A stretch of 42,214 nucleotides of DNA from Pirellulales bacterium (GTDB lineage Bacteria; Planctomycetota; Planctomycetia; Pirellulales; Lacipirellulaceae), in assembly GCA_016930815.1 (NCBI GenBank), contig JAFGFZ010000093.1:1-42214 (forward strand), written 5' to 3'. A program made the position numbers and the translations under genes. Shown here one piece after another: positions 1-42,214 of the stretch; positions within the stretch are counted from its first letter, which is position 1; each line of letters opens with the position of its first letter. The notes under the pieces are model-generated. The model had not been told where the DNA came from and did not search any database. It worked only from the letters and a program-made list of their open reading frames with translations.

Positions 1-55
1 CAACAATCCCGCCCAAGTAACCAAGTTTTCGATAGAACGAGCGGCGCTCTGTCAT
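1..55 (-). CDS. 5' end of a gene coupled to the ABC permease (partial)
   Basis: Only the first 18 codons lie in the window, reading MTERRSFYRKLGYLGGIV. The ATG at 55-53 overlaps the TGA of the upstream permease (54-52) as ATGA, so the two genes are probably translationally coupled and co-transcribed. The start has a basic stretch (ERRSFYRK) followed by the beginning of a hydrophobic run, as expected of an N-terminal membrane anchor or signal. The function cannot be judged from this fragment. Its position suggests a third component of the exporter locus. Confidence 0.6.
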   Translation of the reverse strand, partial: MTERRSFYRKLGYLGGIV

Positions 56-1872
56 TTGGCCACCTCGCGAGTCCGCAGGAAGAAATATCCAACAACAACC
101 AATCCGGATACATACGCAAGACAGATGAGCAGGTCTTGGGCAACTTGGTTCATTGGAATATTGAATCCATCGGCGATGTAATTGGTTGTATTGAACCTCG
201 GGAAATTGGGGAGAACCTGGGCGACCACCCACATCAGGCCCTGGATCCCCTGATCGAGCCCCTGGATGATCGACGTGCTGGGACCTTGGGGGAGGGGCGA
301 AATCATGTTCATCTGAGTGGCGATTCGATAGAGCGATTCCACCGGCCCACCGCCGTATTTCGGCCCCTCGGCAATCGCCAGAAAATCGGCCCGGTATAAT
401 CCTAGCAGGACGAATCCGGCGGTGAAGAGCGCCGCGATCGGGCCGCTGACCAGGGTACTGCACGTCACGCCGATCGCGATCACCAGCACCATCTGCACCC
501 AAATGCTGATCTGGGATTTCCAGAAGTTCCACATAGGCGACGCATCGCCCAGGCGGAGATAACAATCGGCTTGGGCAAAGCCGAAATACTGACCGTTATC
601 CAGGCATCGAACCCAAACTTCGATCTGGCCGTCTTCACTGACAAGGTCCTGGAAGAGATCCAGATTCCGTTCACCGCGGGTATCTTTCACTTGGCGTTCA
701 AATAGACGGGCATCCAGCATACCGTCCTTGGCCGTGAATGGTCGCGATTCACAACGAAGATCGGTCTCTGGATTCTGTAAAAAAATCTCGCCGCGGATCC
801 TCTGCTCGATGATGCCCTTGTGGGTTCGGAAAACGCGGACCAGAAGTTCCAATTCGAGTCCGCGTGGATAGCGCTCTTCGGAGATGCCGCTGAACGTCCA
901 GATCGCGGCCGCGGCTGTGTTGCCATCAATGAAAGACCGATACGTCCACTCGTTGCCGACACTGATCCCCCGGTCTTTGTCGCCACCGTGCCGGTCTTTG
1001 AAAGTCAACTTGCCGTATTTGGGGACGCGAGCCTGGGTGAATCCTTCCGGCGCACTCAATTCGAACTCCTCCGCGCTGCCGGACGGATCCTCTTTCACCG
1101 AATGCGTGTGCCCGTAATTCGCGGAAACCTTCCATTCGCCACGTTCATCCTGTTCGACCAGATGGCGGTGATGGGCGTTCTGAGTCGTTTGCCCTTCCCG
1201 GCCAATCACCGCATTATCTTGACCGAGGATCGGTTCCAGGCTGGATGCTTCGATGAAGTGCGTATGGTCCAGCGAACGGATGACGAACCAATAGCTGCAG
1301 ATCCCCATCACGACGAGCAGGACGGTTCCCACGAGCGTGAAACCGAGGACACGCCCAAGGATAATTTCCGCCGCGCGAACTGGTTTCGTGATCACCGTGT
1401 GGATCGTCTTGGACTTGATATCCGCAGGCAGGCTGAATGCACTCAGCAACAGCGCGATTCCGAGGACCAAATAAATCGTGGCGGTCAAGACGAAGCTGAA
1501 AAAAAGCCGCCCCGGCTCTTTGTAATCTGTTTTCAGGAACCACCCGGCAAAGAGGAGGATGACCACAAACAGGATCAGTGCCACGACAATGCGGCGGCGG
1601 GAAGCCTCTTGAACCGCCAAGCGAGCCAGGGCCCAGATACGCCGTGGTGAAAGCTGGAATAATTCCGAAAAGGCGTTTGCGACAACGCGGTAGATGCGAT
1701 CCCCGGCTTGCATGGGGCCGTACCGAACCGTCATCACGAGATAGCTGATGACAAACGAGGCGACACCCAAAACGGCAAGGATGATCACGAAACTAAGGAG
1801 TGCCCCGTGCGCACCATCCCTGCCACGAATCAGCCAGTCCCAAAACGGAAGTGGTTCCCACTCAACAACCAT
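52..1872 (-). CDS. ABC-2 type transporter permease with a large soluble insert
   Basis: This is the predicted membrane subunit of an ABC exporter, 606 residues. Hydrophobic segments lie near residues 23-48, 94-112, 122-148 and 173-197. A hydrophilic block of about 245 residues follows (roughly 200-444), and membrane segments return near 455-492 and 580-600. The stretch around residues 150-165 (DIKSKTIHTVITKPVRAAEI) matches the cytoplasmic region seen in ABC-2 and NosY-like permeases. The start is the ATG two bases after the stop of the ATPase gene, with AAGG about 7 bases ahead, which implies coupled translation. The insert is much larger than in a minimal ABC-2 permease of about 250-400 residues and probably forms a periplasmic domain. 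The substrate is unknown. The family call is firm; the role is inferred from the partner ATPase. Confidence 0.85.
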   Translation of the reverse strand: MVVEWEPLPFWDWLIRGRDGAHGALLSFVIILAVLGVASFVISYLVMTVRYGPMQAGDRIYRVVANAFSELFQLSPRRIWALARLAVQEASRRRIVVALILFVVILLFAGWFLKTDYKEPGRLFFSFVLTATIYLVLGIALLLSAFSLPADIKSKTIHTVITKPVRAAEIILGRVLGFTLVGTVLLVVMGICSYWFVIRSLDHTHFIEASSLEPILGQDNAVIGREGQTTQNAHHRHLVEQDERGEWKVSANYGHTHSVKEDPSGSAEEFELSAPEGFTQARVPKYGKLTFKDRHGGDKDRGISVGNEWTYRSFIDGNTAAAAIWTFSGISEERYPRGLELELLVRVFRTHKGIIEQRIRGEIFLQNPETDLRCESRPFTAKDGMLDARLFERQVKDTRGERNLDLFQDLVSEDGQIEVWVRCLDNGQYFGFAQADCYLRLGDASPMWNFWKSQISIWVQMVLVIAIGVTCSTLVSGPIAALFTAGFVLLGLYRADFLAIAEGPKYGGGPVESLYRIATQMNMISPLPQGPSTSIIQGLDQGIQGLMWVVAQVLPNFPRFNTTNYIADGFNIPMNQVAQDLLICLAYVSGLVVVGYFFLRTREVAK

Positions 1873-1874
1873 GA

Positions 1875-2792
1875 TCAGCCTTCATCCAAGTGAACCTGCT
1901 TTCCCGTGTCTGCCGTCCCGACCACACGCCGGCCTGGCCGGGCCTCGCTCTCACGCACAATCCTCAAGAAAATATCCTCGAGTGTTGTCGTTGGATTTTC
2001 CATTCCCAGAAGTTCTCCCTGATGGCGTGCAATCGTCTCACGGATATCCGTTTTACACGCGTCACTCAATCCTTTCGCGCGAATCTGAGTCACATCGGCA
2101 ACCGTCAACAGATCGGCGACGCGCCCCAATTCCTTGAGCTCCCCTTGGTGAAGTATCGCAATGCGATCGCAGACATCTTGCACATCCGCCAACAGGTGGC
2201 TGCACATGATAATCGTTTTGCCCTCATCCCGTAGTCGCAGAATCAGATCCTTCATGTCCCGCGTGCCAATTGGATCCAAGCCACTGGTCGGTTCGTCAAG
2301 AAGGATGAGTTCGGGTTCGTTGATGAGTGCCTGGGCGAGCCCGATCCGCCGGGCCATACCCTTGGAATATTCCTTGAGCTGACGGCGACGCGCCTTGTCG
2401 AGTCCAACTGTTTGAATGAGCTGGTTCGTCCGCTCGCGTCGCGATTTGGGAGAAATATTAAAGAGTCGCCCATAAAAATCGAGTGTCTCTTCCGCATTCA
2501 GAAACTTATAGAGATAGGATTCCTCCGGCAGATAGCCGATCCGTTCATTCTTGGAAACATCGGTGGAGTCTTTGCCAAACACCAGAGCGTTCCCCGAGGT
2601 CGGAAATAAGAGACCAAGCAATAACTTAATCGTGGTCGTCTTGCCCGATCCGTTCGGCCCCAAGAGGCCAAAAATTTCTCCCCGCACAATTTCCAGGTCC
2701 AGCGCCTTCAAGGCGCGGACCTTCTGCCGGCCCCAAAAGTCGCGATAGACCTTCGAAAGTGCCCGAGTTTGAACAACAATCTCCGACACCAT
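1875..2792 (-). CDS. ABC transporter ATP-binding protein
   Basis: This is the nucleotide-binding subunit, 305 residues, that powers the permease encoded next. Walker A is GPNGSGKT (45-52), the signature is YSKGM (142-146), Walker B is LILLDEP (162-168), and the switch histidine lies in CSHLLADV. The overall pattern is that of CcmA/NatA-type exporter ATPases. I chose the ATG at 2792 because AGGAG stands 6 bases ahead of it. The frame stays open for 32 further codons to 2888, but that extension has no ribosome site and would precede the usual domain start. The last 25 residues are poorly conserved in type. The gene ends 2 bases before the permease starts. A possible promoter lies at 3010-3038. 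Confidence 0.92.
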
Positions 2793-2913
2793 GCGATCTC
2801 CTGGTAACATCCAGGGAGCCGATGCTCCCGCCACGTTCTGGCCACCGGGCCGCCGTCCCGCAAGTCGCAGCGAAACGGATCCGGACAAAAGAAATGCCTA
2901 TCTGCCCATCGAC

Positions 2914-2959
2914 GCCTACGTAGGCCACCCACGGGCGGTTCGACTGGGATGCCGCCCGT
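2914..2959. repeat. Palindrome and 8-bp stem hairpin upstream of the ABC genes
   Basis: Two inverted repeats stand side by side. GCCTACGTAGGC (2914-2925) is a perfect 12-base palindrome. ACGGGCGG (2931-2938) pairs perfectly with CCGCCCGT (2952-2959) around a 13-base loop. Both would lie in the 5' leader of the ABC transcript if the promoter at 3010-3038 is used. There is no T-run on the minus side, so a simple terminator is unlikely. Confidence 0.45.
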
Positions 2960-3009
2960 TTCTCGAATGCCGATGAACCACCCATCGTCTTCGAAGCCTC
3001 GAATCCGTC

Positions 3010-3038
3010 AATATAGGTCCATTCTGACAATGGGGCAA
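3010..3038 (-). promoter_or_regulatory. Candidate sigma-70 promoter for the ABC exporter genes
   Basis: On the minus strand TTGCCC (3038-3033) and TATATT (3015-3010) are separated by exactly 17 bases. The -10 box matches 5 of 6 consensus bases and the -35 box 4 of 6. Transcription would begin near 3003, leaving a leader of about 210 bases before the ATPase start. Prediction by pattern only. Confidence 0.35.
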
Positions 3039-3274
3039 GGATTCAACAAATGACCCGAAACCCTCCCCGACATATAAAACCACGAATCTGGTTCAATTGA
3101 TATTGATTCTTGTTATTGATATGCCACCCGGAAATGGTACCCCGTGCGGGTCTTTGGTTGGTTTCCACGCGTTGATTCGCAAGATCCGGTTCGGGCGTCG
3201 CGGCCCGTAGTTGTATCCCGTGGAAAATAACAGGTCCCCCCCGCGCGGCACTCAAGATCGGATATCCGCCCCAT

Positions 3275-5905
3275 TCACTCGATCCCATACGCCCCAACGG
3301 GGGGGATCACCAGTCCGGTGCGGCGGGTTAATTGGATGGATGGAAGGAATCGCGGTTCGATCATGAAATTCATGCCGATATTGTCCTTCGAGGAATCAAC
3401 ATGGGCTCCGACCGTCACCAGCAGCGATTCGCCAATGCGAGTCAACGAGAATGTCTGACCGATGTTGCCGGTGTCGGCCAAGTCGATTGAGGCACTCGCC
3501 GTGGAAACCCATTTCTCGGTCATTCGATAGGCGAAGCTCCCGGTCAGGACATTGGCGTGAAAGGGCCCATCGAACGCCCGAAATCCAACGTAACCATTCC
3601 CCCTGTCGGGCCGATTCATCAGCACACCGCCCGAGATCGTCCGTAATCCGCCACCAAAGAAATCAGCCATGGCATCAGAAATGAACGTGAACCGATCGCC
3701 CAGATGCCAGCGCAGATCATAGTCCACCACGCCAATATCCTGGCCGAAATTGTCACGGTTCGGATCCGGGAACCAGGTCGCATTCACATCAAACAGCAAC
3801 CAATCAATGATATGTTGCTGGCCCCGAACTCCGCGCTTCGTCTGCCATCGATGACGCATCCCAAACCGGACCATCTCGAGATCATCGGCGATCTCAATCG
3901 CTGGCGATGTGACAGAACCCTGCAAGCCGCTCCGCAGGGCATACGTCCGTGCATCGTACTGGAGTGGGACCGCGCCAGGGAGGACGCCGCCGAATGTCGT
4001 GAAGTAGAGCCTGCGACGGAACTCTTCAATCGCATCATCATCCAGCGAATCATAGAGTGGAAATTGATCGTAGTTTCGATTCGCGTCGGCATAGGAGGCT
4101 TCGACATTGAAAACCATCTTATGCGCCAGACCGCTTAAATTAAGAACCTGGCTGGAAACATCCGGATAGGTGGCCCAAAACGGCACGCTCGCCCGGATCC
4201 CGGTTTGAAAATAGGCTCGCTGGATATCATTGCCATCAATGTCTTGACCCCAATGACCCATTTCTCCTAAAGCAAATGGAACAAAACGAATCGCTCCCAC
4301 GGCAAATGGCCAATCAAGTTCATGCCGCGTCGTTAATCGTTCACCGGCAACATCGATCCGGTTGCCAAGGCTATCTAATTCCCACGGCAACAATTTCCAC
4401 TGGGCTGCCAGTGTCGGATCTGCGGGCATGCTCGCCAAACCGATATTCGCATAGCCGAGCGACGTATGTTCATGCCACAGCAGGTGATCCCCGAACAGCG
4501 GCTGGCCCAGCCAATAATGGTCCAACCGCGGGAGCCATTGGGTCTGGGTGAAAAAGTGATTGATCCGGCCGGACCCGCGAATGGAAACCGATTGGTTGTC
4601 GCGAACGCGCTTGAGTTCGATTTCGGTTGCCGCGTCTGGATCTTCATCCCATTCCCGTTCATAGTACTGTTCCTGGAAACTGCGGTCGGAGAGCCAACCG
4701 ATCTGGCCGGTCAGTTGCCATCCATCCGCCATGCGGTGGCGATGCCGCCAGAGGGCGTGGCCTCGAAAATCCTCTTCTGGAACCAGATCTCTCCGCCCGC
4801 GACCCAGGTTATCGAGCCCTTCATCCTTGATTCCCCAGAGATCCAATTCGCCCGTCGCCGCGCCGGGGAGCCCCCACCAGGACCGGCCCGTGTATTCGAA
4901 TGTCGAACCCCATCCCAGTCCCCGCTCGGATAGATAATCCACACTAACGTCCCAATCGGTGCCCGATGGCGCGTTGCGAATGCCGAGCAGTTGATACGCA
5001 TCCAGATCAACCAGCGCCTGCGTGCCCATGACCCGGTCGTTGCGAATTCGTATATTGTTGATGTAATACGACGACCGCTGGAAATCCGTGGCCAATGTTG
5101 GCCAATAGAAGACCGGGATCCCCTCCACGTAGAGCCTGTTATTGCGGGCGATTGCATGGTGCTGGTGTTCCATCCTCGGTCCATCGCCCCGCCGATTCAA
5201 CTGCGATAATCCGGTTGCCGGATCAATGGCCGGCAATTGCCGATCCTCAAAAAAGATCGAGTCCGAGACAAGCGAATAGCTCGGCTTCTCAAGTCGGCTG
5301 GTTGTGATGAGCGCATTCTGGGCAATGAACTGCGATTCGTCCAGCTGCCGAACAGCCGTGGCGCGAAGCCGCACGATCCCTTCATATTGCTTTCCGTCAA
5401 ACTCTGGCAACGGTGTCAGCAACTCGGCATCGAGCAACACACCGACCTGCCCCCGCGCATCGTAGAACATGCGATCGGCATAGACAACGCGTTCGCCCTG
5501 CCGGAAAATAATGTTTCCCTCGAGGTAAATTTCCAGCGGCATCTCACGGCCCTGGAGAGCACCGCTGGAACCGTCCGACTGGATCCCGCGGGTCCAAACA
5601 ACCGCGCGATCGGTCATGATATCCACCGTTCCAACTTGCGTTGAAAGACCGATCCCGGCAAGTCCCGGTGCCTGGACACCCTCAAGAATCACATTGATGC
5701 CCCCCGAGAGAACAATCACAGTCTCACCCGTCTCCGACTGGCGGCTGTCCAGCTGGTATCCCAAACTGCTTCGAGGCAGGATCCGAATGCGGCGGAGGGA
5801 CAGGCCCGCAGTCTCCGGCCGCGGCAGGGGTCCTTCTTCTCCCACAGGCTGGGCCATGCCCCTTGAGAGAAACCATCCAAAACCGACACCGGTGATCAAG
5901 AACAT
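3275..5905 (-). CDS. LptD/OstA-like outer-membrane beta-barrel protein
   Basis: This is a predicted outer-membrane protein of at least 876 residues. After a hydrophobic leader (FLITGVGFGWFL, then a possible cleavage near GMAQP) comes a beta-rich region of about 200 residues that resembles the OstA/LptA-type periplasmic domain, for example EIYLEGNIIFRQGERVVYAD. The rest has alternating aromatic and polar residues typical of a large barrel, as in LptD, which inserts lipopolysaccharide into the outer membrane. The start is uncertain. ATG at 5905 has no ribosome site and would give a leader lacking positive charge. The frame stays open upstream to 6158 and adds a basic stretch (RGRNRC) just before the hydrophobic run, but contains no ATG, GTG or TTG. 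A strong promoter lies at 6179-6208. Confidence 0.75.
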   Translation of the reverse strand: MFLITGVGFGWFLSRGMAQPVGEEGPLPRPETAGLSLRRIRILPRSSLGYQLDSRQSETGETVIVLSGGINVILEGVQAPGLAGIGLSTQVGTVDIMTDRAVVWTRGIQSDGSSGALQGREMPLEIYLEGNIIFRQGERVVYADRMFYDARGQVGVLLDAELLTPLPEFDGKQYEGIVRLRATAVRQLDESQFIAQNALITTSRLEKPSYSLVSDSIFFEDRQLPAIDPATGLSQLNRRGDGPRMEHQHHAIARNNRLYVEGIPVFYWPTLATDFQRSSYYINNIRIRNDRVMGTQALVDLDAYQLLGIRNAPSGTDWDVSVDYLSERGLGWGSTFEYTGRSWWGLPGAATGELDLWGIKDEGLDNLGRGRRDLVPEEDFRGHALWRHRHRMADGWQLTGQIGWLSDRSFQEQYYEREWDEDPDAATEIELKRVRDNQSVSIRGSGRINHFFTQTQWLPRLDHYWLGQPLFGDHLLWHEHTSLGYANIGLASMPADPTLAAQWKLLPWELDSLGNRIDVAGERLTTRHELDWPFAVGAIRFVPFALGEMGHWGQDIDGNDIQRAYFQTGIRASVPFWATYPDVSSQVLNLSGLAHKMVFNVEASYADANRNYDQFPLYDSLDDDAIEEFRRRLYFTTFGGVLPGAVPLQYDARTYALRSGLQGSVTSPAIEIADDLEMVRFGMRHRWQTKRGVRGQQHIIDWLLFDVNATWFPDPNRDNFGQDIGVVDYDLRWHLGDRFTFISDAMADFFGGGLRTISGGVLMNRPDRGNGYVGFRAFDGPFHANVLTGSFAYRMTEKWVSTASASIDLADTGNIGQTFSLTRIGESLLVTVGAHVDSSKDNIGMNFMIEPRFLPSIQLTRRTGLVIPPVGAYGIE

Positions 5906-6215
5906 CCAGAGGATCCAAGATCCACAGCGATTCCGTCCGCGCGGACTCAGATCCCCAACACCTCGGGAGATCGGGTGCTCTATCCTTCTAGCAATCTGAT
6001 CTTGCTGCAGACTCAGTGCGGCATCCTTGCAAGATAACAGCGGACATCCTGACCGCGAAATACAGAGATGAGATATTTTCCAGCGAATAGTCTCCGTCGC
6101 CCTTCCAGGACTCAGGCTGCTGGAAGTCCAACGTGCCCGAAAATTGATCCGTCCATTGGATCATGATCCGGGGTGCGGATTATAAGGATGGTTGCCACCA
6201 GGGGTCAAGCCGCAT
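5906..6215. other. Leader region of the lptD-like gene
   Basis: This is 310 bases between the glycosyltransferase stop and the first ATG of the lptD-like gene. It contains the promoter at 6179-6208. Downstream of that the lptD frame is open without a standard start codon from 6158 to 5905, so part of this stretch may be translated from a CTG or ATT codon. No separate gene is visible. Confidence 0.5.
6179..6208 (-). promoter_or_regulatory. Strong sigma-70-like promoter for the lptD-like gene
   Basis: On the minus strand TTGACC (6208-6203, 5 of 6 consensus bases) and a perfect TATAAT (6184-6179) stand 18 bases apart. The promoter sits a few bases past the end of the glycosyltransferase gene, so the lptD-like gene probably has its own transcript starting near 6172. 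This is one of the best promoter matches in the window. Confidence 0.55.
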
Positions 6216-7574
6216 TCATCGTGCCTCGAGCAAGCGTATGTCCTTGATAATATATGATTTACGTCGACTGCCCCGGCCCTGGTGAACGGCCGCACCGGCC
6301 GCGAGTGCCACGATGGGTACCACGGGGGCTCGCATCCGCATATTACTCCAGAAAATCGCATGCACGGCGACAAGGGCCGTACATAACAGAAGGCCCCAGA
6401 TCCAAGGCCCAAGGATCCACTTGCGACCCACACGCCAAAGCCCCATTCCCGCCACGACCGAAACAAGAACATACCAGATACCTACCGTGTAGCGTAGCCA
6501 GCGTATGGCCGTCGTTTCCGAATCATGGATTTTGTGTGGCATCCACTGCCAGAACCGGCCGACGCGTACCAGAGTTGCCCTCGCCATTCCAGCCGGTTGA
6601 TTCCGAATGGTCGCCCACGCCTGGGCGTAATGGTATTCGTTCCGCGCCAGTTCCCCCGCCGGGCCGAGTGCCAAGAGCCGATGATTGGCTTCGGCCGCTT
6701 CGGCATGAGGCGGTTCGATCGATGCCCCCCCCTTCCATATGGTTCCCCAAGGCGCCACCCGCAGATATTCGTAGAACGACGGATTATTCGCCAGATGCAG
6801 TGTATAACCACCATGGGTTGTCGTGATAATCGGCCGGCCAAATAATCGCCAGTTGCGCAGAGCCCAAGGTGCAACAACGATCAGCAGGGTGAACCAATAA
6901 ATAAAAACATTCCACCATCGACCTCGCTGATAACCAAACAATACCACGAAAACAACTCCACTCATGGCGACAAACACAAACAGACCCGGCCTGCACAAGG
7001 CAGCCAACGCGCCGCTACCACCGGCCAGCGACATGTCGAAGAGAGAATCCGAGTTCATCGCTCGCGTCAGGAATGCGATCACAAGGACAACCAGAAATGT
7101 TGCCAGCGTCTCACTCATCACGAGTGTGCTTTGATGCAACAGAATCGGATCGCAGGCAACCAAAAAACCGGCCACGATCGCACCACGTCGCAAACCCCAT
7201 TGCCGGCCAAGCCACAAGACAACGGCGATTGTCGCCACGCCAAGAAGGATATGAATCCCGCCAATCCAAACAATCCGATCGACGTTTCCAGCTAGTTTCC
7301 CGCCAGCCACGAACAGGTTGGCCAACAACAACGGGTAGGCCGGCGCCCGATAGGCACTCGGCAACACCCCGTGATCAGTTTTCAATCCGTAGGTGCCGGT
7401 ATCGACCAGAGATTCAGCAAATTGCCGATAGGCATCGGGATCTTCACGCAGGTTTTCTGCTTGCCAATAGACAATGGCCACTCGAACAACGACCGCCAGC
7501 AGGAGCACGCACCCCACCTGCCGCCGCGGCAGATGGTGAGAATCGTTCTGGTTCATTGAATTCACTGAATTCAC
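6216..7574 (-). CDS. GT-C fold membrane glycosyltransferase (PMT/ArnT-like, family 39 type)
   Basis: This is a polytopic inner-membrane protein of 452 residues. An acidic loop after the first membrane helix (EDPDAYRQF, about residues 44-52) matches the catalytic loop of GT-C enzymes that use lipid-linked sugars. About nine further hydrophobic segments follow, with typical PWALRNWRLFG and YRAPAYPLLLA stretches. Such enzymes move a sugar from a polyprenyl phosphate to protein or lipid on the outer face of the membrane. Donor and acceptor are unknown. The first codons lie in a short GTGAATTCA repeat, so the start could instead be the second ATG, seven codons on. It follows the HerA-like gene by 92 bases and may be co-transcribed with it. 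Confidence 0.8.
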   Translation of the reverse strand: MNSVNSMNQNDSHHLPRRQVGCVLLLAVVVRVAIVYWQAENLREDPDAYRQFAESLVDTGTYGLKTDHGVLPSAYRAPAYPLLLANLFVAGGKLAGNVDRIVWIGGIHILLGVATIAVVLWLGRQWGLRRGAIVAGFLVACDPILLHQSTLVMSETLATFLVVLVIAFLTRAMNSDSLFDMSLAGGSGALAALCRPGLFVFVAMSGVVFVVLFGYQRGRWWNVFIYWFTLLIVVAPWALRNWRLFGRPIITTTHGGYTLHLANNPSFYEYLRVAPWGTIWKGGASIEPPHAEAAEANHRLLALGPAGELARNEYHYAQAWATIRNQPAGMARATLVRVGRFWQWMPHKIHDSETTAIRWLRYTVGIWYVLVSVVAGMGLWRVGRKWILGPWIWGLLLCTALVAVHAIFWSNMRMRAPVVPIVALAAGAAVHQGRGSRRKSYIIKDIRLLEAR

Positions 7575-7666
7575 TCACTGGGGTCCTGCGCCCACTGGGG
7601 ACCAACTCGGTTTTCGTTTTTTTCATTCGAAGCGAATGCGAACAAATCCCATTGCATGGCGGCCGC

Positions 7667-10117
7667 TCACCAGCCTCGTTCGAGCCGCCCCGATTCGTCG
7701 ACGATCCATGGCAACCAGGCAAGGGCGACATATGGAACATCGATGTTCTTCAGGAACGGGCGGATGGGCACATCATCGATTTCGAGCGATCTGGGATCCA
7801 ATGTCATCTCCAGCTCTTGCAATTCCCTCTCCATGGCGGCTTCCAGCCTTTCGATCTGGGACGCATCTTTCGCCGCTTGGCTACTGCCGCGCCGGCCGCG
7901 GCCCCGGTTCATTTCGCGGGCAGTGGACTTGGCAAGGTCTCGAGCCGCCTTACTTTGAAGTTGATGTGCGAGTATTCCCACAAGGAATTTAAAGACCATT
8001 GGGAAAAAATGGATTAAATGGGACCATCTTTTCCGACGTTGAAGCGTGGCGATTCGTGACTCATATTGATGTTCGATTTTTTTCTCTCCCTCAGCCAGAC
8101 GTTTCGTCGCCAGTGCCTTCATTCTGGCCACAAACGCATCTCTCGTTTCTGGCTGTGGACCGAGTCGTGAATATGCATCGAGTTCCCCGCAATGATACAT
8201 GATCAATGCTGGGCCGCGGTACTGGCGGTTTTTCAAGTCCAGTCTCCATTGGGTGTAACTTTTTTCTTGTTTCCAGATGGATGCCAGATCCGCTGGAAAT
8301 TGACCGGATGGATCGGGTGTTTCCTGGAGCCGGTCCGGCGCAATGGCCTGGGGCTGGTCCCAAATGGTATCGGGAAGTTCTTCGTTGAGCTGGGCAAGGA
8401 GGGAAAACGCATGCCTGTATTCCATGCCGGATGGTTTATGGAAATAACGCATTGTCCCGGCTCCATGGAGGCCGGGATGATATTCGATGCGTATGTTGCC
8501 AGAAAGAGGTTCCCGCAGTTGGACGAATCGCTGCTTGATATCTTGATCGAGATCCGGCGGATGATTGCGTGGTTGCTTTTGATCCAGCTCCGCGGGTGGG
8601 ATTGGGGATGGAGGAACAACTTCCGGTGGTTTGGATGGCTTTGTTTCCTTTGCCGAGATGTCCTCGGGTGGTGCGTCCTTGCGGTTGGCCATCAGCATTT
8701 TAATTTGTTCCCGGGTCATCGGGCCCCGGAGATAGGACAGGGCCCAGCGGGTATGAAAAACGACCGGGGCATTGTCGTGGACGTTATTCATAAGAAAAAT
8801 GCGGCTGCCGAGTCCGGCGAGTATCGCCTCCATTTTTTGTTTATCGAAGGTGGCTCCCGCCTGTGCCGACGCACCTTCGAGGCCTTCGAGGACTCGCATC
8901 TTATCCCGTTCGGTCTGCAGCCGGCCGAGAAACCATGTGCCGGCATTGGAGAGGCCCTTGTAATCGAGGTCGACGGGATTCTGCGTCGACAGGACAATCC
9001 CCAGCCCAAATGCTCGAGCCTGTTTCAGCAACGTCAGCATGGGCCGTTTGCTGGGCGGATTGGCGGACGGCGGGAAATAGCCAAAGATCTCATCCATATA
9101 GAGAATCGCCCGCAGGCTGCTGGTCCCCGGCTGGGATCGCATCCATGCCAGGACTTCGCCCAGTAAGATCGTGACGAAAAACATACGTTCTTCGTCACTG
9201 AGGTGGGCGATGGAGAGGATGGCGATGCGGGGTTTCCCTTCCGAGGTATGAAGGAGCCGATCGATATGGAGCGGTTCACCGTCCATCCAGGCGGCAAACG
9301 ACGGTGAGGCGAGCAGGTTGTTCAGCCGCATGGCCAGTTCGATACGATCTTTTTCCGGAAAAAAAGTATCCAGGTCCAAAACCCCCACTCGGGCCATGGG
9401 CGGATTTTGGATTTCGGCGATTAGCTTGGCCAAATCCAGGTCGCGCCCTTCGCGCCAAGCAAGGTCCAAGAGATTCGATAGCAGGATATGCTCGCGGCTC
9501 TTGACCGGATCGACATCGATACCGAGCAGTGCCAGCACCCCAGCCGCGGCAGCGGCAATTCTTTCACGCATCGCGTCGCGATCGGTCAGGATTTCTGGCG
9601 GCGGCGCTGAGAACGACTTGAGGACCGTCAGTGGCAGTCCAGCCGTGCTACCCGGTGTGTAGATGGCGACATCGGCAGCCTCTTTGAATTTGCGGATCCG
9701 TTCGCCGTCCTGCCCCCATTCGGCCAATCCGGTCCGCCATAATTGGGCCATGCTCTCGGCGAATTCTTCGGGCGTCATTCCCTTCCGCTGGGCAATGCTC
9801 TCGTCGATCCAAGGCCGGAAATCGTTCGGTTGCAGGTCAGGGAATGCGAATAGTAGATTGCCCAGATCGCCCTTCGGATCGATGGCAATGACTGGAATCC
9901 CATCGATGGCTGCCTCTTCGATCAGCGACAAACAGAGGCCCGTCTTGCCACTTCCCGTCATTCCAACACAAACGGCGTGTGTGGTCAGGTCCCGGCTATC
10001 ATAAAGCAACAGATTGGATTTCGTTGCACCCGATTTCAGATCGTACTCGCGACCAAGGTAGAATTTGCCCGAATGTTCGTAATCTTGCATTGTGGCGGGG
10101 GCGGGGGCGGGGGTCAT
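7667..10117 (-). CDS. HerA-like P-loop ATPase (DUF87 type)
   Basis: This is an 816-residue protein with a HerA/FtsK-superfamily ATPase core. Walker A is GMTGSGKT (52-59). IAIDPKGDLGNLL (77-89) is the usual following strand. Walker B is AILYMDEI (337-344). The downstream motif is LSTQNPVDLD (376-385). After a Pro-rich linker (about 490-520) comes a C-terminal region of about 300 residues. It contains a basic helix, a hydrophobic stretch near residue 690 (HLIHFFPMVFKFLVGILAH), an RGRGRRGS patch and a charged coiled segment. Classic HerA works with the nuclease NurA in end resection, but no nurA lies nearby and this longer form is a distinct subgroup. The first nine residues (MTPAPAPAT) come from a GC-rich repeat, so the start may be the ATG at 10090. 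Neither start has a clear ribosome site. Confidence 0.8.
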   Translation of the reverse strand: MTPAPAPATMQDYEHSGKFYLGREYDLKSGATKSNLLLYDSRDLTTHAVCVGMTGSGKTGLCLSLIEEAAIDGIPVIAIDPKGDLGNLLFAFPDLQPNDFRPWIDESIAQRKGMTPEEFAESMAQLWRTGLAEWGQDGERIRKFKEAADVAIYTPGSTAGLPLTVLKSFSAPPPEILTDRDAMRERIAAAAAGVLALLGIDVDPVKSREHILLSNLLDLAWREGRDLDLAKLIAEIQNPPMARVGVLDLDTFFPEKDRIELAMRLNNLLASPSFAAWMDGEPLHIDRLLHTSEGKPRIAILSIAHLSDEERMFFVTILLGEVLAWMRSQPGTSSLRAILYMDEIFGYFPPSANPPSKRPMLTLLKQARAFGLGIVLSTQNPVDLDYKGLSNAGTWFLGRLQTERDKMRVLEGLEGASAQAGATFDKQKMEAILAGLGSRIFLMNNVHDNAPVVFHTRWALSYLRGPMTREQIKMLMANRKDAPPEDISAKETKPSKPPEVVPPSPIPPAELDQKQPRNHPPDLDQDIKQRFVQLREPLSGNIRIEYHPGLHGAGTMRYFHKPSGMEYRHAFSLLAQLNEELPDTIWDQPQAIAPDRLQETPDPSGQFPADLASIWKQEKSYTQWRLDLKNRQYRGPALIMYHCGELDAYSRLGPQPETRDAFVARMKALATKRLAEGEKKIEHQYESRIATLQRRKRWSHLIHFFPMVFKFLVGILAHQLQSKAARDLAKSTAREMNRGRGRRGSSQAAKDASQIERLEAAMERELQELEMTLDPRSLEIDDVPIRPFLKNIDVPYVALAWLPWIVDESGRLERGW

Positions 10118-10130
10118 AAGAGTAGGTGAC

Positions 10131-10171
10131 TAAAAACAGCACCCCGGCTGCTTCGGAGCCGCCGGGGTGCT
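10131..10171 (-). terminator. Intrinsic terminator after the RG-rich lipoprotein gene
   Basis: AGCACCCCGGC and GCCGGGGTGCT (10138-10148 and 10161-10171) form a perfect 11-bp stem. On the minus strand the stem is followed by GTTTTTAG. This is a textbook rho-independent terminator 24 bases after the stop of the RG-rich gene. It separates the sigma cluster from the HerA-like gene. Confidence 0.85.
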
Positions 10172-10194
10172 AGGAACTGGCCTTCTTGATGATT

Positions 10195-12945
10195 TTACGA
10201 TTTTGCATTGTCCTCGTCAGTTTCAGCCGGCGGATCATCTTCTTCTGATGGTTGCCGATCGCCCGGTTCTTGATCAGGCGAAGCCGATTCTGATATTTCA
10301 CCGGGAATCTCGACCACGAGGATTTCAACAATCATGGGTCGTGATTCGGTTGTTCTCAGCTCGCTGTCGCTTGAGTTTTCATTGATGATACGGATATCGA
10401 CCGAACGCTGGGAACCCGTTTTATTATTCTTGGCCAGATAATCGAGCCAGACACCATCCTCCAATTCGTGGGATTTTGCGCTGGGCACATGACGTTTGTA
10501 GGCGGTGAGAAGTCGACTGGGCCGTTCTTCCTGTTCGATTCGGACATAGTGAACTTCAAGCGGATCGATCTGGACGCCAGGGAGTCGTTGGGCCGCATCG
10601 GCCGGCCAGCGGAGGTGGTATTCGTCGCTGATTTCCGCTCCTCGATGCAGTGGGATCTGCATGGCGGCAAGTGGTCCGGAGAGGGGCATTTCCTCACGAT
10701 CGTTATCCGCATCCGCCTCCGGTGCGACTGCCGCGTCGTCTGGGGTCGCCTTCGCCTGGTCCATGGCAGGTTCCGCCTTGTCCTCGGTCCAGGGACTCTC
10801 GGCATCGGAGAGTTGCTCACAGAGGATGGGAACATACTGTTCGACTTCTCGTTGCCATTCACTGGTTTCAGAATCCAGATCATCTTCGTATCCAGATGCC
10901 CCGCGCCCTTCACGGCCGCCATAGGCACCCATTTCACGGCCCCCGCCCCGCACACCACCGCCTGTTGGGCTTCGCGAACTCCCGTTGCGTGTCCGAGTAC
11001 TGCGTCGAGCCTTCTTGTCATGGTAGATCGCTTTGGCAGCGATCAGGAACGATGGGTCCGTGAGATCCTGCCCGAACATACCCGCCGATGCGAAGGCGCT
11101 TGGATTGTCCTGATATTGATTGGCCAATTCAGCGATCTTCGACCGGGCCACTGCGGTGGGTATGGTGGAGAGGAGCTTGAGGTCTTCTGGAAATTCATCG
11201 AGTGATTCGGCTTCCAGCAATTGAGAACCGATCTTTTCGGCCATCTGGCCAGTCCACAAGAGTGTCGCAAATTGGCTATAAACTAGTTTCGGATCCACGG
11301 GTGGCCCCTGGACCGGGCGATCGCCCCGATACGGTTGTCCTTCGCGGGCCGGCCGATCCTCCCGGGACGGTCGGCCTTCTCGAGACGGTCGGCCAGTGCC
11401 CTGAAATCGTTCCCCGCTCAATTGTTGGTACGGAATCAGGGCTCCCACATCGTAGGGTTTTGGATCCGAATCGAGGAATCGGCTGCCGCGGAATTCGTAA
11501 CCCATGCCACGGCGATCGCGTGAGCCGGGAGGGATTCGGCCACGATCCCGGCCGGTCGGTTCGATACCGCGCCCCCGGCCGCCACCCCGGTCGTACATTT
11601 CCCGCCCACCACCCGTTCGGCCACCCCGATAGCCACCATAGCCACCATAACTGTCCATTTCGATATTTTCGATGCCCATGAGGTAACCGAGAGTCGCCCG
11701 GCTCCCAGACACAAGCCGCGATTGAAGCTGCGATCGGATCGAGTCGGACGTGAGCGGGTTCTGGTAAAGCAGGATTTGAGCTGGCAGGTTCCGGTCATCC
11801 TCGGCACCGATGCATTGTTCTATTTTTTCGGCTACTTCGATGAACACTTTGTCGTTTTCAAGATACTTGGCCAACCGGGTACGCAATGCAACAGATGCCT
11901 CATCCTGAAGCAATCGAAGCACCTCCTCGTGGGTTTGATCGATGGAGTGGGTTGAATAATCATTGGGATCTTCCGGTTGTTGTACGATCTTCTCCGGTTC
12001 GGTTGCCAGAATGAACAGTTGATCTTCGTGCTGGGGATGCGGATTGTCGATCATCGCCAGCATGACGACGTGGAAGAGTTCCTCGGAACGAAGTGGGGTT
12101 TCGATCGTCCCCGTGAGGAGTGCATGGAGATACTGGCGTGCTTTGGCGGAGTTGTTCCGGCCAAGAACTGCGACCACTTCGGCGGCCAGATCGGGATCGA
12201 TTTGAACCTTGTCCATACTCGATCCATCCCCATACGCGCCGGATTCACCCCGCCCCTCGTACCCACCACGTGGGCCATAGCTGTTGTATTCCTCCCGGCC
12301 ACCACGGGTGATCCCTTCCCGGCCACCTCCGCCTCGTATTGGCATCGATCGCCCGATGGCGCCACCGCGGCCACCCCCCTCGCTTTCCCGTCCTGGCTCA
12401 ACACCACTCTCTTCGGGATTTGCATTCGGTGCCTGGGCGGGCGGATCATCCAGTTTGAGCAAATAGAAAAGAATGTCAGCCGCTTGCTCGTCCCCACGGT
12501 GCTTTTCATCCAGATAGGCAACTGCATTGGCCAACTTGGGATCTCGCTCAACTTTCGCCGTTACAAAATCCTTCAATTTCCAGTGCGTGACATCATCGGA
12601 ACGGGGCGGCGCTGGTTCGTCATCCGGTGCCTCGTCTGTTGTACCATTGGAATTCGGATCCGTGGCCGATGCATCGGATAGCGTGCCCTCGGTTGAATCG
12701 GATTGATCTTGAGATGTTTCATCCAGCGAATCTTGGCCGGCATTGGCCGATGCATCGGCGGATTCCGGATCCCCCGATCGTTCCACGGTTCGGGATCGTC
12801 GCTCATCACCACCTCGGCAACCAACAACCACAGGCAGCCATAGCAGGCCAATTGCAGCCACGAAGAGCCAGAATTCAGTAAGACCAAATCCCATGCGCCT
12901 TGCAGTGAGCGTTCTCGGCAGGCAAGGGTCTTTGATGTATTTCAT
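10195..12945 (-). CDS. Predicted RG/GYGG-rich lipoprotein of unknown function
   Basis: This is a 916-residue protein. I place the start at ATG 12945 because GGAGG stands 6 bases ahead; the frame runs open a further 40 codons upstream with no such site. Residues 24-43 form a hydrophobic leader ending in VVVGC, a lipobox, so it is probably a lipoprotein. An acidic Ser/Asp-rich linker follows. Then come Gly/Arg/Tyr-rich low-complexity stretches (for example RGGYEGRGESGAYG, GGYGGYRGGRTGGG and repeated RPSRE units) alternating with helical, HEAT-like blocks such as the one around AKARQYLHALLTG. The tail is acidic. I recognise no catalytic domain. It is the last gene of the sigma and anti-sigma cluster and ends at a strong terminator. 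A role in the envelope is inferred only from the leader. Confidence 0.75.
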   Translation of the reverse strand: MKYIKDPCLPRTLTARRMGFGLTEFWLFVAAIGLLWLPVVVGCRGGDERRSRTVERSGDPESADASANAGQDSLDETSQDQSDSTEGTLSDASATDPNSNGTTDEAPDDEPAPPRSDDVTHWKLKDFVTAKVERDPKLANAVAYLDEKHRGDEQAADILFYLLKLDDPPAQAPNANPEESGVEPGRESEGGGRGGAIGRSMPIRGGGGREGITRGGREEYNSYGPRGGYEGRGESGAYGDGSSMDKVQIDPDLAAEVVAVLGRNNSAKARQYLHALLTGTIETPLRSEELFHVVMLAMIDNPHPQHEDQLFILATEPEKIVQQPEDPNDYSTHSIDQTHEEVLRLLQDEASVALRTRLAKYLENDKVFIEVAEKIEQCIGAEDDRNLPAQILLYQNPLTSDSIRSQLQSRLVSGSRATLGYLMGIENIEMDSYGGYGGYRGGRTGGGREMYDRGGGRGRGIEPTGRDRGRIPPGSRDRRGMGYEFRGSRFLDSDPKPYDVGALIPYQQLSGERFQGTGRPSREGRPSREDRPAREGQPYRGDRPVQGPPVDPKLVYSQFATLLWTGQMAEKIGSQLLEAESLDEFPEDLKLLSTIPTAVARSKIAELANQYQDNPSAFASAGMFGQDLTDPSFLIAAKAIYHDKKARRSTRTRNGSSRSPTGGGVRGGGREMGAYGGREGRGASGYEDDLDSETSEWQREVEQYVPILCEQLSDAESPWTEDKAEPAMDQAKATPDDAAVAPEADADNDREEMPLSGPLAAMQIPLHRGAEISDEYHLRWPADAAQRLPGVQIDPLEVHYVRIEQEERPSRLLTAYKRHVPSAKSHELEDGVWLDYLAKNNKTGSQRSVDIRIINENSSDSELRTTESRPMIVEILVVEIPGEISESASPDQEPGDRQPSEEDDPPAETDEDNAKS

Positions 12946-13221
12946 CGTGTGCCTCCGTCGATCTGTAGCTGAGTCCGAGAATTCAGTCTGTGGGGTATGG
13001 ACTGGACGAATTGTTTCTATTGGCCATTTCGATCGGCTAAAAACCATGGTTCCGCAGCCAGTCATGGATCCAATGGAACGGGAACACGTCTGGGACCACC
13101 CATCCCACAGTATCGCATAATTGCTCCCTTTTTGCCACCGGATGTTATGATCTAGCCGATAGGAAAATCCACCCGCGATCGGCTTCGAGACCGTGGCGGT
13201 GCCGTTCGTGATGGATCCGGG

Positions 13222-15213
13222 TTATGGTCCGGGCAGCCGATTTGCCGGAGCCGCCTGGGCTTCAGTCTTCGCAGGTGGATCTGGGGGTGGAACGACGCGC
13301 AGCACGAAAACCGCCCAAATATTGTCATCCGTCTCAGAACGTTCTTGGACCAACTGCTGGGTTTCCAAACCGCCGGACGGTACTGCGGCCGGGCGCCTGA
13401 GCAACTCGCGGCCGCTGCTCCCCCGGCCATTCGGAGACTGGGCGAATCCCCAGTGGACGGTATCCGGCTCGCTTCGAATCCTCTCTTCCGAAAGACGCGC
13501 GCGGTCCCCACGGACTGGAAATCGCCAAGCACGCCCAGTCAAGGGCAGCTGGGGCCGATTGGCAGCTGGCTTCTCAACCGGGGTACTTACCGTTGACTGC
13601 CCTCGATCATACCGATTCCATTGGTGCTGCGTTTCAATATTTTCATCCAGGACGATGAGTTGCTGGTAGTTCTTCGAGTCGTTATTGAGTTCGTTCAGCG
13701 TGTTATGGAGTTGGGCGGGCGAAACATCAACGAGCACGACTTCGTACGGCTCGGACTCAGCGGAATGGGTATCCCCGACTCGCCCCTCACCTTCCGCCGT
13801 TTCCCCGGTCGCCCCATCCAGATCGAGGGCCAACGATCGGTCGATGGCACCGGATTGGGTTGGGGGTTCACTGAGGTCCTCTGTCTGGGCCACCTGTCGC
13901 TGCTGGCTAGGTTGCCCGCCTAGCAGCTCGCTTCTTTTGGGCTTTTCCCCGCCGGCCATTCTCCTTTTGTCGGCTGGATCTTGAAGCGAATCCTCGGGAG
14001 GATCCGCCAAGGATGCCTTTGACTCGGTGGGCGTGTAATATCCTTTTTTCCCAGCGGAATCGGCACGGGCCGTTCGGCCATGATCTAGCCCATAGGCAGA
14101 AGGATCCGGATGCGTTGTTGCGCCATGGTCTGTCTGATAGGCGATCGAGTTGTTTCCCAGCACGGTATCGAACACTTGAGTCCGCGCGGCATCGGGGGTC
14201 AAATCGACATAAACGATGACCGGCTGTTGCTGATCCACCTGGATATTATTTTGAGTAAAGAACGTTTGGAGTGCGACATTTCGCTCGATGATATCGCGCT
14301 TGAAAGCAAGCGGTTCCTGGGAAACCTTTTTTTGTTTGGCTAGTTCGGGAAGCCCTCGACCGAATCCGCCTCGACCGCGTCCTACTTTCCCGTTAGAAAT
14401 TCCAAGACCGCCTAGCAATGCGTCGGATTCCGGTTCGGTCTCCGGGATTGGCCGATCGGTTTTCAGCGGCTCGGCAGCCTCCATGCCGCGGTCCAATCCC
14501 GAGTCGATTGCCGGAACCCCCGCCAGCTCGTCCGGCCCTTTCAATGGCCCAACCGAAGGCGTTTTCTCGTCCCATTTCAATCCTTCTGCTTCCTTCAGAA
14601 ATCTCGATTCCTCTCGCTTTTCCCTGGCGGGAATCGATTCACTCTCCGGGGACACCTCATATTCCGTCAGAGAAGAATCCGCGGCTTCCGCTGGGATATC
14701 GTTACCCGCTGCATCGCGAAACGCAGTATCGCCCGCCGGGCCGTCACTCTCAGCAACTTCACGGTTTGGTCCCATCCATTCGCTGTTCAACAACATCACT
14801 AAGATTGCTGCCGCGATCGTTATGGCGGCCCATATCCAGCCGCGAGCTGTACGGCCGATCGAAATGGGAATGGTACGGGCTGGGCCCTTTTCCTCAGGAG
14901 AAGTCTCTTCGACAGCTAACCTTGGTCCCATTTCTTCCTTCGGCTGGCTCGATCTGGCTGCCCGTTTCAAGGCATCCTTCTCGATTGCCGAAAGAACTTC
15001 CTCGTGAAATCGTGCATTCACCTTCTTTTTTGGCAGGGATTGAATTGCGTTGGATAATGCCTCGAATTCAGCGAGCAGTTGTCGCGCCTTGGGATTCTCC
15101 AACAAATAGGCTTCCACACGCGCACGCTCATCGGCCGAGAGCTCACCGTCGAGATACGCGCTGAGTAACTCGTCGTTGTAGGAATCCTGCGTATTGATCT
15201 CATTAGGGGACAC
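13222..15213 (-). CDS. Large membrane anti-sigma factor without zinc ligands
   Basis: This is the predicted anti-sigma partner of the ECF sigma factor encoded just upstream, 663 residues. The N-terminus (about 12-80, with DELLSAYLDGELSADER) has the helical anti-sigma domain pattern but lacks the HxxxCxxC zinc motif. One membrane helix lies at about 126-143 (WIWAAITIAAAILVMLL). The remaining 510 residues should be outside the cytoplasm. They are mostly polar and low in complexity, but carry two similar beta-alpha units at about 332-356 (VIVYVDLTPDAART) and 490-514 (EVVLVDVSPAQLHN). The GTG start at 15213 has only a weak AAGAAA site. The domain call rests on pattern and on the neighbouring sigma gene. 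Confidence 0.8.
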   Translation of the reverse strand: MSPNEINTQDSYNDELLSAYLDGELSADERARVEAYLLENPKARQLLAEFEALSNAIQSLPKKKVNARFHEEVLSAIEKDALKRAARSSQPKEEMGPRLAVEETSPEEKGPARTIPISIGRTARGWIWAAITIAAAILVMLLNSEWMGPNREVAESDGPAGDTAFRDAAGNDIPAEAADSSLTEYEVSPESESIPAREKREESRFLKEAEGLKWDEKTPSVGPLKGPDELAGVPAIDSGLDRGMEAAEPLKTDRPIPETEPESDALLGGLGISNGKVGRGRGGFGRGLPELAKQKKVSQEPLAFKRDIIERNVALQTFFTQNNIQVDQQQPVIVYVDLTPDAARTQVFDTVLGNNSIAYQTDHGATTHPDPSAYGLDHGRTARADSAGKKGYYTPTESKASLADPPEDSLQDPADKRRMAGGEKPKRSELLGGQPSQQRQVAQTEDLSEPPTQSGAIDRSLALDLDGATGETAEGEGRVGDTHSAESEPYEVVLVDVSPAQLHNTLNELNNDSKNYQQLIVLDENIETQHQWNRYDRGQSTVSTPVEKPAANRPQLPLTGRAWRFPVRGDRARLSEERIRSEPDTVHWGFAQSPNGRGSSGRELLRRPAAVPSGGLETQQLVQERSETDDNIWAVFVLRVVPPPDPPAKTEAQAAPANRLPGP

Positions 15214-15297
15214 GGTGTTTTCTTATCATGGACAATATCGATCTTGCGACTAGATATCGTGGACGGAGAAATGGAGCCGGCAATCAAATCCTACTCA

Positions 15298-15900
15298 TTA
15301 TCGGTACTCCTCCATTTCCTCCTGCAACATGTGCATCAATTGTTTCCGGAGTTGCATCCGGGCTCGGAACAACCGGCTCCGGACCGTGCCGACCGGGATT
15401 CCGAGGATGCCGGAAATCGTCTCGTAATCGCAATCCTCGATCTCTCGGAGCAGGACGATCTGCCGGTGTTGATCATTCAGTTCACGAAGTGCCCGGTGAA
15501 CTTGCGCGGCAAGCTCACGCTGCATGAGCCGTTTTTCCGGCCCGCCCCCAAGATCCACCGGTTCCACACCCGCTAGTTCTCGTGCCGTGTCGATGGATAC
15601 CGCTGGCTTCCTTCGCCGTTGCCGGCTGATCGCCAGGTTGAAGCCGATCCGATAGAGCCATGTAAAAAAAGCCGCGGTCCCGCGAAACGAATCGAGCTTT
15701 TCCATGGCCCGGATAAATGCTTCTTGGGCAATATCCTGGGCATCCTCGGCCGACCCGATGTACCGAACGAGTGTGTTGTAAAGACGGTCCTGATACCGTT
15801 CAACCAGCTGACCGAACGCCGACGAATCGCCGTTGCGTGCGGCCTCGATGAGTTGACCGTCGTTGTTCACGTCCGTCTCGTAGATTGGGACGTCTCCCAT
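15298..15900 (-). CDS. ECF-type RNA polymerase sigma factor (RpoE/SigW-like)
   Basis: This is a 200-residue alternative sigma factor. Region 2 spans about 25-98 (FGQLVERYQDRLYNTLVRYI, then DAQDIAQEAFIRAMEKLDSF and WLYRIGFNLA). Region 4 spans about 130-190 (LNDQHRQIVLLREIEDCDY, then GTVRSRLFRARMQL). Both are typical of group IV sigma factors that answer envelope stress. It is followed after 84 bases by its probable anti-sigma factor and then by the RG-rich lipoprotein gene, all on the minus strand. The ATG at 15900 has a GGGGAAC site about 9 bases upstream. A promoter with a perfect -35 box lies at 15977-16005. Its target genes cannot be told from the sequence. Confidence 0.92.
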   Translation of the reverse strand: MGDVPIYETDVNNDGQLIEAARNGDSSAFGQLVERYQDRLYNTLVRYIGSAEDAQDIAQEAFIRAMEKLDSFRGTAAFFTWLYRIGFNLAISRQRRRKPAVSIDTARELAGVEPVDLGGGPEKRLMQRELAAQVHRALRELNDQHRQIVLLREIEDCDYETISGILGIPVGTVRSRLFRARMQLRKQLMHMLQEEMEEYR

Positions 15901-16356
15901 GACAAGAAAGTTCCCCAGTCAAACCATGACAACACGGGCCACGCGGGTCCGCTGTCGCCAGAACCCGCAAAACTCCATTCTTACGGTCTGGATCGATCGT
16001 GTCAAATCCTTACAACAAAATAACTTGCGATCATTTCAGTGGCTGGGCATTGGATTTGAGGTCTACCGGATCAAGCCTGTCCGTTATCCTAAGCCCACAA
16101 GGCCCAGAATGGCGGTGCCGTGGGCGGTTGGGTATCCTGGAATATACCCTCCGATTGCGGATGTTCGAGACCGCCAGTGGAACCGCCATGGATGATACAA
16201 CGATCTTTCTTTTGGAAATTTCCGATCCGGCGATCGATCACAGCGCCGTCGGGCCACTGCCCATGGCCCGAGCGTGCCACGATGATCCTTTCGTCACAAC
16301 CCCATCCCATTATTGCATCACCCGTCGATCAACGTCTCTCTAGAATCACGGAACCG
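15901..16356. other. Divergent region between the sigma factor and peptidase genes
   Basis: This is 456 bases without a gene. On the minus side it holds the promoter at 15977-16005. On the plus side a TAGAAT -10-like box (16341-16346) has no good -35 partner. The peptidase frame is open here from 16120, but the signal peptide fits only a start at 16357 or 16375. I see no other structure. Confidence 0.55.
15977..16005 (-). promoter_or_regulatory. Promoter of the sigma/anti-sigma genes
   Basis: On the minus strand a perfect TTGACA (16005-16000) is followed after exactly 17 bases by AAGAAT (15982-15977, 4 of 6). Transcription would begin about 70 bases ahead of the sigma gene ATG. The form is housekeeping sigma-70-like, although an overlapping self-regulated ECF promoter cannot be excluded. 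Confidence 0.5.
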
Positions 16357-17745
16357 ATGGCCGATCTGTTTTTAATGCGTCCCTACCCCGCCAAAGTGCG
16401 GCGGATCCAAAGGGCAGGACAGCTTGTCCGGGGACTGCTTCTTTTTCTTTGGTTATCCGCAAATTGCCTGATCACGGCCCAAGCGTTCGATACTGGACCA
16501 CCTCCGCCGACCTTTTCCGATACCAAGGTAGATGACGCTGGTCTCCGCAAACTGGTTGGCAAACACTTGACCCTCTACACGGATCTGCCGGCCAGCCCAG
16601 AGATTGACGAACTCCCAGATGTCTTCGACGATGCCGTACCCCAATGGGCCAAGTATTTGGGTATCGATGGGGTGGGTCGGACCCAATGGCATATGCAGGG
16701 TTATCTTATGAAGGATCGCGACCCGTTTCGGGCAGTGGGTATGTTACCACCGGAGCGGGAGGGTATCCGCGAAGGTTTTTCGATCGATTATGAACTCTGG
16801 CTCGCCGATCAGCCAACGGCTTACTACCGGCGGCACCTGCTACTCCATGAAGGAACCCATGGCTTCATGAACACCCACCTCGGCAGTTGCGGTCCAGGCT
16901 GGTACATGGAGGGTACAGCCGAGTTGCTAGCGACGCATTCGTGGGATGGCAAGAAGGTGACACTCGGCATCATGCCGAAAAGCCGGGATGAAGTCCCCAT
17001 GCTCGGACGGATCAAGCTTATCCAAGACGCCTTCTCCACCGGTCGCCAGCTTCCATTGTCCAGGCTCCTTCAGACGAACAACCGGCAACCGCTAACAAAC
17101 GAAACATACGCCTGGTGTTGGGCCTTCGCCAAATTTCTCGATAGTCACCCACGCTACCGTGACCGGTTCCGGACGCTACCCAAATTGGTTCGAGAATCCG
17201 ATTTCAACGATCGGTTCCGCCACATGTACACCAACGACTGGCCGGAACTCGTCCAGGAATGGCGGCTCTTCGTCGGGACACTCGACCACAACCATGACAT
17301 CGAGCGATCCATGATTGATTTCACGCCAGCCCAACCAATCCCGCCCAAAGAGGCTCGCATCCTTTCCATCGCCGTCGATCGAGGCTGGCAATCGACGGGC
17401 TGGCTGCTGGAAGCTGGAAATACATACCGTATTGCCGCAACTGGCCGATATCAAATGGGCGATCGACCCAAGCCATGGCCCTGTGAACCGAACGGTGTCA
17501 CTATTCGATACTACGCCGGGCGACCCTTGGGCAGAGTGATCGGGACCTTGTATGCCGGGGACGAACTCAAGGACAATCCAGAGCAGGGTGAATGCCCCTT
17601 CCTCCAGCCGTTTGATATCGGGTTGGGGACCACGATCCAACCGGACCAATCGGGCACGCTGTATCTGAAAATCAACGAATCTCCGGCCCAATTGGCCGAC
17701 AACAGTGGTCAAGCGACCATCGAAATCATGATGGTCGGTCCATAA
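16357..17745 (+). CDS. Secreted gluzincin-like metallopeptidase with a C-terminal LecA-like domain
   Basis: This is a 462-residue exported protein. A basic n-region (KVRRIQRAGQLVR) and a hydrophobic core (GLLLFLWLSANCLITAQA, about 26-43) form a signal peptide. LLLHEGTHGF carries an HExxH zinc motif (His164, Glu165, His168). GWYMEGTAELLA supplies a glutamate 17 residues later (Glu185), the spacing expected of a gluzincin such as the peptidase MA group. From about residue 338 the sequence (GWQSTGWLLEAGNTYRIAA, LGRVIGTLYAGD, then LYLKINESPAQLADNSG) resembles the PA-IL/LecA galactose-binding fold. An enzyme tethered to sugar is a plausible reading, but activity is inferred. ATG at 16375 is an alternative start. 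The next gene, glyA, is on the same strand 266 bases away. Confidence 0.75.
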   Translation: MADLFLMRPYPAKVRRIQRAGQLVRGLLLFLWLSANCLITAQAFDTGPPPPTFSDTKVDDAGLRKLVGKHLTLYTDLPASPEIDELPDVFDDAVPQWAKYLGIDGVGRTQWHMQGYLMKDRDPFRAVGMLPPEREGIREGFSIDYELWLADQPTAYYRRHLLLHEGTHGFMNTHLGSCGPGWYMEGTAELLATHSWDGKKVTLGIMPKSRDEVPMLGRIKLIQDAFSTGRQLPLSRLLQTNNRQPLTNETYAWCWAFAKFLDSHPRYRDRFRTLPKLVRESDFNDRFRHMYTNDWPELVQEWRLFVGTLDHNHDIERSMIDFTPAQPIPPKEARILSIAVDRGWQSTGWLLEAGNTYRIAATGRYQMGDRPKPWPCEPNGVTIRYYAGRPLGRVIGTLYAGDELKDNPEQGECPFLQPFDIGLGTTIQPDQSGTLYLKINESPAQLADNSGQATIEIMMVGP

Positions 17746-17852
17746 CAGGGCATCGCATCAACTAAAAAGACAAAAGACCGAAGACAAAAACTCGCCCAAA
17801 ATGACCGACAAACATCCGCGCATGATGCATGCATGCCACAAATTCCGTTGGG

Positions 17853-17873
17853 GGCAGGTCTCCCGGCCTGTCC
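17853..17873. repeat. REP-like imperfect palindrome
   Basis: The minus strand reads GGACAGGCCGGGAGACCTGC over most of this stretch. CAGG and CCTG flank a GGGA loop, giving a short imperfect hairpin. The GGGAGACC core is shared with the palindromes at 39015-39142. It sits alone between the peptidase gene and glyA. The element type is inferred from its resemblance. Confidence 0.5.
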
Positions 17874-17975
17874 ATGCAACTGACCAAAGGCCTCTCAAGT
17901 GAATCGCAAGTCGATCGTCCGGTTTTCCTGAAACTACAAAATAGACAAAACACGCGAAAGATTTCGGTATCTTTA

Positions 17976-18004
17976 TTGACGATCCTGGCTGTTCTACCGA
18001 CAAT
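17976..18004 (+). promoter_or_regulatory. Candidate promoter immediately before glyA
   Basis: TTGACG (17976-17981) and GACAAT (17999-18004) are 17 bases apart. The -10 box ends only 7 bases before the glyA ATG at 18012, so the message would be leaderless or nearly so. No ribosome site is correctly spaced before this ATG, which fits. The -10 match is weak (4 of 6). Confidence 0.3.
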
Positions 18005-18011
18005 CGGGGGC

Positions 18012-19265
18012 ATGAAACACATCCAAGCCAACGATCCCGAAGTGTGGGCCGCCATCGCGGCCGAGATGACTCGCCAACAGGATGGGCTCGAAATGATCGC
18101 CAGCGAAAATTATACGAGCTCGGCGGTCCTCGAGGCCACTGGAAGCGTTCTGACGAACAAGTATGCCGAAGGTTATCCTGGCCGCCGGTATTACGGTGGC
18201 TGCGAACACGTCGATACTGTGGAAACGCTGGCCAGGGAACGAGCGAAGAAACTCTTTGGTGCCGAGTTCGCCAATGTCCAGCCTCATTCCGGTTCTCAGG
18301 CCAATACGGCCATTTACATGGCTGCGCTCGAACCGGGTGATACCGTGCTCGGCATGGACCTGGCGCATGGCGGTCATCTGACGCATGGCATGCACCTGAA
18401 CTTTTCGGGTCTCTTTTATCATTTCATCAGCTATGGTGTCCGGCGGGCTGATCACCGGATTGATTTCGACCAGGTTGCATCCCTAGCGCGGGAACACAAG
18501 CCGAAATTGATCGTTGCTGGGGCCAGTGCCTACCCCCGGGAAATACCGCATGCCCGATTTGCAGAAATTGCCGCTGATGTCGGCGCGAAACTGATGGTCG
18601 ACATGGCCCATTATGCCGGTTTGGTCGCGGCGGGACTCCATGACAATCCGGTCCCCGTTGCCGATTTTGTCACCTCCACCACGCACAAAACGCTCCGAGG
18701 CCCACGTGCCGGCCTGATCCTCGCTAAAAAAGACTACGCCAAAATCATCAACAGCCGGGTTTTCCCAGGCGTCCAAGGTGGGCCACTGATGCATGTTATC
18801 GCGGGGAAGGCGATCTGCTTGCACGAAGCAATGCAGCCCGAATTCAGAGAGTACTGCCAGCACGTGATCGATAATGCCAAGACACTCGCCGAAACATTGC
18901 TCCTTGGCGGACTGGCAATCGTCAGTGGCGGGACGGACAACCACCTGCTCTGCGTCGATGTCACACCACTCGGAATCGGTGGCAAACAGGCCGAGACGAC
19001 ACTCGACGCATGCGGGATCACGGTCAATAAAAACATGATCCCATTTGATGAGCGGAAACCCATGGATCCATCTGGTATCCGCATCGGAACTCCGGCACTA
19101 ACGACCCGAGGGATGGGCCCGGCCGAGATGCGATCGATCGGCGGCTGGATGCTCGAGGCGCTCCAATCGCCCGATGACACGACGGTCCACGAACGGATTC
19201 GGGGTCATATTCGCCAATTGTGCCGCCAGTTCCCAGTGCCGGCCTTAGCCATGGAAGAAACCTAG
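18012..19265 (+). CDS. glyA: Serine hydroxymethyltransferase
   Basis: This PLP enzyme converts serine and tetrahydrofolate to glycine and methylene-tetrahydrofolate, the main source of one-carbon units. At 417 residues it has the normal length. MIASENYTS and [17 protein letters not shown] near the N-terminus, QPHSGSQAN, and the PLP-binding lysine in [13 protein letters not shown] are all present and typical. I chose the ATG at 18012 because the family starts here; the frame is open back to 17829, but that part reads through the REP-like repeat and is not protein-like. No well-spaced ribosome site is present. A response regulator gene follows after 16 bases. Confidence 0.96.
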
Positions 19266-19281
19266 CCTAGGAAATTTCGCG

Positions 19282-19719
19282 ATGCCTTCCAGAAGCCGTA
19301 TTCTGATCGCCGATGACAACGAGGCCAATGTTGAACTCATGGAAGCCTACCTGGCCGGCCTCGATGTCCAAACGGAAATCGCCGTCGATGGCCAGGACAC
19401 CCTCGATAAAGTCGCCTCATTCAATCCGCATCTGATCCTACTCGATATCATGATGCCGAAACTGAGCGGCTTCGAAGTATGTAAGCAACTCAAGAAGAAC
19501 AAGGAAACCAGCCGCATCATGATCTTGATGGTCACCGCACTGAACGAACTGGGCGACATTGAACGGGCCGTTGATGCGGGCACGGACGATTTTCTCTCCA
19601 AACCGGTCAATAAACTGGAGCTCATCAAACGCGTTGAAAACATGCTTAAACTGCGCGATGTCGTCGATGAGAACGAACGGCTCCGGCGGTACATCGAGGA
19701 GATGGAACAGGGAAAATAA
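19282..19719 (+). CDS. Single-domain response regulator (CheY/PleD receiver type)
   Basis: This is a 145-residue receiver domain with no output domain. The acidic pair is Asp11-Asp12, the phospho-acceptor is Asp55 in LLDIMMP, the switch residue is Thr85, and the conserved lysine is Lys107 in SKPV. A charged helical tail (DENERLRRYIEEMEQ) follows and may form a coiled coil. Such proteins pass a phosphate on or act by binding a partner. No sensor kinase lies nearby. It lies 16 bases after glyA and is probably co-transcribed with it, though a functional link to one-carbon metabolism is not evident. It ends 80 bases from the convergent epmB gene. Confidence 0.9.
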   Translation: MPSRSRILIADDNEANVELMEAYLAGLDVQTEIAVDGQDTLDKVASFNPHLILLDIMMPKLSGFEVCKQLKKNKETSRIMILMVTALNELGDIERAVDAGTDDFLSKPVNKLELIKRVENMLKLRDVVDENERLRRYIEEMEQGK

Positions 19720-19799
19720 CGACGACCAACATCCGAATGACGGTTGCATCCGAATCTGGCATGGTCTAGCCGGCATAGTTCATGAATTTCGTGCAATCT

Positions 19800-20951
19800 T
19801 CATGCCACCAGAATTTTTGTGTCGGCACCTTTCACTTCGCGGACCAATCGCGGCACGGCATAGCCAGGCAACTGGGTTCGGAGTGCTTCCACAATGGCCC
19901 GGCCCTTCTCCATGGGTACTTGGAAATGCGCCGCGCCCGCCACTGGATCGAGGAGGTGCAAATAATAGGGGATGACACGCCGATTGATGAGCCGTTCGCA
20001 AAGGGCCTGCTGGACTGAAACCGAATCATTCACACCAGCTAGCAGCACGGCCTGGTTCAGGACGGGGATACCCGCATCAACGAATCGTCCTAGGGCAGCG
20101 GTCACGGGCGCATCGATTTCTTGCGGATGGTTCACATGGATAACAACGATTGGAACCAGCCGGGAACCGGTCAACCAAGAAATCAATGAACTGGTAACCC
20201 GTTCAGGAATCATGATTGGCAAACGGGTGTGAATACGGAGGCGTTGGATATGCTCAATCCGCGCTAACCGGTCGATCAGGCTGGCGAGTATTGGGTCGAC
20301 GACCATCAATGGATCCCCTCCCGAAAGGATAATCTCGTGGATGGATGGGTCGGCCGCGAGCGCTTCGAGGGCTGGCCGGAAGGAAAGTCCGGCCTGCCGG
20401 TTTTGGAAATGATCGTCTCCCGGGCATGGAATCCTTGGCTTATCGAGGGGGATGTTCTCTTCGAGCCCTGTTTCGGACCGGTTCCGAAAGTGGCGCCGGA
20501 AGCAATAGCGGCAGGCAACGGCACATCTGTGGGTCACCAGAAGCAGGGCACGGTGCGAGAATTTCTTGAGCAGGCCCGGCGCGTGGATGGCCGCCTGATC
20601 ACCCACCGGATCCCAGCTGAAACCGGGTACCTCGGCCATCTCGGCCGCGGTGGGAAGCACCTGCAACAGGAGCGGATCGGTGGTGGAACCGGGCTGGATC
20701 CGGGCCAGATAGCCCCGTGGCACGAACAGGGGGAATTGGCCGATCGCCTGATTTGCACCGGCAGCCAATTCGTTTGGCAAGTGAAGCAGGCGGCATAGTT
20801 CCTCCATGTCCCGCACCGCGTCTTTCAAAGCCATACGCCAAGACCGATTCTCTGCCAGAATCTGTTTGGGGCGGACAAGAGCGGACAAGGACGATAAAAT
20901 GGACACAACAGCTACTCGCAGTGGAAGGTGGCGTAATGGATGGACAGGCAA
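19800..20951 (-). CDS. epmB: EF-P beta-lysylation protein, lysine 2,3-aminomutase type radical SAM enzyme
   Basis: This enzyme makes (R)-beta-lysine, which EpmA attaches to elongation factor P. The radical SAM cluster motif is CAVACRYC, followed by FRRHF as in lysine 2,3-aminomutases, then EIILSGGDPL and IPYYLHLLDPVAGAAHF. The length of about 383 residues is close to EpmB and shorter than classical KamA. The divergent neighbour is efp, its substrate gene, which supports EpmB over a catabolic aminomutase. The outermost start is TTG at 20951; a GTG at 20906 is equally possible, and neither has a clear ribosome site. epmA is not in the window. Confidence 0.9.
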   Translation of the reverse strand: MPVHPLRHLPLRVAVVSILSSLSALVRPKQILAENRSWRMALKDAVRDMEELCRLLHLPNELAAGANQAIGQFPLFVPRGYLARIQPGSTTDPLLLQVLPTAAEMAEVPGFSWDPVGDQAAIHAPGLLKKFSHRALLLVTHRCAVACRYCFRRHFRNRSETGLEENIPLDKPRIPCPGDDHFQNRQAGLSFRPALEALAADPSIHEIILSGGDPLMVVDPILASLIDRLARIEHIQRLRIHTRLPIMIPERVTSSLISWLTGSRLVPIVVIHVNHPQEIDAPVTAALGRFVDAGIPVLNQAVLLAGVNDSVSVQQALCERLINRRVIPYYLHLLDPVAGAAHFQVPMEKGRAIVEALRTQLPGYAVPRLVREVKGADTKILVA

Positions 20952-20984
20952 AATAATTCTAACACGTAATCAGGAAACGGCCCT

Positions 20985-21560
20985 GTGACAACATACAACA
21001 CGAGTGAATTTAAGAAAGGGCTCAAAGTCCAAATTGACGGGACTCCCTTTTTGATGGTTGAGATGAATTTCCGCAAACCGGGGAAGGGAAACGCGCTCTA
21101 CGAGTGCAAGCTGAAGAACCTGCTTCGTGGAACGGTCGTCGATCGCACCTATCGAGCGGGCCAGACGCTTGAAGCCGCGGATATCAGCGAGTTTACCGCC
21201 CAGTATCTCTACCGCCAGGGCGACAATTATGTTTTCATGAACAATAGCAGTTACGAGCAGTACGAACTCACGGCCGAGCAGGTCGGTGACTACTGGAAGT
21301 TCCTCAAGGAGGGCATGGATTGCCAGATGATGGTTTTTAACGACGCACCGATCACGGTCTCGCCTCCAAATCATGTCGTACTGAAGGTTGAATACACGGA
21401 ACCGGCGGTCAAGGGGAATACGGCCACCAATGTCCAGAAGCCGGTCCATCTCGAAACAGGCGCCGAAATCCTGGCCCCCGCTTTCGTGGAAACAGGGGAA
21501 TACATCCGTGTCGACACCCGAACCGGCGAATATATCGAGAGGGCAAAGGGTCCTGAATAG
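20985..21560 (+). CDS. efp: Elongation factor P
   Basis: EF-P rescues ribosomes stalled at polyproline stretches. At 191 residues it has normal length and the three-domain pattern: a KOW-like N-domain (about 1-65), a central OB domain and a C-terminal OB domain ending in TRTGEYIERA. The modification loop is KPGKGNA with Lys34, the residue that receives beta-lysine. The divergent epmB gene fits. The start is GTG at 20985, with AGGA about 9 bases ahead. usp follows after 12 bases and miaB 2 bases after that, so this is the head of a three-gene run. The divergent gap is only 33 bases, so the promoter probably lies inside the 5' part of epmB. Confidence 0.96.
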   Translation: MTTYNTSEFKKGLKVQIDGTPFLMVEMNFRKPGKGNALYECKLKNLLRGTVVDRTYRAGQTLEAADISEFTAQYLYRQGDNYVFMNNSSYEQYELTAEQVGDYWKFLKEGMDCQMMVFNDAPITVSPPNHVVLKVEYTEPAVKGNTATNVQKPVHLETGAEILAPAFVETGEYIRVDTRTGEYIERAKGPE

Positions 21561-21572
21561 GAAGAATACCTC

Positions 21573-22019
21573 ATGGCCTGGATACCAAAAAAACGCGTGG
21601 TCGTACCGTTCGATTTTTCCGATCAATCGATTCGCGCAGTTCAAACAGGGCTCGATTTGGTCGACGATCCAGCCAATCTCTTTGTCGTCCATGTTCTTCC
21701 GGAACTAGTCCCCACCGAGCCGGGGGTTATCTGGACAACAGTCGACGATAAGGACCGGCAAGAACATGCAACCGAGGCAATCCACGCCCGGCTGAGCGAA
21801 GCGAAATACAAGGGGATTCATATGCACGCCGAGATCGGCGATCCGGGCCATGCGATCGCCGATTACGCGCAAAATATCGATGCGGAACTGATTGTCATGC
21901 CGTCCCATGGTCGTACCGGCCTTTCGCGGCTGCTGATTGGTTCCGTCGCCGAACGCGTTGTCCGGCTCGCCCATTGCCCCGTGCTTGTGCTCCGCGGGCT
22001 CGAAGAGGCCAGCGCATAG
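21573..22019 (+). CDS. Universal stress protein family (UspA)
   Basis: This is a 148-residue single-domain protein. The ATP-binding signature is seen as MPSHGRTGLSRLLIGSVAER followed by VVRLAHCPVLVLR, and the first strand is VVVPFDFSDQSIRA. Proteins with this complete G-2x-G-9x-G(S/T) pattern usually bind ATP. AGGAAG overlaps the efp stop codon and lies 8 bases before the ATG, so translation is probably linked to efp. miaB begins 2 bases after its stop. The specific stress role cannot be told. Confidence 0.92.
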   Translation: MAWIPKKRVVVPFDFSDQSIRAVQTGLDLVDDPANLFVVHVLPELVPTEPGVIWTTVDDKDRQEHATEAIHARLSEAKYKGIHMHAEIGDPGHAIADYAQNIDAELIVMPSHGRTGLSRLLIGSVAERVVRLAHCPVLVLRGLEEASA

Positions 22020-22021
22020 CC

Positions 22022-23443
22022 GTGTCCAAGAAAGTCTACATCGAGACGGTTGGCTGTCAGATGAATGTGCTTGATAGCGAGCTCGTCATGGCCAGTCTGC
22101 GCAAAGCCGGGTATGGGCTGGCCGATTCTCCTCGCGACGCCGATGTCATCCTTTTCAACACATGCAGTGTTCGTCAACATGCCGAAGATAAAATCTACAG
22201 CGCACTCGGACGGTTAAAAATACTAAAGCAACGCCACCCGAACAAGATCATCGGTGTTCTTGGTTGCATGGCGCAGAAGGATCAGAAACAAATATTCCAG
22301 CGGGCAAAGCATGTCGATTTGATCGTTGGACCAGGGCAATTATTCCAGATAGCCGCGTTACTCCAGCAAATCGAAGCAGACGGCCGCCCGCGGATGGAGG
22401 TAAGTCTCGGCCGTCGGGATGGTTCCCGGATCCGGATCGCCCGAAGTCATGAAAGTTTCGATCCTTTACGGGATCCGGAAATGCGGCCAGTCAGATGTCA
22501 GGCGTACGTTCGAATCATGATCGGATGCGATAAGTTCTGCACCTACTGCATTGTCCCGAGCGTTCGCGGCCCGGAGCAGAGCCGCCCGCGGCGGGACATT
22601 CTGGCCGAAGTGAGGCAGCTTGCCGACGAAGGGTGCAAGGAAGTGATCCTGCTCGGCCAAACGGTGAACAGTTACCGCTACGTGGAAGGGGATACGTCGT
22701 GGCGGCTCTCGGATCTACTCGAGGCCATCGATGCCACGAACGGTATCCAGCGGATTAAGTTCGTTTCGAATCATCCCAGCGACATGACCGATGACCTCAT
22801 GGATGCCGTCCGTGATCTGCCGAAGTGCGCCAGGTACTTGCATATACCGGCGCAACATGGCTCGAATGCCGTGCTGCGGCGAATGAAGCGTGGTTATACG
22901 ATCGAGGAATACCGCGCGATGCATGCGCGTGCCATCGAATCGATTCCCGGCCTGGCAGTAACCAGCGATTTCATTGTCGGTTTTTGCGGTGAAACGGTGC
23001 TGGAATTCCAGGCCACATGCGACCTCGTCCGCGACTTGCGGTTCAAAAACAGCTTTATCTTCAAATATAGCGAGCGGCCAAATACAAAAAGTGCCGAACT
23101 CTACATCGACGATGTGCCCAATGCGGTCAAACGCCGCAGGAACAATGAGCTCCTCGCCATCCAGAACGCAATCAGCGAATCGGATAATCAACCATTCATC
23201 GGTCGGGATGTCGAAATCCTCGTGGAGGGCCCGAGCAAGGTAGCCGCCCAGCAAAATGATGCCAGCCAGATCTCGCAACTGACGGGTCGGACACGCTGCG
23301 ACCGTATTGTCGTGTTCCCGGGCGGTCGCGAACATATCGGCCAGATTCTGCCAATTCGTATCGATGATGTGAACGCATTCACGCTGTTCGGGCATCTGAC
23401 ATCACCATATGCGGAACCAGAGATGTTACCGCTGCGAACCTGA
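22022..23443 (+). CDS. miaB: tRNA-2-methylthio-N6-dimethylallyladenosine synthase
   Basis: This radical SAM methylthiotransferase acts on tRNA position 37, next to the anticodon. The N-terminal domain holds Cys12 (TVGCQMN), Cys48 (FNTCSV) and Cys82 (LGCMAQ), which bind the auxiliary iron-sulfur cluster. The radical SAM motif is CDKFCTYC (Cys169, 173, 176). A TRAM domain forms the C-terminus (about 405-465). GCQMN, the form usual in MiaB, argues against MtaB or RimO. I place the start at GTG 22022, two bases after the usp stop, giving 473 residues; the frame is open further upstream inside usp. Together with efp it makes this a block for decoding fidelity. Confidence 0.95.
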   Translation: MSKKVYIETVGCQMNVLDSELVMASLRKAGYGLADSPRDADVILFNTCSVRQHAEDKIYSALGRLKILKQRHPNKIIGVLGCMAQKDQKQIFQRAKHVDLIVGPGQLFQIAALLQQIEADGRPRMEVSLGRRDGSRIRIARSHESFDPLRDPEMRPVRCQAYVRIMIGCDKFCTYCIVPSVRGPEQSRPRRDILAEVRQLADEGCKEVILLGQTVNSYRYVEGDTSWRLSDLLEAIDATNGIQRIKFVSNHPSDMTDDLMDAVRDLPKCARYLHIPAQHGSNAVLRRMKRGYTIEEYRAMHARAIESIPGLAVTSDFIVGFCGETVLEFQATCDLVRDLRFKNSFIFKYSERPNTKSAELYIDDVPNAVKRRRNNELLAIQNAISESDNQPFIGRDVEILVEGPSKVAAQQNDASQISQLTGRTRCDRIVVFPGGREHIGQILPIRIDDVNAFTLFGHLTSPYAEPEMLPLRT

Positions 23444-23496
23444 TTTCGTATGATCGAGTTACTCCGAAATCCATTTCCAGATGAAAACCTCGCCAG

Positions 23497-26400
23497 ATGA
23501 GTTTCGATAATCTGCATCTGCTGCTCCATGCCAGTCAACCACCATCGTGGTTGGCCTCGTTGGGAGTCGCGGATCGAGCAGCGGCCCAGGCCAGTCTGGC
23601 AAGAATGATCCGGCTGGGAGTGCCACTCGATTTGATGGAAGGGATGATCCATCAGCTCAGTCGGGAATTGCCTCGTCTGGCGGATCCCGACATGGCCTTG
23701 AGGAACCTGGAGGCATTTGTCGAGGCCGCCCGCAGCCGGCTGGCACTGGCCGCATTATTGGATCGGGACCCGGAGGCACTGCCGACACTCCTGCCGTTAT
23801 TTTCTGCCAGCCAGCACCTGAGTGAGGTTCTCGCCCGCGATCCAGAGAGTTACGACCTGCTCCGTGTCACGCAAGGCCGGCCGTTCGCACGGGATCACAT
23901 GGTGGAAGAAATTGTCAACGAAGTCAATCAACTGGCGGACCGGAAACTGGTCCTGGCCGCGCTGCAACGCTACAAGAATCGTGGGATGCTCCGAATCGCC
24001 TACGGCGACATTGTCCGTGGGCATTCGGTGGCACAAGTGACTCGCCAAATTTCTTATCTCGCCGAAGCGATTGTTGAAGCGGCCTACGGGTTCGTTCGCG
24101 CCGATCTGGAGGAGAAACTCGGCGTCCCAAGGGAACCCGATGGTACGCCAACACCGTTTGTCGTCTTAGCGCTGGGCAAGTTGGGTGGTATTGAACTCAA
24201 TTATTCCAGCGACATTGACCTGATCTTTATTTTCCGCTCAGACGGTCAAATGGATGGGCGGCGGCCGATCACGCACCAGGAATTTTTCGAGCGCCTTGCG
24301 CGGGAACTCATTCGACTCCTGAGTGAATCGACCGTTTATGGCGCGGTCTACAAGCGGGTGGATCTTCGCTTACGGCCAGAAGGTTCCCGCGGCCCGCTGG
24401 CGTGTAGTCTTCCCTATGCATTGGCCTACTACGATTCCAAGGGTCGAACTTGGGAACGTCAGGCCTATCTCAAAGCACGGCCAATCGCCGGCGATAAGGA
24501 CCTGGGCCACCATCTCCTGCGAACCCTGGAACCATGGATCTACCGCCGGTTCCTGAGCCTGGCCGATATCACGGGAATCAAGACCCTGAAGAGACGGCTG
24601 GAAAAGCGTGCAAAACAGGAAGCTGGAAATCTTCGCAATGTCAAAGAGGGGCCTGGAGGCATCCGGGACATTGAATTTGTCATCCAATTCCTCCAGCTCC
24701 TCAATGGTGGAGAACTGCCTGCCATCCGAACCGGCAATACACTCGAATCCATTGCCCGCCTCGAAGAAGCCGGCTGCCTGACACCGGACGAGCGGGCTGT
24801 TTTGGAACCCAACTATAGCATGCTCCGCAAGCTCGAACACCGCTTGCAGATCATGTTCAACCTCAATACACGCATGCTACCAAACGATCCCGAGGAATTA
24901 CACAAACTGGCGGTACGGATGGACTATAAGGGGTCCAAACACCGATCGGTCCGCGAATTGTTCGAGTACGATTTCGAACGGCGGACGCGTGGAAACCGTG
25001 AAATCCTACGCCGCCTGCTGCATGATCCCTTCAGCGACGAAGGGGATGCGGATCCGGAAATCGACCTGGTCAACGATCCAGATCCAAAGGAAGAGCAGAT
25101 TGAGCAGGTGTTGCGGCCGTACGGATTTTTGGACATCCCTGCTGCGTACGAAAATTTGATGGGCCTTGCGCAAGAACCGATCCGATTCCTGTCCACGAGG
25201 CGTTGCCGTCATTTCCTGGCATCGATCGCACCACGCTTATTAACGGCCATCTCGAAGACACCAGATCCCGACGGAACGCTGATGATGCTCTGCCGGGTGA
25301 GTGACTCGCTCGGCGGAAAGGCAGCCCTTTGGGAACTCTTGAGCCAGAATAACGCGTCGATGAACCTGTACGTGACTCTTTGCACGGCTTGCCCCTACTT
25401 GGCGGGTATTTTGACCAGCCATCCCGGAATGGTGGATGAATTGATGGACAGCCTCGTACTGGAACGCTTGCCGACTTTGGGCCTACTCGAAGCCGAGCTG
25501 GCGGAAGTTGCCAAAGGGGCGGAAGACATCGGGCCCGTCTTGCACAGTTTCAAAAGTGCCCAACATCTTCGGGTCGGGGTTCGCGATCTCCTGGGAAAGG
25601 ATGATATTCAGGCAACCCATCGGGCCCTGTCGGATATTGCCGAGGCATGTGTGCGGCGGATTGCCCTGGTAGAACAAGAACGGCTCATTGCCAAGTTCGG
25701 TCAACCAATCATCGGACCCTTTCCCCCCAAAAACGGGCATCCGGATATCGCGGATCCGATCCCATCCGAGATTCGGCATCGGGAAGGCCAGCCGTGCGAA
25801 ATGATTATCCTTGCCCTGGGCAAAATCGGCGGGCGTGAACCGAATTACCACAGTGACTTGGATCTGGTCTTTCTTTACGAAGCCGAGGGCCAAACCGTCC
25901 CATCACACCACTCGATGCAGCCAACGACCAATGCCCATTTTTTTAGTGAAATGGGCCAGCGTATTATCCGCATGGCAACCCAATCGGGTTCGTACGGATT
26001 CCTCTATGAAATTGACATGCGGTTGCGCCCGACCGGTAAGAGTGGTATCCTAGCCGTCCCGGTCGAGGCTTTCGACCGGTATTTCGCAACGGGGGGCGGG
26101 CTCTTGTGGGAACGTCAGGCACTCTGCAAGGCCCGGGTGATCTATGGATCGCCTGCCGCAGCTGGATGGGCGATGCAGGTCGTTGCCAAGGCGGCCTATG
26201 GGCCCCGGTGGAAGCCCGAAGATGCCAAAGAAATTCGCAGCATGCGCATGAAAATGGAATCCGAGTCCAATCGAAATTTAAAACGAGGGCCTGGCGGAAC
26301 GGTCGATATCGAGTTTCTCGTCCAGGCGCTTCAACTCAAATACGGACGCGACGACCCGACGATCCATGTCCCGGGAACGCTGCGGGCAATCGATGCTCTG

Positions 26401-26661
26401 CGTGAAGGGGGTTATCTTTCGGCGGATGATGCCGCATATTTCGACCGCAGCTATCGTTTTCAGCGGAGCGTCGAAGCACGGATCCGCCTGATGAATTCGG
26501 CCGGCCGTCACGAATTACCAACCGACGCGAAAGAGCTTGGCAAACTCGCGTTTTTACTGGGCTATGATGACCCCAACGAACTCGAACGTCAAGCGCTCGA
26601 AATCTTCCGCGAGAACCGGGCCCGGTTCAATCGCATCATCGACTTAGCTGCTCGACAGTGA
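23497..26661 (+). CDS. glnE: Bifunctional glutamine synthetase adenylyltransferase/adenylyl-removing enzyme
   Basis: GlnE adds AMP to glutamine synthetase when nitrogen is plentiful and removes it when nitrogen is scarce. At 1054 residues it is full length with both halves. The first nucleotidyltransferase motif is GKLGGIELNYSSDIDLIF (about 226-243) and the second is GKIGGREPNYHSDLDLVF (about 774-791), each followed by its helical domain (VKEGPGGIRDIEFVIQ and KRGPGGTVDIEFLVQ). All acidic catalytic residues are kept, so both activities are likely. It lies 53 bases after miaB on the same strand. No ribosome site is evident at the ATG. The gene ends 2 bases from the convergent FixJ-like gene. 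Confidence 0.96.
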   Translation: MSFDNLHLLLHASQPPSWLASLGVADRAAAQASLARMIRLGVPLDLMEGMIHQLSRELPRLADPDMALRNLEAFVEAARSRLALAALLDRDPEALPTLLPLFSASQHLSEVLARDPESYDLLRVTQGRPFARDHMVEEIVNEVNQLADRKLVLAALQRYKNRGMLRIAYGDIVRGHSVAQVTRQISYLAEAIVEAAYGFVRADLEEKLGVPREPDGTPTPFVVLALGKLGGIELNYSSDIDLIFIFRSDGQMDGRRPITHQEFFERLARELIRLLSESTVYGAVYKRVDLRLRPEGSRGPLACSLPYALAYYDSKGRTWERQAYLKARPIAGDKDLGHHLLRTLEPWIYRRFLSLADITGIKTLKRRLEKRAKQEAGNLRNVKEGPGGIRDIEFVIQFLQLLNGGELPAIRTGNTLESIARLEEAGCLTPDERAVLEPNYSMLRKLEHRLQIMFNLNTRMLPNDPEELHKLAVRMDYKGSKHRSVRELFEYDFERRTRGNREILRRLLHDPFSDEGDADPEIDLVNDPDPKEEQIEQVLRPYGFLDIPAAYENLMGLAQEPIRFLSTRRCRHFLASIAPRLLTAISKTPDPDGTLMMLCRVSDSLGGKAALWELLSQNNASMNLYVTLCTACPYLAGILTSHPGMVDELMDSLVLERLPTLGLLEAELAEVAKGAEDIGPVLHSFKSAQHLRVGVRDLLGKDDIQATHRALSDIAEACVRRIALVEQERLIAKFGQPIIGPFPPKNGHPDIADPIPSEIRHREGQPCEMIILALGKIGGREPNYHSDLDLVFLYEAEGQTVPSHHSMQPTTNAHFFSEMGQRIIRMATQSGSYGFLYEIDMRLRPTGKSGILAVPVEAFDRYFATGGGLLWERQALCKARVIYGSPAAAGWAMQVVAKAAYGPRWKPEDAKEIRSMRMKMESESNRNLKRGPGGTVDIEFLVQALQLKYGRDDPTIHVPGTLRAIDALREGGYLSADDAAYFDRSYRFQRSVEARIRLMNSAGRHELPTDAKELGKLAFLLGYDDPNELERQALEIFRENRARFNRIIDLAARQ

Positions 26662-26663
26662 TC

Positions 26664-27413
26664 TCAACGGCCAGCGTCCTCCTTGCGATCCGACGCCTTC
26701 CTGCGCTTGTCAGAACGAAGATCTTTTGTTGTCGAGGTCCGCCCGTGTGGGCCGCGGGGTATTCCGGTGTGCTGCGCTTCGAATGTCAGGCGCACCAACT
26801 CGGCAATACTTTGAGCTCCCATCTTCTTCATGATGTTGGACCGGCGAAGTTCCACTGTCCGGAGCGCCAAACCCAGCTCTTCTTTTATTTCCTTATTAGT
26901 CGTCCCTCGCAGAATATGGTTGAGGACCTCAAATTCAGAATCGGTCAGCTGGGCCAAGCGGTGCCGGATTTTGGTGATGCGCTGCCGTTTCGTGCTCTCC
27001 TCAAGAGACCGATGGACAGCCGCCCACAATGTGTCATCATCGTAAGGCTTTTCCAGAAACGTGACCGCGCCACCCTCCATGGCCTCAACTGCCGATTTCG
27101 CATTGCCATAGGCGGTAATGATAATCAGCGGGATATCCAATCCGAGACGGGTTAGCTCGTTCTGCAACGCGATACCGCTCATACCGGTCAAACGAAGATC
27201 GCAAATCAAACAGTCTGGCCAATTGCTTTCGACGATCTCTTCAAATTCATCCGTTGATAGGGTTCCCAATCGCTCCATGGAACATGCCAAGAAATCTTCG
27301 GCCGATGAGAAACTCGTTGCCTGGAGCCCGTGGGATGTGATCAATGCCTCCAAGGAAAGCCTAGCGGCAGGATCATCGTCGATAACAAATACTCTTGCCT
27401 TGTCGTGGTCCAT
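26664..27413 (-). CDS. FixJ-like response regulator with LuxR-type DNA-binding domain
   Basis: This is a 249-residue two-domain transcription regulator. The receiver has the acidic cluster Asp12-14, phospho-acceptor Asp72 in CDLRLTGMSG, Thr100 and Lys122 in LEKPYDD, the usual FixJ pattern. It carries about 14 extra residues (within SMERLGTLSTDEFEEIVESN) before the third strand. The helix-turn-helix is of GerE type (LTDSEFEVLNHI, then NKEIKEELGLALRTVELRRS, about 150-205). A basic unstructured tail closes the protein. The ATG has GAGGG about 7 bases ahead. No partner kinase is nearby. The stop codons of this gene and glnE are 2 bases apart. Confidence 0.9.
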   Translation of the reverse strand: MDHDKARVFVIDDDPAARLSLEALITSHGLQATSFSSAEDFLACSMERLGTLSTDEFEEIVESNWPDCLICDLRLTGMSGIALQNELTRLGLDIPLIIITAYGNAKSAVEAMEGGAVTFLEKPYDDDTLWAAVHRSLEESTKRQRITKIRHRLAQLTDSEFEVLNHILRGTTNKEIKEELGLALRTVELRRSNIMKKMGAQSIAELVRLTFEAQHTGIPRGPHGRTSTTKDLRSDKRRKASDRKEDAGR

Positions 27414-27748
27414 GTGAATTCCCTCTCCCTACGGTTAGAGGTTTGGGGGGAACTCCCTCGGAAAGCCGTATTATACAACCACACTGGATGATTTGCACGC
27501 AAATATTGATTTACTGCCGATTTCCGTGTGCAATTCCTCTAGGAAAGGGCTCGGCCAGATATGGATTCTGGCCGAGTCGTAAGGGTTCTTGCGGTTTCCT
27601 TGTCCTGGACACACCGTACCTGGAAGTTGTCCGAGATCCCAATGCTCTGTCAAGTTTCAATTTGGGGTAACTGTGCTCGTTCAAGGGTGATATGCCACGG
27701 TCTGGCGACCGTGGCTCCCCCAAGATGGAAAGTTGGCCGAGCACTAGA
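27414..27748. other. Intergenic region between the FixJ-like and BBP7-like genes
   Basis: This is 335 bases with no credible gene. The only clear structure is the perfect hairpin at 27694-27715 near the end of the BBP7-like gene. The remainder should hold the promoter of the FixJ-like gene, but I see no good -35/-10 pair. Confidence 0.55.
27694..27715. repeat. Perfect 9-bp hairpin with GGTC-TGGC-GACC core
   Basis: GCCACGGTC (27694-27702) and GACCGTGGC (27707-27715) pair perfectly around the loop TGGC. It begins 34 bases past the BBP7-like stop and could end or stabilise that transcript, but there is no T-run. The GGTC-N4-GACC core is the same as in the repeats at 39015-39142. Confidence 0.6.
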
Positions 27749-29338
27749 TCAATAAACCAACTCCACACCAAATTGGGCACCATGGAGGATCATCGAGCCA
27801 TTGGAGTCAATGACGCCAACAGCAGCCGTATCCGCAAAGTACATGGGGATCTGATTGGACGGTAAAGCAACACCCGAAACACCGATGACCCGATAGCCGC
27901 CATAAACCTGCCAGTGCTCAGCGAATTGATAGGTCACACCGAGTCGCAACTCGCCCAGCATCGCAAAATCATCCTTCGTGGATTCCACATCAAAATTCTG
28001 CCCAGCGTATGGCTCGCCAGGCGCCACCACCGCGAACCCACCCTCGCCCCAGATCAACGATCTGTGCTGGATATGGTTGTTGTAGATTCCGTATTTCCCG
28101 TCGCAGTAAACGGATAGGCGGTTGGTCAAACGATAGTTCGCGGCGCAACCGAGTTGGAATCCAAATAAATGATTTTTGGTATCGATATCGTAAAACAATT
28201 CATCTTCATTGCTTCCAAACGTGGTGTCGGCGTCATCGGTATCTAAATCGAGCCATTCCGCAATCCGCATATAGCGGAAACCCGCCGAGGCAACAATCGA
28301 GAATCGGGGAATGCATGGGACAGAACAGGGATCCCAGTTATTCCCGTAGGCATTGATCCCCCGGGCACCGAGTCCGCCAATCCCGTAGCCATAGCCGCCG
28401 ATCATCGGGCCGTAGGGCCCGACGCCAACGGACATCGGGAAATAGAAGAGGTTCATTTCCAGGTTTTGAGCCTCGAAATAGCGAAAGACACGGTGCATCT
28501 GGGCATCGTTATACCAGTCGTTCACGGGACCCGAAATGGTACCATTGTCATATTCCAGACCGGTGAAATCGATCATGGAGTTCAGCGCGCCGGCAACTTC
28601 GGCGCTGGTCACAACCTCCTGGCCCGACTCTCCATAGAGGCCCCAAGCAACGAATTCCCAAGCAAGAGGATGACAGGCAAATGTACTCCCCACCCGGAGT
28701 TCATTGCCACCCTGCCAACCGGGCGACGCATCGCGGATACTTAATAGTTGCTGGTCCGCGGCGCTATCGATCCAAGTCATTGAGAATCCATTCTCGTCGT
28801 CACGCGTCATGACCAGGCCATAAATGCCACCAAACCAGTGCCGGCAACCTCCACCACATCCACAACCACCCCGCCGATAGGCACGCCGAATTATCTCACA
28901 AGAATCATCCGTTCCTTGACAACCTCCGGGGCAGTTCGGCCCGTTGAAGATTTGGCCAGGAACGGCAAAGGAATACGGCACAGCAAGCGGCATCGCAGGT
29001 GGCATAACACCATTCGAAGCGGAATCTGGTGGCACCGCGGGCAGAGCGGGCTCGGGCACAGCAGGTGGTTCCGCAACGGGGCCGGTCTGGGCCACCCGGG
29101 CGGGCAGGGAACCCGCATAGGTGACCGGGTGGGGATAACTGGTGGCTGGATAGCCACTTGGTGCTATGGAACTGGATACCGGGGGAACTGTAGAACCGGC
29201 GACTGGATAGCCGCCCATCGAGGAAACAGGGGGAGCGCCATAATATGGCTGCTGGGCAAAAGTAAGGTCCGTGGTCAGCGCCAAGACAAGGCAACTTGTC
29301 CATATGGCACTAGGCACTAATAAACGTTGCAAGGCCAT
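27749..29338 (-). CDS. BBP7-type outer-membrane beta-barrel protein
   Basis: This is a 529-residue predicted outer-membrane protein. After a signal peptide (VPSAIWTSCLVLALTTDLTFAQQ) comes a Pro/Ser/Gly-rich stretch of about 100 residues. A short Cys/Gly-rich motif (RRGGCGCGGGCRHWFGG) and a barrel-like C-terminal region follow, with alternating aromatic strands (for example GVTYQFAEHWQVYGGYRVIG) and an ending in aromatic residue-rich ELVY. This is the pattern of planctomycete BBP7 proteins, whose function is unknown. The ATG has AGGAG 7 bases ahead. It is a single-gene unit. Confidence 0.8.
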   Translation of the reverse strand: MALQRLLVPSAIWTSCLVLALTTDLTFAQQPYYGAPPVSSMGGYPVAGSTVPPVSSSIAPSGYPATSYPHPVTYAGSLPARVAQTGPVAEPPAVPEPALPAVPPDSASNGVMPPAMPLAVPYSFAVPGQIFNGPNCPGGCQGTDDSCEIIRRAYRRGGCGCGGGCRHWFGGIYGLVMTRDDENGFSMTWIDSAADQQLLSIRDASPGWQGGNELRVGSTFACHPLAWEFVAWGLYGESGQEVVTSAEVAGALNSMIDFTGLEYDNGTISGPVNDWYNDAQMHRVFRYFEAQNLEMNLFYFPMSVGVGPYGPMIGGYGYGIGGLGARGINAYGNNWDPCSVPCIPRFSIVASAGFRYMRIAEWLDLDTDDADTTFGSNEDELFYDIDTKNHLFGFQLGCAANYRLTNRLSVYCDGKYGIYNNHIQHRSLIWGEGGFAVVAPGEPYAGQNFDVESTKDDFAMLGELRLGVTYQFAEHWQVYGGYRVIGVSGVALPSNQIPMYFADTAAVGVIDSNGSMILHGAQFGVELVY

Positions 29339-29824
29339 CTGAAGTCTCCTATTTCCATGGAGGGTTAAGAATCCTTAAGGAAGCGGGGATTTAAAATTGG
29401 TCCACCGCTCCGACATTATTAAATGGCACATTGGATGGAGAGCGTATCTCTGATGGATCGTTTCCATCCTTCTCTTGCATCGACGTTCACCTGGCATCGG
29501 GTTCCACAATAGCCGATTGTGTGGCAGATTTTTTCAAGATCCTCTGGTTCATTTGAAGTAATTACTGTTTCTGGAACGGAATGCCTTGCGCCACCAGAAA
29601 AGTTTGCCCGTGCTACTTAGCCCACATATTTTATGAACTTTCGGCTGAGCGCCCGCCATGGTTCCGGCTGTTTCCGGAAAACCACATGCGATCCGAGGGA
29701 ATGATGCCTTTTAGCGACAATGAAATGGTTGATCCGGCCGGATTTTTTCAACCTAATGTCAAGTAATTCAAGAAGTTGAATCCATTAGGTTGTTCCATTT
29801 CTCTTTCCAGGCGCACGCAATGCA
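29339..29824. other. Divergent region between the BBP7-like gene and a small membrane protein gene
   Basis: This is 486 bases. It contains the ribosome site of the BBP7-like gene and the two-tier hairpin at 29749-29792. A 61-codon plus-strand frame at 29581-29766 has no ribosome site or protein-like features, so I do not call it. No good promoter pair was found. Confidence 0.5.
29749..29792 (+). promoter_or_regulatory. Two-tier hairpin upstream of a small membrane protein gene
   Basis: The outer stem CAACCTAATG (29749-29758) pairs perfectly with CATTAGGTTG (29783-29792). The inner stem ATTCAA (29766-29771) pairs with TTGAAT (29776-29781) around a GAAG loop. A 7-base bulge on one side and 1 base on the other separate them. 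A pyrimidine-rich stretch follows on the plus side, and the next start codon is 32 bases downstream. It could be an attenuator or a regulator binding site; the role is unknown. Confidence 0.5.
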
Positions 29825-30193
29825 ATGAGGTTCTCTACAAGTTCCCCTCGGACTAGAGGCCTTAGCGTGCGTTATGTTTTTCTAATACTTTTCGTTCTTT
29901 ATATGTTTTTTCACATAGCATGTGGCTGGACGGCCATTCCGGCCGAATCACCCGACGATGGGAATGTTTGGGTTCGTACGGTGGACGGCTGGGAGAAATC
30001 GTCGAGCTGGCGGATTCGAAGCCCCTTGCCTGCCGCGCTCCATCCACTTATTTTCGCCACGTTCGAGTTGTTGGCTGCACTTCTTGCACTCATCGGTCTA
30101 TCGGCCGATAAGAACCAATCATACACGCTCGACCAGGTTCCCACTCACGCGCCGAATCAACCGGCGCATCTCGAGCACACTTATCGTCGATAG
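29825..30193 (+). CDS. Small predicted membrane protein, unknown function
   Basis: This is a 122-residue protein with two hydrophobic segments, about 17-35 (YVFLILFVLYMFFHIACGW) and 73-92 (LHPLIFATFELLAALLALIG). Between them lies a polar loop containing VRTVDGWEKSSSW. The even spacing of hydrophobic and charged parts looks like a real protein, and I believe similar WxRTxDGWE proteins occur in planctomycetes, though I cannot check this here. The basic N-terminus (SSPRTRGLSVR) precedes the first helix. Its last 25 codons overlap the convergent dprA 3' end by 75 bases. No clear ribosome site stands before the ATG. Confidence 0.6.
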   Translation: MRFSTSSPRTRGLSVRYVFLILFVLYMFFHIACGWTAIPAESPDDGNVWVRTVDGWEKSSSWRIRSPLPAALHPLIFATFELLAALLALIGLSADKNQSYTLDQVPTHAPNQPAHLEHTYRR

Positions 30194-31255
30194 GACACGG
30201 TGCACAGGCAGACCACAGAGTGCCGTTACTGTATCGATCATGGTCGGCGTCGTATCGATGGCCTGCAGAACCTGCTGCTCGATCTCGTTGAGTTTCAACT
30301 CGGCCGGGTGTCGGACAGTTCTTCCATCCCCGCGGGGAGTTGTTTCGACGAGTGGTCCCAGTTCATCCAGGATATCATCGACGGATTCGACGAGTGTTGC
30401 TCCATCACGAATCAATTGATGGCAGCCCCGCGATTGTCGCTGATCCACGCGGCCAGGGACGGCAAAGACGTCGCGGCCCTGTTCCATGGCGTGGCGCGCG
30501 GTGATCAAGGCACCGCTTCGGTGGGCCGCCTCGACGACAATCACACCCAGCGACAATCCGCTGATGATCCGGTTCCGCTGGGGGAACATACCGGACAAGG
30601 GCTCCATCCTAGGCGGCTGTTCGCTGAGGAGTGCTCCACCGGCAGCGACGATCGCGTCGGCCAATGGCACATGTTCCGGGGGGTAGATGTTGACCAGACC
30701 GCTGGCGAGAATCGCGATGGTTCGTCCGCCAGCAGCCAGAGCGCCTCGGTGCGCCGCCCCGTCGATTCCCCGTGCCAGCCCGCTAACCACAGTGATTCCA
30801 GCCCGCGCCAAGCCACTGGCCAGACGCTCCGCCTGAACCAAGCCGTATCGCGACGCATGGCGCATCCCAACGATTCCCACAGCCAGCCGATCCGATGGCA
30901 GGATCTGTCCACGCACGAACAGGAGGCCCGGCGGGTCGTGGATCTCCGCCAAGAGCCTCGGAAAATCGTCATCCGTATCCAGCATCAACCGTAAACCGTG
31001 CTGGCTGGCAATCCGGAGTTCCGCCTCCACATCGATTGTCTCTTCCGCCGCGGCGATTCGTTTCGCCAAGGTGGGCCCAATCCCCCGGACGCGGCACAGT
31101 TCACTCGGCGCTGCGGCTAGGATTGCAGCCGGTGTTCCAAAATGCGACAGAAGTTCCCTGCGCAGGAGCGGGCCGACTCCTGAGACCATGGCCAAGCGAA
31201 CTGCCGAAATCACGTCTTGGGAAAAGGACTCGGCGGAAGCATCGGATTCGCTCAT
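30119..31255 (-). CDS. dprA: DNA-processing protein DprA (Smf)
   Basis: DprA protects incoming single-stranded DNA and loads RecA during natural transformation. In 378 residues it has an N-terminal helix-hairpin-helix region (LCRVRGIGPTLAKRIAAAEE) and the Rossmann-like core with GMRHASRYG, VSGLARGIDGAAHRGAL and FPQRNRIISGLS. DVFAVPGR and RGCHQLIRDGA follow, and a C-terminal winged-helix domain comes last (about 315-375). Full length and intact. It follows aroB by 18 bases and is probably co-transcribed. A ribosome site, AGAGGGC, lies about 8 bases before the ATG. Its 3' end overlaps the small membrane protein gene on the other strand. No other competence genes are in the window. Confidence 0.94.
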   Translation of the reverse strand: MSESDASAESFSQDVISAVRLAMVSGVGPLLRRELLSHFGTPAAILAAAPSELCRVRGIGPTLAKRIAAAEETIDVEAELRIASQHGLRLMLDTDDDFPRLLAEIHDPPGLLFVRGQILPSDRLAVGIVGMRHASRYGLVQAERLASGLARAGITVVSGLARGIDGAAHRGALAAGGRTIAILASGLVNIYPPEHVPLADAIVAAGGALLSEQPPRMEPLSGMFPQRNRIISGLSLGVIVVEAAHRSGALITARHAMEQGRDVFAVPGRVDQRQSRGCHQLIRDGATLVESVDDILDELGPLVETTPRGDGRTVRHPAELKLNEIEQQVLQAIDTTPTMIDTVTALCGLPVHRVLSTISVLEMRRLIRRVSGNLVERV

Positions 31256-31273
31256 CTCCTTGTGCCCTCTGAA

Positions 31274-32362
31274 TCATGCGTTCATGGACGCCAGGATCGC
31301 GTCGGTTGGCACATGACCAACCAGATCAACATCACCCAACCGGGATGGAAGCACAAATCGCATCTGGCCCTCCGCGACTTTCTTGTCCCGGCGCATCAGA
31401 TGGAGCACATCGTTTGGGTTCACCTCCGGCAAGTCCGTCGGCAATTTTAGACGACGCAGCAATCTGGCCTGCCGGTCGACAACCGCTGCATCGATCCGTC
31501 CCAACCGCGCGGCCAGCCGCGCGGCGCATTGCATGCCGATCGCCACGCCTTCGCCATGCAAGAGCCGTTCGTACCCGGTGGCTGCTTCGAGTGCATGACC
31601 AAAGGTGTGCCCATAGTTCAACACGGCCCGCCGGCCCGATTCTTCCCGTTCATCCGTTTCGACAATATCCGCTTTCAGCTGGCACGAACGGGCAATGATG
31701 TGGATCAGTGTTTCCGGCGCGCGAGCCAGGATCGCATCGGTGTTCTGTTCAAGAAATTCAAAGAACTCCTTATCGAGGATCACTCCGTATTTGACCACTT
31801 CCGCCAGACCGGCGATATACTCGCGCTCAGGGAGTGTCGCCAGGACATCGACATCGATCAACACGCCTAGCGGTTGCCAAAATGTGCCAACGATATTCTT
31901 TGCCTCGGGTAAGTTCACCCCTGTCTTGCCTCCCACCGAACTGTCGACCTGGGCAAGAAGCGTTGTCGGCACTTGGATGAGGTCAAGGCCCCGGGCAAAC
32001 GTCGATGCCACAAATCCGGCCAGATCGCCCACAACACCACCGCCCACCGCGAGGACCAGCGACTGGCGGTCCGTCGCCGCATCCAGCATGACCTGCCATA
32101 GCTCCGCAGCCACTTCAGGTGATTTGCTGGGCTCACCCGGCTCGATCGTCAATATGTTCACATCCAGCTCTTGTTCAGAAAGCCGTTCGGCTATCGGATC
32201 GGCATACAAGGCTTCGACATTCGAGTCGGTCACGACAACGACGTGCATCGCCGGCCGACAATGACGCACAAATGCATCCACTCCACAAAGGAGCCCGGTG
32301 CCGATCTGGATATCGTAGCCCCGCCGGGCCAACCGAACTTGGACGGTCGTTGCTGTCGCCAT
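31274..32362 (-). CDS. aroB: 3-Dehydroquinate synthase
   Basis: AroB is the second enzyme of the shikimate pathway and closes the ring of DAHP to 3-dehydroquinate with NAD and a metal. The 362-residue length is normal. Typical motifs are present: AVGGGVVGDLAGFVASTFARG (written in part as GGGVVGDLAGF), QVPTTLLAQVDSSVGGKTGV, NYGHTFGHALE and HGEGVAIGM, which include the metal-binding Glu and His residues. dprA follows after 18 bases. A candidate promoter lies at 32466-32494. feoA is divergent. Confidence 0.96.
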   Translation of the reverse strand: MATATTVQVRLARRGYDIQIGTGLLCGVDAFVRHCRPAMHVVVVTDSNVEALYADPIAERLSEQELDVNILTIEPGEPSKSPEVAAELWQVMLDAATDRQSLVLAVGGGVVGDLAGFVASTFARGLDLIQVPTTLLAQVDSSVGGKTGVNLPEAKNIVGTFWQPLGVLIDVDVLATLPEREYIAGLAEVVKYGVILDKEFFEFLEQNTDAILARAPETLIHIIARSCQLKADIVETDEREESGRRAVLNYGHTFGHALEAATGYERLLHGEGVAIGMQCAARLAARLGRIDAAVVDRQARLLRRLKLPTDLPEVNPNDVLHLMRRDKKVAEGQMRFVLPSRLGDVDLVGHVPTDAILASMNA

Positions 32363-32465
32363 GAAATAATGTCTCTCGTTTATCTTGAAATGGATTTTTC
32401 CTAACCATGGAGTGTCTCCGTTTGTGATCCGCCGTCAAGAGGCGGCTGGGTGCAATTTCTTGTGG

Positions 32466-32494
32466 GTAATGAACTTAGCTCACGGAGTTGTCAA
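32466..32494 (-). promoter_or_regulatory. Candidate promoter of aroB-dprA
   Basis: On the minus strand a perfect TTGACA (32494-32489) and CATTAC (32471-32466) are 17 bases apart. The -10 box matches only 3 of 6 bases, so the call rests on the -35 box and spacing. The leader would be about 95 bases. Confidence 0.3.
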
Positions 32495-32568
32495 TCAACG
32501 AAACCCAAATCCACGAAAAATTGTCTGTCGAACCAAAGATCTCGTGCGTTTTTTATCGTTATCCCCCG

Positions 32569-32629
32569 TTGCACAATGGTTCGGAATGAAGTACGATACG
32601 AATGACGTTATTGAGACTGAATCTCGTTC
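32569..32629 (+). promoter_or_regulatory. Possible feoA promoter with Fur-like site
   Basis: TTGCAC (32569-32574) and TACGAT (32592-32597) are 17 bases apart. Just downstream, TTGAGACTGAATCTCG (32611-32626) resembles common Fur boxes of the form GAGAATGATTCTC, matching 11 of 13 bases. Fur with iron bound here would block transcription of the iron importer. Both boxes are weak and the regulator is inferred from the genes controlled. Confidence 0.35.
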
Positions 32630-32647
32630 TCGTTCAAGGCTTCCACG

Positions 32648-32875
32648 GTGCCCAACTTGCTACCCATCCACGTTCTCATGACGGGCCAGACTGGATCTGT
32701 CCAGAAGATCATTGGGAATGCAAATGTTGTCCACCGACTTGCCGAACTGGGGATACGGTCGGGTGCCCGGCTGGAAATTGTCCAACATGGGAGCCCCTGT
32801 ATTATCCGGCTCAATGATAGCAAATATTGCTTCCGCGACACGGATTCCATTAATGTGCTCGTGCAAGTGGATTAA
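32648..32875 (+). CDS. feoA: Ferrous iron transport protein A
   Basis: FeoA is a small SH3-like cytoplasmic protein needed for full activity of FeoB. At 75 residues it has the family length, with the central RLAELGIRSGARLEIVQ block and the terminal DTDSINVLVQ strand typical of FeoA. The start is GTG at 32648 with a weak AAGG about 10 bases ahead. feoB begins 20 bases downstream, so the two form an operon. A Fur-like site stands upstream. Confidence 0.9.
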   Translation: MPNLLPIHVLMTGQTGSVQKIIGNANVVHRLAELGIRSGARLEIVQHGSPCIIRLNDSKYCFRDTDSINVLVQVD

Positions 32876-32895
32876 AGGCCTCATCCATACCCTCC

Positions 32896-34902
32896 GTGGA
32901 TAATACAAAACGTACCCTGGTCGCATTGGTCGGCAATCCCAATTCGGGCAAGTCCACGGTGTTCACCGCGCTCGCCAGAATCCGGCAGCGCGTTGGCAAT
33001 TATCCTGGTGTCACGGTCGAGAAGAAGACGGGGGATATGATGGTTGGTGATCAGCGGATCACGCTGATCGACTTGCCCGGTACGTATAGCCTGGTACCGA
33101 ATTCGATTGACGAACGGGTGGCCGTCGATATCCTGCATGGCCGGTCGCCCAGCTCCACACCGCCCGATGCCATTCTCTGTATCTTGGACGCAAGCAATCT
33201 GCGGAGGAACCTGTATCTGGCTAGCCAAGTCCTGGAACTTGGGATCCCAACAATCCTTATCCTCAACATGATCGACGTGGCCTGCAGGAGGGGGATTGGT
33301 ATTGATGCCGAGCTATTGGCAAAGCGGCTCGGAGTACCGGTCGTCGTGACTCAAGCAAACAGGGGAATGGGGATCGATGCAATCCGGGAACTGTTGGGGC
33401 GGCACGACCAATTGGTATCCTCATCGATCCGTCTGAATACCCGGGAAGCCGATGCCCGTTATGCATGGATCGATGGGATCCTGAATGGTGTGGTGCAAAC
33501 CAATTCCCGGCCAAGTACCGATCGAAGCGATCGCATGGACCGGTTTTTCTTACACAAAATATGGGGGAGCCTCTTTTTTTTCATCGTAATGGCCCTGGTC
33601 TTTCAAGCCGTTTATGCCTGGGCCGAACCAATGATCCATGCGGTCGATACCTGTGTCAGCTGGGTAGGCAATCTAGTGGCACTAGCGTTGCCCGATGGTA
33701 TCCTCCAATCCCTTGTTTGTGATGGGATCCTCGCTGGTGTCGGCGCGGTCCTTACCTTTCTGCCCCAAATCCTCCTTTTATTTTTCTTTATCGCGGTTCT
33801 CGAAGACTGCGGGTATATGGCCCGGGCCGCCTGCTTGATGGATCAATGGATGTCCAGAGTCGGCCTTAGCGGGAAATCATTTATCCCGCTTCTGGCATCG
33901 TTCGCCTGCGCGGTGCCGGGGATTATGGCCACCCGAGTGATCGAAAACCGCCGTGACCGACTCGTCACGATGTTGATCGCTCCGCTGATGTGTTGCAGTG
34001 CTCGGCTACCGGTCTATACCCTGCTCATTGGGGCATTCATACCGAAGCACCATTATTTGGGAAACTGGATTGGATTGCAGGGAATCACGCTAGTCTCTTT
34101 GTATGTCCTAGGTATGTTGGCGGCTGTCATTGTGGCGATTGTGTTGAAGAAGACCTTGCTGCGCGGCGAGACACCATCGTTTATCATGGAATTACCCGCC
34201 TACAAGCGTCCGTCGATCAAGCTCGTCCTGTACCGTATCCTCGAACAGGGTTGGGAATTTATCCACCAGGCGGGAACTCTGATCCTGGCGGTCACGATTC
34301 TCGTCTGGGCGGCGGCGTATTTCCCGCGCGATGTCAAAATCGAGGAAACCTATCAAAGGGAACTCCATTCCCTGGCGATCTTGGACTGCACCGAATCCGC
34401 CGAGCACGATCCGTCGATTGACGCGGCGGCGATTGCTCGGCGCCAAAAAGAGATTCATAACCTGTTCCGGGCCGCCCAGATGCAGCAGAGTTATCTGGGC
34501 CGGGCCGGGCAATGGATCGAGCCGGTTGTCCGACCACTCGGTTGGGACTGGCGCATTGGCTGCAGCGTGATCGCGTCGTTCCCAGCCCGTGAGTCGGTAA
34601 TCAGTGCGCTGGGGGTTATATACCACCTTGGCGAAGAACAGGATGAGAGTTCACCAACTCTCCGGGAACGCCTACGCCAGGCAACCTGGAACGGCTCCAA
34701 CCGGCCTGTCTTCACGGTCCCGGTTGCCCTGTCGATCATGGTCTTTTTTGCCCTCTGCGCGCAGTGCGTTGCGACACTCGTCGTGATCCGGAATGAAACC
34801 AAGAGCTGGCGATGGCCAGCCTTCACGTTTGCCTATATGACGATTCTGGCCTATGTCGCAGCCCTGATTACGTATCAGGTCGGTACCCATTGGTTTTCAT
34901 AA
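32896..34902 (+). CDS. feoB: Ferrous iron transport protein B
   Basis: FeoB is the inner-membrane ferrous iron transporter with an N-terminal GTPase domain. Over 668 residues, G1 is GNPNSGKS (13-20), the switch region is NYPGVTVEKKTG, G3 is DLPGTYSL and G4 is NMID. The membrane part has two Gate-type segments (SFACAVPGIMATRVIENRRD and the later ASFPARESVISALGVI) and about eight helices. A soluble stretch of about 70 residues lies before the second gate. The start is GTG at 32896, 20 bases after feoA; no good ribosome site is seen. All transport signatures are intact. Confidence 0.95.
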   Translation: MDNTKRTLVALVGNPNSGKSTVFTALARIRQRVGNYPGVTVEKKTGDMMVGDQRITLIDLPGTYSLVPNSIDERVAVDILHGRSPSSTPPDAILCILDASNLRRNLYLASQVLELGIPTILILNMIDVACRRGIGIDAELLAKRLGVPVVVTQANRGMGIDAIRELLGRHDQLVSSSIRLNTREADARYAWIDGILNGVVQTNSRPSTDRSDRMDRFFLHKIWGSLFFFIVMALVFQAVYAWAEPMIHAVDTCVSWVGNLVALALPDGILQSLVCDGILAGVGAVLTFLPQILLLFFFIAVLEDCGYMARAACLMDQWMSRVGLSGKSFIPLLASFACAVPGIMATRVIENRRDRLVTMLIAPLMCCSARLPVYTLLIGAFIPKHHYLGNWIGLQGITLVSLYVLGMLAAVIVAIVLKKTLLRGETPSFIMELPAYKRPSIKLVLYRILEQGWEFIHQAGTLILAVTILVWAAAYFPRDVKIEETYQRELHSLAILDCTESAEHDPSIDAAAIARRQKEIHNLFRAAQMQQSYLGRAGQWIEPVVRPLGWDWRIGCSVIASFPARESVISALGVIYHLGEEQDESSPTLRERLRQATWNGSNRPVFTVPVALSIMVFFALCAQCVATLVVIRNETKSWRWPAFTFAYMTILAYVAALITYQVGTHWFS

Positions 34903-34911
34903 CATTGATCG

Positions 34912-35127
34912 ATGCCTGAATTTCTCCAGTTAGCAATCGTCGTCATCGCAGTTTTCCTGGCAGCCGGATACCTTTTAGGGCGCTTACGGCGGACCCTGTC
35001 GGATAAAAAACACCCCGCGTGCCGCCGGTGCCCAAACATTTCCGTTCTCTCTGACCAATGGGGAAACTCTGTATGGCAACGTTGTCTATGTCGGCACTCC
35101 CGCCGAGGATGCGGACTTCGACAATGA
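34912..35127 (+). CDS. Small membrane-anchored Cys protein after feoB, 3' end probably altered
   Basis: The ATG lies 9 bases after the feoB stop. The first 35 or so residues look real: a single membrane helix (LQLAIVVIAVFLAAGYLLG), a basic RLRRTLSDKK stretch, then ACRRCP with a CxxC pair. This resembles the short Cys-rich membrane proteins often found next to feoB. From about residue 42 the reading is the wrong frame of a dockerin/PEP-CTERM coding segment, so the last 30 residues are probably not native. Either the gene was truncated by a rearrangement near 35020-35045, or the natural end was lost to a frameshift. Confidence 0.5.
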   Translation: MPEFLQLAIVVIAVFLAAGYLLGRLRRTLSDKKHPACRRCPNISVLSDQWGNSVWQRCLCRHSRRGCGLRQ

Positions 35128-35377
35128 TGGCGATGTCGACGGCTCTGATTTCCTGGTTTGGCAGCGTGGTTTCGGCGCTGCGGGGGGACCGGATGAGGGC
35201 GATGCCAACGGCGATGGTCTTGTTAACGAAGCGGACCTTGCGATTCTGAAAATCCAATTCGGCACTGGTGGAGTGCCCGGCGGTGCATCCGCGATGTCCG
35301 TGCCGGAACCGGCAAGCCTCTTCTTGATCCTCGTGCTGGCATTGGGGGCACGGTTGGCTAGCCGGATGTTCTCATAA
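35021..35377 (+). pseudogene. 5'-truncated 3' end of a dockerin/PEP-CTERM secreted protein gene
   Basis: This frame (ending TAA at 35375-35377) has no ATG, GTG or TTG that could serve as a proper start and is closed by a TAG at 34976. It reads as the tail of a secreted protein: SLTNGETLYGNVVYVG, two dockerin-like calcium loops (DFDNDGDVDGSDFLVWQRGF and DANGDGLVNEADLAILKIQF), then a sorting tail with VPEP, a hydrophobic helix (SLFLILVLALG) and a basic end (ARLASR). Such tails are cut by an exosortase system, absent here. The upstream part of the gene is missing. It overlaps the small gene after feoB in another frame. Confidence 0.7.
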
Positions 35378-35402
35378 CCTTTCAAGAAAGCCTACAGCGG
35401 CG

Positions 35403-35427
35403 GGAACGCTCGTCCAACGAGCGTTCC
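35403..35427 (+). terminator. Hairpin downstream of the feo region
   Basis: GGAACGCTCG (35403-35412) and CGAGCGTTCC (35418-35427) form a perfect 10-bp stem with loop TCCAA. It lies 25 bases past the stop of the PEP-CTERM remnant and is followed only by TTC, so it is a terminator-like hairpin without a proper T-run. It probably ends transcripts coming from feoAB. Confidence 0.55.
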
Positions 35428-35451
35428 TTCGCCCTGAGGACGATACTGGCC

Positions 35452-35480
35452 TGGGCTGGATTGCACGGGGGCCCTATAAT
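35452..35480 (+). promoter_or_regulatory. Candidate promoter of parA
   Basis: A perfect TATAAT lies at 35475-35480, preceded after 17 bases by a weak TGGGCT (35452-35457, 3 of 6). Transcription would begin near 35487, about 50 bases before the first of two ATG codons. The -10 box is the main support. Confidence 0.4.
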
Positions 35481-35536
35481 TCGCGGCCGCTTGGACCCAT
35501 CGGCGGGATATGCCGGTGATTTCACAGGATGATTCC

Positions 35537-35563
35537 ATGCCCACGATCTTATGCCCACGATAG
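35537..35563 (+). CDS. Short upstream frame overlapping the parA start
   Basis: The 11-base sequence ATGCCCACGAT occurs at 35537 and again at 35551, 14 bases apart. The first ATG has AGGA about 8 bases ahead and opens an 8-codon frame (MPTILCPR) that ends at TAG 35561-35563, past the parA ATG. It may be a leader whose translation feeds parA by re-initiation, or a harmless duplication. Confidence 0.35.
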   Translation: MPTILCPR

Positions 35564-36363
35564 CGATCTTGAACCAGAAGGGTGGTGTTGGCAAGACATC
35601 GACCGCCGTCAATTTAGGTGCCGCGTTGGCTCGGGCCGGGCAACGTGTCGGTCTGATCGATCTTGATCCACAGGCCCACGCGTCGCTCCATCTAGGCCTG
35701 GATCCCACCCAAGAGCGGCCGACAACGTATGACCTGCTGACTGGCGATATCGAGCTGGAGGAGGTCTGGCAGGAAGTTGCTCCGGGGTTGATCGTCGCCG
35801 GTTCCCATATCGACCTGGCGGCTGCCGAGGTCGAACTGGCCGGTGTGGTTGGGCGGGAGGTGATTCTCCGCGACAAGTTGGCGGCTAACCAGGAACGCCT
35901 CGACTATGTCCTGATCGACTGCCCGCCATCCCTCGGTGTGCTAACGCTGAACGCCATGGCGGCCGTGGGGGATATTCTGCTTCCCCTGCAGCCGCACTTC
36001 CTGGCCCTGCATGGACTGAGTAAGCTCTTAGAGACAATTCGCCTCGTCGCGACTCGGCTTAATAACCGGCTTCGGCTGACTGGAGTCGTCCTTTGCCTGT
36101 TCGACACGGGCACCCGCCTGGCATCCGAGGTCGCGGCCGATGCCGAAACATTCTTTTTGGAAGCTCGTGGCAAGGGCTTGCCGTGGAGCGATGTGCATCT
36201 TTTCCAGACTCGTATTCGGCGCAACATTCGCTTGGCCGAAGCACCCAGTTTCGGGCAATCGATTTTCGATTACGCCCCCACATCGAACGGGGCCGCCGAT
36301 TACCGGGCATTGAGTATCGAATTGGCCGATCACTTCACGAAACGGCGATGGACGGCGGCCTGA
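35551..36363 (+). CDS. ParA/Soj family ATPase (orphan)
   Basis: This is a 270-residue deviant Walker A ATPase of the ParA/MinD family. The Walker motif is KGGVGKT (10-16) with the signature lysine, followed by LIDLDPQAHASLHLGL and the Walker B-like VLIDCPPSLGVLTLNAM. RIRRNIRLAEAPSFGQSIFD in the C-terminal half is typical of chromosomal ParA/Soj. ParA proteins position DNA or protein cargo; the usual parB partner is not next to it. The ATG at 35551 lacks its own ribosome site; the nearest one serves the upstream ATG at 35537. The gene ends 4 bases from the convergent DUF11 gene. Confidence 0.88.
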   Translation: MPTIAILNQKGGVGKTSTAVNLGAALARAGQRVGLIDLDPQAHASLHLGLDPTQERPTTYDLLTGDIELEEVWQEVAPGLIVAGSHIDLAAAEVELAGVVGREVILRDKLAANQERLDYVLIDCPPSLGVLTLNAMAAVGDILLPLQPHFLALHGLSKLLETIRLVATRLNNRLRLTGVVLCLFDTGTRLASEVAADAETFFLEARGKGLPWSDVHLFQTRIRRNIRLAEAPSFGQSIFDYAPTSNGAADYRALSIELADHFTKRRWTAA

Positions 36364-36367
36364 TCTT

Positions 36368-38704
36368 TTACTGGTCGGTATAGACCCGCGTGCTTTCTTC
36401 TTTCGTGATCGGCTGCTGGACTTCACTGGTGGTGACTTGGACACGGAACCGCTGGTCGCCGGGTTGTATGCCTTGCACATCGACACGGTAGGTCGTGTCG
36501 GCCTTGGGCGCAAGCCGAGCGAGTGGAGCGAAAATGACCTGCCCCTGGTCGATCTGGTGTTGGACAGGACCATTGGCATCGGTTGCGGTCATGCCGGGCG
36601 GCAAGATCGCAACCACTTGGAGGTTGGTCGCTGTTTTCGAGCCTTGGTTGACGACCCGAACTTCATAGGAGGTTTCGCCCCCAACTTCGATGGGATCATC
36701 GACATCGACCACTTCGAACATAATGGCTGCCAGGCCCTCCACAACCACTGGCTGCTCGGTCTGATCGGCCAGTCCTTGAGCGGCCTTCGTTTCAACTTGC
36801 AACCGCTGTTCACCCGCCTCGACGGCCAGCATGACCAGTTCGACAGTGCCCCGTTCGTTGGGAGGCAGTTCCGCCAGGCTCCAATGGACCGTGTGGGAAG
36901 ACGCATCATATTCGCCCAGGTTATTCGCCTTGACGAACTGCATCCCCTTGGGCAGCCGAGTGACCAGTTCGATATCCTTTGCGGATGCCGTGCCTGGATT
37001 GTCGACAGCAACAACATAGGTTGCTTCGCGTTCCAGATAGCGCCGGCTTGGTCCATCAATCGAGACCCGCAGGTCGGGCGCGATCACCTCGAAGTCCAAG
37101 GTACTCTCGACATGCAAGTTGGCATCACCTTGGGCAACAAGCCGGTTGTGGACGATCCCGGCCTGTTCGGCAGTCAGGACGAGATCCAGTTTCCGCGTCT
37201 CACCCGCCTGCAGGGTACCAATTTCATACTCAAGCGATGGGCCACTCGGGTGGCTGACACCTTCGGGGATATTTTCAAGCAGCATGACACCGGTAGCATC
37301 TCCGCTGCCTGGATTGTGGATTTCCACGGAGACAACATGTTCATCGCCAATCATCACCTGGGGCCCTGCCGTTGTACGGAGTTCCAACAACGGCCGCGTG
37401 CATCGGGTCCGAATGGATGCCTGGGAGGCGAACGAGACGGTGGCTACACTGCCAATATCGCCTTCCTCGGTCGGCATCAGCTGCACTTCGATCGATTGCT
37501 CCTCACCCGGCCCGATTGTTCCGATATCCCATACGAGTTGCCCATTGGCGGCCTGGTTCGCCTGCGGTGATGAGGCAACATATTGGGTTCCCTGGGGTAT
37601 GTCATCGTACACAAGCACCTGGTGGGCCGCTGAACGCCCGGTATTTCGGACAAGGATTTCAAACGTACACTCTTTGCCGACCTGGATCTCTTCCGGGGCC
37701 CTTTTTTCGATCGTCAAACTCGGGGCTTGGGGGCCTTCGAGGGCCTGTTCACCGGGTCGACCCATGCCATTGCCGGTCAGGATATTGGATTGGGCCTGCA
37801 GCGATTGCGGCGTGAGCATGGCACCGTCATTCGGTGTTCCAGCGATTGAGGATTGGTTGATCGGCAGAGGTCCCGCGGGCACCAGCGGCAAGGAAGGACG
37901 CAGATCCGTCGACTGGGGACCGAGCGGTTGTTCTGTCGCCGACAGTGCTTGGGATGGAAGTGCCACATTGGTTGTGTTCTGCCGATCCATTGGATCGATG
38001 GAATTGGAGTCGCTCGGCGGGAAACTGCCTGGCAACGGTGTCGGTCCAGGGGGCGCTAGGGCAGGCGATGGGGAGTCGTCATCCCCAACGGCTGGGGTTG
38101 GGACTCCATGCGCCGCGGGTCTCACCGGTGCGTTTGGGATGGATCCTAGTGGCTGGGCTTCGGATTCTGCTTCCGGTGCGATTGTGCGTGGTTCATGGAT
38201 TGCCCGGACACCGGCAACCGCAGTTGGCACGTCCGCTGCCGGTGGCCCGGCCAGATCATTCCCCGCAGCGATTGGAGAGGGGCCAACCGGTTGATAGCGT
38301 AGCGGATTCGGTTCATCGACTCGCTGATCCTGTTCTTCCATACTTTGGCCCCGGGCTAGCATCGACGCATTGGCCATCCCACGGTTTGACACCGGAGTCA
38401 CATCGGGCATTTTGGAAGAAGAAACATAGCCGTCCGCATCGACTTCCGGCGATGGACCCGGGGCAACTGCTTGAGGTATTGCGGCCGGAGTCAGGACCGT
38501 AGGGGTGATTGCACCCTGATCCGTGGAATACCATGTTGAGGACACATCCGAATCAGACGATTTAAGCACATTTTTGGAAGTCTCGTTCTCTGCTGTCGAG
38601 CTGGGATCGGTGGCCGATCGGTTGCGTTGGATCCACCAACCGGCCGCCACGGCCAGACTCAGAACAACGAGAACCGCACCGAATCGAAATTGTTTGCGTT
38701 TCAT
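36368..38704 (-). CDS. Membrane-anchored protein with four DUF11 repeats
   Basis: This is a 778-residue predicted exported protein. A basic start and one hydrophobic helix (FGAVLVVLSLAVAAGWWIQ) act as signal or anchor. About 330 residues of Pro/Ser/Ala-rich low-complexity linker follow. Four tandem immunoglobulin-like DUF11 repeats of about 105 residues make up the rest, each with a VRNTG-, IHNPG-, VDNPG- or VVNQG-type strand and a following (I/L)P(Q/E/K/P)G turn. The ending EESTRVYTDQ is characteristic. Such proteins usually serve as cell-surface or envelope structure. I chose ATG 38704 since the frame upstream to 38911 has no leader-like features; AAGGAAG lies about 13 bases ahead, farther than usual. 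Confidence 0.8.
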   Translation of the reverse strand: MKRKQFRFGAVLVVLSLAVAAGWWIQRNRSATDPSSTAENETSKNVLKSSDSDVSSTWYSTDQGAITPTVLTPAAIPQAVAPGPSPEVDADGYVSSSKMPDVTPVSNRGMANASMLARGQSMEEQDQRVDEPNPLRYQPVGPSPIAAGNDLAGPPAADVPTAVAGVRAIHEPRTIAPEAESEAQPLGSIPNAPVRPAAHGVPTPAVGDDDSPSPALAPPGPTPLPGSFPPSDSNSIDPMDRQNTTNVALPSQALSATEQPLGPQSTDLRPSLPLVPAGPLPINQSSIAGTPNDGAMLTPQSLQAQSNILTGNGMGRPGEQALEGPQAPSLTIEKRAPEEIQVGKECTFEILVRNTGRSAAHQVLVYDDIPQGTQYVASSPQANQAANGQLVWDIGTIGPGEEQSIEVQLMPTEEGDIGSVATVSFASQASIRTRCTRPLLELRTTAGPQVMIGDEHVVSVEIHNPGSGDATGVMLLENIPEGVSHPSGPSLEYEIGTLQAGETRKLDLVLTAEQAGIVHNRLVAQGDANLHVESTLDFEVIAPDLRVSIDGPSRRYLEREATYVVAVDNPGTASAKDIELVTRLPKGMQFVKANNLGEYDASSHTVHWSLAELPPNERGTVELVMLAVEAGEQRLQVETKAAQGLADQTEQPVVVEGLAAIMFEVVDVDDPIEVGGETSYEVRVVNQGSKTATNLQVVAILPPGMTATDANGPVQHQIDQGQVIFAPLARLAPKADTTYRVDVQGIQPGDQRFRVQVTTSEVQQPITKEESTRVYTDQ

Positions 38705-39147
38705 GGTTTGATATCCGCTTCCTTTCGGATCACCGCGAGACAACAACAGGGCGAGAGTGGGGCCATTGCTCGCGTGGAGTACTTCCTTTTCCTGCCTGAC
38801 ACACCCATGCCACAAGACCGATTTACCCTCGGGCATACGATCTTCAAGAAGTGCGGCCCGTTCGTACCAAATTTGGTCCCATTGGTATAGATCAGTTCCC
38901 TTCCGATGCATGCTAGCACGGATGATTCCATCGTCGGGCTAGTCCGGATGTCGCGATTTTGGGAGATGTCTGCCGACTCTCGGCCTTCTTTGGGTATCTT
39001 TCGGCCTGTGGCTCGGTCAGGAGACCGGCCACAACGCAGGTCAGGAGACCGGCCACAACGCACCGACTTGTGTCGCGGTCAGGAGACCACGACACAACCG
39101 CGCGGGCCACAACGCACGTACTTGTGTCGTGGTCGGGAGACCGTGCC
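38705..39147. other. Intergenic region with repeat cluster
   Basis: This is 443 bases between the radical SAM and DUF11 genes. Its right third holds the palindromic repeat cluster (39015-39142), which ends just before the radical SAM stop codon. The left part contains no recognisable gene; the DUF11 frame stays open here but looks untranslated. Confidence 0.55.
39015..39142. repeat. Cluster of GGTC-N4-GACC palindromic repeats
   Basis: GGTC(A/G)GGAGACC occurs four times, starting at 39015, 39039, 39077 and 39131. The first two belong to identical 24-base tandem units ending in CACAACGCA. The last two are each preceded by ACTTGTGTCG(C/T). The third sits in a longer hairpin (39070-39095), with GTGTCG-C-GGTC pairing to GACC-A-CGACAC around AGGA. 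This is a REP-like intergenic repeat cluster, not a CRISPR array. Confidence 0.75.
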
Positions 39148-40026
39148 TTATCCTGGTGAGGTAAAGGGGGTAACTGGGAGACCCGTTTGGCGCCGGACAC
39201 GGTCCGCGATGGCATCCAATTCCGATGGGCCAAGTGGTGTGACGAACGGTTCGGCCGGCGTCCGGGCGACCGTGTAGACTTGCACGCATTGAATCCGTCC
39301 CCCGTTATTCTGGATTGTTGCGAGCCGGTCACAGTAGGCATCGATTTCGTCGCGTGGTGGCGGTTGGCCATCGATCCGCATGAAAAGTGATTGGATTACG
39401 AGTGGCCGGATTTGGGCAGCGGCCGTGATATTGTCCACAATGCGCTGGAACGGGACTGGCGCGCGATTGATCCGCCGATAATAGGCTTCGGTACCGGCGT
39501 CAAGTTTCGCCCAGATTTCGCCTTGGTTGGTATCGAGAATTGCCAGGCCGTTGACAACATGCCGTTTATGGAATTGGCTGGCATTCGTGATTAGGACAAG
39601 TTTCACTCGATGAAAAAATGGATCCGCCTGCTTTTTCGCATTCAAGAGTGCCGCGCAGGAGGCAATGATTTCATCGAAGTTTCGATAGGTGGTCGGTTCG
39701 CCATCGCCGCTGAACGCGATATCATTGAGCCGTCTGAGTTCTTGCGGAGTTTCTTGGAATTTTTCGGATTGCCAGATCTGGCCCGTTACAACCAGCTGCA
39801 ACATTGAATCGAGTTCGGCCAGTAGTCTATCCATCGCGACGAACCGAGTTTCACTCCGCATCGTCCGATCGACCTGGCAGTAGATGCAATTGAAGTTGCA
39901 GATTTTGTCCGGATTGAGGTTCACTCCAATCGACAGGCCACCTGCCCGGCGGCTAAGCACCGGATAGACAAAGCGATTTGCTTCAAACGACCGCTCATGT
40001 CGGGAATGCAGGGAATGTGAAGACAT
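39148..40026 (-). CDS. Radical SAM protein of unknown substrate
   Basis: This is a 292-residue enzyme with the cluster motif CNFNCIYC within a typical GVNLNPDKICNFNC block, then AFSGDGEPTTY (the GGEP-type SAM contact) and LVLITNASQ. This resembles the MoaA/PqqE-like single-domain radical SAM group often found in planctomycetes, and no extra C-terminal iron-sulfur cysteines are visible. The reaction is unknown. The start is ATG 40026; the codon before it, TTG at 40029, is a less likely start. It follows the 85-residue gene by 113 bases on the same strand and may belong to the ilv transcript. Its stop lies next to the palindromic repeats. Confidence 0.85.
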   Translation of the reverse strand: MSSHSLHSRHERSFEANRFVYPVLSRRAGGLSIGVNLNPDKICNFNCIYCQVDRTMRSETRFVAMDRLLAELDSMLQLVVTGQIWQSEKFQETPQELRRLNDIAFSGDGEPTTYRNFDEIIASCAALLNAKKQADPFFHRVKLVLITNASQFHKRHVVNGLAILDTNQGEIWAKLDAGTEAYYRRINRAPVPFQRIVDNITAAAQIRPLVIQSLFMRIDGQPPPRDEIDAYCDRLATIQNNGGRIQCVQVYTVARTPAEPFVTPLGPSELDAIADRVRRQTGLPVTPFTSPG

Positions 40027-40139
40027 CAAAGCGCAGCCCGCTATGTGGCCGAGGTAGCATAGCGCCCACCGGAAACCGGGTGCAGCGAGGCGAATCGTTC
40101 AACTCAGGGACCCTTGGCGATGCCGCCGGCCGTAAAAAA

Positions 40140-40397
40140 TCAGTCCGCACGCCATACTTCCGTGAACTCATCGATCGCGACGGTCGTCAATTCACCATCG
40201 TCGCGTTTGAGAACGATCATATCCGACCAGACTTTATCATCGTAGTGACGGTCGAAGTGCAGGCCGTGCCGGCGGCGTTCAGTCCGGACAACTTCGCCGG
40301 CCGTTTGAACATGCCAGCGGGTTAGACCAACCTTCACTTCATGGTCAACGACCACCTTATCGCCCGATTTAAGTTGGGATAGGATACAACGCGGCAT
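40140..40397 (-). CDS. Small conserved-looking protein downstream of ilvC, unknown
   Basis: This is an 85-residue soluble protein without a leader or membrane segment. It reads like a compact beta-rich fold with charged loops (LKSGDKVVVDHEVKVGLTRW and IVLKRDDGELTTVAIDEFTE). The ATG lies 6 bases after the ilvC stop, which suggests one transcript and possibly coupled translation. It has no catalytic motif I recognise and no clear link to branched-chain amino acid synthesis. Codon use and placement argue that it is real. Confidence 0.7.
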   Translation of the reverse strand: MPRCILSQLKSGDKVVVDHEVKVGLTRWHVQTAGEVVRTERRRHGLHFDRHYDDKVWSDMIVLKRDDGELTTVAIDEFTEVWRAD

Positions 40398-40403
40398 GGG
40401 GAG

Positions 40404-41411
40404 TCAATCGACTTCTTTTTCATCGATCCAGGACATGAGCCGCCGGAGTCGCCGGCCGACTTCTTCCAGTGAATGTTGTCGTTCACGGCGGCGGAGGGCC
40501 TTGAATTTGGGGGCACCGGCCTTATTTTCCAAAATCCATTCCCGCGCAAATTCGCCATTTTGCACTTCCGTCAGGATCTTCCGCATCTCTCGTTTGGTTT
40601 CCTCGGTGATGATCCTCGAACCCCGAGTGTAGTCACCGTATTCGGCCGTATTGCTGACACTGTATCGCATGTAGCTCAATCCGCCCTGGTAGAACAGGTC
40701 GACAATCAGTTTCAATTCGTGCAGGCATTCAAAGAACGCCATTTCTGGCTGGTATCCGGCCTCGACGAGTGTATCGTAGGCAGCCTTCACGAGTGCCGAC
40801 ACGCCACCGCATAGCACGGTCTGTTCCCCAAAGAGGTCGGTTTCAGTTTCCTCGGCGAATGTCGTACGAATCACACCCGCCCGCGTGCCACCGATTCCTT
40901 TCGCATAGGCAAGTCCTATCTGGAATATTTCGTCCGGTGCGCCATCGCTCGTGGCAATCAGGCACGGCACACCGCCACCGGCAACGAATTCGCTGCGGAC
41001 CAGATGGCCGGGCCCTTTCGGGGCGACCAGCAGCAAATCGACACCTTCGGGCGGTTCGATCTGCCCAAAATGGACATTGAATCCATGCGAGCATAACAGG
41101 ATGTTGCCAGGTGAAAGGCGGTCGCAAATATGGTTGCGGAAGATGTCCCCTTGAATTTCATCGGGCAGCAGAATCGAAACGATATCGGCTTTCTTCGCGG
41201 CTTCTTCGATCGCCATCGGCTCAAAACCATGGCTGACCGCCAGGTCGTAATTGGGGCTCTCCGGCCGATCGCTCACAATGACACGCACTCCGCTGTCTCT
41301 GAGGTTCTGTGCGTGCGCATGCCCCTGGGAACCGTAACCGAGGATTGCAACAGTCTTTCCTTTGAGCACCGCCAGATCGGCATCTTTATCGTAATAAATC
41401 GTTGCTGCCAT
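40404..41411 (-). CDS. ilvC: Ketol-acid reductoisomerase (class I)
   Basis: IlvC converts acetolactate and acetohydroxybutyrate to the dihydroxy acids of valine, leucine and isoleucine synthesis, using NAD(P)H and magnesium. The 335-residue length marks the short class I form. The nucleotide-binding motif is GYGSQGHA (25-32) within [16 protein letters not shown]. The acidic metal ligands lie in GEQTVLCGG and in the helices of the C-terminal knot domain ([13 protein letters not shown]). The ATG has AAGGA about 9 bases ahead. ilvN lies 53 bases upstream and an 85-residue gene 6 bases downstream. Confidence 0.96.
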
Positions 41412-41464
41412 GAAGGAGTTCCTTTACGGATATCAATTGTTTGTACGGCTGGTTTCGACGCACT

Positions 41465-42001
41465 TCATTTCTCATCCATCCCGGCAAACCTGCGTACGCC
41501 GGTATTTGGGTGGACATGCTTCCCGATCCCGCGAACCATTGCGATGCGTCCGGTGCGCACCAGTTCGACAATCCCAAAAGGCCTCATCAGATCAATGAAC
41601 GATTCAACCTTCTTCTCCTGGCCAGAGATTTCGATGACCACCTGTTCCGGCGCGACATCGACAATGCGACCTCGGAAAATCTCAGTCAACTCACGGATGT
41701 CGGATCGTTTTTCAGGCGGGGCTTTGACCTTCAGCAGCATCAGATCCCGCTCGACATGCTCCTGGGCACTGATATCATCGACCCGGACAACCGTGACGAT
41801 CTTCTCAAGCTGCTTGCGGACCTGCTCCAGGACACTATCGTCGCCGACCACCACGAATGTCATCCGCGAGAGATGGGGATTTTCCGTTTCACCGACTGCC
41901 AAACTATCAATATTGTAACCCCGTGCAGCCAGCATGCCGGAAACGTGCGCCAGGACACCAGGGACATTCTGGACGATTGCTGAAAGGACATGACGCATCA
42001 T
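41465..42001 (-). CDS. ilvN: Acetolactate synthase small (regulatory) subunit
   Basis: This is the regulatory subunit that gives the synthase feedback control by valine. At 178 residues it is the long form: an N-terminal ACT domain (about 1-78, with VQNVPGVLAHVSGMLAARGY) and a C-terminal ACT-like domain (about 80-165). Two ATG codons stand in tandem at 42001 and 41998, with AGGAG 6 to 9 bases ahead. The large subunit gene ilvB is not adjacent; the fragment upstream is unrelated. ilvC follows after 53 bases, which makes a small ilv operon. Confidence 0.94.
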   Translation of the reverse strand: MMRHVLSAIVQNVPGVLAHVSGMLAARGYNIDSLAVGETENPHLSRMTFVVVGDDSVLEQVRKQLEKIVTVVRVDDISAQEHVERDLMLLKVKAPPEKRSDIRELTEIFRGRIVDVAPEQVVIEISGQEKKVESFIDLMRPFGIVELVRTGRIAMVRGIGKHVHPNTGVRRFAGMDEK

Positions 42002-42121
42002 GAAATGCTCCTGGAATAGACTAATGTAGAGATAATATCGCCCTTCCTATAGATCGACAAGCGGCATGGGGGGACGGTTCGCTGGTGGACGCCGTCTTGG
42101 GGTGTGGCCCGCGCCCCATCA

Positions 42122-42214
42122 TCATTTGCCAATGTCGAGTTTGGCCCATCGCTTCGTGGCAAGTTTCTTCGGGCCCTCGGCTGTCACCATTCCATTCTCT
42201 TTGAAAGTCAATGA
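42122..42214 (-). CDS. 3' end of an unidentified gene (partial)
   Basis: A minus-strand frame enters from the right edge and stops at TGA 42124-42122. The last 30 residues include FKENGMVTAEGPKKLATKRW and end in AKLDIGK. They are basic and protein-like, but I do not recognise the family. It lies 120 bases upstream of ilvN and does not resemble the acetolactate synthase large subunit. Confidence 0.5.
   Translation of the reverse strand, partial: SLTFKENGMVTAEGPKKLATKRWAKLDIGK

Follow-up and report, generated by a model that had tools for sequence, protein, structure and literature searches.

A conserved RpoE/RseA-like sigma/anti-sigma pair and a neighbouring predicted lipoprotein with RG-rich linkers in Pirellulales

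In a 42,214-nucleotide stretch of a Pirellulales genome (the window), the genes for an ECF sigma factor, an anti-sigma factor and a predicted lipoprotein with RG-rich stretches are arranged head to tail, all three on the minus strand, as verified by a check of open reading frames and coordinates. This arrangement raises the question of whether the lipoprotein belongs with the pair in one envelope-sensing unit, as an earlier note on this DNA had proposed, or is a separate gene that happens to adjoin it. The features of the locus are as follows.

15977..16005, minus strand: promoter P1, sigma-70 type, TTGACA-17-AAGAAT, kept in orthologous upstream regions
15886..15914, minus strand: promoter P2, ECF/RpoE type, GGAACTT-16-GTCCCA, overlapping the sigma start of the earlier note
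15298..15870, minus strand: ECF sigma factor, 190 aa, start revised to GTG 15870 (earlier note: 15900, 200 aa)
13222..15213, minus strand: class I anti-sigma factor, membrane-bound, without zinc ligands, 663 aa
14785..14841, minus strand: predicted transmembrane helix of the anti-sigma factor, residues 125-143, from hydropathy only
12946..13221, minus strand: intergenic gap of 276 nt, from the anti-sigma stop to the likely first codon of the lipoprotein gene
10195..12945, minus strand: lipoprotein gene, start revised to ATG 12945, 916 aa, lipobox Cys43
10131..10171, minus strand: intrinsic terminator, perfect 11-bp stem (10171-10138) followed by GTTTTTA, from a stem and folding scan

All elements of the one-directional, promoter-to-terminator run described earlier were recovered on the minus strand, including the perfect TTGACA promoter (16005-15977), which is also conserved across loci, and the perfect 11-bp terminator (10171-10131). 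The latter is the sole such site in the window, with none in 10 mononucleotide shuffles and a folding z of -5.6. The three reading frames are likewise real, but the starts that had been given for the sigma factor (15900) and the lipoprotein (13065) are most likely wrong. For the sigma factor we prefer GTG 15870 and disfavour ATG 15900, because the conserved promoter P2 overlaps the first codons of the longer form; the starts of homologous sigmas at orthologous loci correspond to GTG 15870. The lipoprotein most likely begins at ATG 12945, since GGAGG is found at 12956-12952 and the reading frame leads into a signal peptide with VVGC, and this start therefore leaves the 276-nt gap behind the anti-sigma gene. 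On its minus strand the gap holds no terminator-like site, no strong hairpin and no ECF-type promoter motif. In a tree of 41 sigmas the window's sequence nests in the clade of its own family, so the contig is no obvious stray.

The Pfam scan of the sigma factor (numbered on the 200-residue form) identified only Sigma70_r2 (residues 32-98) and Sigma70_r4_2 (residues 133-184), separated by approximately 34 residues, and this combination of regions 2 and 4 with a short linker is that of an ECF sigma. Classical hallmarks of such factors are AAC/CGT boxes, a co-transcribed anti-sigma factor and autoregulation (PMC8103513); an adjacent anti-sigma gene and AAC/CGT-type boxes in the sigma's own promoter were indeed found in the comparison of 41 loci. 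A match to the sigma was detected at E <= 1e-30 in 55 of the 59 genomes searched, and the 41 loci consist of the window and 40 loci chosen from the 54 other matches. The protein does not classify as RpoE in the strict sense, scoring 159 bits against the curated cut-off of 236.15 of the RpoE equivalog TIGR02939.

Directly behind the sigma gene, on the same strand and within 700 nt, an anti-sigma gene is found in 39 of the 41 loci, and is absent from this position in the other two. The N-terminus of the window's protein matches a zf-HC2-type helix bundle (28.4 bits, Pfam cut-off 22.2), which places it in class I. The Hx3Cx2C zinc motif is missing from all 34 anti-sigmas scanned, the window's included, which are therefore not of the ZAS type, and exactly one transmembrane segment is predicted in 33 of 39 by the same hydropathy test, again with the window included; the earlier description of a zinc-free anti-sigma factor is borne out. 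Approximately 44% of known class I anti-sigma domains are described as lacking the zinc motif (PMC7406223). Proteins with such domains share the zf-HC2-like N-terminus and the single transmembrane segment with the window's protein; the extracytoplasmic part of the latter is long, but no feature was found that would distinguish it from them.

The pair is reminiscent of E. coli RpoE and RseA, in which an ECF sigma is likewise followed by a single-pass, zinc-free anti-sigma factor; the GGAACTT -35 box before the sigma's own gene and a predicted regulon of exported proteins add to the likeness. In contrast to that system, the sigma lies below the TIGR02939 cut-off, the anti-sigma factor scores 19.2 with RseA_N (Pfam cut-off 24), and no RseB was recognised in the window's operon. 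The extracytoplasmic part of RseA is also far shorter than that of the window's protein. By its sequence, the pair is a switch of the RpoE/RseA kind, ordinary in type but well conserved.

P2, which had been overlooked in the earlier note, combines GGAACTT with GTC. Within one mismatch the motif is found in 38 of the 41 orthologous loci, being exact in 28 and carrying the 16-bp spacer in 36, and is missing at this threshold in three. The form that requires CGTC occurs in 32 of 41 real upstream regions versus 0 in reversed and 0.2 in shuffled ones. In most loci 20-26 nt separate the -10 G from the predicted start codon of the sigma gene downstream, which is mostly GTG, and the leader of a P2 transcript would therefore be very short. 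In E. coli, RpoE has GGAACTT as its -35 box (PMC8103513). Since P2 overlaps the sigma start as given earlier and is kept in 38 of the 41 loci, the sigma very probably drives its own gene through P2, and the pair is probably self-activating.

When the window alone is scanned, P1-type sites are at chance level (5 versus 3.1 +/- 2.0 in shuffles), and P1 could be taken for a chance match. This reading is overturned by the orthologous sigma upstream regions, in which TTGACA-17-NANNAT was found in 19 of 41, as compared to 0, 0 and 0 in the three controls (other strand, reversed and complemented).

The motif GGAACTTT-N14-CGTCNAA was searched in genomes of the family and of the order, yielding 32 sites versus 3 for the reversed pattern in the 43 genomes of the family and, with rows counted by hand, 136 listed sites versus 15 control sites across 196 genomes of the order. 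Among the 30 family sites inspected, 8 precede the sigma gene itself (7 flagged by script and one assigned by eye), 21 precede other ORFs and one has no downstream ORF. N-termini resembling signal peptides were detected in 17 of the 21 non-sigma downstream ORFs (17/22 in the script's own count), as compared to 79 of 420 background ORFs; sequence comparison thus indicates that the GGAACTT-16-GTC motif is enriched before genes for predicted exported proteins. Pfam analysis of 10 downstream proteins identified VWA in three and DUF4139 in three, the latter once above and twice below the cut-off; a TPR match above the cut-off and a squalene-hopene cyclase-type domain were each seen once, and two proteins had no match. 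A looser motif, GGAACTTN{15,17}GTC, was not enriched in the window's own genome (35 sites versus 52 control), and only the tighter form is. In that genome two further exact sites lie before genes for a VIT-VWA and a TPR protein. At up to one mismatch it has just two matching sites besides the sigma promoter, versus 2 control sites, and the regulon is thus supported by few sites in the window's own genome. Comparison by eye of the order-wide site listing with the homologue listing gave no regulon motif site at lipoprotein genes. None of the open-access papers searched was found to name this regulon. We note that similar promoters could also serve other ECF sigmas encoded in these genomes.

The product of the third gene has a hydrophobic stretch (residues 25-43) that ends in the lipobox VVGC with Cys43, as expected of a lipoprotein, and lipidation is predicted. 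Searches of Pfam, NCBIfam and PDB sequences returned nothing usable. A single-sequence search found the protein in 21 of 117 genomes, and a 24-member profile found it in 68 of 396 genomes of the order at E <= 1e-6, the window's own being included in both counts; the family is, by these searches, patchily distributed in the order Pirellulales. Within the window's own family of 43 genomes it is present in the window's genome only and absent from the other 42, with only short, marginal matches (19-27 bits) listed for 12 of them.

Conservation of gene order had been suggested as a check of the linked unit, and its outcome divides: sigma and anti-sigma stay together in 39 of 41 loci, but the lipoprotein stands third in the window alone. 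The reverse comparison agrees, as none of 77 other lipoprotein loci (79 homologous ORFs) lies beside the pair or next to an orthologue of either of its members, which is the observation that the earlier note had itself named as refuting its proposal. Of the 67 other genomes, 65 (all but G057 and G309) contributed their main hits, some second, fragmentary hits being omitted; among 78 loci including the window, at least 3 kb of upstream sequence was available in 64 and less than 3 kb in 14, and 3 kb on both sides in 54. A P2-type motif was found upstream of one lipoprotein gene in 74, a weak match, versus a shuffled mean of 0.3. No universal partner gene of the lipoprotein was found, the largest neighbour groups occurring in 14 and 13 of the 78 loci. 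The proposal that the lipoprotein belongs to a linked envelope-sensing unit thus finds no support in either its neighbours or its upstream regions, and we regard the lipoprotein as a separate family that, within the set of genomes searched, adjoins the pair in this lineage only. From the genus of the window's organism this set includes its own genome alone, and there is consequently still room for a lineage-specific operon.

An AlphaFold2 model of the lipoprotein was obtained from an alignment of six sequences, with a mean pLDDT of 52.9. Besides two further helical segments (residues 112-166 and 551-641), it delimits the following regions.

12205..12447, minus strand: RG-rich linker 1, residues 167-247, with four RGG, many alignment gaps and pLDDT <50
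11668..12204, minus strand: main HEAT-like helical segment, residues 248-426, pLDDT mostly 70-88
11296..11667, minus strand: RG/GYGG-rich linker 2, residues 427-550, gap-rich in the alignment, low-confidence model
10855..11022, minus strand: RG-containing linker 3, residues 642-697, gap-rich in the alignment, low-confidence model
10306..10653, minus strand: predicted alpha/beta domain at the C-terminus, residues 765-880, with a possible likeness in fold to PsbP, DcrB and PA1624 from structure comparison

In structure comparisons HEAT-like repeats ranked at the top with Z of approximately 10, a score that may be non-specific for helical repeats. The model shares a helix-pair solenoid (residues 112-403) with HEAT-repeat proteins such as alphaRep and CpcE/CpcF, but differs from them in having no Pfam repeat match, in its predicted export and in the disordered linkers that interrupt the helices. 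The C-terminal domain, modelled with moderate confidence, resembles PA1624 (Z 8.3, 105 aligned residues, 3.2 A) and DcrB (Z 7.3, 82 aligned residues, 2.8 A). These are described as Mog1p/PsbP-like periplasmic proteins, DcrB being itself a lipoprotein (PMC7716261). The likeness is one of predicted fold, with 12-13% identity, and in the window's protein the domain follows HEAT-like segments and linkers rich in RG. Foldseek gave no match to the model below E 0.001, the C-terminal PsbP-like match having E of approximately 0.2.

The RGG- and GYGG-type tracts noted earlier are present along with the lipobox; the RGG/GGYG tracts lie at residues 193-226, 434-453 and 666, and the RG/GYGG tracts fall in gap-rich stretches between the conserved blocks of the alignment. 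The window's protein is the extreme of its family, with 12 RG/GY motifs and 29 G, R or Y in its densest 40 residues. This composition would favour the idea that the tracts bind extracellular RNA or DNA or form condensates, an idea that we nevertheless hold to be very improbable: the tracts are located in linkers predicted to be disordered, at least five motifs occur in only 6 of 80 family members and a stretch of at least 24 G, R or Y in 40 in 5 of 80, and other members carry different low-complexity linkers. With the RG/RGG tracts unconserved in this manner, the protein does not qualify as an RGG-type RNA-binding protein. The open-access papers searched yielded none that joins RGG, lipoprotein, periplasm and low complexity. 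The tracts are most likely flexible spacers.

Taken together, we consider it likely that the locus consists of an autoregulated RpoE/RseA-type pair and a separate neighbouring lipoprotein with spacer-like RG linkers, perhaps reached by read-through. P1 would provide basal expression of the pair, and the anti-sigma factor would keep the sigma bound at the membrane. Release would follow an envelope signal, probably sensed by the extracytoplasmic part of the anti-sigma factor and relayed by proteolysis, and the free sigma would then read GGAACTT-16-GTC promoters, both P2 before its own gene and those preceding exported-protein genes (VWA, VIT-VWA, TPR and DUF4139). The lipoprotein gene, 276 nt behind the pair and before the terminator, is perhaps co-transcribed by read-through and may in this way come under the sigma in this lineage; its product, with HEAT-like segments, variable, disordered and locally RG-rich linkers and an end predicted to be PsbP/DcrB-like, is no conserved part of the switch. 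Sequence comparison carries the pair, the conservation of both promoters, the enrichment of the motif ahead of genes for exported proteins, and a lipoprotein family that is not linked to the pair elsewhere.

An alternative for the promoters, in which transcription starts from P1 alone and GGAACTT is recognised by some other regulator or ECF sigma, seems improbable to us. Planctomycete genomes do encode many ECF sigmas, with 37 reported in R. baltica (PMC2754498), but the position and 16-bp spacing of P2 are near-invariant before one orthologous sigma (38 of 41 loci), and the element matches the RpoE box cited above. We also judge it unlikely, though less so, that the three genes are a true operon of this lineage in which the lipoprotein, recruited once, acts as an RseB-like accessory sensor or as the main output of the sigma. 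The single strand, the lack of a listed terminator between the genes, the strong terminator after the third and the predicted extracytoplasmic parts of both anti-sigma factor and lipoprotein are consistent with such an operon; the 276-nt gap, the lack of linkage at the 77 other loci, the marginal scores in other genomes of the family and the single P2-type motif in 74 lipoprotein upstream regions argue against it. The most elaborate version, in which an RG-rich HEAT/PsbP-like lipoprotein was captured into the sigma operon as an outward sensor or output whose RGG tracts bind extracellular nucleic acid, would link extracellular nucleic acid or the state of the envelope to transcription, and we give it hardly any credence. 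The sensing unit of three genes with an RGG protein outside the cytoplasm, a tempting lead, is removed as unsupported. What is gained with the pair is an ECF sigma whose clear promoter motif is conserved across Pirellulales, together with a few predicted targets, the VWA, VIT-VWA, TPR and DUF4139 exported proteins, which would form a testable envelope-type regulon in this order.

The lipoprotein family, being without a Pfam or NCBIfam match, could be described as new. We note that at one of its loci (L043) an ECF sigma gene lies 3.7 kb from the lipoprotein homologue, on the opposite strand.

In the family genomes, a set of genes for exported VWA, VIT-VWA, TPR and DUF4139/DUF4140 proteins is preceded by the promoter motif of the ECF sigma factor, and on the basis of sequence these genes constitute a candidate conserved regulon of the sigma factor. 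The motif-site loci that carry such exported-protein genes include the following, among others:

L303 (C124 of genome G000)
L294
L300
L302
L304
L314

At P2, the ECF/RpoE-type promoter of the sigma gene, the distance between the -10 G and the sigma start codon is only approximately 20–26 nt in most loci (window 15870-15914 and the 40 orthologous loci), which predicts a very short leader for the sigma mRNA. Throughout this set the start codon is GTG or TTG in most cases, and an obvious ribosome-binding site is often absent from the predicted short leader.

Near the lipoprotein gene and its homologues, the following genes were noted:

L220:10113-12788, gene for a protein of ~780 residues (example; similar genes occur in other lipoprotein loci)
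L043:13510-14166, ECF sigma gene, strand opposite to the lipoprotein homologue, ~3.7 kb from it
Window 7667-10117, HerA-like ATPase gene

The ~780-residue protein is encoded near the lipoprotein gene in 13 of the 78 lipoprotein loci, mostly at most 100 nt downstream, and is a more frequent partner across these loci than the sigma/anti-sigma pair. The L043 ECF sigma, a distant relative, is the sole one found near any lipoprotein homologue. The HerA-like gene, whose HerA_C (30.5 bits) and DUF87 (26.3 bits) scores both exceed the cut-offs narrowly, starts ~14 nt behind the lipoprotein-gene terminator.
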